A DNA stretch of 40,787 nucleotides from contig JAATGN010000298.1 of assembly GCA_015654615.1 (NCBI GenBank), forward strand, positions 1 through 40,787, read 5' to 3'. Below, piece by piece: positions 1 through 40,787 of this stretch (within the stretch, counting starts at the first letter, position 1; each line of letters begins with the position of its first letter). This DNA is from Rhodospirillales bacterium. GTDB lineage: Bacteria; Pseudomonadota; Alphaproteobacteria; Rhodospirillales; Magnetospirillaceae. The translations under genes and the position numbers were made by a program. The notes beneath the pieces were generated by a model. That model was not told the DNA's origin. It ran no database searches and saw only the letters and a program-made list of their open reading frames with translations.

Positions 1-390
1 GTGAAGCTGCCGACCTTCATCAGCAGCACCTTCAATTACCTCGGCAGCATGACGACACCGCTGGCCATGCTGTTCATCGGCATCGCGATCTATATCGCCA
101 ACCTGCGCAAGGTCCGCATCTCCACCGACATGGCCGTCCTGATCGCCGCCCGCTTCCTCATCGCGCCCGCCGTGGCCCTTACCGCCTGCTATTTTTTCCC
201 GGTTCCGGAACTGATGCGGAAGGTTTTCATCATCGAAGCCGCCATGCCGGTGATGACCCAGGTCTCCATCGCCGCCCGCGCCTACAAGGCCGACGCCAAT
301 TATGTGGCCGTGATGACGGCCCTGACGACGGTGCTCTCGCTCATCACCATCCCGCTCTACTTCATCCTTCTGACCTTCGGAATTCTCTGA
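1..390 (+). CDS. AEC (auxin efflux carrier) family transporter, C-terminal part
   Basis: This is an inner-membrane permease fragment. The 129 visible residues contain four to five hydrophobic segments, and the stretch around 'AAMPVMTQVSIAARAY' followed by a final hydrophobic helix is typical of the C-terminal half of AEC/Mem_trans carriers, which usually have about 300 residues. The reading frame is open to the first base of the window, so the GTG at position 1 is probably not the true start and the gene continues to the left. Family members carry small organic acids or amphipathic anions; the substrate here cannot be told. It is followed by a chemoreceptor on the same strand after 86 bases with no obvious terminator. 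Confidence 0.75.
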   Translation: MKLPTFISSTFNYLGSMTTPLAMLFIGIAIYIANLRKVRISTDMAVLIAARFLIAPAVALTACYFFPVPELMRKVFIIEAAMPVMTQVSIAARAYKADANYVAVMTALTTVLSLITIPLYFILLTFGIL

Positions 391-476
391 ATTCGCAAGA
401 AGAGGATTCGCGGAGATGCGCGAACATCCACGGGTCCCCTTCCTGAATCGCGCTCGCTCGAACAAGGACGACTGAG

Positions 477-2159
477 TTGTTGAAGAATGTCAGAATATCC
501 CGCAAGCTTTCCCTGCAGATCGGCCTGGCCGTCGCGGTCATGCTGAGCCTGGTCGGCTTCGACCTCTATAACCTTCGCCAGACCATGATCGACGAACGCA
601 AGGCCGCGGTCCGGCAACTCGTCGAGACCGCCGTTTCGATCGTCACGCATTATCAAAAGAAGGTCGAGGACGGCTCCCTGAGCGTCGCGGAGGCAAAGGA
701 ACGGGCCGGGACCGACCTGCGGTCCATCCGCTTCGACGACAATAACTACGTCTATGTCTTCAATACCAACGGCGTCACCGAATTCCACGGCGGCCGCAGG
801 GAATTGGAAGGCAGGAACCGCATCGACGAACAGGACGTCAATGGGGTGCGGAGCGTTCGCCTGCAGATCGAAAATGCGAAGCGCGGCGGAGGCTACACGG
901 TCTTCCACGCCCCCAAGAGCGGCGGCGGCGCCGTTTTCCCCAAATTGTCCTACGCCACGCTGTTCGCGCCCTGGGATTGGGTGGTCGGCGCCGGAATCTA
1001 TATCGACGACATCGACCAGGCCTTCCGCGACCGCGTCTTCTCGATGGCTTTCAAGATCGGCGGCGCCATCCTCGTCATGCTGCTCCTCGGCCACCGGATC
1101 AGCCGCGGCATCGCCCGTCCCATCACCACGCTGACCGGCACCATGCGCCGCCTGGCCGAACGGGACCTCGGCGTCGAGGTGGCCGACGTCGACCGCGGCG
1201 ACGAGATCGGCGGGATGGCGAGAACCGTCCAGATCTTCAAGGACAACGCGATTCAACTGGAGGACCTGCGCCAAGAGCAGGAGGCCGTCGCCGCCCGGAT
1301 GGCGGCGGAGCGCCAGCAGGCGTTTCGGCAGATGGCCGACGGTTTCGAGGCCAGCGTCATGGGCGTGGTGAACGTCGTCGCCTCCGCCGCCGACGACATG
1401 CATCGGACGGCCCAATCCATGTCGTCCATGGCCGGACAGGCGACGACCCAGGCGGAAACCGCGGCGACCGCGGCGACGGAGACGACCAGCAACGTCCAGA
1501 CCGTTGCCGCGGCGACGGACGAGCTGTCGTCGTCGATCGCCGAAATCAGCCGCCAGGTCACCGCCGCGGCCCGCATTTCGACCGAGGCTTCGCAGAACAT
1601 CACCCGGACCAACGCCCTGGTCCAAGGATTGGCCGACACGTCCGACCGTATCGGCAGCGTGGTGCAATTGATCAACGGCATCGCCAGCCAGACCAACCTG
1701 CTGGCCCTGAACGCCACCATCGAGGCGGCCAGGGCGGGAGAAGCCGGCAAGGGCTTCGCCGTGGTGGCGGGCGAGGTGAAAAGCCTGGCCAACCAGACCG
1801 GCCGAGCGACCGAGGAAATCACCGGACAGATCGCCGCGGTCCAGGCCGAGACCCGTCAAGCCGTCGACGCCATCCGCACGATCGGCACGGTGATCGCCCA
1901 GATACGCGAAATTTCCGCCGGGATCGCCTCAGCGGTCGAACAGCAGGGGTCCGCGACGCAGGAAATCGCCCGCAATATCCAGCAGGCGGCCGCCGGAACG
2001 CAAGAGGTGTCGCATCATATCGGCAATGTGTCGCAGTTGGCGGCCAGCACCGGTTCCGCCGCCGCCGGCGTCTCGACGGCAACCGGCGCCCTCGTCAGGA
2101 ACTCGGAACTGCTCCGGAGCGAAGTCACCAAATTCCTCGGCTCGGTCCGCGCCGGTTGA
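477..2159 (+). CDS. Methyl-accepting chemotaxis protein with single-Cache sensor
   Basis: A transmembrane chemoreceptor of 560 residues. Order seen: an N-terminal membrane helix (about 12-30), a periplasmic sensor of the sCache_2 type (about 35-175, with '[13 protein letters not shown]' and '[14 protein letters not shown]'), a second membrane helix (about 190-206), a HAMP domain (about 208-262) and a long methyl-accepting signalling domain. The conserved hairpin tip is visible as '[15 protein letters not shown]'. sCache_2 domains commonly bind small organic acids, but the ligand here is unknown. The start is a TTG preceded by AAGGA about 10 bases upstream; no better start lies close by. There is no C-terminal CheR/CheB tethering pentapeptide. 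It stands alone, without che genes nearby. Confidence 0.9.
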
Positions 2160-2183
2160 CGACGGCAGGCACATGCCGACTTT

Positions 2184-2256
2184 GGTCGGTGGGGCGGGCC
2201 TCCGCGCCCGCCCGGCTCCGCCAGACGCGGGCAGAGACGCCCGCGCCACTGGGGGT
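2184..2256. repeat. GC-rich intergenic repeat (GCGGGCCTCCGCGCCCG type)
   Basis: This fills the gap between the convergent chemoreceptor and symporter genes. The unit GCGGGCCTCCGCGCCCG (2194-2210) is itself a short hairpin. It is followed by CGCGCCACTGGGG. The same 17-mer recurs at 28645-28661 followed by TCCCACTGGGG, with a one-base variant at 28612-28628, so this is a dispersed element. It may also help end transcription of the converging genes, but there is no T-run. Confidence 0.6.
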
Positions 2257-2262
2257 TGCGCC

Positions 2263-3279
2263 TCAGGCCATCTTCTCCGTTCCGGCCGCCGTCGCGGCGA
2301 CCGCCGGAACCGTCCGGGCGGCATAGCGCCGGGCGATGACGGCGCAGGCCATCAATTGGATTTGATGGAACAGCATCAGCGGCAAGACCATCAGACCGAC
2401 CGACGTTCCGGCGAACAGAATGTTCGCCATGGGAATCCCGCTGGCCAGACTTTTCTTCGAGCCGCAGAAAACGATGGCGATCTCGTCCTCCTTGTTGAAG
2501 CCGAGGCGGCGGCTCAGGAATGTCGTCGTCAGCAGCACGGCGCCCAGCAGGACGATATTGACGAGCAGCAGCAAGGCAAGATTGCCCAGAGCCAGCCGGT
2601 GCCAGATGCCGTGGACCACCCCGTCGCTGAAGGCGGTATAGACCACCAGAAGGATCGACCCCCGGTCGACGAATCCGAGAATGCGGCGGTTCCGCTCCAA
2701 CCACCGGCCGATCCACCGGCGCAGCACCTGTCCGGCGAAAAACGGAAGAAACAGCTGAATCGTGATATCGCGCAGGGCGTCGAGCGAAAATCCCTGTCCG
2801 TGGGCGCTCAAAAGGGCCCCGACCAGAAGCGGCGTCACCACGATGCCGGCCAGATTGGACAGGGACGCGCAGCACACCGCCGCCGGAACATTGCCCCGGG
2901 CGATCGAGGTGAAGGCGATCGAGGATTGGACGGTGGAGGGCAGCATGCTGAGAAAGACCAGACCCAGCGATAATTCCGGCGACAGCAGCGGCCGGGCCAG
3001 ATAGCCGATGCCCAGGCCGAGAGCCGGAAACAGAGCGAAGGTGCAGAGGAACACCGTCAGTTGAAGGCGCCAATGGGTGACGCCGGCCATCACGGATTCC
3101 CTGGACAGCCGTCCGCCGTAGAGAAAGAACAGCAAGGCGATGGCCCAGTTGGTGACGGTGCCCATCACCACGGCGCCCTGGCCATGACAGGGCAGAACCG
3201 AGGCGAGCGCGACCATCCCGACGATCGCGACGATATAGGGATCGACCTTGAGACGAGCCATAAGGGACGTGCCAGCCAT
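2263..3279 (-). CDS. SBF-like (bile acid:sodium symporter-like) membrane transporter
   Basis: A 338-residue inner-membrane protein with about nine to ten hydrophobic segments, matching the SBF_like branch (PF13593) of the bile acid/Na+ symporter superfamily. Motifs such as 'LPSTVQSSIAFTSIARGN' and 'FCGSKKSLASGIPMANILF' are the characteristic repeated broken-helix regions of this branch. I moved the start to the ATG at 3279 because AGGAG lies eight bases upstream and the added 24 residues in the longer ORF are cysteine-rich and not membrane-like. It is divergent from a LysR regulator across about 108 bases, which suggests that the regulator controls it. Substrate unknown; organic anions are the family norm. 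Confidence 0.85.
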   Translation of the reverse strand: MAGTSLMARLKVDPYIVAIVGMVALASVLPCHGQGAVVMGTVTNWAIALLFFLYGGRLSRESVMAGVTHWRLQLTVFLCTFALFPALGLGIGYLARPLLSPELSLGLVFLSMLPSTVQSSIAFTSIARGNVPAAVCCASLSNLAGIVVTPLLVGALLSAHGQGFSLDALRDITIQLFLPFFAGQVLRRWIGRWLERNRRILGFVDRGSILLVVYTAFSDGVVHGIWHRLALGNLALLLLVNIVLLGAVLLTTTFLSRRLGFNKEDEIAIVFCGSKKSLASGIPMANILFAGTSVGLMVLPLMLFHQIQLMACAVIARRYAARTVPAVAATAAGTEKMA

Positions 3280-3337
3280 AAAGAACTCCTCTTCGGCGTC
3301 AATTCCGCAATGTCGAATTTTTCTCGGCAATAAACAA

Positions 3338-3348
3338 TGGCAATGCCA
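3338..3348. promoter_or_regulatory. Possible LysR operator, TGGCAATGCCA
   Basis: An 11-bp perfect palindrome TGGCAATGCCA sits in the AT-rich divergent gap between the SBF-like transporter and the LysR gene. Location and symmetry fit a LysR-type binding site, but no exact repeat of it is seen nearby. Confidence 0.3.
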
Positions 3349-3387
3349 CAATTAACAGTTATTTTAATTTCGAATGACAGGTGCCGC

Positions 3388-4239
3388 GTGTTCGATATCG
3401 TCCTGCTCAAAAGCTTCCTCGCGGTCGTCCAAACGCGCCATTTCACCGAAGCGGGAAAGCGCCTGGGCCTCAGTCAATCGACGGTCAGCCAGCACATTCG
3501 CAAGCTCGAGGCGGCGGCCGGACGGCAGTTGCTGCTGCGCGACACCCACAAGGTGGTGCTGACCACCGACGGCGAGGCGATGGCCGGATTCGCCCGCGGC
3601 ATTCTGGAGACCCACGACCGCGCCGAGCGCTATTTCACCGGCTCGGAACTGCGCGGGCGTCTGCGCTTCGGCGTCGGCGACGATCTGGTGCTGACCCGCT
3701 TGCCGGAGATCCTGCGCGACTTCGTCCGGGCCAACCCTTTCATCGATCTGGAATTCACCGTCGGACTGAGCGCCTATCTGTACGAGAGGCTGGATGCCGG
3801 GGATCTCGATCTGGTCTTCGCCAAACGGCGCAAGGGCGAGGACCGCGGTCGGCTGATCCGCCGGGAAATGCTCACCTGGGTCGGCTGCAAAGGATTCCAC
3901 GTCGAACCGGGCCAGCCGATTCCGCTGATCCTCTACCATTCCCCCAGCGTCACCCGCGACCAGACGATGGAGACCTTGGAGCGGGCCGGCCTGGCGTGGC
4001 GGGTCGCCTGCACCAGCGGCAGCTTCAGCGGCCTGATGGCGGCGACCCTGGCCGGGCTGGGCGTCACGGCTCAGGCCAAACCGTTCGTTCCGGCCGCCCT
4101 CGAGGATGTCTCCAGTCTGCTGCACCTTCCCGACCTGGGCGAAGTGGAATTCGTCGTCGTGGAGCGCAAGTCGGGCAGCAGCGGACCGACCCGCGCGCTG
4201 GCCGCGGCCATCCAGGCCAACAGCGACCGGCTGCATTGA
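3388..4239 (+). CDS. LysR-family transcriptional regulator
   Basis: A 283-residue LysR-type regulator. The N-terminal winged helix-turn-helix is clear ('RLGLSQSTVSQHIRKLEAAAGRQLLLRD', residues about 20-50), followed by the periplasmic-binding-like LysR substrate domain. I chose the GTG at 3388 because family members begin right at 'FDIVLLKSFLAVV' and the upstream 17 residues look non-coding. It is divergent from the SBF-like symporter, so the likely target is that transporter gene. The effector is not predictable from the sequence. Confidence 0.88.
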   Translation: MFDIVLLKSFLAVVQTRHFTEAGKRLGLSQSTVSQHIRKLEAAAGRQLLLRDTHKVVLTTDGEAMAGFARGILETHDRAERYFTGSELRGRLRFGVGDDLVLTRLPEILRDFVRANPFIDLEFTVGLSAYLYERLDAGDLDLVFAKRRKGEDRGRLIRREMLTWVGCKGFHVEPGQPIPLILYHSPSVTRDQTMETLERAGLAWRVACTSGSFSGLMAATLAGLGVTAQAKPFVPAALEDVSSLLHLPDLGEVEFVVVERKSGSSGPTRALAAAIQANSDRLH

Positions 4240-4245
4240 GAGCCC

Positions 4246-4283
4246 ACGCCGGACGATGAGGAACGGTCCATGCGGTCCGGCGT
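4246..4283. terminator. Hairpin between converging LysR and methyltransferase genes
   Basis: ACGCCGGAC (4246-4254) pairs with GTCCGGCGT (4275-4283) around a 20-base loop. It lies just past the LysR stop and before the end of the opposing methyltransferase gene. There is only a short pyrimidine-rich stretch after it, so its terminator role is uncertain. Confidence 0.35.
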
Positions 4284-4297
4284 CGTCCTGTTTCTCG

Positions 4298-4852
4298 TCA
4301 GGAAAGGCGAACGGGTTCGTCGGTCCGCATCGCGCAGATCCGCTGGACGACCCGGGGACCGGTCGGCCGCTGCTCGATCCCGGCCTCGTAGGCCAGGACC
4401 TGCAACCGCCCGCCGACCGCCGCCAGCAACTCTCCGGGCAGCAGCAAATGGTCGGGATTGCGCGGCCGGTCATAACGCTCGTTGCCTTTTGCGAAGGTTT
4501 CGTAGAGGAAGATCCCGCCCGGCGCCACCGCATCGATCAATCGGGCCATCAGGGGCCGAAACAGATAATTCGCCACGACGACGGCGTCGAAAGCCCGCCC
4601 GGCCAAAGGCCAGGGCAGGCCGATTTCCAGGTCGGCCGCGATGATTTCCGCCTTTCCGGCCAGATCGGCCACCGACGAGACGTCCCGATCGAGACAGGTC
4701 ACCCGCGCGCCGCTTTTCAGGAAAAGCCGGCCGTGACGGCCGCCGCCGCAGGCCAGATCGAGAACCCTGCCGCCGGCCGGCAGCAGGGGGGCAAACCTTT
4801 CGATCCAACGGCTGGGCTCATTGGAGCGGCGATGCGGATCAAATGGCGGCAT
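4298..4852 (-). CDS. Class I SAM-dependent methyltransferase (TehB-like)
   Basis: A 184-residue Rossmann methyltransferase. The SAM-binding motif I is 'RVLDLACGGGRHG' (about 29-41), motif II contains 'VTCLDRD', and a 'FDAVVVANYLFRPL' motif IV follows. Size and sequence resemble the small tellurite-resistance-like/thiopurine-like methyltransferases, but the substrate cannot be inferred. The start overlaps the end of the upstream SDR gene by 14 bases, which indicates one transcript and probable translational coupling. Confidence 0.82.
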   Translation of the reverse strand: MPPFDPHRRSNEPSRWIERFAPLLPAGGRVLDLACGGGRHGRLFLKSGARVTCLDRDVSSVADLAGKAEIIAADLEIGLPWPLAGRAFDAVVVANYLFRPLMARLIDAVAPGGIFLYETFAKGNERYDRPRNPDHLLLPGELLAAVGGRLQVLAYEAGIEQRPTGPRVVQRICAMRTDEPVRLS

Positions 4853-6287
4853 GACACTTTGTCTCTTCGTCCTGTTCGGCCCGACGAACGATCTCGCGGA
4901 TCAGACCGCGAAAAAGCACCTTGTGAATCGGCAGCAAGGCATTCCAATAGGTTATACCCGCCACGCCGGCCGGATGAAAATGGGCCGTCACGCTGATCAG
5001 GCGCCTTCCCCCGGCCAAGTCCTGTATTTCCAATTCGAAGGTCGCCGAGCCGGGAATGCGCATTTCGGCAAGAAGCGTCAGCCGCTTGCCGGGGTCCACG
5101 CCGATCACCCGCCAGAAATCGAGGGCGTCCCCCACGGCCAGGACACCGCCGGCCGGCCGGCCGCGCCGCATGCCGACGCCACCGACCAGCAAATCGAAAA
5201 AACCGCGCATCTGCCATAGGACATCGAGGAAATAATAGCCGTTGTCGCCGCCGATGCCGTCGACCTGCCGCCACAGGGCCGCCGCCGAGGCGTCGGTTTC
5301 CCCCTCCGCCCGCAAATGCTTGGCATAGAAGCCGAAATCCGGCCTGTTCTGCCGATGCAGCATGGAGCCTTCGACCCAGCGGGGCCTTTCGTCGGCGGTC
5401 CGCTCGGCGTGAAGAGCCGCCTCGACCGCGGCCCGGTAAGGTTTGAGCGGCAGAGGAATCAGCCGGCGAAGCGCCTGGTCGTCGACCAGGAGATCGTGCT
5501 CGAGCCCGCCGATCAGGGCCCGGGCGACATTGGCCGGGACCGACGTCACCAACGTTATCCATAACGAGGACAGATGGGGCGACAGCAGCGGCAGCTGCAG
5601 AATCCGCGGATGCCGCCCGACCAGGGCGCCGAACTCCTTCATCATGTCGGCATAGGAAAGCGCGTCGGGGCCGCCGGCCTCGAAGATGGCGCCGGCGGCC
5701 TGGTCGATTTCGGGCAACCGCACCAGATAAGCCACGATATCGTCGAGGGCGATCGGCTGGGTGCGCGAACGCACCCAGCGTGGCGTCACCATCGCCGGCA
5801 GATGGAAGACCAGATCGCGAATCACCTCGAAAGCGGCCGACCCCGGTCCGATGATGATGCCCGCCCGCAATTCGGTCACGGCGACCGCCCCGGCCCGCAG
5901 GAGAGCCCCGGTCTCGCGGCGCGACTCGAGATGGATCGAGCTTCCGGTCGCCGGCTGCAGCGCCCCCAGATAGACGATCCGCCCGAGACCGGCCGCCGCC
6001 GCCGCCTCTCGGAAATTGACCGCGGCCTGCCGGTCCAATTCCGGAAAATTCGCCCCCTCCGCCATGGAATGGACCAGATAATAGGCCACGTCGGCATCGG
6101 CCAGGGCGGCCGGCAGGCTGTCCGGCTGCAGGGCATCGGCCTTGACGCAGGCGACGTCGCTCCACCCGCGGGCCTCCAAAGCCTCCAGACGCCGGCCGAC
6201 CGCGCGGACCCGATGCCCGGCCGCCTGCAGGGCCGGCACCAGATTGGTTCCCACGTAGCCCGTGGCCCCGAACACGACGGCTCGCAT
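4839..6287 (-). CDS. NAD(P)-binding SDR-like protein with C-terminal DUF2867 domain
   Basis: A 482-residue two-domain protein. The N-terminal half is an atypical short-chain dehydrogenase/NmrA-like Rossmann domain starting with 'VVFGATGYVGTNLVPAL' (GxxGxxG motif, residues 6-16). The C-terminal half, from about 330, matches DUF2867, a START-like region ending in 'PIHKVLFRGLIREIVRRAE'. Proteins of this build are common in proteobacteria, but no reaction is established. The ATG at 6287 has AGGA seven bases upstream. It leads a two-gene unit with the overlapping methyltransferase. Confidence 0.83.
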   Translation of the reverse strand: MRAVVFGATGYVGTNLVPALQAAGHRVRAVGRRLEALEARGWSDVACVKADALQPDSLPAALADADVAYYLVHSMAEGANFPELDRQAAVNFREAAAAAGLGRIVYLGALQPATGSSIHLESRRETGALLRAGAVAVTELRAGIIIGPGSAAFEVIRDLVFHLPAMVTPRWVRSRTQPIALDDIVAYLVRLPEIDQAAGAIFEAGGPDALSYADMMKEFGALVGRHPRILQLPLLSPHLSSLWITLVTSVPANVARALIGGLEHDLLVDDQALRRLIPLPLKPYRAAVEAALHAERTADERPRWVEGSMLHRQNRPDFGFYAKHLRAEGETDASAAALWRQVDGIGGDNGYYFLDVLWQMRGFFDLLVGGVGMRRGRPAGGVLAVGDALDFWRVIGVDPGKRLTLLAEMRIPGSATFELEIQDLAGGRRLISVTAHFHPAGVAGITYWNALLPIHKVLFRGLIREIVRRAEQDEETKCHAAI

Positions 6288-6945
6288 GACGGCGTCCTTT
6301 CACTCACAACGCGAAAGCGAGAGTTGCATATCGCCGCAAGACGTCAAGCCATTCGACCTGGTCCCGGCGGCTCTCATGACGATGGGACGCCCCTTCCCCT
6401 TGTGGGGAGGGCCGCGCAAATATAAAATACGCTCAATATATCAATCTCTTGCCTCTCTCGCGCGTAAGTGGGGCATACCCCCGGGCCCGCAGATGCGGCA
6501 ATTCCCAAAGTCGTCATGCCCGTGCTTGATCCACGACTGTCCGGCCATGACGGAAAGAGAAATTGCCGCACCTTGCGTGCCCGGGATTTTGCCCCTCCCT
6601 CTGCCGCCTGGCGGCAGAGGGAGGGGGAGAAGAAGCGCCGAGCCGGGGTCCTGCTCTGCGAAATGGTCAAGGGACAAGTCTTTTGTTCTGCATTATTTTT
6701 CAGCAATTGACATCACTGCCCTGGAAATGGGCATATCTTATGGCTAAGTTGTGAAGACACGGGAACGCGCGGGCTGGGGAGTCCCGACGACAGGAGGTCA
6801 GGTCCCGAGGTGACAGAGAGAGCGACACACCTTATCTTTGAACGAAACGCGCGCGGCGGCCGGTGCTGCGTCGAGAAAACAAGAACGATGGGGGAGTACG
6901 GCCGTCTTGATCCGTGCAGACTGGAGATGGTGAGGGAAGACCCCC
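6288..6945. other. 658-bp repeat-rich gap upstream of nifA
   Basis: No gene is supported; the short ORFs in the track here are read-throughs of repeats. It holds an inverted pair TGCGGCAATT (6494-6503)/AATTGCCGCA (6561-6570) around a CGTCATGCCCG...CATGACGG core, and the long GC palindrome listed separately. The last 200 bases must contain the nifA promoter, but I find neither a -24/-12 element nor a convincing -35/-10 pair there. Confidence 0.6.
6592..6626. repeat. Perfect 17-bp inverted repeat with one-base centre
   Basis: CCCCTCCCTCTGCCGCC is followed by T and then its exact reverse complement, giving a 35-base near-perfect palindrome. It is a dispersed-repeat type; a weaker relative CCCCTCGCCCGC...GCGGGAGAGGGG lies near 40471. 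Confidence 0.75.
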
Positions 6946-8598
<1,653 letters not shown>

Positions 8599-8651
8599 CC
8601 GGCCATGGGGGCGCGCCGCCGGTCCGGACATCTGCGGCGCGGGTAGGATAT

Positions 8652-8821
8652 CAAGCAACACGGACGGACACGGACAGCCACGGATGGCACGGACGAGCGC
8701 CGCAGGCATGCCCCTCTTCTCCAACCGAATACGGGGGGTGAAGATAGGGAAGAATGCCTGCGGCGCTTTTTCTTAAAATCCGTGTTCGTCCGTGGCTGTC
8801 CGGATCCGTCCGTGTTGCTCA
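8652..8821. repeat. Nested inverted repeat (ACGGACGG/CCGTCCGT type) between nifA and draT
   Basis: The outer arms are about 34-42 bases (AGCAACACGGACGGA... against ...TCCGTCCGTGTTGCT, nearly complementary). The inner arms are GCGCCGCAGGCAT (8698-8710) and ATGCCTGCGGCGC (8754-8766). It fills the 257-bp gap between convergent nifA and draT and could act as a bidirectional transcription stop. A part copy (CCGTGTTCATCCGTGTTGCTCAA) lies at 28559-28581. Read as protein it gives the 'NTDGHGQPR' string seen in several spurious ORFs. Confidence 0.75.
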
Positions 8822-8855
8822 AAGCCCTCCGGCACCCCGAAACGCTTCGCCCTCG

Positions 8856-9701
8856 CTAAAAATAACTGGCGCTGACCAGATAGTCGCCGCCGATCACCAG
8901 GCATTCGCCTTCGCCCTTCAGGGGATGGATGGGCAGCAGATGGTTGAAGAAGACGATCTTCACCTTGGGCACCAGGACGGTCAGGATGGTATCGCCGAAA
9001 CAGTCGGCGACCTCGCGGTCGGTGCTGAAGGAGGCGAGATTGTTGAGACGCATCACCACGGTCTTCTTGTCGATGCGATGGACGACCTGATGTTCGTCGA
9101 ACGAATTGACGCCGCGGTAGAGCGTCATCTGCGCCTGTTCGGGAGCGCCGAAGCGCTCGAAAATCCATTGGCAGAATTCATAGAGCATATCGAGCTGGGT
9201 ATAGATCGAATTGTTGTGGAAACGGCTCGACATTTTCTCCGACACATAGGCCATCCAGGCCTGTGAGGAAAAGCGGGTGATGACCTCCTTGTGATAAGTC
9301 GGGAAAAGGCCGAAGCGGCTTTCCACCCAGCCCTTCAGCACAGCCCCTTCGGGAGCGTTCGAATCATACCCCCACCCTTTCAGCAGACGCAGAAAACTGG
9401 CGCGATAATGACGCACCGCATGCTTGCCGTTGGCTTGCTCGGTCCGCTCGCGATCCTGCTGTTCGGGATCGATCCCGAACATCGCCATCATATATTTGTA
9501 GAAGGCCTCGCCGGCCTCTTCCTGGCTTTCGGCCTGCGACAGCATTTCGAACAGGCTGGGGTTCATCTCGCGCAGGCCCGAGATATGCAGCGGCACCGGA
9601 TGCGCATTGAAGGCCGTGCTGGCCAGCAGATCGGTGGGCATCCCCACCAGATTGGTGCTATGCCCAAGCCGACGGGGTTCCGTCTCCTCTTCGATGCGCA
9701 C
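8856..9701 (-). CDS. draT: Dinitrogenase reductase ADP-ribosyltransferase DraT
   Basis: DraT switches nitrogenase off by ADP-ribosylating an arginine of the Fe protein (NifH) when ammonium or darkness/energy stress appears. The protein shows the family start 'RLGHSTNLVG', 'NAHPVPLHISGLREMNPSLFEML', the 'LYRGVNSF' arginine, 'ASFSTDREVADCFGD', and the catalytic-type 'GEGECLVIGGDY' near the C-terminus. Length is about 280 residues, as usual. The ORF opens at TTG 9731 and has ATG 9716, but GTG 9701 has AGGGGG six bases upstream, so I prefer it; the start stays uncertain. It lies 113 bases after nifW, and no draG partner is present in the window. Confidence 0.93.
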   Translation of the reverse strand: MRIEEETEPRRLGHSTNLVGMPTDLLASTAFNAHPVPLHISGLREMNPSLFEMLSQAESQEEAGEAFYKYMMAMFGIDPEQQDRERTEQANGKHAVRHYRASFLRLLKGWGYDSNAPEGAVLKGWVESRFGLFPTYHKEVITRFSSQAWMAYVSEKMSSRFHNNSIYTQLDMLYEFCQWIFERFGAPEQAQMTLYRGVNSFDEHQVVHRIDKKTVVMRLNNLASFSTDREVADCFGDTILTVLVPKVKIVFFNHLLPIHPLKGEGECLVIGGDYLVSASYF

Positions 9702-9784
9702 GAACGTCCCCCTCATCTTGCTTTTGAGCAAGATCTATACCTTAGGGACGGCTGATGATGGAACGATAATTGGTCGGGCCGGCG

Positions 9785-9814
9785 GCGAAGCGGCGAAACG
9801 ACTCGCCGCTTCGC
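9785..9814 (-). terminator. 12-bp stem hairpin directly after the nifW stop
   Basis: GCGAAGCGGCGA pairs exactly with TCGCCGCTTCGC around a six-base loop. It begins at the base after the nifW stop on the minus strand. There is no T-run behind it, so it may stabilise the nif transcript's 3' end or partly terminate before draT. Confidence 0.5.
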
Positions 9815-10147
9815 TCAGGACGTCTTGCGCGAAACCGCCGACAGCGGCACGAAATTGGCCTTCTTGCCGGCTTCCGCCCGCTGGAACACCTTGAAGACTT
9901 TCTCGGTGGCCGCATTGGACGTGACGAAATCGGCATAGGCATGCTCCAGGGCCTGGGTATAAGCCTGACTGAGGGCGGCCGAATCCGTTTGCTCGGACAA
10001 TTCCGCTTGGGCGATGTAATCGTGAAAGCGTTTCAGGATATGCAGCCGGTTCACCCGCACCACCTGAGGGTCGTAGGGCACCTTGAGAAAGTCGAGGAAT
10101 TCCTCGGCCGAGGACAATCCTGCCAATGTGTCGAGAAATTCACGCAT
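9815..10147 (-). CDS. nifW: Nitrogenase stabilizing/protective protein NifW
   Basis: A 110-residue NifW, a small cytoplasmic protein that associates with the MoFe protein and helps protect nitrogenase from oxygen. Visible family features are 'LAGLSSAEEFLDFLKVPYDPQVVRVNRLHILKRFHDYI' and the downstream helical part with 'EHAYADFVTSNAATEKVFKVF'. The longer ORF adds 27 arginine-rich residues with no family match; the ATG at 10147 has AGGAG seven bases upstream and is the right start. It is the fifth gene of the iscA-nifU-nifS-nifV-nifW unit, 58 bases after nifV. Confidence 0.93.
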   Translation of the reverse strand: MREFLDTLAGLSSAEEFLDFLKVPYDPQVVRVNRLHILKRFHDYIAQAELSEQTDSAALSQAYTQALEHAYADFVTSNAATEKVFKVFQRAEAGKKANFVPLSAVSRKTS

Positions 10148-10205
10148 CGATCGTCTCCTGCACGCGTTCTTCGGTCGATTTCGGCGGCACCGGCTTCGCG
10201 GGCCC

Positions 10206-11450
10206 TCAACTCGGCCAATGACCGCCAACCGCGGCCATGTCGGCCAGCGGCCGCGTTTCCCGATAAAGGCTCAGCAACTCCTCGGCCCCCGGCGAGCGTT
10301 TGGTGGTGGCGGCAAAAATCCGAAGACGGGCCAGCACGGCGCGGGCCTGCGTTTCCTCGATGGCGATGCCCAGTTCGCCATAGGCCCAGAGGACCGAGGC
10401 CAAACCCGAATGCTTGCCCAGCACCAGGCGATGCTGCCGGCCCAGTTCCTGGGGGTCGATCGCCTGGTAATTGGCCGGATCGCGCAGCAGGCCGTGGACG
10501 TGAATACCTGATTCGTGGGTGAAGATCCCCTCGCCGACGATCGACTTGTTGACCGGCACCGGCCGCCCGGAGGCTCCGGCCACCAGGGCCGAGATCGACC
10601 GCAGATCGCGCACCGCGACACCGGACGGACGTCCATACAGATGGCGCAGGGCCACCACCACCTCTTCCAGCGGCGCATTGCCGGCCCGCTCGCCGAGGCC
10701 GTTGACGGTGGTATTGACGTGGGTGGCCCCCCCCTTGACGGCCGCCAGGGAATTGGCCGTCGCCAGACCGAGATCGTCATGGGCGTGGATTTCCAGTTCC
10801 ATCGCCGTCGCCCCTCGCAGCCGCACGAAGGCGTCGTGGGTGGCGAAAGGATCGAGAACGCCCAGGGTGTCGGCGAAACGGAACCGCCGCGCCCCGGCCT
10901 TTTCGGCGACCTCGAGAACCCGCAGCAGAAAATCCGGGTCGGCCCGCGAGCTGTCCTCGCCGCCCACCGCCACTTCGAGCCCGCCATCCCGCGCCTTGCG
11001 CACCATCCGATCGATCTCGGAAAGAACCCACAGGCGGTCGCGCTGGAGCTTGTGGGTGATCTGCTGGTCGGACACCGAAATCGACAAATTGACCATCGAG
11101 ACGCCGGTGGCGACCGCTCCCGCCAGATCGTCGTCGCGCATCCGGCACCAGGCGATCGGCCGGGCCGTCAGACCAAGCGCGACGATGGCGCGGATATCCT
11201 CCTGCTCCTCGCGGCCCATCGCCGGAATGCCCACTTCCAATTCCGGCACGCCGGCGGCCGACAGGGCGCTGGCGATCGACAGCCGTTCCTCGCTGGTGAA
11301 GGCGACGCCGGCCATCTGTTCGCCGTCCCGCAAAGTGGTGTCGTTGATGACCACGAGAGCCTGATCCGACCAAGCTTGGACGGGCCCTCGATTTTCACAT
11401 GACGGCTGCGACGAGCTCAAATGCCGCTCGGGCTTTGATTTGTCCATCAT
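10206..11450 (-). CDS. nifV: Homocitrate synthase NifV
   Basis: NifV condenses acetyl-CoA with 2-oxoglutarate to give homocitrate, the organic ligand of the FeMo cofactor. The 414-residue protein has the DRE-TIM metallolyase signature '[17 protein letters not shown]', the metal/substrate motif '[20 protein letters not shown]', and '[18 protein letters not shown]'. The N-terminal 30 residues are an unconserved polar extension. The first of two adjacent ATGs (11450) has AAGGAG seven bases upstream. It follows nifS by 11 bases. The much longer ORF in the track (to 12221) is only an open frame running into nifS. Confidence 0.95.
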
Positions 11451-11461
11451 CGCGAGGCTCC

Positions 11462-12682
11462 TTACGAATAGGCCGGCTGAAAGTTTGCCGGCGCCGCCGT
11501 CTCGTTCGACCAATAGGGAGACATGGCGCGCAAGCGCTCGATGATGCCCGGCAAGACGGCGATCACCTGATCGACGTCCTGGTCGGTGTTGTCGCGCGAC
11601 AGCGAAAATCGCGTGGCGCCATGCGCCGCCGTGAAGGGAATTCCCATCGCCCGCATGACATGCGACGGCTCCAGCGACCCCGACGTGCAGGCCGATCCCG
11701 AGGAGGCGGCGATGCCGGCCCGCGACAGCATCAGCAGGATGGCCTCGCCTTCGACGAATTCGAAGGCGATGGTGGTGGTGTTGGGCAGCCGTTGCTCGAT
11801 GTCGCCGGTAACGATGCTGTTGGGAATGCGCGCCACCAGTTCGCTTTCGAGGCGATCGCGCAGGGCCCGCACGCGGATGTTTTCGTCCTTGATGCCGGCC
11901 AGGGCCAATTCGGCGGCCTTGCCCAGGCCGATGATCCCGGTGGTGTTCTCGGTGCCGGCGCGCCGGCCGCGCTCCTGGTGGCCGCCGCGGAACAGCGGGC
12001 GAAATTTGACGCCGCGCTTCAGATACAGGGCGCCGACGCCCTTCGGGCCATGGATCTTGTGGGCGGAGAGCGACAGCATGTCGACCGCCGAATTCGACAG
12101 ACGAAGCGGAATCTTGCCGACCGCCTGCACCGCGTCGGTATGGAACAGGATGCCGAACGGCTTGGCCATCTGCGCCAGATGCTCGATCGGAAAGATGGTG
12201 CCGGTTTCGTTGTTGGCCCACATGATGGAAACCAGCGCGACATTTTCCGACAAGGCGTTTTCATAGGCCTTGAGATCGAGACGCCCCTGGCCGTCGACCG
12301 GAATGATGTGGAGCTTGTAGCCCTCATGTTTGGCCAGATGCTCGCAGACGCTCAAGACCGCATGATGCTCGACCGCCGAAATGACGATCTCGCGGCGTTC
12401 GGGCAAGGCCCGCAGGGCCGAGGTGATCGCCGTCGTGTCGGATTCGGTGCCGCCCGAGGTGAACACCAGTTCGGTGTCGTGGGCGGCGCCCAGAAGCTTC
12501 TGCAGCCGTTCGCGCGCCGTGCGGATCGAGGGCGCGACGCCGGCGCCGATCGCATGGATCGACGACGGATTGCCGAACTGCTCGGTGAAAAACGGCAGCA
12601 TCTCGGCCACCACTTCGGCCGCGCAGGGTGTCGTGGCATTGTTGTCGAGATAGACCGCACGGGGCGCCGGGCTCATCGTCAT
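11462..12682 (-). CDS. nifS: Cysteine desulfurase NifS
   Basis: The pyridoxal-phosphate enzyme that takes sulfur from cysteine and gives it to NifU for nitrogenase Fe-S clusters. The 406-residue protein starts '[15 protein letters not shown]', has the PLP lysine in '[17 protein letters not shown]', '[16 protein letters not shown]', and the active cysteine loop in '[23 protein letters not shown]'. The ATG at 12682 has AAGGAG seven bases upstream. It lies 12 bases after nifU, in the iscA-nifUSVW order. Confidence 0.96.
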
Positions 12683-12694
12683 CGCATCGCTCCT

Positions 12695-13582
12695 TCACGC
12701 CGCCTGGGCGGGAATGACCCGCACCGGCTTGCCGAGCACCGTCATCAGGCGTTCCTGGACGCCCGACAAGGTGATCGACGACATCTGACATCCGACGCAG
12801 CTGCCGCGCAGATTGACCATGACCGTATCGCCGTCGATATCGACCAATTCGATATCGCCGCCGTCGCGCTGCAAGGTCGGCCGGAGATCTTCGATCGCCG
12901 CCGTGATCATCTTGATCTTCTGCAGATTGGTCATCGGCGTATGGACAGGGGCCGAAGGCGCCACCGGACAAGAGGGGGCAGGGATTGTATCGATGACACC
13001 TTCGGCCGCCATAGCCGTCAGCACTTCTGAAAGAACATCCTCGATTTTCTCGTGGCAGGTCTTGCAGGCGCCGCCGGCTTTTGTGTAATTGGTGACCTCT
13101 TCGAGCGAGGTCAGTTTGTTGACGCGCACGGCGCGCTCGATCATGCCGGCGTCGACGCCGAAGCATTTGCAGATCAACGCCCCTTCTTCGTGATCGTCGT
13201 CGGCCCAGACTTCACCGCGATAATTGGCGATGGCGGCCCGCAGGGCCTCCGCCCCCATCACCGAACAGTGCATCTTCTCGGGTGGCAGGCCGTCGAGATA
13301 ATCCGCGATGTCCTGGTTGGTCACGCCCAGCGCCTGGTCGATCGTCTTGCCGATGATGATCTCGGTCAAAGCCGAGGAGGAGGCGATCGCCGAACCGCAG
13401 CCGAAGGTTTGAAAGCGCGCGTCGGTGATGGTCTCGCTGGCCGGATCGATCTTCAGGAACAGCTTCAAGGCGTCTCCGCAGGAAATCGAGCCGACTTCGC
13501 CGATCCCGTTGGCGTCGTCGAGCACGCCGGTGTTCTTGGGATTGAAGAAATGTTCCTGCACCTTCTCGGAATAGTTCCACAT
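12695..13582 (-). CDS. nifU: Fe-S cluster scaffold NifU
   Basis: A modular 295-residue NifU that builds Fe-S clusters on the sulfur provided by NifS. Three parts are visible: an IscU-like N-terminal scaffold ('[16 protein letters not shown]', '[14 protein letters not shown]'), a central [2Fe-2S] ferredoxin-like segment ('LICKCFGVD' ... '[12 protein letters not shown]'), and a C-terminal Nfu domain with '[15 protein letters not shown]' (CxxC). An alanine/proline linker separates parts two and three. The ATG at 13582 gives the typical '[17 protein letters not shown]' start behind GAGGGGGA. Confidence 0.96.
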
Positions 13583-13596
13583 CGGCTTGTTCCCCC

Positions 13597-13917
13597 TCAG
13601 CAGAACGATTTGCCGCAGCCGCATGTGGCCTTGGCATTCGGATTGTTGAAAACGAAACCGGCGCCCGAGACGTCGTTGACGAAATCCACCTCGGCGCCGT
13701 CGAGCAACGTCCAGCTGTCCGGATCGACGAAGACTTTGACGCCGGCGAAATCGACCACGGCGTCGCCGTCTCCCGGTTCGACTTCCAGGCCAAGCTTGTA
13801 GAGGTAGCCCGAGCAGCCTCCCGTCTCCACGCTGATCCGCAGTCCCCCCGCCACGTCTTCGGCGTCTTCCAGGACGCGGCGCACGGCATCCACGGCATTA
13901 TCGGTAAGAGCGATCAT
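13597..13917 (-). CDS. HesB/IscA-type Fe-S assembly protein of the nif operon
   Basis: A 106-residue A-type carrier, first gene of the nif operon, called iscA-nif or hesB in other diazotrophs. The three cluster-binding cysteines are present in '[10 protein letters not shown]' and the C-terminal 'CGCGKSF'. An extra final Cys ends the protein. The ATG at 13917 has AAGGAGG seven bases upstream; the ORF-track extension runs into the promoter. It lies 14 bases before nifU and 43 bases after the -12 box of the sigma54 promoter. Confidence 0.93.
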
Positions 13918-13959
13918 CGTCGAACCTCCTTCGCAGGCCTGGCCTACGAGAGAAGAAAC

Positions 13960-13975
13960 AGCAAATGCCGTGCCA
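13960..13975 (-). promoter_or_regulatory. Sigma54 (-24/-12) promoter of the iscA-nifUSVW operon
   Basis: On the minus strand the sequence reads TGGCACGGCATTTGCT, a full match to TGGCACG-N4-TTGC[A/T]. It lies just upstream of the HesB/IscA gene, and two NifA sites and an IHF-like site lie behind it. Confidence 0.92.
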
Positions 13976-13980
13976 GGAGT

Positions 13981-13993
13981 TAGTGCATTGATT
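13981..13993 (-). promoter_or_regulatory. Probable IHF site in the nif promoter
   Basis: Minus-strand AATCAATGCACTA matches the WATCAA-N4-TTR consensus at all fixed positions but one. It sits between the sigma54 promoter and the NifA sites, where a DNA bend is expected. Confidence 0.55.
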
Positions 13994-14010
13994 TTAAAGG
14001 ATTGACTGTT

Positions 14011-14026
14011 TGTCGGAGATACGACA
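14011..14026. promoter_or_regulatory. NifA upstream activator sequence (proximal)
   Basis: TGT-CGGAGATACG-ACA fits TGT-N10-ACA exactly. Its centre lies about 70 bases upstream of the expected transcription start. Confidence 0.85.
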
Positions 14027-14037
14027 TCACCGGCACT

Positions 14038-14053
14038 TGTCGCAGATGCGACA
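14038..14053. promoter_or_regulatory. NifA upstream activator sequence (distal)
   Basis: TGT-CGCAGATGCG-ACA is a second exact TGT-N10-ACA site, 27 bases from the first and with eight of ten spacer bases identical to it. Confidence 0.85.
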
Positions 14054-14148
14054 ATACCGACGACCGACAGGCGGCGAAGCGCCAAGGCGTCGATCGCGGC
14101 CCCCTGAACCGGTGGCCGGATCAACCGGAGGGGCCCCCGAGTTTTGAG

Positions 14149-14322
14149 TCACCACGAAGGCGCGAAGGAGAGTGAAGAAGATTTTTGCTCTTTATTTTCG
14201 TCATTGCGAGCGAAGCGAAGCAATCCAGAAGCCGGCGGTATGGCTGGATTGCTTCGCTTCGCTCGCAATGACGAAAAAATAGGAATAATTCCTTCTTCCT
14301 GTCCTTCGCGCCTTCGTGGTGA
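14149..14322. repeat. Nested palindrome: 21-bp outer and 34-bp inner perfect inverted repeats
   Basis: The outer arms are 14149-14169 and 14302-14322 (TCACCACGAAGGCGCGAAGGA and its exact complement). The inner arms are 14195-14228 and 14244-14277, 34 bases each, perfect, built on CATTGCGAGCGAAGCGAAGC. The loop is 15 bases. The outer arm type recurs around the GxxExxY remnant at 35771/36186; the inner arm type recurs near 22150 and 28464. The rest of the 13918-14361 gap is the nif promoter region. Confidence 0.85.
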
Positions 14323-14361
14323 ATAAAGTTTTCACCCGTCGGCGGCGGAAACCCGAATCCG

Positions 14362-15264
14362 TTGCCAGGCGAGATCAAAACATTGGAAGCCAATCGCGAG
14401 ATGATCCTGCGTGACGGGCGCCGCATCGGACTCCTCGAGGTCGGAGCGCCCGACGGCATTCCGCTGTTTCACTTCCACGGCAGCGGGTCGTCCCGCTTGG
14501 AAGTCCTGTTCCTCGCCGCGCCGGCGCGCCGGCTCGGCGTGCGCCTCATCGGCCTCGACCGGCCGGGCGTCGGCGGCAGCGATCCAACGGCGCGCCGCCG
14601 TATCCTCGATTGGCCGGACACCGTGGCCGCAGTGGCCGACCGCTTGGGCATCGACAGATTCGCGGTGGAGGGCATGTCCGGCGGCGGCCCTTACGCGCTG
14701 GCCTGCGCCGTCAGGATCCCCGAGCGGCTGATCGCCTGTGGTTTGATCGATGCCCTTGCCTCACCCGACCTGATGGCGCGGGCGGGACCTCCCCTCATCA
14801 GGATCGTCTGGTGGCTGGGCAGGCGTTTTCCGCAGGTCTTCCGCATCGGCCTCCGCCTCCTCATCGGCGATTTCGCCTCCGACACCGAGGCGATCGCCAA
14901 GCGCATCCGCTTATGGTCGTCCTGGGCCAGCGCGGCGGACCGTGCGTTGCTCGACACCCCCGGGCTTCGCGAGACGCTGGTCCGGGTAATCGCGGAAAAT
15001 GTACGGCAGGGCGCCGACGCGGCGCGCCATGCGATGGCCAACGACCTCGCGCCCTGGGAATTCGAGCCTCGCCGGATCGGCTTCGCGCCGATCCATCTCT
15101 GGCACGGCGAGCAAGACCGCATCGTGTCAGTTGCGGTAGCCCGCTTGCTGGCCCGGATACTGCCCGGCTGCCAGGCGAAATTTTATCCCGGCGAGGGGCA
15201 CTTCTCGGTCTTGCTGACGCATACGGAGGAAATATTCCGGACGCTGGCGGCTCCCCTCGAATGA
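14362..15264 (+). CDS. Alpha/beta hydrolase
   Basis: A 300-residue alpha/beta-hydrolase-fold protein. The nucleophile elbow is 'EGMSGGGPYALACA' (Ser in GMSGG), the acid is probably the Asp of 'WHGEQDRIVS', and the base is His in 'YPGEGHFSVLL'. An oxyanion-hole 'FHGSGSSR' segment lies near residue 38. The start is uncertain: TTG 14362, TTG 14383 (AGGCGAG nine bases upstream) and ATG 14401 are possible. It faces the meta-cleavage operon end to end and is not in its operon, so it is unlikely to be the missing 2-hydroxymuconic semialdehyde hydrolase; sequence alone does not exclude it. Confidence 0.8.
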   Translation: MPGEIKTLEANREMILRDGRRIGLLEVGAPDGIPLFHFHGSGSSRLEVLFLAAPARRLGVRLIGLDRPGVGGSDPTARRRILDWPDTVAAVADRLGIDRFAVEGMSGGGPYALACAVRIPERLIACGLIDALASPDLMARAGPPLIRIVWWLGRRFPQVFRIGLRLLIGDFASDTEAIAKRIRLWSSWASAADRALLDTPGLRETLVRVIAENVRQGADAARHAMANDLAPWEFEPRRIGFAPIHLWHGEQDRIVSVAVARLLARILPGCQAKFYPGEGHFSVLLTHTEEIFRTLAAPLE

Positions 15265-15275
15265 ACCGAAGGGCG

Positions 15276-15455
15276 TTAACCCTTGGGTTCCCCGCCGACC
15301 GCGAAATGTTCGCCGGGGACCTCGCGCAGGATGACGCGCACCGATTGCGGCGGGGTCTCCAGGCTGTGCACGATGGCGTCGGTCACCTCCTTGATCAGGG
15401 CGCATTTCTTTTCCTTACCCCTGCCCTCGACCAGAGTGATCTCGCAAATGGGCAT
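15276..15455 (-). CDS. dmpI: 4-Oxalocrotonate tautomerase
   Basis: Not in the ORF track because it encodes only 59 residues. It converts the enol 2-hydroxymuconate (4-oxalocrotonate) to its keto form in the catechol meta pathway. After loss of Met the protein begins PICEITLVEGR, giving the catalytic Pro1 and Arg11; Arg39 ('QSVRVILRE') and Phe50 ('PGEHFAVGG') are also at the family positions. The ATG at 15455 has GGAGG eight bases upstream. It is the last gene of the operon, three bases after the decarboxylase stop, the same order as in dmp and xyl operons. It ends 11 bases from the end of the opposing hydrolase gene. Confidence 0.95.
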   Translation of the reverse strand: MPICEITLVEGRGKEKKCALIKEVTDAIVHSLETPPQSVRVILREVPGEHFAVGGEPKG

Positions 15456-15458
15456 GTC

Positions 15459-16226
15459 TCAAACCTCCACATGAAAGGAAACCGCACCGAGGGACTGAAC
15501 CTGCGCCCGCACATGGGTTCCCGCTGCCAAAGGCTGGGCGGCGGTGGCGCCGCCGGCCAGGACGATCGAGCCGGCTTCCAGGCGTTCGCCCCACAGGGCG
15601 ACGAGGCGGGCGGCGGTCACCAGGGAGCGAAGCGGATGGCCGAGAATGGCGGCGGACGAGCCGACCTGCACCGGACGGCCATCCACCTCGACGACGATGC
15701 CGAGATTGCCCACGTCGGTATCGGCCGGATGCCAGCCGCCGACGAAGAAGGACGACGACGACGAATTGTCGGCCACCACATCGGCCCAGGTAAATTTGAA
15801 GTTTTCATAACGGCTGTCAATGATCTCGATGGCCGGCGCCACCGCCTCGACCGCCGCCAGAGCCTCGACGGCCGTCACCTTCCCGGCCAGCGACCGGCGC
15901 AACAAAAAGGCGACTTCCGGTTCGGCCCGGGGATGGATATAGGATTTGAACGAAAGGCCGCCCCCTTCTTCGCATTGCATGGCATCGGTCAACCGTCCCC
16001 AGACCATTTCCGCAACGCCGACCTGGAGCATCTTGGCGCGGCTGGTCAGTCCCATCTTCATGCCCACTCGCCGCTCGCCGCGCTCATACCGGCGGGCCAT
16101 GGACAGGGCCTGGATGGCATAGGCCTCCTCGACGGTCAGAGGCGTCGAGGAGGTCAACTGGGGAATGGCGACGGCCGTCCGCGCCGCTTCGTCGACGGCT
16201 TCGGCGAGTTTTCTCAGATCGGTCAT
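15459..16226 (-). CDS. dmpH: 4-Oxalocrotonate decarboxylase
   Basis: A 255-residue enzyme of the hydratase/decarboxylase (FAH-like, PF01557) family that removes CO2 from 2-oxohex-3-enedioate to give 2-hydroxypenta-2,4-dienoate. Metal-site motifs '[11 protein letters not shown]' and '[28 protein letters not shown]' are clear. Known homologues (XylI/DmpH) form a complex with the vinylpyruvate hydratase, which is also encoded here. The ATG at 16226 overlaps the aldolase stop as ATGA, pointing to translational coupling; the longer ORF in the track is a shadow running into the aldolase gene. Confidence 0.94.
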
Positions 16227-17248
16227 GCGGCTTCTCCGCCTTTCACGAGGTCGAGGGCGACGTCGATGATCATGTCTTCCTGACCGCCGACCATCCTGCG
16301 CCGCCCCAATTCGACGAGGATCCGGCGGGCGTCGAGGCCGTAGGTCTTGGCCGCCGTTTCGGCATGGCGCAGAAAACTGGAATAGACGCCGGCATAACCG
16401 AGAGACAGCGATTCGCGATCGACCCGGACCGGCCGGTCCTGCAGCGGGCGGACCAGGTCGTCGGCGGCATCCATCAGCGTGAAGAGGTCGCATCCATGCT
16501 GGACGCCCATCCGTTCGAGGACGGCGATGAGGATTTCCAGGGGGGCATTGCCGGCCCCGGCTCCCATGCCGGCCAGGGAGGCGTCGACCCGGGTGGCTCC
16601 ATGCTCAATGGCGACGATGGAATTGGCCACGCCCAGCGAGAGATTGTGATGGCAGTGAATGCCGACCTGGGTTTGCGGCTGGAGCACCTGGCGGAAAGCT
16701 TCGATGCGTTCCGCCACCTGACCGGGCAGCAAGGCGCCCGCCGAATCGACCACATAGACCGTTTCGGCCCCGTAGGATTCCATCAGCAACGCCTGTTCGA
16801 CCAGGTCCGCCGCAGGAATCATATGGGCCATCATCAGGAAGCCGATGGTGTCCATGCCGAGATTGCGGGCAAATTCGATATGCTGCCTGGAGACGTCGGC
16901 CTCGGTGCAATGGGTGGCGACGCGCACGCTACGGGCGCCTGCGTCGAAGGCCCGCTTGAGGTCCGTCTTGGTGCCGATGCCGGGAAGCTGCAGCACGGTG
17001 ACCTTGGCATGCTCGACGACCTCGGCCACCGCCCCGATCCATTCGGCGTCGGTATGATTGCCGAAACCATAGTTCATGCTGGCCCCGGCGATGCCGTCGC
17101 CATGGCAGATTTCGATGGCGTCGACCCGGGCCAGATCAAGGGCGCGGGCAATCTCGACCACCGTGTCGAGACTGTAGCGATGCCGCAGGGCATGCATGCC
17201 GTCCCGCAGGGTGACGTCCTGGATATAAAGCTTCTTCTGTTCGGTCAT
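16223..17248 (-). CDS. dmpG: 4-Hydroxy-2-oxovalerate aldolase
   Basis: A 341-residue class II (metal-dependent) aldolase that splits 4-hydroxy-2-oxovalerate into pyruvate and acetaldehyde. It shows '[15 protein letters not shown]' (metal Asp and catalytic His), '[11 protein letters not shown]' and the metal pair '[15 protein letters not shown]', with '[10 protein letters not shown]' near the C-terminal half. In the known DmpG-DmpF pair acetaldehyde is channelled to the dehydrogenase; the dehydrogenase gene ends only five bases upstream here. The start ATG 17248 fits family length. Confidence 0.96.
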
Positions 17249-17253
17249 GGCGC

Positions 17254-18180
17254 TTACCCCAGCTTCCGTTCGGCCCAGCGCTCAGCCGTCGCCAGCGCCG
17301 CGGAGGTCATGATGTCGAGATTGCCGGCATAGGCCGGAAGGTAATGGGCGGCCCCCTCCACTTCGAGGAAGATCGCCGATTTCAGCCCGCTGAATTCGCC
17401 GTAGCCGGGGATCCGCAGGGGATTGTTGTCGCCGATATGCTCGAACTGCACCGTCTGCTTCACGCGGTACCCCGGGACATAGCTCCGCACCTCGGCCGCC
17501 ATCGCCGCGACGGAACGCTCGATGTCCTCGGGCTCGGCTCCCTGGCTCAGGGTGAAGACGGTATCGCGCATGATCATCGGCGGCTCGGCCGGATTGAGGA
17601 TGATGATCGCCTTGCCGCGCACGGCTCCCCCCACCGTCTCGATGGCCCGCGCCGTGGTTTCGGTGAATTCGTCGATATTGGCCCGCGTCCCCGGCCCGGC
17701 CGAGCGGCTGGCCACCGAGGCGACGATCTCGGCATAGGGCAAGGCCCGCGACACCCGTTTCACCGCATAGACCATGGGAATCGTCGCCTGTCCGCCGCAG
17801 GTGACCATATTGACGTTGGGCTGGTCGAGATTGGCATCGATATTGACCGGCGGCACCGTGTGCGGTCCGATGGCGGCCGGCGTCAGGTCGATCACCTGCT
17901 TGCCGGCCGCGAGGCAGATCTCACTGTGCCGCCGATGGGCATAGGCCGAGGTGGCGTCGAACACCACCTTGATGTCCGGCCATTCGGGCATGGCGACCAG
18001 ACCGTCGATCCCCTGGTCGGTGACGGCGACGCCGAGGCGTCTGGCCCGGGCGAGACCGTCGGAGTCGGAATCGACCCCGACCATGACCCCCATGGCGAGA
18101 CGCTTCGAGGTGCGCATGATCTTGATCATCAGATCGGTGCCGATGTTGCCGGAACCGAGGATGGCGACTGTGTGCGGCAT
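17254..18180 (-). CDS. dmpF: Acetaldehyde dehydrogenase (acylating)
   Basis: A 308-residue CoA-acylating dehydrogenase that turns acetaldehyde into acetyl-CoA, the last step of the meta pathway. It begins with the Rossmann motif '[17 protein letters not shown]', and the catalytic cysteine lies in '[17 protein letters not shown]'. '[15 protein letters not shown]' and '[17 protein letters not shown]' are family blocks. The start at ATG 18180 comes seven bases after the hydratase stop (18188). The 449-residue ORF in the track is an open frame running into the hydratase gene, not a fusion. Confidence 0.96.
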
Positions 18181-18187
18181 GACCGGT

Positions 18188-18982
18188 CTACTCCTTGGCG
18201 AAAACGGCACGGACCGAACCCAGTCCGTTGATCCGGGCTTCGAAGACCTCTCCCGGCTTGACCGTCGCCATGGGGCCGAGGGCTCCCGACAGAACGGTAT
18301 CGCCGGACTTGAGGGGCCGCCCGGCCCGCGCCATGACCGCGGCGAGCCAGACCGTCGCGTTGAGGGGATTGCCGAGACAGGCGGCGCCGGCGCCAGTCGA
18401 CACCGGTTCGCCGGCCGATTCCATGACCATGCCGCAACGCTGCAAATCGACATCGGTGAGACGCTTGATGTCGCCGCCCAGCACGTAAAGACCGGAGGAC
18501 GCATTGTCGGCGATGGTATCCTGCAGGCGGATATCCCAATCCTTGATCCGCGAATCGACGATCTCGATGGCCGGCAGGACATAATCGACGGCGCGGATGA
18601 CATCGGCCAACGTCACCTGCTCGTGGTCGAGGTCGCGTCCCAGGACAAAGGCCACCTCGGCCTCGACCTTGGGCTGGATGAAGCGGGAAAACGGTATTTC
18701 GACGCCATCGAGGGCCGCCATATCGGCGAACAGCAGGCCGTAATCGGGCTGGTCGACCCCCAGTTGCTGCTGCACCGCCGGACTGGTCAGGCCGATCTTG
18801 CGGCCGACCAGGCGGCGTCCCTCGGCCAAGTTCCGCTTGCTGTTGATCTCCTGCACCGCGTAAGCCGCCTGGACGTCGCCCTCGACCAGCAGCGAGCGGA
18901 TGGGATCGCAGGGGCGGCCGCTTTTGGCCGCCTGCCACAACAGGTCGGCGGCTTGTTCGATCTTCTCTTGAGATGAGGGCAC
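18188..18982 (-). CDS. dmpE: 2-Oxopent-4-enoate (2-hydroxypentadienoate) hydratase
   Basis: A 264-residue hydratase of the same superfamily as the decarboxylase; it adds water to 2-hydroxypenta-2,4-dienoate to give 4-hydroxy-2-oxovalerate. Motifs: '[22 protein letters not shown]', '[16 protein letters not shown]', '[16 protein letters not shown]', '[15 protein letters not shown]'. I chose GTG 18982 because AGGGAG lies seven bases upstream and this gives a 13-base gap from the dehydrogenase stop; the ORF-track ATG (19015) would overlap that gene by 20 bases. Its gene sits between dmpC and dmpF, with no dmpD in between. Confidence 0.94.
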
Positions 18983-18995
18983 GGGAAGTCTCCCT

Positions 18996-20507
18996 TTACA
19001 GATGAACGCAGACATTGCGCAATTCGGAATAGAACTCGAGGGAATGGACGCCCCCTTCGCGTCCGATGCCCGACTGCCTGGCGCCGCCGAACGGTGTCCT
19101 CAAATCGCGCAGGAACCAGGAATTGATCCAGCAGATCCCGACCTCGAGGGCGCCGGCCAGACGGTGGGCCCGCGAGATGTCCTGGGTCCACACCGACGCC
19201 GCCAATCCGTAAGGCGTGTCATTGGCCAGGCGAACGACCTCGTCCTCGCCATCGAAGGGACGGATATGGCAGCAGGGCCCGAAGATCTCTTCCCTGACGA
19301 CGGCGGAGTCGTCGCCGAGACCGGTCCAGATGGTGGGTTGCACCCAGGCGCCGTTCTGCAGGGCCGCCGGCATCTCGGGAATGCCGCCGCCGGTGACGAC
19401 GGTGGCGCCGTCCGCGACCGCCTTCCTGTAATAGGACAGCACCTTTTCGCGGTGTCCCCGGCTGATCAGCGGCCCCAATCCGGTCGCCGCGTCGTGCGGC
19501 AGGCCCGGCGTCAGGCTTTCGGCCCGCTGCTTCAACGCCTGAACGAAGCGTTCGAAGAGGGGCCGCTCGACATAGACCCGCTCGGTTCCCAGGCAGACCT
19601 GACCGCAATTGGCGAAAGCGGATCGCGCCGTGCCCTCGATGGCGGCCTCGAAATTCGCATCGGCGAAGACGATGGCCGGATTCTTGCCGCCCAGTTCGAA
19701 CGAAACGGCGCGGACGCCGTCGGCGGCCGCCTTCATGATGGCGGTCCCCGTGGCGGTCTCGCCGGTAAAGGTGATGGCGTTCACCCCCAGATGGCGGGTC
19801 AGGAACTCGCCGGCCGATTGGGGGCCGAAGCCGTGCACCACGTTGTAGACGCCGTCGGGAACACCCACGGTCTTCATGACCTCGCCCAGCAGGGCGGCGG
19901 TGGTGGGCGTCTCCTCCGACGGCTTGACCACCACGGCATTGCCGCAGGCGAGAGCCGGCCCAACCTTCCAGGTCATCAGCAGCAGCGGCAGATTCCACGG
20001 GCAGACGACGGCGATGACGCCCTTGGGCCGGCGCACCGCGTAATTGATCACCCGCGCCCCGTCGGGGGCGGTCATCTCGAAGGATTCGGTGGGAACATTC
20101 TTCACCACGTCGGCGAAGATCTTGAAGTTCGCCGCGCCGCGCGGAATGTCGAGATGGCGGGTGAGCGAGGCCGGCTTGCCGGTGTCGGCCACCTCGGCCT
20201 CGACGAAATCGTCGAAACGACGGTTGATCTCGTCGGCCACCTGATGCAGCAACGCCGCGCGCTCCGGAATGCCGAGCCGTCCCCAGGCGCCGTCGAGGGC
20301 GGTCCGGGCGGCGCGCACCGCCCGGTCGACCTCCTCCCGACCGGCCTCATAGACCAGCGAAATCAGCGAGCCGTCGACAGGACTGCGGTTTTCGAAGGTG
20401 CGCCCCAGGCTGCCCTTGACATATTCGCCGTCGATGAAGTTGAGCACTTCCCGTCGGCTTTTCGTGAGATTGGCGATTTCTGTCACTTGCACTTGCATCG
20501 GCTCCAT
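18996..20507 (-). CDS. dmpC: 2-Hydroxymuconic semialdehyde dehydrogenase
   Basis: A 503-residue NAD-dependent aldehyde dehydrogenase that oxidises 2-hydroxymuconic semialdehyde, the ring-cleavage product of catechol, to 2-hydroxymuconate. The catalytic Glu is in '[20 protein letters not shown]' and the catalytic Cys in '[18 protein letters not shown]'. The N-terminus has about 20 extra residues before the usual 'FIDGEYV'. ATG 20507 or ATG 20498 could be the start; each has a weak ribosome site. Position just upstream of the hydratase gene supports the pathway role over a generic ALDH. Confidence 0.93.
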
Positions 20508-20541
20508 CCTAAGTCCGCCTGCCGGGCCGTAAGGCCCTCCC

Positions 20542-20967
20542 TCAATTCAAACCGAGCGCGGCCAGGCCGGCCCGGGCGCACGCGAGGTCCTGCTGTTCAC
20601 TGGCCCCCGAGACGCCGATGCCGCCCACCACCACGCCCTCCACCGCGATGGGCAGACCGCCGCCGATCATCACCAGGCGGGGCACTTGCCGCAGGCCGTC
20701 CCGCAAGTCGCGGTCCCCTTGCAGCAACGCCGCCCATTCGCCGCTGGGAAAGCCGAAGCTGGCGGCGGTATAGGCCTTGTCGGTGGCGATGCCGATGGAA
20801 TGCAGGAAGGCTCCCGGGCAGCGCAGGAAGGCCAGCAGATTGCCCCCGGCGTCGACCACCGCGACATTGACGCGCACGCCCAGGGCTTCCGCCGCCTTCA
20901 CCGCCGCGCCGACGGCGGTGAAGGCGGCTTCGGCCGAAAGGGCCAAAGACGGCTGCGTCAATCGCAT
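20542..20967 (-). CDS. GlcG/HbpS-like (DUF336) protein in the meta operon
   Basis: A 141-residue protein of the GlcG/HbpS family (PF03928), shown by 'VRVNVAVVDAGGNLLAFLRCPGA', 'IATDKAYTAASFG' and the glycine-rich 'GGLPIAVEGVVVGGIGVSGASEQQDLACARAGL'. Members have been linked to haem or cobalamin binding or to small-molecule sensing, but many are of unknown role. Its ATG overlaps the stop of the upstream dioxygenase by one base (TGATG), so it is co-translated with xylE copy 2. It stands where classical dmp/xyl operons have no gene (between B and C). A supporting role for the oxygenase iron or ring-cleavage step is possible but unproven. Confidence 0.85.
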   Translation of the reverse strand: MRLTQPSLALSAEAAFTAVGAAVKAAEALGVRVNVAVVDAGGNLLAFLRCPGAFLHSIGIATDKAYTAASFGFPSGEWAALLQGDRDLRDGLRQVPRLVMIGGGLPIAVEGVVVGGIGVSGASEQQDLACARAGLAALGLN

Positions 20968-21887
20968 CAGGTGACCACTGTGAGGAAGCGGTCGTTCAGC
21001 GCCTTCTGGTAATAGAAAATGCCACGGCCGATTTCGTTCTGGTCCCAGGTCCGGAGCGGGTCGTCCGGGTAATAGGTATAGCCGCCGGCATAGACCTCGT
21101 TGCGATTGCCCGAGGGGTCGAAGAAATAGATGGTCTGGCCGCGGGTGACGCCGTGACGGGTCGGACCGATGTCGATCGGCACGCCGTTGCGGATCATCAG
21201 GTCGGCGGCATGGCCGATGGCGTTCCAATCCTCCAGAAAGAAGGCCAGGTGATGGAACTTGCCCGGCTCGGCATGCTTGACGAAGGCGATGTCGTGCGCC
21301 TTGTTCGAGCAGGAAAGCCAAATGGCCAGCACCCCGTCGGGCAACTCGATCTTCTCGGTGAGCTTGAAATCGAGGACCTCGGTAAAGAAGGCCAGCACCT
21401 GCTCGATGTGCGGGCCGTAGAGCAGGCCGTGATCCATGCGGATCGCCCCCATGCCGTGCGGCGCCTGCCGCCAGATGTAGGGATTGTGGACTTCCGGGTG
21501 CTCCGCGGCCGGTTCGATCGCATGATAGAACTCGATGCGATGCCCCGAAGGAATGGCGACGCCGAGACGCCGCCCAACGCCGGGCTGCTGGCCGGCCGGC
21601 ACATGATCGACGGCCAGGCCGAAGTCCCCGATGCGCTTCTCGAACTCCGTCAATGAGGCGTCGCTGTCGACCTTGAAGGCGAACAGGTCCAATCCGGCAT
21701 GATCGGCTTCGCGCAGCACCACGGAATGCCGGTCGAACTCGTCCCAGGCCTTCAGATAGACCCGGCCGTCTTCCCCCCGCGAGACGACGCTGAGGCCGAC
21801 ATAGTCGACGTAATGTTTGAGAGCCGCTTCCATATCGAGAACCCGCAACTGGACGATGCCAGGACGCAGAACACCTGTAATAGCCAT
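20967..21887 (-). CDS. xylE: Catechol 2,3-dioxygenase, copy 2
   Basis: A 306-residue extradiol dioxygenase of the XylE/DmpB type, cleaving catechol next to its hydroxyl groups. Two glyoxalase/VOC modules are present; the Fe(II) ligands are the His of 'RMDHGLLYG', the His pair region 'GKFHHLAF' and the Glu of 'GNRNEVYAGG'. By eye it differs from copy 1 at about 39 of 306 positions (about 87% identity). The ATG at 21887 has GGGAGG six bases upstream; the TTG in the track is not needed. It starts the lower operon, behind its own AT-rich leader with a candidate GntR operator. Confidence 0.95.
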   Translation of the reverse strand: MAITGVLRPGIVQLRVLDMEAALKHYVDYVGLSVVSRGEDGRVYLKAWDEFDRHSVVLREADHAGLDLFAFKVDSDASLTEFEKRIGDFGLAVDHVPAGQQPGVGRRLGVAIPSGHRIEFYHAIEPAAEHPEVHNPYIWRQAPHGMGAIRMDHGLLYGPHIEQVLAFFTEVLDFKLTEKIELPDGVLAIWLSCSNKAHDIAFVKHAEPGKFHHLAFFLEDWNAIGHAADLMIRNGVPIDIGPTRHGVTRGQTIYFFDPSGNRNEVYAGGYTYYPDDPLRTWDQNEIGRGIFYYQKALNDRFLTVVT

Positions 21888-21992
21888 CGACAACCCTCCC
21901 TTTTTTGAGCCGGTCCCGTTTTTTCACGGGCTCCTGGCTTCCCACGAGTCGAATTCCTGAACGGTACGCGCCGGGTGTTTTTCTTGGCCTCG

Positions 21993-22021
21993 ATGATCGC
22001 GAACCCGGTTTCGCGAGTCAA
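21993..22021 (-). promoter_or_regulatory. Candidate sigma70 promoter for xylE copy 2 and the lower operon
   Basis: Minus strand TTGACT (22021-22016), 17-base spacer, GATCAT (21998-21993; four of six matches to TATAAT). The AATATCGATATT palindrome ends three bases upstream of the -35 box. Confidence 0.4.
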
Positions 22022-22024
22022 CAA

Positions 22025-22036
22025 AATATCGATATT
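22025..22036. promoter_or_regulatory. AATATCGATATT palindrome, candidate GntR operator
   Basis: A perfect 12-bp palindrome within AAAATATCGATATT. The identical 12-mer lies at 37598-37609 in the gntR/dmpR-like divergent gap, and a one-mismatch relative at 37571. Both contexts are meta-pathway control regions. Confidence 0.55.
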
Positions 22037-22148
22037 ATTTAAAAAGACGGTATTTAAATATAAACTCGCTATATAAAAAAGCCTTGGCCATATTGCTTGT
22101 GACCGTCATTGCGAGTTCCGCACCGGCCGAGGCCGACCCTCCTGGATG

Positions 22149-22242
22149 AAAATGCCGTCACTGCGAGCGAAGCGAAGCAGTCCAGGACAGCCTGGCACTC
22201 TGGATTGCCGCGTCGCTTCGCTCCTCGCAATGACGGCATTTT
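22149..22242. repeat. Imperfect CATTGCGAGCGAAGC-type inverted repeat
   Basis: Arms 22149-22185 and 22200-22242 (AAAATGCCGTCACTGCGAG against CTCGCAATGACGGCATTTT, with small gaps). Partial extra copies flank it (22105-22114; 22250-22268). Same family as the inner arms at 14195 and the pair at 28464. Confidence 0.75.
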
Positions 22243-22279
22243 CCTCTTAGCGAAGCGAAGCAATGACGATGGAGTCCCC

Positions 22280-23200
22280 TCACGTCACCACCGTGAGGAA
22301 ACGGTCGTTCAGCACTTTCTGGTAATAGAAGATGCCGCGGCCGATCTCCGTATGGTCCCAGCACCGCACGGGTTCGTCGGGATAGAAGTGATAACTGCCG
22401 GCAAACACCTCGTTGCGATTGCCCGAAGGATCGAAGAAATAGATGGTCTGGCCGCGGGTGATGCCGTGACGGGTCGGGCCGATGTCGATCGGCACGTCGT
22501 GGCGGATCATCAGGTCGGCGGCATGGCCGACGGCGTTCCAGTCCTCGAGATAGAAGGCCAGGTGATGGAACTTGCCGGGCTCGGCATGCTTGACGAAGGC
22601 GATGTCGTGCGCCTTGTTCGAACAGCTCATCCAGATGCCCAGCAGACCATCCGGCGTATCGACCTTTTCGGTGAGCTGGAAATCGAGAGCCCCTGTGAAG
22701 AAAGCCAGCACCTGTTCGATGTTCGGACCGTAGAGCAGGCCGTGATCCATGCGGATGGCCCCCATGCCGTGCGGCGCCTGCCGCCAGATATAGGGATTGT
22801 GGATCTCCGGATGTTCCTCGGCCGGTTCGATCGCGTGGTAGAGTTCGATGCGATGACCGGAGGCGATGACGACGCCGAGACGCCGCCCGACGCCGGGCTG
22901 CTGGCCGGCCGGCACATGATCGACGGCCAGGCCGAAATCCTCGATGCGTTTCTCGAAGCGATCGAGCGAGGCCTCGCTGTCGACCTTGAAGGCGAACAGA
23001 TCCATTCCGGCATGGTCGGCTTCGCGCAGCACCACGGAATGCCGGTCGAACTCGTCCCAGGCCTTCAGATAGACCCGGCCGTCCTCCCCCCGCGAGACGA
23101 CGTCGAGGCCGACATGGTCGGCGTAATGTTTGAGCGCGGCCTCCATATCGAGAACCCGCAACTGGACGATGCCAGGGCGCAGAACACCGGTCATGGCCAT
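22280..23200 (-). CDS. xylE: Catechol 2,3-dioxygenase, copy 1
   Basis: A second 306-residue extradiol dioxygenase with the same iron ligands ('RMDHGLLYG', 'GKFHHLAF', 'GNRNEVFAGS') as copy 2. It stands at the dmpB position, directly after the chloroplast-type ferredoxin, whose 3' end overlaps its start by 10 bases. The ATG at 23200 has GAGGGAG seven bases upstream. Changes relative to copy 2 gather in the C-terminal 40 residues and around residues 170-190, so the copies may differ in substrate range or in resistance to inactivation. The pair probably arose by tandem duplication. Confidence 0.95.
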   Translation of the reverse strand: MAMTGVLRPGIVQLRVLDMEAALKHYADHVGLDVVSRGEDGRVYLKAWDEFDRHSVVLREADHAGMDLFAFKVDSEASLDRFEKRIEDFGLAVDHVPAGQQPGVGRRLGVVIASGHRIELYHAIEPAEEHPEIHNPYIWRQAPHGMGAIRMDHGLLYGPNIEQVLAFFTGALDFQLTEKVDTPDGLLGIWMSCSNKAHDIAFVKHAEPGKFHHLAFYLEDWNAVGHAADLMIRHDVPIDIGPTRHGITRGQTIYFFDPSGNRNEVFAGSYHFYPDEPVRCWDHTEIGRGIFYYQKVLNDRFLTVVT

Positions 23201-23520
23201 GAGATGGCTCCCTCTGACTTGTTGGCGGAACGGGGCGGGACCTCCGCGCAGGTAATCGCCAAATCGCTTTGCGGATAGAGACGGCAGGCCAAGGCGACCC
23301 CATCGGCCTGTTCGGCCGCGCTGAGGTGGCTGCGGCTGATCTTGCCCAGACGGAAGCGGCCGGCGACGACACGGACCCGGCAAACGCCGCATCCGCCGCC
23401 CCGGCAGCCGACCGGGACCGCCCCCCGTCCCGTTCGCATCATGGCCGCCAGGACGGACTCGTCGGACCGGCAAAAGCAGGACCCGTCGCCGTCGATATGA
23501 ATGAGAAAGCCCTCCGCCAT
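23191..23520 (-). CDS. dmpQ: XylT/DmpQ-type [2Fe-2S] ferredoxin
   Basis: A 109-residue plant-type ferredoxin. The cluster cysteines are in 'VGCRGGGCGVCRV' (C-X4-C-X2-C) and the later 'ALACRLYP'. XylT and DmpQ reactivate catechol 2,3-dioxygenase by re-reducing oxidised iron; placement immediately before xylE, overlapping it by 10 bases, supports this role. The C-terminal 20 residues are basic and unconserved. Start ATG 23520 lies two bases after the phenol hydroxylase reductase stop. Confidence 0.92.
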   Translation of the reverse strand: MAEGFLIHIDGDGSCFCRSDESVLAAMMRTGRGAVPVGCRGGGCGVCRVRVVAGRFRLGKISRSHLSAAEQADGVALACRLYPQSDLAITCAEVPPRSANKSEGAISWP

Positions 23521-23522
23521 CG

Positions 23523-24590
23523 TCAAATCTTCTGAAACAGCGGCGAGCGGGCCTTCGCCTGATTGGCATCGGCCGCCGACAAGAAGCGTTCGGTGAAGAT
23601 ATCCCGCTCGAACAGGCGCCCCTTCATCAGGGTGGCGACCCCGGCCTCGATCATCGCCGGCGGACCGCACAGATAGGCCTTCATGCCGCCGAAGCGACCG
23701 CCGGTCATCCGTTCGGCCACCTCATGGACGAAGCCGGTCTCGCCTTGCCACGGCTGGCCGTCGGGCTGGGACAGGGCCGGAACATAGGAAAAATTCGGAT
23801 GAAGCACCGCAAGCTCTTCGAACAATTCGCGAAAAAAGACGTCGCGGGCCGTCCGTACGCCGTGAACGAGGGTGATCGGCTGTTCCCAGCCGCGCTCCAG
23901 AAGATCGAGAATCATCGATTTCGGACTCGACAGCCCCGAGCCGCCGGCCAGGAACAACGTCGGCACCCGCTGCGACTTGCGCACGAAGAAATGGCCATAG
24001 GGGCCGCTGAAGGCGACCTGGTCGCCTTTCGCCAGAGTCCGGTGGACATAGGTGGTCGCGCGTCCCCCGGGAACGAGCCGCACATGCAATTCGATCAAGG
24101 ACTTCCGACTGGGCGGGCTGGCCAGCGAGAAGGCCCGCGACGCCTCCAGGCCGGGCAGATCGAGATTGATATATTGCCCGGCCTGGAAGTCGATGCCGTC
24201 GCCGTCCACCTCGATCCACACCCCCTTGATATCGGGGGTGAGATCGATCAGCTGCACGACCCGGCCCCGGTAATCCCGGACGGGGTGACCCTCGGCATCG
24301 GGATCGACGTCGATGTCGGCCTCGATGCCGATGTCCGAAAGCGGCGTGGCGCAGCAGGCCAACACCTTGCCCTCCTCGCGCTCGAAATCCATCAGGGCGA
24401 AGGGCGAGGCCGCTCCGAAATCGACGTCGCCTTCCGTCACCGCGATCTTGCAGCTGCTGCACAGGCCGTGTCCGCAGGCATGGGGAAGCCAAATCCCGGC
24501 CCGCAGACAGGCGTCGAGGATGGTCTGATCGTCGCGGATGTCGATGGTTCGGCCCAGCGGTTCGACGGTCAGGCGGTAACTTGCGCTCAT
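23523..24590 (-). CDS. dmpP: Phenol hydroxylase P5 reductase
   Basis: A 355-residue NADH-dependent reductase that feeds electrons to the di-iron hydroxylase. N-terminal [2Fe-2S] domain with 'HACGHGLCSSCKIAV' and 'KVLACCATPL'; FAD domain with 'RAFSLASPPS'; NAD domain with 'AGGSGLSSPKSM' and 'AYLCGPPAMIEAG'. I prefer ATG 24590 (GGGGTGACC upstream, family-like N-terminus 'MSASYRLTVEPLG'); ATG 24608 would touch the dmpO stop. Gene order K-L-M-N-O-P-Q is that of the CF600 dmp operon. Confidence 0.95.
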   Translation of the reverse strand: MSASYRLTVEPLGRTIDIRDDQTILDACLRAGIWLPHACGHGLCSSCKIAVTEGDVDFGAASPFALMDFEREEGKVLACCATPLSDIGIEADIDVDPDAEGHPVRDYRGRVVQLIDLTPDIKGVWIEVDGDGIDFQAGQYINLDLPGLEASRAFSLASPPSRKSLIELHVRLVPGGRATTYVHRTLAKGDQVAFSGPYGHFFVRKSQRVPTLFLAGGSGLSSPKSMILDLLERGWEQPITLVHGVRTARDVFFRELFEELAVLHPNFSYVPALSQPDGQPWQGETGFVHEVAERMTGGRFGGMKAYLCGPPAMIEAGVATLMKGRLFERDIFTERFLSAADANQAKARSPLFQKI

Positions 24591-24607
24591 TTCGGTCACC
24601 CCGGCCA

Positions 24608-24970
24608 TCAGGTATGGCTGTTGTCGATGCCGGTCAGGCCCGGCGTGACGAAGCGCAACAGCGATTTATGGCCGACACCGTTATCGGCCAGGCTTTTGGC
24701 CGGATCGGGCGTGAAGGAGCGATGATCCAGGTCCCATTGCGTTGTGGACCAGTCGATCTTCGCCCAATCGGGGTGCACGCCGTAATGTTGCGGCAGCAGA
24801 TCGTTCAGCACCGCCCCGAACGGCATGCCGGGCGGCAACGGAAAAGCCAAAGACGAACAGAACATCAGATGGTCGACCCAGTTGAAATAGACCACGATGT
24901 TGCCGTGGAATTTGTCGGCGCTGTCTTTGGCGACGCCGACGTAATCGGCGACGATGGCGGTGACGGGCAT
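24608..24970 (-). CDS. dmpO: Phenol hydroxylase P4 (gamma) subunit
   Basis: A 120-residue small subunit of the multicomponent phenol hydroxylase. The block 'NWVDHLMFCSSLAFPLPPGMPFG' and 'VLNDLLPQHYGVHPDWAKIDWS' identify it. It completes the P1-P3-P4 oxygenase with the products of dmpL and dmpN. The ATG at 24970 is preceded by GGAGG nine bases upstream. The gap to dmpN (24971-25025) holds a 22-bp palindrome. Confidence 0.93.
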   Translation of the reverse strand: MPVTAIVADYVGVAKDSADKFHGNIVVYFNWVDHLMFCSSLAFPLPPGMPFGAVLNDLLPQHYGVHPDWAKIDWSTTQWDLDHRSFTPDPAKSLADNGVGHKSLLRFVTPGLTGIDNSHT

Positions 24971-24994
24971 GGACGTTTACCTCCCTTTGTCTTT

Positions 24995-25016
24995 TCGTCA
25001 TGCCCGGGCATGACGA
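24995..25016. repeat. 22-bp perfect palindrome between dmpN and dmpO
   Basis: TCGTCATGCCCGGG and its complement form a continuous palindrome with no loop, CGTCATGCCCGGGCATGACG at its core. It lies inside the operon, so it may tune the relative output of dmpO or be an inserted repeat unit; CGTCATGCCCG also occurs at 6512. Confidence 0.7.
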
Positions 25017-25025
25017 TGATGAGGC

Positions 25026-26543
25026 TCAACCGGCGACGCGGCTCTTCATGGCGACCCACTCTTTCCAGGTCTTCTCATCGGGCGAGCCGGCATAATCCAT
25101 ATTGTCGACCCCCTTTTCGATCCCGTACCAGTCAAGCACCTGATCGAGAGAGGCTCCGCCACAATTTCCCTGGAATATCTGATGGACCGGCAGCCACGCC
25201 TGAATGTATTTCTCGGGTTAGTGATCGAAGATGTTCTTGCAGCCATCCGAGCAGAAGTGATAGCGATCGCCCTTGTACTGCGATTCCCGGAAGGCGATTT
25301 TCGTCGGATCGTCCGGCTCGGTAAAAGCCATGGGAATTTGGCAAACCTGGCACAGTTGCGGCAGGGCGTTGTTGTAGTAACGCTTGCCGTCCTTTTCCAG
25401 CTGCCGCCAATATTCGAAACGCGGGCGATACAGGCGATCCCATTCCGCGCCATAGGATTGGCTGAGCCAATCCAGCTCCTCGTCGGCCGGGATCCAGGTA
25501 TGGAAGGCCGCCGCATGGGTATATTGGTAGAAAATCGCCCAGGCCTCGGTGGACAAACGGTCGACCTCCTTGGCCGGAACGTCGGCAAATTTCGGCAGCC
25601 GGATTCCGTAGCGGGCCAGGTCGGCGAACAGCGCGCCGCCGGCATCGTTGAAATAGATGTTCCAGGCGTCCTTCCACGACATGACGCGCTTGGGCAGCAT
25701 ATAGTCCATCATCATCGCCACCAGGGTCAGCACGCGGTAGCCGCGCCAGAACCATTTGTCGATCCAATGCTGGACGATCGGCACATTGTCCTCATGCTGC
25801 TCGAGCACGAATTTGATGGCCTCCAGACCCAGGGTCATGTGCCGGGCTTCATCGGATTGGGCGGAAAAACCGAAGGTCACGGTGGCCATGTCGCCGTTGA
25901 AGGCGGCGCCGGACATGAAGGGAACGAACAGCAGGTTGGTCAGCACATATTCGAAGGAAAAGCCGATGGCGATCATGAATTCGAACGGCCCGGCGCTGAA
26001 GGCGTCGTCGAAGAAGGATTTGGGCACCGAGAGGTACCAGACGCGATCATGCATATGGCGGAAGGAATGCAGGCCACTGAAATGCTTGTTGTATTGAGCG
26101 ATGGTGTGGACCTGCGTCTGGACGTGGCGCAGTTCGTCCAGCGACTGCATCTGCGCGGCGACCCGCAGGCCGGCATTGGGAAGTTGCCGCCCGATATGGG
26201 CGAAGCCGCGATGGGCCATATATTCGTCGGGTGAAATGCCGGTCAGGAACAGCTTCAAGGCGTTGACGTAACGGCCGTCGGTGATGGCGGTCTGGCCGTT
26301 GTTCTGCTGAAAACTGTCGAGGACGGCGTAGAGTTTCCGCTCCTTCTCCGCCTGATACTTCCAATAGGCGTCCATGGTCAGGCGGAAGGGGTCGTTGAAA
26401 TCGTCCCAATTCCTGATCTTGATGCCTTCGAACGCGGCATCGGGAAAGACCTTTTCCGGCGGCTGGTAGGTGGTTTTCCAATCCAGTTCGCGGGTCAGGA
26501 TGCGGTAACGATCCTTGAGGGGAATCTTCTTGATGGCGTTCAT
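25026..26543 (-). pseudogene. dmpN: Phenol hydroxylase P3 (alpha, di-iron) subunit with in-frame TAA
   Basis: The catalytic subunit that hydroxylates phenol to catechol at a carboxylate-bridged di-iron site. Di-iron ligand motifs 'SLDELRHVQTQVH' and 'AQSDEARHMTLGLE' are intact, as is the C-terminal zinc/YHS-like region 'CQVCQIP...FCSDGCKNIFDH'. At 25218-25220 the frame has TAA where relatives have Glu in the block 'DHEPEKY'. Past it the same frame stays open for 63 more family-like residues ('PEKYIQAWLPVHQIFQGNCGGASL...') to TGA at 25026, giving about the usual 505-515 length. So the gene is intact but for one nonsense codon: mutation, sequencing error or read-through. The truncated product would have 441 residues. 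Start ATG 26543 has AAGGA upstream. Confidence 0.9.
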
Positions 26544-26558
26544 GGCGCGGATTCCTTC

Positions 26559-26828
26559 TTAATGATTCCAATGGATGATGAAATAGTCATCATCCTCATC
26601 GACATGCCCGGCCAGCGAGATGACGGACAGATGAATTTCATTAACGTCCCACGATCTGCCAATCTCGGATTCGACAGATTCTCGGAATATCACCAGTCTA
26701 TTTGGACAATCTATTTTTACTATTCCTGGATATATATTTGTCAGTGCGTCTGGATTGTCCTTTTGAATGGCGACGATCAAACCACGCGCCTCATCATTAT
26801 TATGTAATGTGATCGAGACATTACTCAT
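26559..26828 (-). CDS. dmpM: Phenol hydroxylase P2 coupling protein
   Basis: An 89-residue member of the MmoB/DmpM family, a cofactor-less effector protein that binds the oxygenase and makes turnover efficient. 'NDEARGLIVAIQKDNPDALTNIYPGIVKIDCPNRLVI' is the family core. The gene overlaps the dmpL stop by eight bases. It has a clearly lower GC content (about 43% by my count) than its neighbours (above 60%), with many AT-ending codons; the protein itself looks normal. Confidence 0.95.
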   Translation of the reverse strand: MSNVSITLHNNDEARGLIVAIQKDNPDALTNIYPGIVKIDCPNRLVIFRESVESEIGRSWDVNEIHLSVISLAGHVDEDDDYFIIHWNH

Positions 26829-27834
26829 GGCCGTTCCCTCTCAAGCCAAGCTTGGCGACACGCGCATCCAGGTCGGCCTTGACGACGGCGACCTGCGCCG
26901 GCCCCGCCTCGGCCCCGAGGACGGCGGCGGCGAGCGGCATGACCGCCTTGACCGCACGCTCGCTCCAGGCGTCGTACCAATCCTTGATCCATTGCCGATT
27001 GGCGGCGCTTTCGCCGGCGGCGGTCTTGACCACCGCATCGACCCAACGACCGGTCTCGTCCTTCCAATCGCTGATGAAGCCGCACAGGATGGGAATGGCG
27101 ACGGCCCCGTTGAGATCGCCCTCTCGGGCGAAAACGTCATAGACCAGCGCATGGACGATTCCATCCATGGCCAGATTCTGGGCGACGAAAAGCTCGAAGA
27201 AATCCTCGACCACCAGCGAATCTTCGACCATATGGCGGAGAGCTTGCCAGATCGGATCGTGCAACCAGCGGTCCTTCGCTTCGGTCAGTGCCTCTTCGCT
27301 GTTGTGGCCGAGAGCCAGGCCGATCCGGCTGATCAACTGGGCAATCCCCAAGCGATCGCCCATGGCGAAACAGGTCGCCGCCGTCAGCGCCGCCCCCCAG
27401 CCGAAGACGGTGATGGAGCAATTGTTCATATTGGCGCCCCACTCGTAGTGGCGGAGCGGCAGGAGATAGGCCCGTACCTTGTCCCGCCACGCGTCCGGAA
27501 TGGCGGCCAGAAGATTGCGCCGTTCGACCATGTCGAAGTTGTGCTCGACGGCCTCCTGCTGCCTGGCCCGGGCGATGTTGTAGGTGGCGTAATAATATTG
27601 GCGCGGATCCTTCAGGGCGTACCAATCCGCCATCACCACCTTGGTGCGCCCCTTGTCGAATTGTTCGAACTGGGGCGCCCACAGCGGGCGATAATGGAAA
27701 TTGACCTCCGCCTGCAGATCCAGCGTGCCTTCGTCGTAACGGCTCGCCGCCCGGTCCCCGCCCAACCGGTCGGCAATGTGCTTGAAGGTCTGGCGTTTCG
27801 GCGTAATGACTTGCGTCTTGATCTCGATGGTCAC
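26821..27834 (-). CDS. dmpL: Phenol hydroxylase P1 (beta) subunit
   Basis: A 337-residue ferritin-like beta subunit that pairs with the P3 subunit but lacks its own di-iron site. Typical blocks: 'TFKHIADRLGGDRAASRYDEGTLDLQAEVNFHYRPLW', 'DPRQYYYATYNIARARQQEAVEHNF' and 'WGANMNNCSITVFGWGAALTAATCF'. The GTG start (27834) has GGGAGG seven bases upstream. It lies 21 bases after dmpK and overlaps dmpM by eight bases. Confidence 0.95.
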   Translation of the reverse strand: MTIEIKTQVITPKRQTFKHIADRLGGDRAASRYDEGTLDLQAEVNFHYRPLWAPQFEQFDKGRTKVVMADWYALKDPRQYYYATYNIARARQQEAVEHNFDMVERRNLLAAIPDAWRDKVRAYLLPLRHYEWGANMNNCSITVFGWGAALTAATCFAMGDRLGIAQLISRIGLALGHNSEEALTEAKDRWLHDPIWQALRHMVEDSLVVEDFFELFVAQNLAMDGIVHALVYDVFAREGDLNGAVAIPILCGFISDWKDETGRWVDAVVKTAAGESAANRQWIKDWYDAWSERAVKAVMPLAAAVLGAEAGPAQVAVVKADLDARVAKLGLRGNGHE

Positions 27835-27855
27835 GGCCTGCCCTCCCCTTAGCGG

Positions 27856-28128
27856 CTAGACGACGTCGCCCGGATCGAGCGTGCCGTGACGCCACTGCGC
27901 CCGTTCCACGTCGATGCTTTCGCCGTCGTCACGGCCGATGATGATGGTGCGGTAACGGCGACAGAATTCTTCAAACAGATCGACCGGCATCACCAGTTCA
28001 ACCGCCAGATCCGGAGAACCGATGGCGAAATCGAATTCGATGAAATTCCGCCGCTTTCCTTTGACGCGGACGAAATATTTCACATCGTCATTCGCTGAAT
28101 TATCTCTTACGAACATTTCCATCGCCAT
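27856..28128 (-). CDS. dmpK: Phenol hydroxylase P0 assembly protein
   Basis: A 90-residue DmpK-type protein, first gene of the operon. In CF600 this component is not needed for turnover in vitro but binds the oxygenase and is needed in vivo, probably for iron insertion. 'YFVRVKGKRRNFIEFDFAIGSPDLAVELVMPVDLFEEFC' is the family block. The ATG at 28128 has AGGGGA seven bases upstream. The transcript would start about 55 bases upstream from the sigma54 promoter. Confidence 0.93.
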   Translation of the reverse strand: MAMEMFVRDNSANDDVKYFVRVKGKRRNFIEFDFAIGSPDLAVELVMPVDLFEEFCRRYRTIIIGRDDGESIDVERAQWRHGTLDPGDVV

Positions 28129-28193
28129 TTTGCCGTCCCCTGGCGAGCCGCATTTACGATCCCGATAGAGACGGCCAAGTTTGATGCTCTAAG

Positions 28194-28209
28194 AGCAATG
28201 GGCGTGCCA
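28194..28209 (-). promoter_or_regulatory. Sigma54 (-24/-12) promoter of the phenol operon
   Basis: Minus strand TGGCACGCCCATTGCT is a full match to TGGCACG-N4-TTGC[A/T]. It lies 66 bases upstream of the dmpK start, like the Po promoter of dmp operons. Confidence 0.92.
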
Positions 28210-28328
28210 AATCTCCGAAGGGGTCGCGGCACCGGGAATTTTCGCGTCGCAGCAATTCAAGAGCGCGAAAACCTTGGCCTTTTTCCGTGGCAAAGCCGGA
28301 ATTTGTTGCGATGCGGCAGCGACAGGCC

Positions 28329-28344
28329 ATGATCCGATGATCAT
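28329..28344. promoter_or_regulatory. Candidate DmpR/XylR-type upstream activator site
   Basis: ATGATC-CGAT-GATCAT is an inverted repeat matching the TTGATC-N4-GATCAA pattern at ten of twelve half-site bases. It is centred about 150 bases upstream of the expected start, the usual distance. A clear second site is not seen. Confidence 0.65.
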
Positions 28345-28463
28345 TTGCCGACCGGGCCGGCCTGCGGTCTTTGGCAATTTCACGATTTGATGAATTCCGC
28401 TGGCGGAGCCCTCCATAGGGCGCGGCAAACCCCCGTCCGGAAATCGCTGCTTCGTTTTCTTCT

Positions 28464-28543
28464 CCGTCATTGCGAGCGCCAGCGAAGCAATCCAGGATCC
28501 CGCCGCTGTTGCTGGATTGCTTCGCTGGCGCTCGCAATGACGG
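28464..28543. repeat. Perfect 32-bp inverted repeat pair
   Basis: Arms 28464-28495 and 28512-28543 are exact reverse complements (beginning CCGTCATTGCGAGCGCCAGC), with a 16-base loop. Family of the inner arms at 14195-14277, with a different centre (GCGCCAGC for GCGAAGC). Confidence 0.85.
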
Positions 28544-28558
28544 CGTCGGGCCCCTATC

Positions 28559-28661
28559 CGTGTTCATCCGTGTTGCTCAAATATCTTGCCCGCGCCGCAG
28601 GTCGTCGGGCAGCGGGCCTTCGCGCCCGCCTTTTTCTTAGAGGCGCGGGCCTCCGCGCCCG
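28559..28661. repeat. Composite of two dispersed repeat types after the DUF1329 gene
   Basis: CCGTGTTCATCCGTGTTGCTCAA (28559-28581) matches one arm end of the nifA-draT repeat. GCGGGCCTTCGCGCCCG (28612-28628, followed by CCTTTTTCTT) and GCGGGCCTCCGCGCCCG (28645-28661) match the 2194 element. The hairpin plus T-run at 28612 could terminate plus-strand transcription. Confidence 0.6.
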
Positions 28662-28681
28662 TCCCACTGGGGCCGAAGTCA

Positions 28682-29986
28682 TTAATTGGCGGACCGCAGA
28701 CCATCGACGGCGAACCGCGAGGCCGGCGACAGCTGGGGGTCGACCTGGCCTTTGAACTGCCCGGTGGTGCAATGCTGGGACTGCATGTCGATCATGGTGA
28801 AGGAATCGTCGATGCCGATCCCGGACCCCTTGTTGACCGGCAGGTGATAATCGGGATGGGATTTTCCGACGGTGAAGGTCTTCCACAGCTTGCCGGTGCG
28901 GTCATAGGTCAGGGTGCGGTTGGAGAACATGGTCTGGGCGTCGAAATACATCACCCGTTTGGAAATCGGATGGTTGGGATCGACCGGCACCACCTCGACC
29001 TCGTAGACCTTGCGCAATTCCCAGGTGATGTCCGGAAAACAGCCCCCCTTGCCGCCGAACGCCACATATTTGTAGTCGGGCTCGGCATGCTCCTCGGCCA
29101 GCTTCATCTCATTGTGATGGTAATAGGGCATGAGGATGAAACGGGTCCCCTTGAAGGTCCATTTCATGTCCGAGATGCGGCCGTTGTAGGCCTCGAGATC
29201 CTCGATCATCAGGTCCGAACCGAGGAAGGCATCGGTGATCTGTCCGGTCGACAGCTTCCGCACGCGGCGCTGAAAGCCGAGATAGAGCCAGGCGGAATCG
29301 AGCTTGGTGTCGTCTTCATAGCGATGGATGAGCAGTTGGGTATCGGCCAGATCCTGGGGTTCCAGCACTTTCACATAGATGGCCCGATACATCTGGGAGG
29401 GATTGGGGTCCAGGTTGGGGATGGGATCGAATTTCGTGCGATGCGTGAAATTGAGGAAATGCATGTTCATCTTGATCACCCGTTCGACACTGCCCGAGGC
29501 CATGTTCCGATAGGTCCAATAGAACGGGTAAATGGCCGCCGAATCACCCCAGTTGATGCCATATTTGAAATTCCAGGCGATCTTCTCGCCGGCCCGCGGG
29601 TCGCTGATCGACGGTTCCTCGGGAAACGGCCGGCCGGCGACGAAACCGGAGATTTCCCCCAACTTTTCGCCCAGCTTGACATCGGCGTGGTTTTTCCGCG
29701 TCGCCTCGACATAGGAGGGCAGCAGATCGAAGGATTCGGTGGCTCCCACCTTTATTTCGTACCAGCCGTTCTTGATCCATTCATAGGCGGCGCCATCCAG
29801 CACGTCCTTGGCCTGCTCGACGTTGGCGGCATTGATCGTCACGCCCGGCTTGACGAAGGGATGGGCGGGCAGCCCGGCCTTGTAGGGATAGAAGCTGTCG
29901 TCGACGACATCCGCGGCAGGGGCCGCCGAAGCGAAACCGGTGACGGCGACCGCCACGGCAAGGGCAGCGATGATGTGGATCTTCAT
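28682..29986 (-). CDS. DUF1329 family periplasmic protein
   Basis: A 434-residue secreted protein of the DUF1329 family (PF07044), thought to share the LolA/LolB-like lipid-binding fold. A signal peptide is clear ('MKIHIIAALAVAVAVTGFASAAPAAD'). Motifs: 'FYPYKAGLPAHPFVKPGVTI', 'SDPRAGEKIAWNFKYGINWGDSA' and 'RKVYEVEVVP'. I chose ATG 29986, with GGAG nine bases upstream and right at the signal peptide, over ATG 30004. It is the last of four genes that travel together in many proteobacteria degrading hydrophobic compounds, as I recall; the function is not established. It would face the DUF1302 outer-membrane barrel in the periplasm. Confidence 0.9.
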   Translation of the reverse strand: MKIHIIAALAVAVAVTGFASAAPAADVVDDSFYPYKAGLPAHPFVKPGVTINAANVEQAKDVLDGAAYEWIKNGWYEIKVGATESFDLLPSYVEATRKNHADVKLGEKLGEISGFVAGRPFPEEPSISDPRAGEKIAWNFKYGINWGDSAAIYPFYWTYRNMASGSVERVIKMNMHFLNFTHRTKFDPIPNLDPNPSQMYRAIYVKVLEPQDLADTQLLIHRYEDDTKLDSAWLYLGFQRRVRKLSTGQITDAFLGSDLMIEDLEAYNGRISDMKWTFKGTRFILMPYYHHNEMKLAEEHAEPDYKYVAFGGKGGCFPDITWELRKVYEVEVVPVDPNHPISKRVMYFDAQTMFSNRTLTYDRTGKLWKTFTVGKSHPDYHLPVNKGSGIGIDDSFTMIDMQSQHCTTGQFKGQVDPQLSPASRFAVDGLRSAN

Positions 29987-30029
29987 TCTGGTCGTCTCCA
30001 TCATTCTTGGTTGTGCGCCCCGCTTCCGG

Positions 30030-31961
30030 TCAGAAGCGGAACGTGGCGTTGGCGAAAACTTCGGTTTCGTGATGCGCCATGCCGATGACGCCGTCCTTGA
30101 AGCGGCCCAAAGGCTCGAAGCCCCAATCGCCGCCCAGATTGGTGCCGGTCACGGGAAACCCGGAGGCGTTGTTGCTGGCGCCGGTGTAGGGATTCTGGCT
30201 GTGGGCGTCGTCGAACGAGGTCCGGTAGTCGCCGAACTTGACGTTGGCCCCCAGACGGAACCGCCAACGGCTGGATGGCGTCCATTCCACCGACGGCTCG
30301 ATGACATTGGCCCGCGCCTTGAAATCACGGGCGAAGACCGTCTGCGGACTGATGGTATCGCTGACGTACCAGCCCTTGATCAGCAGGGTGCCGATCCAGC
30401 TGTCCTGGAAATCGGGCATGCCCACCGTGCCGTACCCGGTGTTGCGGAGCTCGTAGTCGTTGATGTGCTGCCCGAACAGCTGGGCGCTGAACAGAAAAGC
30501 GCGGTTGGGGTTCAGGAACCGAATGAAGGTGTTGCGGTCGGCCCCGATGACATAGCGGATGACGTCGGATTTCTTGTAAAGCTGCGGCTGGGCCGTATCG
30601 GCGAACTCTTCGCCCTGGGTGTAGACGGTCTCCATGCGGATCGCCGTGTCGATCGGCTCGATGTTGAAGTCGAGCGAGCCGCCGTAAAGCGTGATCTGCG
30701 GAAAATTGATGTCGAAGGCGATCATATAGGGATAGGAGACATTGTTGGCCCCCAGCAGCGGGCCGAAGGTATTGACCGACGGAATGGCCCCACGCAGGGA
30801 CGGCATCTGCGAGCGGAAGCGCAGGGCATTGACCGAGAAGCCGACCCCTTTCAGCTCGCCTTCCACCTTGCCGCCGAAGGTCGTATTGGACAGCGTGTAG
30901 TTCGGCGTATTGGCCTGGCGGATGCCGATCTGATGCGGGCCGAAGTCGGTGGCGACGGCGCCATTGGCGAAATTGGCCACCGTGCAGCCGTTGTCCCAGC
31001 AATTCTTCAGCCCGCGGAACAGCTGGGCGGCGCCCAGCGGATTGTTGGTCGAGCCGGCCTGGCCCAGATTGTTGGGCCGCCACGGTTCCAGCACCCAGAC
31101 GCCCTGAACGTTGAGGTCATCGAACGGTCCGCGCGCCCCCATGCGATAGTCGGCCCGCAGCATTCCCATGGGAATGCGGATGTCCTGCAGATCGTCATAG
31201 ATATTGTTGCGCGAATAATCGACCGGATTGACCACGTCGAGCACCCGGAACAGGTCGGTCCGTCCCCACACCAGCTGCTGGCGGCCGACACGCAGGGCCA
31301 GCGTATTGTTGCCGATGGGAATGTCGCCGTCGACATAGGCCTCGCGCAGGAAATCCAGCCGATCGTTGAACTCCGGCGCGGCAAGCTCCTGCGCGTTGTA
31401 ATCCATGTAACCCTTGATGCAGCCGCGATGGTCGACGTCGCAGGGCCGCACCGGCGTGGCGAAGGCGACCCCCTTGTCCTGGCCGGCCCAGGCATCGACC
31501 AGCACCAGGCCCTGGTTGGGGTTGTTGGCGGTGTTGAAGCCGGCGTTGTTGCCGGGGGGAAGGGCCGCATTGGGAACGCCGGAGGTATTGTTGGCGCTGC
31601 CCAACCCCTGGCCGAACGGCACCACGGCGCCGTTGTTGTTGGTGAAGGACACCGAGCCGCCGGCCGTATTGCCGAAATGCCGGGCATTGAGATCGTAGGC
31701 GGCGTCGTAGGAGGCCCGCAGCGTCGTATGCAGGCGCAGCGACGAGAAGGTATCGGTGTGATCGACCAGATCCTTGTCGATATCGCTCTGGGCCGAGATC
31801 CGCCCCTTCGACAAGCCGGGGCCGTCGCGGAAGCGGATCTCCTCGTCGACCTTGTTCTTGATCCGCAGGTCGTCATCCTCGGCCACGGCCGACGGAGCCC
31901 AAGAAAACCATCCGACCACGCCGACGGCGCCCAGGACGGCGAGTTTCTTACGCAGAGTCAT
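30030..31961 (-). CDS. DUF1302 family outer-membrane protein
   Basis: A 643-residue outer-membrane protein of the DUF1302 family (PF06980). It has an N-terminal signal peptide ('MTLRKKLAVLGAVGVVGWFSWAPSAVAED') and ends in '...EVFANATFRF', the C-terminal Phe typical of beta-barrels. Alternating beta-strand-like stretches and Asn/Gly-rich loops fill the rest. The start was set at ATG 31961 behind AGGGGGGG; the longer ORF lacks a signal peptide. It is followed 43 bases later by the DUF1329 gene. A route for hydrophobic substrates across the outer membrane is a fair guess from context, not proven. Confidence 0.9.
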   Translation of the reverse strand: MTLRKKLAVLGAVGVVGWFSWAPSAVAEDDDLRIKNKVDEEIRFRDGPGLSKGRISAQSDIDKDLVDHTDTFSSLRLHTTLRASYDAAYDLNARHFGNTAGGSVSFTNNNGAVVPFGQGLGSANNTSGVPNAALPPGNNAGFNTANNPNQGLVLVDAWAGQDKGVAFATPVRPCDVDHRGCIKGYMDYNAQELAAPEFNDRLDFLREAYVDGDIPIGNNTLALRVGRQQLVWGRTDLFRVLDVVNPVDYSRNNIYDDLQDIRIPMGMLRADYRMGARGPFDDLNVQGVWVLEPWRPNNLGQAGSTNNPLGAAQLFRGLKNCWDNGCTVANFANGAVATDFGPHQIGIRQANTPNYTLSNTTFGGKVEGELKGVGFSVNALRFRSQMPSLRGAIPSVNTFGPLLGANNVSYPYMIAFDINFPQITLYGGSLDFNIEPIDTAIRMETVYTQGEEFADTAQPQLYKKSDVIRYVIGADRNTFIRFLNPNRAFLFSAQLFGQHINDYELRNTGYGTVGMPDFQDSWIGTLLIKGWYVSDTISPQTVFARDFKARANVIEPSVEWTPSSRWRFRLGANVKFGDYRTSFDDAHSQNPYTGASNNASGFPVTGTNLGGDWGFEPLGRFKDGVIGMAHHETEVFANATFRF

Positions 31962-31995
31962 CGGTCCCCCCCTTTTATATGTTTCTTGGAGTCGT

Positions 31996-34359
31996 TCAGG
32001 CCGCCGCCACCTCTGGCGCGACGGCTGGCGCGACCTCGCGAACGATGAAGCGAGGCCGGAAGGTGGCAATCCACGCCGGGACGAAGAGCAAGGCGGAGAT
32101 GGCGCACAGAGCGATCATGAAGATCAGGAGTTTGGCGGCATCGGCCTGGAAGCGCAGATCCGAGACGAACACCCAGGCGACGATGCCGCCCACCAGCGTC
32201 GTGAAGGTGCAGGTGACGGCGAGGCCGGTGGTGGCGACCGCCTTGCTCACCGCCTGCTGGACGTCGGAATGCTCATGCAGTTCGTCGCGGATGCGATCGA
32301 TGATATAGATGGCGTAATCGATGCCGATGCCCAATCCGACGGAAATCAGCGGCACCGTGTTGATGTTCAGCCCGAGACCGAAGAGCGCCAGATAGGCGTA
32401 GGTCAGCGCCGTCGGCCCGGCCATGGCGGCGAACATCAGGGCGCCGGCCTGCAAAGCCCGGTAGGTGACGCCGACGATCCCGCAAATCAGCACGAAGACC
32501 AGTGGAATGACGCGCAGATTGTCATGGAACACTTCGTGATTGACCGCCGCGGTAATCCCCAGAAGACCGCCGGCCAATGCGATGGTGACGCCCTTGTCGG
32601 CCTTCGCCACCTCCCGGGCCCCGTCTTCGGCCAGGGCGATGGCCCGATCGACGGTCGGCCCCTGGTGGTCCTTGTAGAAGAAGGTCAGATCGGCCTTGTT
32701 GTAATCCGGCGTGATGAAATCGTTGAGGATGCCGGGGATCGGACTCGACGCCATATAGGCGAACAGGACGCCTCCCACCAACCGGGGTTCCTGCGGAATC
32801 TGCTCCCAGCGCTGATCGCCGTTGTGAATCAGCTTGTTGACCTGGCGCAGCAGATTGGGCACCGCTTTCACGCCCCCCAGGGCGGGATCCTGCATCATGT
32901 GATTCTGGAAGTGCTCGATCTCCGCCAGGGCCTGCGGATCCTTGAGTCCGCCCGACTTTTCGGCCCGGGCCACCAGCATCAATTGTTCGGAGCCGGGAAA
33001 CAGCTTGTTCACCGCGCTCGACGAGACGTTGTAGTCATGGTCGCGATAGAGCAGGGGCGACCCCGGTTCCGACTCGCCGATGGTGATGTCGCGGGTGACG
33101 ACGAGCACGAAGACCAGGGCGATACCGGACATCGCGGTCAAAGCCAGGGCGCTCCGCCGGTCGGCCACCAGATGGCCGAGGCGCCCGAGAACGGCCTTGA
33201 GGCCGCCGTGGCGGACCACCGGATTCTTGGGCGTCGGCAGGATGCTGAGCAGCAAGGGCACGGTGATCAGCACATTGAGAATGCCGGAGATCGCCCACAG
33301 GAAGGTGAAGACGCCGAGCTCGACGTTGAGCGGGATCGACCCGGTGCACAACAGCAGAAGCCCGATGGCGTCGCAGGTGATGCCGAGCGATCCGGGGTGG
33401 ATCATTTCCTTCAAGGTGGCGTGCGCCGCCCGGTGACCGTCCTTGAAACGGCCGAGTTCCTGGTACCAGCGCTCGACGATCTGGATGCCATGCGACATCG
33501 AGCGCGCCGCGATCAGAAAAGGGATCACCAGCATCAGCGGGTCGAGGTGGTAGCCCAGCAGAACGATGAATCCCAGTCCCCAGATCGACGAGATGCTGAT
33601 GCCCACCAAGGGCAGCAGCACGCCGTAGAAGCGTCGAAAATAGACGACGAGAAGCAGCACGATGATGACGGCGGTATAGGCGAAGACCTGGATGCTTTGC
33701 GGCAGGTAATGGTAGACCCAACCGATCAGGGCCGGCTGTCCGGTGGCGTAGATCTTCACCCCGGGCCGGACCTCCTGCCGACGCAGCTTTTCGAGGCCGT
33801 TGAAAATGCCCAGATAGTCGAGTTCGCCGTCGACCAGCTGCGCCTTGATCAGGGCCGCCCGTTGGTCGGCCGAGACGAGAAGCCCGAAGACCCGGGGGTC
33901 CGTCAGGACTTTCTCCCGCATGACGGCCAGTTCGTCGCCCACCGGCGGCTTGGCGGGATTGTAATAGACCTCGGAGCGGACATTGCCGTCCTCGGTCAGC
34001 GAGATGTGGCGCGTCGTCCGGTGCGTCAGGCTGGAAACCTGGTTGTGATTGACCCCCGGCAGATTGTCGACATCGCCGGTGACGCGATCGATCAACGCCA
34101 GGTTTTCCGGCGAAAAGATCGTGCCGTCCTCGACCTCGATGGCCACGGACAGGACGTTGGCGCCGCCGAACAGACCGCGGATTTCGTTGTGCAGCTTGAT
34201 GAAGGGGTGCTGTTGCGGCAGCAATCCTTCGAAATCGGTATAGATCCGCAAACCCGGGATCGTGACGGCGAAAAGGGCGGTGATCAGAAAGACGACCGCC
34301 AGGACCGCCAGGCGAAATCTGAAAAGCTGGTCCGGCAAGGCATCGAGAAGCTTGCTCAT
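31996..34359 (-). CDS. MMPL/RND superfamily membrane transporter
   Basis: A 787-residue inner-membrane permease of the MMPL branch of the RND superfamily. The layout is one N-terminal helix ('LAVLAVVFLITALFAVTIPGL'), a large periplasmic loop (about 40-210), five helices, a second large periplasmic loop (about 410-620) and five or six further helices, with 'SVGLGIGIDYAIYIIDRIRDEL' carrying the membrane Asp residues typical of proton-coupled RND pumps. The start at ATG 34359 removes a 189-residue shadow in the track. It lies 14 bases after the YCF48-like gene. MMPL proteins usually move lipids or hydrophobic molecules; the substrate here is unknown. Confidence 0.92.
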   Translation of the reverse strand: MSKLLDALPDQLFRFRLAVLAVVFLITALFAVTIPGLRIYTDFEGLLPQQHPFIKLHNEIRGLFGGANVLSVAIEVEDGTIFSPENLALIDRVTGDVDNLPGVNHNQVSSLTHRTTRHISLTEDGNVRSEVYYNPAKPPVGDELAVMREKVLTDPRVFGLLVSADQRAALIKAQLVDGELDYLGIFNGLEKLRRQEVRPGVKIYATGQPALIGWVYHYLPQSIQVFAYTAVIIVLLLVVYFRRFYGVLLPLVGISISSIWGLGFIVLLGYHLDPLMLVIPFLIAARSMSHGIQIVERWYQELGRFKDGHRAAHATLKEMIHPGSLGITCDAIGLLLLCTGSIPLNVELGVFTFLWAISGILNVLITVPLLLSILPTPKNPVVRHGGLKAVLGRLGHLVADRRSALALTAMSGIALVFVLVVTRDITIGESEPGSPLLYRDHDYNVSSSAVNKLFPGSEQLMLVARAEKSGGLKDPQALAEIEHFQNHMMQDPALGGVKAVPNLLRQVNKLIHNGDQRWEQIPQEPRLVGGVLFAYMASSPIPGILNDFITPDYNKADLTFFYKDHQGPTVDRAIALAEDGAREVAKADKGVTIALAGGLLGITAAVNHEVFHDNLRVIPLVFVLICGIVGVTYRALQAGALMFAAMAGPTALTYAYLALFGLGLNINTVPLISVGLGIGIDYAIYIIDRIRDELHEHSDVQQAVSKAVATTGLAVTCTFTTLVGGIVAWVFVSDLRFQADAAKLLIFMIALCAISALLFVPAWIATFRPRFIVREVAPAVAPEVAAA

Positions 34360-34373
34360 GGAAATCTGCCCCT

Positions 34374-35369
34374 TCAATTGGCGGCTGGGGTCTCGGCAAG
34401 AGGGAGCGCCGCGAGGGTGGCGGTACCGGCGATCAGAACGGCGTTCCGGGTCAGGGCCAAGCCCCGCAAGTCGGCCTTCGGCACATCGCCCGGCAACGCT
34501 TCCCAGACTCCGGCCGCCAGACGGAACGCCGCACCCCCGGCCCCGACGGCGATCACTTGGCCGTCGGGCCGCATCAGAACGCCGTAGAAAGGAGCCGGAC
34601 TGGGCGATTGCAGCGTTCGCCAGCTGTGGCCGCCGTCCCTGGTTTCCTGCACCACCCCCGCCAATCCGCCGACCACTCCCCGGTCGGCGTCGAGAAAGTG
34701 CATGGCATAGGGATAGAAGGTCTCGCCCAGGGACCCGGCCTGGTCCCACGAGGCGCCGCCATCCCGGCTGATCAGGGTCCGGCCGAACTCGCCGGTGACG
34801 ACGCCGAAGGACGGCGTGGAAAATTGGATATTCAACAGCTGAATATCCTCGTCGAGGGATTGGTCCCGCCAATTCCGGCCGGAATCGGCGCTGGACAGCA
34901 GCGCCCCGCGGGCCCCGACCACCCAAATCCGGTTATCGGGCGTACAGGTGATGCCGAGCAGGGAATCGGCGGCCGGAATCTTGGCCGACTGCCATTTTTC
35001 CGCGTCCTTGTCGCTTCTCCACAGGGTGCCGGCGAAATCGAGGGCGGCGAACCCTCCGTCGCCGCACACCGCGATGCCGATCAGGGCCGGCGCCGTCGAC
35101 AGCTCATGACGGACCCAGGTCTTTCCCTGATCGCTCGACACCGCGACGACGCCATAAGCGCCGACGGCGACGAAACGCCGGTCGTTGCCGGCGACGGCCT
35201 GAAAGCGGTCGGATCGTCTTATCGGGTTGGCCGGCCCCGACGCGGCGGTGCCGGCGGCCTCGTCATTCTTCCGGCAAGCGCCGGTGCCGGCGCCGAGCGT
35301 CACGGCGCAACACAGGGCGACGACGAGGCGACGCCAGCCGTTCCTGTTGCGGATCCAAGTCTCCCACAT
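34374..35369 (-). CDS. YCF48/BNR-repeat lipoprotein
   Basis: A 331-residue beta-propeller protein with repeated 'SSDQGKTW', 'SADSGRNW', 'SRDGGASW' and 'TRDGGHSW' units (BNR/Asp-box type), as in YCF48/HCF136 photosystem II assembly factors. The N-terminus has a membrane segment and a lipobox-like 'LGAGTGAC', so it is probably a lipoprotein anchored in the envelope. It is first in the four-gene block, and its start ATG 35369 (AGGA eight bases upstream) lies about 80 bases from a sigma54-type promoter. It may act as assembly or coupling factor for the MMPL permease and DUF1302 barrel. Confidence 0.87.
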   Translation of the reverse strand: MWETWIRNRNGWRRLVVALCCAVTLGAGTGACRKNDEAAGTAASGPANPIRRSDRFQAVAGNDRRFVAVGAYGVVAVSSDQGKTWVRHELSTAPALIGIAVCGDGGFAALDFAGTLWRSDKDAEKWQSAKIPAADSLLGITCTPDNRIWVVGARGALLSSADSGRNWRDQSLDEDIQLLNIQFSTPSFGVVTGEFGRTLISRDGGASWDQAGSLGETFYPYAMHFLDADRGVVGGLAGVVQETRDGGHSWRTLQSPSPAPFYGVLMRPDGQVIAVGAGGAAFRLAAGVWEALPGDVPKADLRGLALTRNAVLIAGTATLAALPLAETPAAN

Positions 35370-35450
35370 TCTCCCCGTCCTTTTCTTTTCGCGCCACCTG
35401 TCGGTGGGGGATCGCCGGCCCGTTTCTTGAGTCGGCTTTTTTCGGACAGT

Positions 35451-35466
35451 GGCAATCTCCGTGCCA
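35451..35466 (-). promoter_or_regulatory. Sigma54 (-24/-12) type promoter of the envelope block
   Basis: Minus strand TGGCACGGAGATTGCC matches TGGCACG-N4-TTGC[A/T] at all but the last base. It lies 82 bases upstream of the YCF48-like start, with an AT-rich stretch (35528-35552) behind it that could bend DNA. Confidence 0.8.
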
Positions 35467-35629
35467 AAAGCACTGAGGCGCGGTCATGACTATTTTCGTG
35501 ACGAGAAAGCCCTTGGTGACTCTGACATTATTGGGTTTTGGTAATTTTTTTGCCGACGCTATTGCAACGCACCATGGCGGTCTCTCCGCGAGATCTTCAC
35601 AAAATGGTTAAGACCGGGAGAAAGGCGTG

Positions 35630-35645
35630 TTGATCAAATGCTAAA
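35630..35645. promoter_or_regulatory. Candidate DmpR/XylR-type activator site for the envelope block
   Basis: TTGATCAAATGCTAAA matches the TTGATCAATTGATCAA reference site at 13 of 16 positions, with a perfect left half. It is about 200 bases upstream of the expected transcription start, slightly farther than usual. Confidence 0.5.
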
Positions 35646-35763
35646 GTTCCACCTTCGGCCCGGCTCCGCTTTTCGACGTTTGCCGGGAGGGGCGTCCAGG
35701 GCAATCGCTCGAACGAATATAGAACATGGGTTAAAGACGCAGCCAAATAGTGGTATTGGAGAG

Positions 35764-36179
35764 ATGTCTCACCACGAAGGCGCGAAGGCACGAAGAAATT
35801 GGAAGGCGATAAAGAATTCGACCCGATCAGCCGGCAGGTGATCGGGCTGGCAATTGAGGTGCATAAGACCTTGGGTGCTCGAATCGGCGTATGAGCAATG
35901 TCTTTGCCACGAGCTTGCACGACACGATCTCGCGTTTCGTCGCCAGGTGCCGGTTCCGGTAAATTATAAAGGACTTCAACTTGACTGCAGCTACCGGCTC
36001 GACATCGTCGTTGACGAATGCATTGATTATCGAGATGAAGGCTATCGATAAGTTATTGCCTGTGCATAGCGCACAGTTGCTAACGTATTTAAAATTGACC
36101 GGCATTGGCGTCGGCCTTCTATATCAATTTCCATACGGTTGTCCTTCGTGATGGGCTGCGTCGGATAGTATTATCATAA
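35764..36179 (+). pseudogene. Decayed GxxExxY family gene (PD-(D/E)XK-like)
   Basis: Pieces of one GxxExxY protein follow each other in different frames: 'ISRQVIGLAIEVHKTLG', then '[32 protein letters not shown]...[12 protein letters not shown]', then '[35 protein letters not shown]', and finally '[12 protein letters not shown]' before TAA. At least four frame changes separate them (near 35815, 35876, 36020 and 36135), so no product is made. The D...EMK pair matches the nuclease-like core of the family. The leader 'SHHEGAKARR' is simply the translated left repeat arm. GC content is lower than in neighbouring genes. Confidence 0.85.
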
Positions 36180-36214
36180 CTTCTTATTTCTTCGTGCCTT
36201 CGCGCCTTCGTGGT
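35771..36214. repeat. 29-bp perfect inverted repeat around the GxxExxY remnant
   Basis: ACCACGAAGGCGCGAAGGCA... (35771-35799) and its exact complement (36186-36214). The same core (ACCACGAAGGCGCGAAGG) forms the outer arms of the nested palindrome at 14149-14322, which has no gene inside. Confidence 0.85.
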
Positions 36215-36409
36215 TCATGTCATCGCTCTCCCGATATCGCCGGAGCGGACGCCTCATGGAAATCGCCAGCTCCGCTCCAATTGAAATCATTCGAGCGATT
36301 GCCCTGGAGGGGCGTCTCTGCGGGTTGACCGCGGCGCGGCGATGACTCACCATTGGAACAGGTCCGAAGCGGGCCGGGACGACCGACATCGGATGGAAAG
36401 GAAAGCGTG

Positions 36410-36763
36410 ATGACGGTGCAGGAGGTGTTGACTGTGCTGAGGTCAGCGACCGCGCCAAGCCGGGACGTCGACTTTCATATCGCCGAGGTGGTCTCGGCCG
36501 GGCATTGGACCGGACGCGCCTATTGGAGGCCCGACGACGACGCCCCCAGCCAATTCCGGCATGCCGATACCTATACGGCATCCCTCGACGCTGCCTTGGC
36601 CCTGGCCGAACATATGCTTCCGAAGGCTCGCGTCGCCTTGCAGTGGCATCCCGAGCACAAAATCGCCGAAGCGACCGTCGGAGACGGCGCGACGGTGGAG
36701 GCGGCGACCCCCGCCCTTGCCGTCGTCACGGCGCTGTTCGAGGCTTTGGCCGTTCGAACCTGA
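36410..36763 (+). CDS. Small protein of unknown function
   Basis: A 117-residue soluble protein I do not recognise. It looks acidic to neutral, with an N-terminal helix 'MTVQEVLTVLRSA', an aromatic strand part 'GHWTGRAYWRPDD', and a C-terminal alanine-rich helix. The ATG at 36410 has AGGA seven bases upstream, better than the upstream ATG of the ORF. It stands alone in the space between the inserted element and the end of the gntR gene, which it faces end to end with a 10-base gap. Confidence 0.6.
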   Translation: MTVQEVLTVLRSATAPSRDVDFHIAEVVSAGHWTGRAYWRPDDDAPSQFRHADTYTASLDAALALAEHMLPKARVALQWHPEHKIAEATVGDGATVEAATPALAVVTALFEALAVRT

Positions 36764-36773
36764 GTCCGATCGA

Positions 36774-37493
36774 TCAGGCTACGGCGTTCTCGGTGAGGCG
36801 GATGATTTCGGACAAGGTCCGATCGATGTGCTCTTCCGTCAGGGCGCAGGCCAAGTCGGCGTTGCGCGCCAGCACAGCCTCCATGATGCCCTTGTGTTCG
36901 GCGTGCACATTGCGCCCGGTGTCCCGGGCAACCAGGCAGAAGCGCCGATAGCGTTCCGACTGCTGATAGAGGATGCCCCGAAAATGGTGCAGCCACTTCG
37001 ACGCGCAGCCGGCAATCAGCGCCTCATGGAAGGCGCGATTGCGCTCTTCCCAACTTTCGGCCACTTCATCGGCTTCGCGTTCAAGCCGTTCTTCGACCAG
37101 GCTCAGGCGGTGGAAGGCGGCAACCACGCCGGCCTCCCAATTGTCGTCGCCGTTTTCGATGGATTCCCTGAGAGCCAGCGTTTCCATCATCTTTCTGAGA
37201 CGCGTGATGTCGCGAAAATCGTCCATCGAAACCGGCGAGACCTTGAAGCCGCGCTGGCCTTCCGCGGTGACGAGGGCATCGGACAGCAAGAGCGTCAGGG
37301 CTTCCCGCAGCGTGCTGGAGCCGACCTGATAACGGGCGCGCAGCTGCTCGATCCGCAGCTTGCTGCCGGGCTGCAAAATTCCCCGGACGATGTCTCTTCG
37401 GAGATTCTGATAGGCATATTCGATGAGCGTCTTGGCGTTCTGCCGGATGTGCTCGTCGTCTTCCGCGGACGCAAGGGGAGCCGTACCGTCCAT
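36774..37493 (-). CDS. GntR-family (FadR/FCD type) transcriptional regulator
   Basis: A 239-residue repressor-like protein: GntR winged helix ('NLRRDIVRGILQPGSKLRIEQLRARYQVGSSTLREALTLLLSDALV', about 30-75) and an all-helical FCD effector domain with the metal-site pattern in 'ESWEERNRAFHEALIAGC' and 'RNVHAEHKGIMEAVL'. ATG 37493 has GAGGCG seven bases upstream; the 22 extra residues of the ORF are unlikely. It is divergent from the MopR-like activator. GntR-type repressors (AphS, PhcS) control phenol genes in Comamonas, which fits the context. Its own promoter overlaps AATATCGATATT-type sites, suggesting autoregulation. Confidence 0.9.
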   Translation of the reverse strand: MDGTAPLASAEDDEHIRQNAKTLIEYAYQNLRRDIVRGILQPGSKLRIEQLRARYQVGSSTLREALTLLLSDALVTAEGQRGFKVSPVSMDDFRDITRLRKMMETLALRESIENGDDNWEAGVVAAFHRLSLVEERLEREADEVAESWEERNRAFHEALIAGCASKWLHHFRGILYQQSERYRRFCLVARDTGRNVHAEHKGIMEAVLARNADLACALTEEHIDRTLSEIIRLTENAVA

Positions 37494-37567
37494 CGTTCGC
37501 CTCTGCATTTTTGTCGCTGCCGAAGCCCCCACTCTAGCGCAGGGAGCCTCATCTGCCAAGATAAACG

Positions 37568-37596
37568 ATTATATTGATATTATCGCTCCAATACAA
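37568..37596 (-). promoter_or_regulatory. Candidate sigma70 promoter of gntR
   Basis: Minus strand TTGTAT (37596-37591), 17-base spacer, TATAAT (37573-37568, perfect -10). The two palindrome-type sites at 37571 and 37598 overlap or abut it. Confidence 0.55.
37571..37583. promoter_or_regulatory. Second AT-rich palindrome-like site (ATATTGATATTAT)
   Basis: Differs by one base from ATATCGATATTAT at 22026-22038 near xylE copy 2. It overlaps the -10 box of the gntR promoter, 27 bases from the perfect site at 37598. Confidence 0.4.
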
Positions 37597-37597
37597 A

Positions 37598-37609
37598 AAT
37601 ATCGATATT
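37598..37609. promoter_or_regulatory. AATATCGATATT palindrome, candidate GntR operator
   Basis: Identical to the 12-mer at 22025-22036. It lies one base outside the gntR -35 box and five bases before the -35 box of the activator gene, so it could serve both divergent promoters. Confidence 0.55.
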
Positions 37610-37614
37610 CCTGA

Positions 37615-37643
37615 TTGACATCCTTTTGCAAGTTGCGCAGATT
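37615..37643 (+). promoter_or_regulatory. Candidate sigma70 promoter of the MopR-like activator gene
   Basis: TTGACA (37615-37620), 17-base spacer, CAGATT (37638-37643; three of six matches to TATAAT). The remaining gap to the gene start holds no other clear signal. Confidence 0.4.
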
Positions 37644-37804
37644 TGCAATTCCCCTCGGGGTTGAGAAAGCATCATCCGAAGGCTTCGAACCGAGCCCCCG
37701 GATATCCTTTTCGCAGATGGCGGCCGCCGCCGTTTGAGGCGCCGCCCCTTGGGAAAACCAGCGAGGCCGATGCCATCGATTTCAATGTCCCGTGTCAGGA
37801 AGAA

Positions 37805-39592
37805 ATGATGCACATATCACCAGCCGCATCGAGCAAAACCTGTCTGCCCCCCCCTGAGGTGGATCGCCGCAAGGCGGGCGCCTCGGCGGCAGGGACAAAG
37901 GACGATTTGAGCGTATTGCCGGACTGGGACGATCTGCGCGCCAAACTGCGCTTCTCGGTGCGCGACGGACGAATCTGGCTGGACGATCAGCGCATGCTGC
38001 TCATCCATCTGTCGTCCTTTGCCGCTTTGCGGCGCGAACTGATCGACATGTTCGGGGTCGAATGCACCCGCGGCCTGTTGACCCGCATGGGCTATGCTTC
38101 GGGCACCCGCGACGCCGAGATCGCCCGCAAGGTCCGTCCGGGAGCCAGCTATTTCGATATCCTGGCCGCCGGCCCGCAGTTGCACGCTCTCGAGGGGATC
38201 GTGGCCGTCGATCCCGGAAAGGTCGAAGTCGACGTGGCCAAGGGGATTTTCTACGGCGAATTCATCTGGCGCGATTCATCCGAGGTCGACAGCCATCTCG
38301 CCCATTCGGGGGGCAGCGTCGAACCCGTCTGCTGGATGCAGATCGGTTACGCCATGGGCTATACCAGCGCCTTCATGGGCAAGCAGATTTTCTTTCGCGA
38401 GGTCCAATGCCGCGCCATGGGCCATCCGGTCTGCAGGATCGTCGGCAAGCCGGTCGAGGAATGGCACGATGCCGAGGAGGATCTGCGCTATCTGCAGCCG
38501 GAAGGCATGGTCTCCTTCGCAAATCCAGCCAAAAAACAGGCGGTCAGCCTTCCCGAGCCGCGCGATCACATGATCATCGACCAGTTGGTCGGCACCTCGT
38601 CGGGCTTTTCCTCCACCTGTCACATGATTCAGAAAGTGGCCAAGACCAGCGCCACCGTCCTCTTTCTGGGCGAAACCGGCGTCGGCAAGGAAATGTTCGC
38701 CCGCGCCCTGCATCGCCTTTCGAACCGGGCCGAACAGCCCTTCGTCGCCATCAATTGCGCGGCTATTCCGGAAAATCTGGTGGAATCCGAACTGTTTGGC
38801 GTCGAGAAGGGCGCCTTCACGGGCGCCCTGCAGTCTCGCCCCGGCCGGTTCGAACGGGCGGAGGGCGGCACGCTCTTCCTCGACGAGGTCGGTACCCTCA
38901 ACCTGATCGCCCAGAGCAAGCTGCTGCGCGTTCTGCAGGAGCGCGAAGTCGAGCGCGTCGGCGACATCCGCAGCCGCAAGATCGATGTCCGCGTCGTCGC
39001 GGCGACCAACGTCAATCTGCAGGAGGCGGTCCGGGACGGCCGTTTCCGCGAAGACCTCTATTTTCGCCTGAACGTCTTTCCGGTGCGCATTCCCCCGCTC
39101 CGCGAGCGGCGCGACGACGTTCCGATGCTGATGGAGCATTTCCTCAAGCGTTTCACCGCATTGCACGGCCGCCGCATCGCCGGTTTTTCCGAACAGGCCG
39201 TCGGAGCCATGTTCGACCATAATTTCCCGGGAAATATCCGCGAGATGGAGAATATGATCGAGCGCGCCGTCATCCTCGCCGCCGACGACTCGGTCCTCGA
39301 TATCGGCCATCTGTTCCCCGGCGACGGCACCTTCGGCGCCGGCATGATGGGCATCGATCGCCAGGGACGATGTCATGCCGAGCCCCCTCGCCCGCCGCCC
39401 GGTCAGGATACCGGCCTGGCCCACCTCATCGACCGCGCCCTCGAAGACAACACCCCTCTCGAGGAGGTCGAAACCATGCTCATCCGCGCCGCCGTCCAGC
39501 GCGCCGGCGGGAACCTCTCCCTCGCCGCGCGAAGCCTCGGCATGACCAGACCCCAGATCGCCTATCGCTTCAGCAAACTCGACGAGGAATAG
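37805..39592 (+). CDS. dmpR: Phenol-responsive sigma54 activator (DmpR/MopR/XylR family)
   Basis: A 595-residue activator: XylR_N/V4R sensor (about 35-235), a linker, AAA+ domain with 'GETGVGKE' and '[12 protein letters not shown]', and a C-terminal helix-turn-helix ('[19 protein letters not shown]'). Counting from the V4R cysteine, the zinc ligands of MopR (Cys155, Glu178, Cys181, Cys189) are all matched here (Cys176, Glu199, Cys202, Cys210), and so are phenol contacts His106 and Trp134 (His127, Trp155). This supports a simple phenol effector. The start (one of two adjacent ATGs, 37805) follows AGGAAGA; 54 upstream residues of the ORF are unlikely. Its targets are probably the sigma54 promoters at 28194 and 35451. 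Confidence 0.94.
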
Positions 39593-39648
39593 GGCGGATC
39601 GCCGGGAACCGTCCCCGCACGGTCGCGGCGCCGGCCATGGACGAACGA

Positions 39649-40284
39649 TCAGGCGACCTTCAGGCCGAGACTGCTCAGCAGAACGGCGGCCTGCTGCTTG
39701 GAGATGATGGCCCCTTTGAACTTGGACGCATCCAGAAGCCGCAGCGCCCCCAGGTCGGCGCCTCGCAGGTCGGCGCCTTCGAAGCGGGCGCTCGTTACGT
39801 TCGCCTCCCGCAGGTTGCAATCCGTCAGCACGGCGTCCCTGAAATCGACTTCGGTAAGATCCGCCCCCTGGAAGTCGATGCCGTCCAACTCGGCGCGACG
39901 GAACGACAGCCCGTGAAGCTGTGCGCTGACGAGAAGACATCTCTCGAAGGCCAGCCCGAGCGTATGGGCATCGACGATCTGAACTCCGGTCAGCTTGCAG
40001 TCCTGAAATGTCGCCGCAGACAGAACCGTCCGACGCCAGTGCGTGTTGTTGAAATCGCAGGACATGAACTGGGCTTCGGTGAGGTCGCACGATGAAAAAT
40101 CGGCCCGGGCGCCGCGACAATGGAAGAATGCGCAGCCGTGAAGATCGAGCCCCTTCAGGGAAACCTCGGTCAAATTCCACCCGACGAATTGAACGGGCTC
40201 GGCATGGCGCCGCAGCGTCGCTTCGATCTCATGGCGGGTCGGGATTCCATCCGGTGCGGGCGCTTCGATCAATGTGCTTTCCAT
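39649..40284 (-). CDS. Pentapeptide-repeat protein
   Basis: A 211-residue protein made mainly of A(D/N)LXX pentapeptide repeats (e.g. 'CDLTEAQFMSCDF', 'AELDGIDFQGADLTEVDF', 'ANVTSARFEGADLRGADL'), expected to form a right-handed beta-helix. The first 40 residues and the last 20 are not repeats. The ATG at 40284 gives a start 11 bases after GGGAGGG; an upstream start is possible. Known members range from DNA-gyrase protection to unknown roles; nothing here narrows it. No close partner gene; it lies between dmpR and nifQ. Confidence 0.85.
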   Translation of the reverse strand: MESTLIEAPAPDGIPTRHEIEATLRRHAEPVQFVGWNLTEVSLKGLDLHGCAFFHCRGARADFSSCDLTEAQFMSCDFNNTHWRRTVLSAATFQDCKLTGVQIVDAHTLGLAFERCLLVSAQLHGLSFRRAELDGIDFQGADLTEVDFRDAVLTDCNLREANVTSARFEGADLRGADLGALRLLDASKFKGAIISKQQAAVLLSSLGLKVA

Positions 40285-40624
40285 CGGAATTCGATCCCTC
40301 CCGCCGATACGCGGACATCCAACCGGACCGGACATGGATATTCCCAACACCAGCCGAGATCAAGCCGGCGCGACGCCATGCCAGGGCTCCGAACTCAGAT
40401 AAAAAACGTTAAACTCATTCGTCATTCCCGCGAAAGCGCTATTGAATTGACACATCTTCGCTCTTTTGCCCCTCGCCCGCTTGCGGGAGAGGGGATTAAG
40501 GTATTGATACATTGAGAGTATTCGAGATGTGTGCCTGCCCTAGAGCAGTTTGCGCGGGGATGACGGACTCAAATTAACGATTTCAAATTCTGAGTTCGGA
40601 GCCCTGGACACCGGGCTGGATCGG
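40285..40624. other. 340-bp gap with an inverted-repeat element
   Basis: No gene seen. It is mostly the repeat element at 40381-40607, which contains inside it CCCCTCGCCCGCTTGCGGGAGAGGGG-like palindromic sequence (from 40471). Confidence 0.6.
40381..40607. repeat. Inverted-repeat element with 19-bp perfect ends
   Basis: CCAGGGCTCCGAACTCAGA (40381-40399) and its exact complement (40589-40607). Homology of the arms continues imperfectly inward for about 60 bases, to CGTCATTCCCGCG on one side and CGCGGGGATGACG on the other. No coding capacity; size 227 bp, MITE-like. Confidence 0.7.
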
Positions 40625-40787
40625 CTACCCGGCCTTGCGCAGCAAAGGGCTCTCCGTCTCGAAACAGGTCCCGAGATCGGGGCACTGCTGGCAATTCGGC
40701 GACTTGCAGAGACGCAGCCCCTCCTGCTCGCACATCATCCGATAGAAGAATTTCTTCCAGCGCATGTTCTTGTCGTTCAAGGCGAAA
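40625..40787 (-). CDS. nifQ: NifQ, C-terminal part (runs off the window)
   Basis: Not in the ORF track because it is cut by the window end. The last 53 codons read 'NMRWKKFFYRMMCEQEGLRLCKSPNCQQCPDLGTCF...' and end in TAG at 40625. The cysteines follow C-X4-C-X2-C-X5-C, the NifQ signature. NifQ carries a Mo-Fe-S cluster that donates molybdenum to FeMo-cofactor synthesis. It shows that nif genes continue to the right. Confidence 0.92.
   Translation of the reverse strand, partial: FALNDKNMRWKKFFYRMMCEQEGLRLCKSPNCQQCPDLGTCFETESPLLRKAG

Follow-up and report, generated by a model that had tools for sequence, protein, structure and literature searches.

The window, i.e. the whole stretch of 40,787 nucleotides that was analyzed, carries a palindrome without a gene at positions 14149-14322, with an IscA/ErpA-like gene (minus strand) on one side and an alpha/beta hydrolase gene (plus strand) on the other. 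Its outer arms of 21 bp (TCACCACGAAGGCGCGAAGGA) are perfect reverse complements and consist of the tandem heptamers CACGAAG/CGCGAAG. They enclose a second inverted pair of 34 bp (TTTTCGTCATTGCGAGCGAAGCGAAGCAATCCAG), which is likewise perfect and has a loop of 15 nt. As single-stranded DNA, positions 14144-14327 fold into one near-continuous hairpin of -83.4 kcal/mol; shuffled sequences reached -25.2 ± 3.3 kcal/mol (native z = -17.9). The features of the window are:

8654-8684, plus strand: left arm of a second gene-less element, heptamer CACGGAC (type-B class), matches the arms on contig C213
8789-8819, minus strand: right arm of the second gene-less element, inverted partner of 8654-8684
14149-14169, plus strand: left heptamer arm of the gene-less element, type A, CACGAAG-CGCGAAG
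14195-14228, plus strand: left half of the nested palindrome, fits the class of CGTC-tagged REPs
14244-14277, minus strand: right half of the nested CGTC-REP-like dimer, perfect 34-bp inverted copy
14302-14322, minus strand: right heptamer arm of the gene-less element, perfect inverted copy of 14149-14169
28556-28577, minus strand: lone type-B heptamer arm CACGGATGAACACGGAT, just downstream of a CGTC-REP-like dimer
35687-35696, no strand: 10-bp direct repeat GAGGGGCGTC, left target duplication
35697-35716, plus strand: outer 20-bp terminal inverted repeat CAGGGCAATCGCTCGAACGA of a 610-bp unit carrying the GxxExxY element
35771-35805, plus strand: left heptamer arm of the GxxExxY-bearing element (ACCACGAAGGCGCGAAGGCACGAAG...), carries the 18-nt core
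35872-36130, plus strand: remnant of a GxxExxY (TIGR04256) gene with a frameshift plus stops
36180-36214, minus strand: right heptamer arm of the GxxExxY-bearing element, inverted partner of 35771-35805
36287-36306, minus strand: outer terminal inverted repeat at the other end of the 610-bp unit
36307-36316, no strand: 10-bp direct repeat GAGGGGCGTC, right target duplication

The arm family and its nested palindromes in the host genome

An earlier note, made from sequence alone, had proposed that the outer arms at 14149 share the core of a repeat which brackets a GxxExxY remnant elsewhere in the window, and that they enclose a perfect 34-bp inverted pair from another repeat family. The first claim held: the same 18-nt core is present at both places, and the arms around the remnant are 94% complementary. 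The remnant itself matched TIGR04256 with 51.7 bits over 35872-36024, and a match on contig C294 scored 148.9 bits; the family test (TIGR04256/PF13366, curated cut-off 35) was thus met. Translated forms of the repeat, which the note had also reported, were confirmed as HHEGAKAR at the gene-less hairpin (HHEGAKE/D at 14149) and at the remnant.

The perfect inner pair and its distinctness from the outer arms were confirmed as well, with the correction that it fits a known class. It displays a CGTC tag, a ATTGCGAG...GAAGCAAT stem, a CCA tail and a head-to-head dimer arrangement in an alphaproteobacterial host. CGTC-tagged REPs are common in alphaproteobacteria, occur mostly as head-to-head dimers and have no known transposase (PMC3733652). 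Examined for these features, with a stem of 8-9 bp and the lack of a transposase among the criteria, CGTCATTGCGAGCGAAGCGAAGCAATCCAG in its perfect inverted pair met all of them; the assignment rests on comparison by eye with the published description, and the family consensus was not aligned. The inner palindrome is a repeat distinct from the outer arms, and the class it fits is reported to lack a partner transposase. Such nesting is not unique to this site, as 4 of the 12 distinct gene-less elements that were examined contain a CGTC-REP. Over about 160 kb of non-redundant host sequence, half-sites numbered 5.7 per kb inside gene-less hairpins vs 0.04 outside, i.e. about 150-fold. The background was not restricted to intergenic DNA, and we estimate a lower real excess of perhaps ten- to fifteenfold. 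The enrichment suggests that palindromes land in or beside palindromes. A cluster of degenerate CGTC-REP-like half-sites was also seen at 22094-22260, away from heptamer arms. At 28464-28577 a CGTC-REP-like dimer is followed directly by the lone type-B arm, and the sequence outside this arm resembles, in inverted orientation, that outside the arm at 8615-8680. Separately, two direct repeat pairs (20962-21887 and 22275-23200; 87-93% identical, spacing 1313 bp) may point to a tandem gene duplication.

The host genome is a metagenome-assembled genome (MAG) of 5.7 Mb in 466 contigs (95% complete, 7% contamination). Allowing up to 2 mismatches, the 18-nt arm core occurred 25 times genome-wide and its reversed control not at all; a looser pattern of two heptamers CRCRRAG with an 8-nt period matched 70 places, its reversed control 5. 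Adjacent arms formed 22 pairs, every one of them convergent, and no other orientation was observed. Twenty of these 22 pairs are gene-less, with spans of 71-222 bp, and in their interiors no GxxExxY remnant could be detected. Gene-less elements terminate in palindromic sequence like AATTCACCAC...GTGGTGAATT. Some of these elements share homologous interiors (L181 and L200, 88% over 73 nt), which indicates that gene-less units were copied as such. Other GxxExxY genes of the host are bracketed by other heptamers, CACGGAG on C294 and CACGGAC on C213, and the C213 arms, which enclose a type-B gene, match the gene-less pair at 8654-8819 of the window. The gene-less twin at 14149-14322 is real and one of many copies.

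The GxxExxY copy in the window has a history of its own. It lies in a 610-bp unit with a 20-bp terminal inverted repeat (TIR, CAGGGCAATCGCTCGAAYGA) of which two genomic copies exist; the second is 95% identical and split over contigs C152 and C425. Each copy has its own 10-bp duplication, GAGGGGCGTC in the window and CGGATCCCGG in the second copy. With 0 mismatches the TIR core was found solely in these two copies. The hallmark of a DDE transposon or MITE, a target duplication of fixed length at the termini, was met for the outer 610-bp unit and not for the heptamer arms; it is the sole clean transposition footprint in the window. This copy last moved as part of the 610-bp unit, apparently by a conventional transposase acting on the outer TIRs.

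Inverted tandem heptamers bracket GxxExxY genes according to protein subtype

Here we examined whether bracketing by inverted arms is a general property of GxxExxY genes. From named genomes 80 loci were collected, 77 of which were testable, and each was scored by the best inverted match of its upstream with its downstream flank. The sample included Alpha-, Beta- and Gammaproteobacteria, Zetaproteobacteria, Planctomycetota, Acidobacteriota, Bacteroidota, Chloroflexota, Cyanobacteria, Verrucomicrobiota, Nitrospinota, KSB1 and two archaea, more than 12 phyla overall. The median best match was 19, and 73% of the 77 loci scored at least 15 vs 0.4% of 265 shifted stretches from the same contigs. A chance origin of the arms was rejected by these shifted stretches and by the reversed controls in the host genome (0 vs 25 and 5 vs 70). 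Most arms consist of 2-4 tandem heptamers with spacers of 1-4 nt. In 76 type-A loci the spacer pattern agreed in 88% within loci and in 27% across loci, and the within-locus arm match was above all 5,000 permutations. In 12 type-B loci the within-locus excess was smaller and not above every permutation. This demonstrated that arms vary between loci, yet match within a locus.

Mismatches within arm pairs split evenly into 144 that would be G-U and 143 that would be A-C on the sense strand. Because of this there is no sign of selection on a sense-strand RNA stem, and given this symmetry the palindrome is likely a feature of the DNA. RNA-stem selection as the main model was rejected in the absence of a G-U asymmetry.

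Two types of GxxExxY protein were distinguished, A (LLESAYEECL...YRLDLLV) and B (FLEKVYENAL...GEYFADLVV). After removal of duplicates, type A was accompanied by heptamers CRCRRAG, ending in G, in 103/103 called loci and type B by CRCRRAT/C, ending in T or C, in 26/26; 32 loci had no call. Both subtypes, each with its own heptamer, occur side by side in single genomes (G025, G160 and the host genome). Therefore, the subtype rule does not merely reflect host lineage. Joint inheritance of the gene with its arms as a single unit would also yield this rule. A third kind of GxxExxY (FEVYREMGCGFLEAVYQECL; L266, L267, L279) was observed without heptamer arms and is perhaps not part of a mobile element.

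The protein has an invariant D62 and E72-x-K74 and a conserved Q86-x3-Y90, and it matched Pfam PDDEXK_3 at 1.3e-42. The AlphaFold model was confident (pLDDT 95). The best PDB folds were SSO0001, which we take to be a Cas4 nuclease, lambda exonuclease, Bax1 and the Holliday-junction resolvase Hjc, all of them weak (E >= 0.02). GxxExxY is thus predicted to be a small nuclease of the PD-(D/E)XK fold, a prediction which rests on the model and on weak fold matches. In the six closest pairs dN/dS was 0.03-0.28 (median 0.24); accordingly the protein is under purifying selection. PADLOC returned marginal hits only.

Arm number, GxxExxY genes and signs of mobility

Next to position and subtype, the number of arms was compared with the presence of the gene. 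In a phylum panel of 299 genomes at least four type-A arms were present in 30/58 genomes with GxxExxY vs 14/241 others (odds ratio 17). Much of this association came from one family (f28), and the within-family permutation gave p of about 0.01. From near-identical loci in named Zetaproteobacteria records we take this family of 74 genomes to be the Mariprofundaceae. Here the type-B arms numbered 15 in the median in the 15 genomes with a type-B gene and 0 in the 59 without (p = 2e-8). The type-A gene had no effect on them (p = 0.15; in the regression, t was 8.4 for the type-B gene and 1.3 for the type-A gene). Permutation within genera reached the observed association in 0/20,000 cases, also when four hits were subtracted for each type-B gene. 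Up to 85 type-B arm hits accompany just a few genes. For type-A arms the link to the type-A gene was weaker (p = 0.007), and that to the type-B gene was of similar strength. Plentiful type-A arms persist in eight genomes of the family in which no gene was detected; several of these genomes are incomplete MAGs.

These data answer the earlier note in two respects. It had named an abundance of repeats independent of the gene as the outcome which would refute it; this was tested and not met, given the odds ratio of 17 and the link of type-B arms to the type-B gene within genera. Its comparison of a gene-bearing copy plus solo inverted pairs with RAYTs and REP doublets is supported; cleavage or movement of the arms by GxxExxY remains an inference. 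The gene-less twin is thus linked to GxxExxY by position, subtype and genome-wide number, i.e. by association.

The most arm-rich genome without a GxxExxY match (G156, family f47) had 165 type-A arm hits. Its reversed control was also high (38), and low-complexity arrays may contribute. A panel for S23, the protein encoded in intervening sequences of rRNA, matched 51 genomes including this one, but here at sub-threshold scores, and S23 does not clearly explain its arms.

Several loci bear on mobility. Homology between gene-bearing elements on different contigs can stop at the outer edge of the arm (L026 vs L095). Elements are also located within trp operons (L037, L149, L134); in Mariprofundaceae they lie between trpD and trpC, in Methylotenera between trpE and trpG, the gene names being inferred from the translations. 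The state of a type-B element at one orthologous Mariprofundus locus (L295-L321) differs between genomes: G025 has it intact and G017 almost intact, in G048, G184 and G160 it is decayed, and G112, G021, G044 and G009 lack it. The type-A arm pair that G124 and G132 have at this locus surrounds what is left of a type-B GxxExxY gene, an arrangement not accounted for by simple transposition of an A element. Extra type-B arm pairs were seen nested in the decayed element of G184 and G160. An exact pre-insertion sequence was not found at this locus, just presence, absence and decay. No target duplication was detected at heptamer arms, where flank matches were like those of swapped controls. As usual vehicles, plasmids were rejected (8 of 72,556 plasmids with each of two queries), and so were phages (one IMG/VR contig with a type-B alignment).

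Proposed dispersal by GxxExxY and its alternatives

On balance, and by a modest margin only, we favor dispersal by GxxExxY as the best single explanation of 14149-14322, which then is a gene-less, probably non-autonomous copy. This rests on association; binding, cleavage, movement in trans and the copy mechanism are inferred. The autonomous form would consist of a tandem-heptamer arm, the GxxExxY gene and an inverted tandem-heptamer arm. The protein would recognize the heptamer arms of its own subtype as DNA, be it as duplex, hairpin or cruciform, and nick or cut there. Repair or replication would then copy the arm-bounded DNA into new intergenic sites. For the spread of gene-less pairs, a resident GxxExxY of matching subtype would act in trans, just as REPIN doublets depend on RAYTs. 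The hairpin loop may be a favored landing place for other palindromes, here the CGTC-REP-like dimer.

The closest known parallel are REPs and REPINs with their RAYTs (TnpA_REP; REPtrons). There as here, inverted repeats flank a gene and gene-less convergent pairs are dispersed, and a gene subtype is paired with a repeat type (103/103 and 26/26 loci, with type-B arm number following the type-B gene); both likenesses were met when tested. Further, the location is intergenic and no target duplication is seen. Two other tests were not met: RAYTs are HUH/Y1 tyrosine transposases, whereas GxxExxY has the predicted PD-(D/E)XK fold, and GTAG-tagged stem-loops of 20-40 bp stand against tandem heptamers without GTAG in the listed arms. 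Also in difference to this system, GxxExxY genes are present in many phyla and in archaea. The arm system thus resembles RAYT/REPIN in its inferred way of working and is not a member of it, because enzyme fold and tag differ.

A second parallel are rRNA intervening sequences with an S23 (23S_rRNA_IVP) ORF, where a small ORF of about 120 codons also lies between inverted tandem heptamers. The S23 protein, however, is a four-helix bundle, the heptamers are GTAGGCA, GTGATTT and similar, and the known examples reside within 23S rRNA and are removed from the RNA by RNase III. Among ten S23 (PF05635) loci (L203-L212) seven were bracketed by inverted tandem heptamers with a score of at least 15 (GTAGGCA, GGCTTA., GTGATTT, TAGTGAG). 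In the host genome no PF05635 match was found, the encoded protein being GxxExxY, and no Rfam rRNA matched the window or 14 element loci; neither the ORF nor the location test was met. The S23 parallel is a possible lead and not a tested membership. Finally, Xanthomonas genomes contain 70-75 convergent pairs of tandem GGGAATC heptamers each (PMC4692102). They share the convergent arrangement of tandem heptamers, but the heptamer is another one and no partner gene has been proposed.

Three alternatives were considered. First, gene-less pairs may be relics which lost their interior, and the element may spread as a whole by co-inheritance or horizontal transfer and not in trans. The graded decay of type-B elements at the Mariprofundus locus supports this, absent target duplications fit old insertions, and the concordance of subtype and heptamer fits co-inheritance. 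Against it, 20/22 pairs in the host are gene-less without a detectable gene remnant, some interiors are mutually homologous, and up to 85 type-B arm hits stand beside few genes. We consider this alternative unlikely. Second, the arms may constitute a structured RNA or an intervening sequence that is cut by RNase III, without DNA mobility driven by GxxExxY. In favor is the intervening sequence in Coxiella 23S rRNA, in which GACAGAT heptamers precede the S23 ORF and which is excised by RNase III (PMC4990558), as is the inverted heptamer architecture shared by S23 genes elsewhere (7/10). Yet arm mismatches are symmetric (144 of the G-U type vs 143 of the A-C type), no Rfam family, rRNA included, matches the window or the 14 element loci, the examined sites are intergenic or between operon genes and not in rRNA, and gene-less copies track the gene genome-wide. 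This too is improbable. Third, an unrelated transposase may move the palindromes with GxxExxY as a passenger or as a gene that inserts preferentially into palindromes, as the TIRs and 10-bp duplications of the window's GxxExxY unit, typical of a DDE-type transposase, and the CGTC-REPs nested in the same hairpins without a partner gene might suggest; this is very unlikely, since a passenger would not match its heptamer by subtype in 129/129 called loci, nor make type-B arms depend on the type-B gene within genera, and the exact TIR core is confined to the two copies of the 610-bp unit.

A bolder reading goes beyond the favored dispersal by GxxExxY. GxxExxY proteins would be the first PD-(D/E)XK nucleases dedicated to the dispersal of palindromes; they would form cross-phylum mobile elements in which subtypes read tandem-heptamer arms and gene-less hairpins spread in trans, with the S23 rRNA intervening sequences as a sister branch that has another protein and other heptamers. 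Taking all of these parts together, we lean slightly against it at present. If true, it would also explain convergent heptamer repeats that lack a partner, for instance in Xanthomonas.

In the open-access literature searched no paper describes these repeats with GxxExxY or contains the arm sequences looked for; GxxExxY is rarely named there, in one paper merely as a neighboring domain and not with repeats. This is a widespread and apparently undescribed family of palindromic elements. GxxExxY is annotated in many genomes and has no known function. The arms now provide a concrete substrate which can be tested, together with a specificity rule, the last heptamer base being G for type A and T or C for type B. 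GxxExxY thereby gains the position of a partner for a large class of orphan palindromes. Through the S23 parallel, the long-standing puzzle of rRNA intervening sequences would become open to the same assays. Should the nuclease indeed spread the arms, an enzyme fold other than that of a transposase would have evolved a REPIN-like dispersal.
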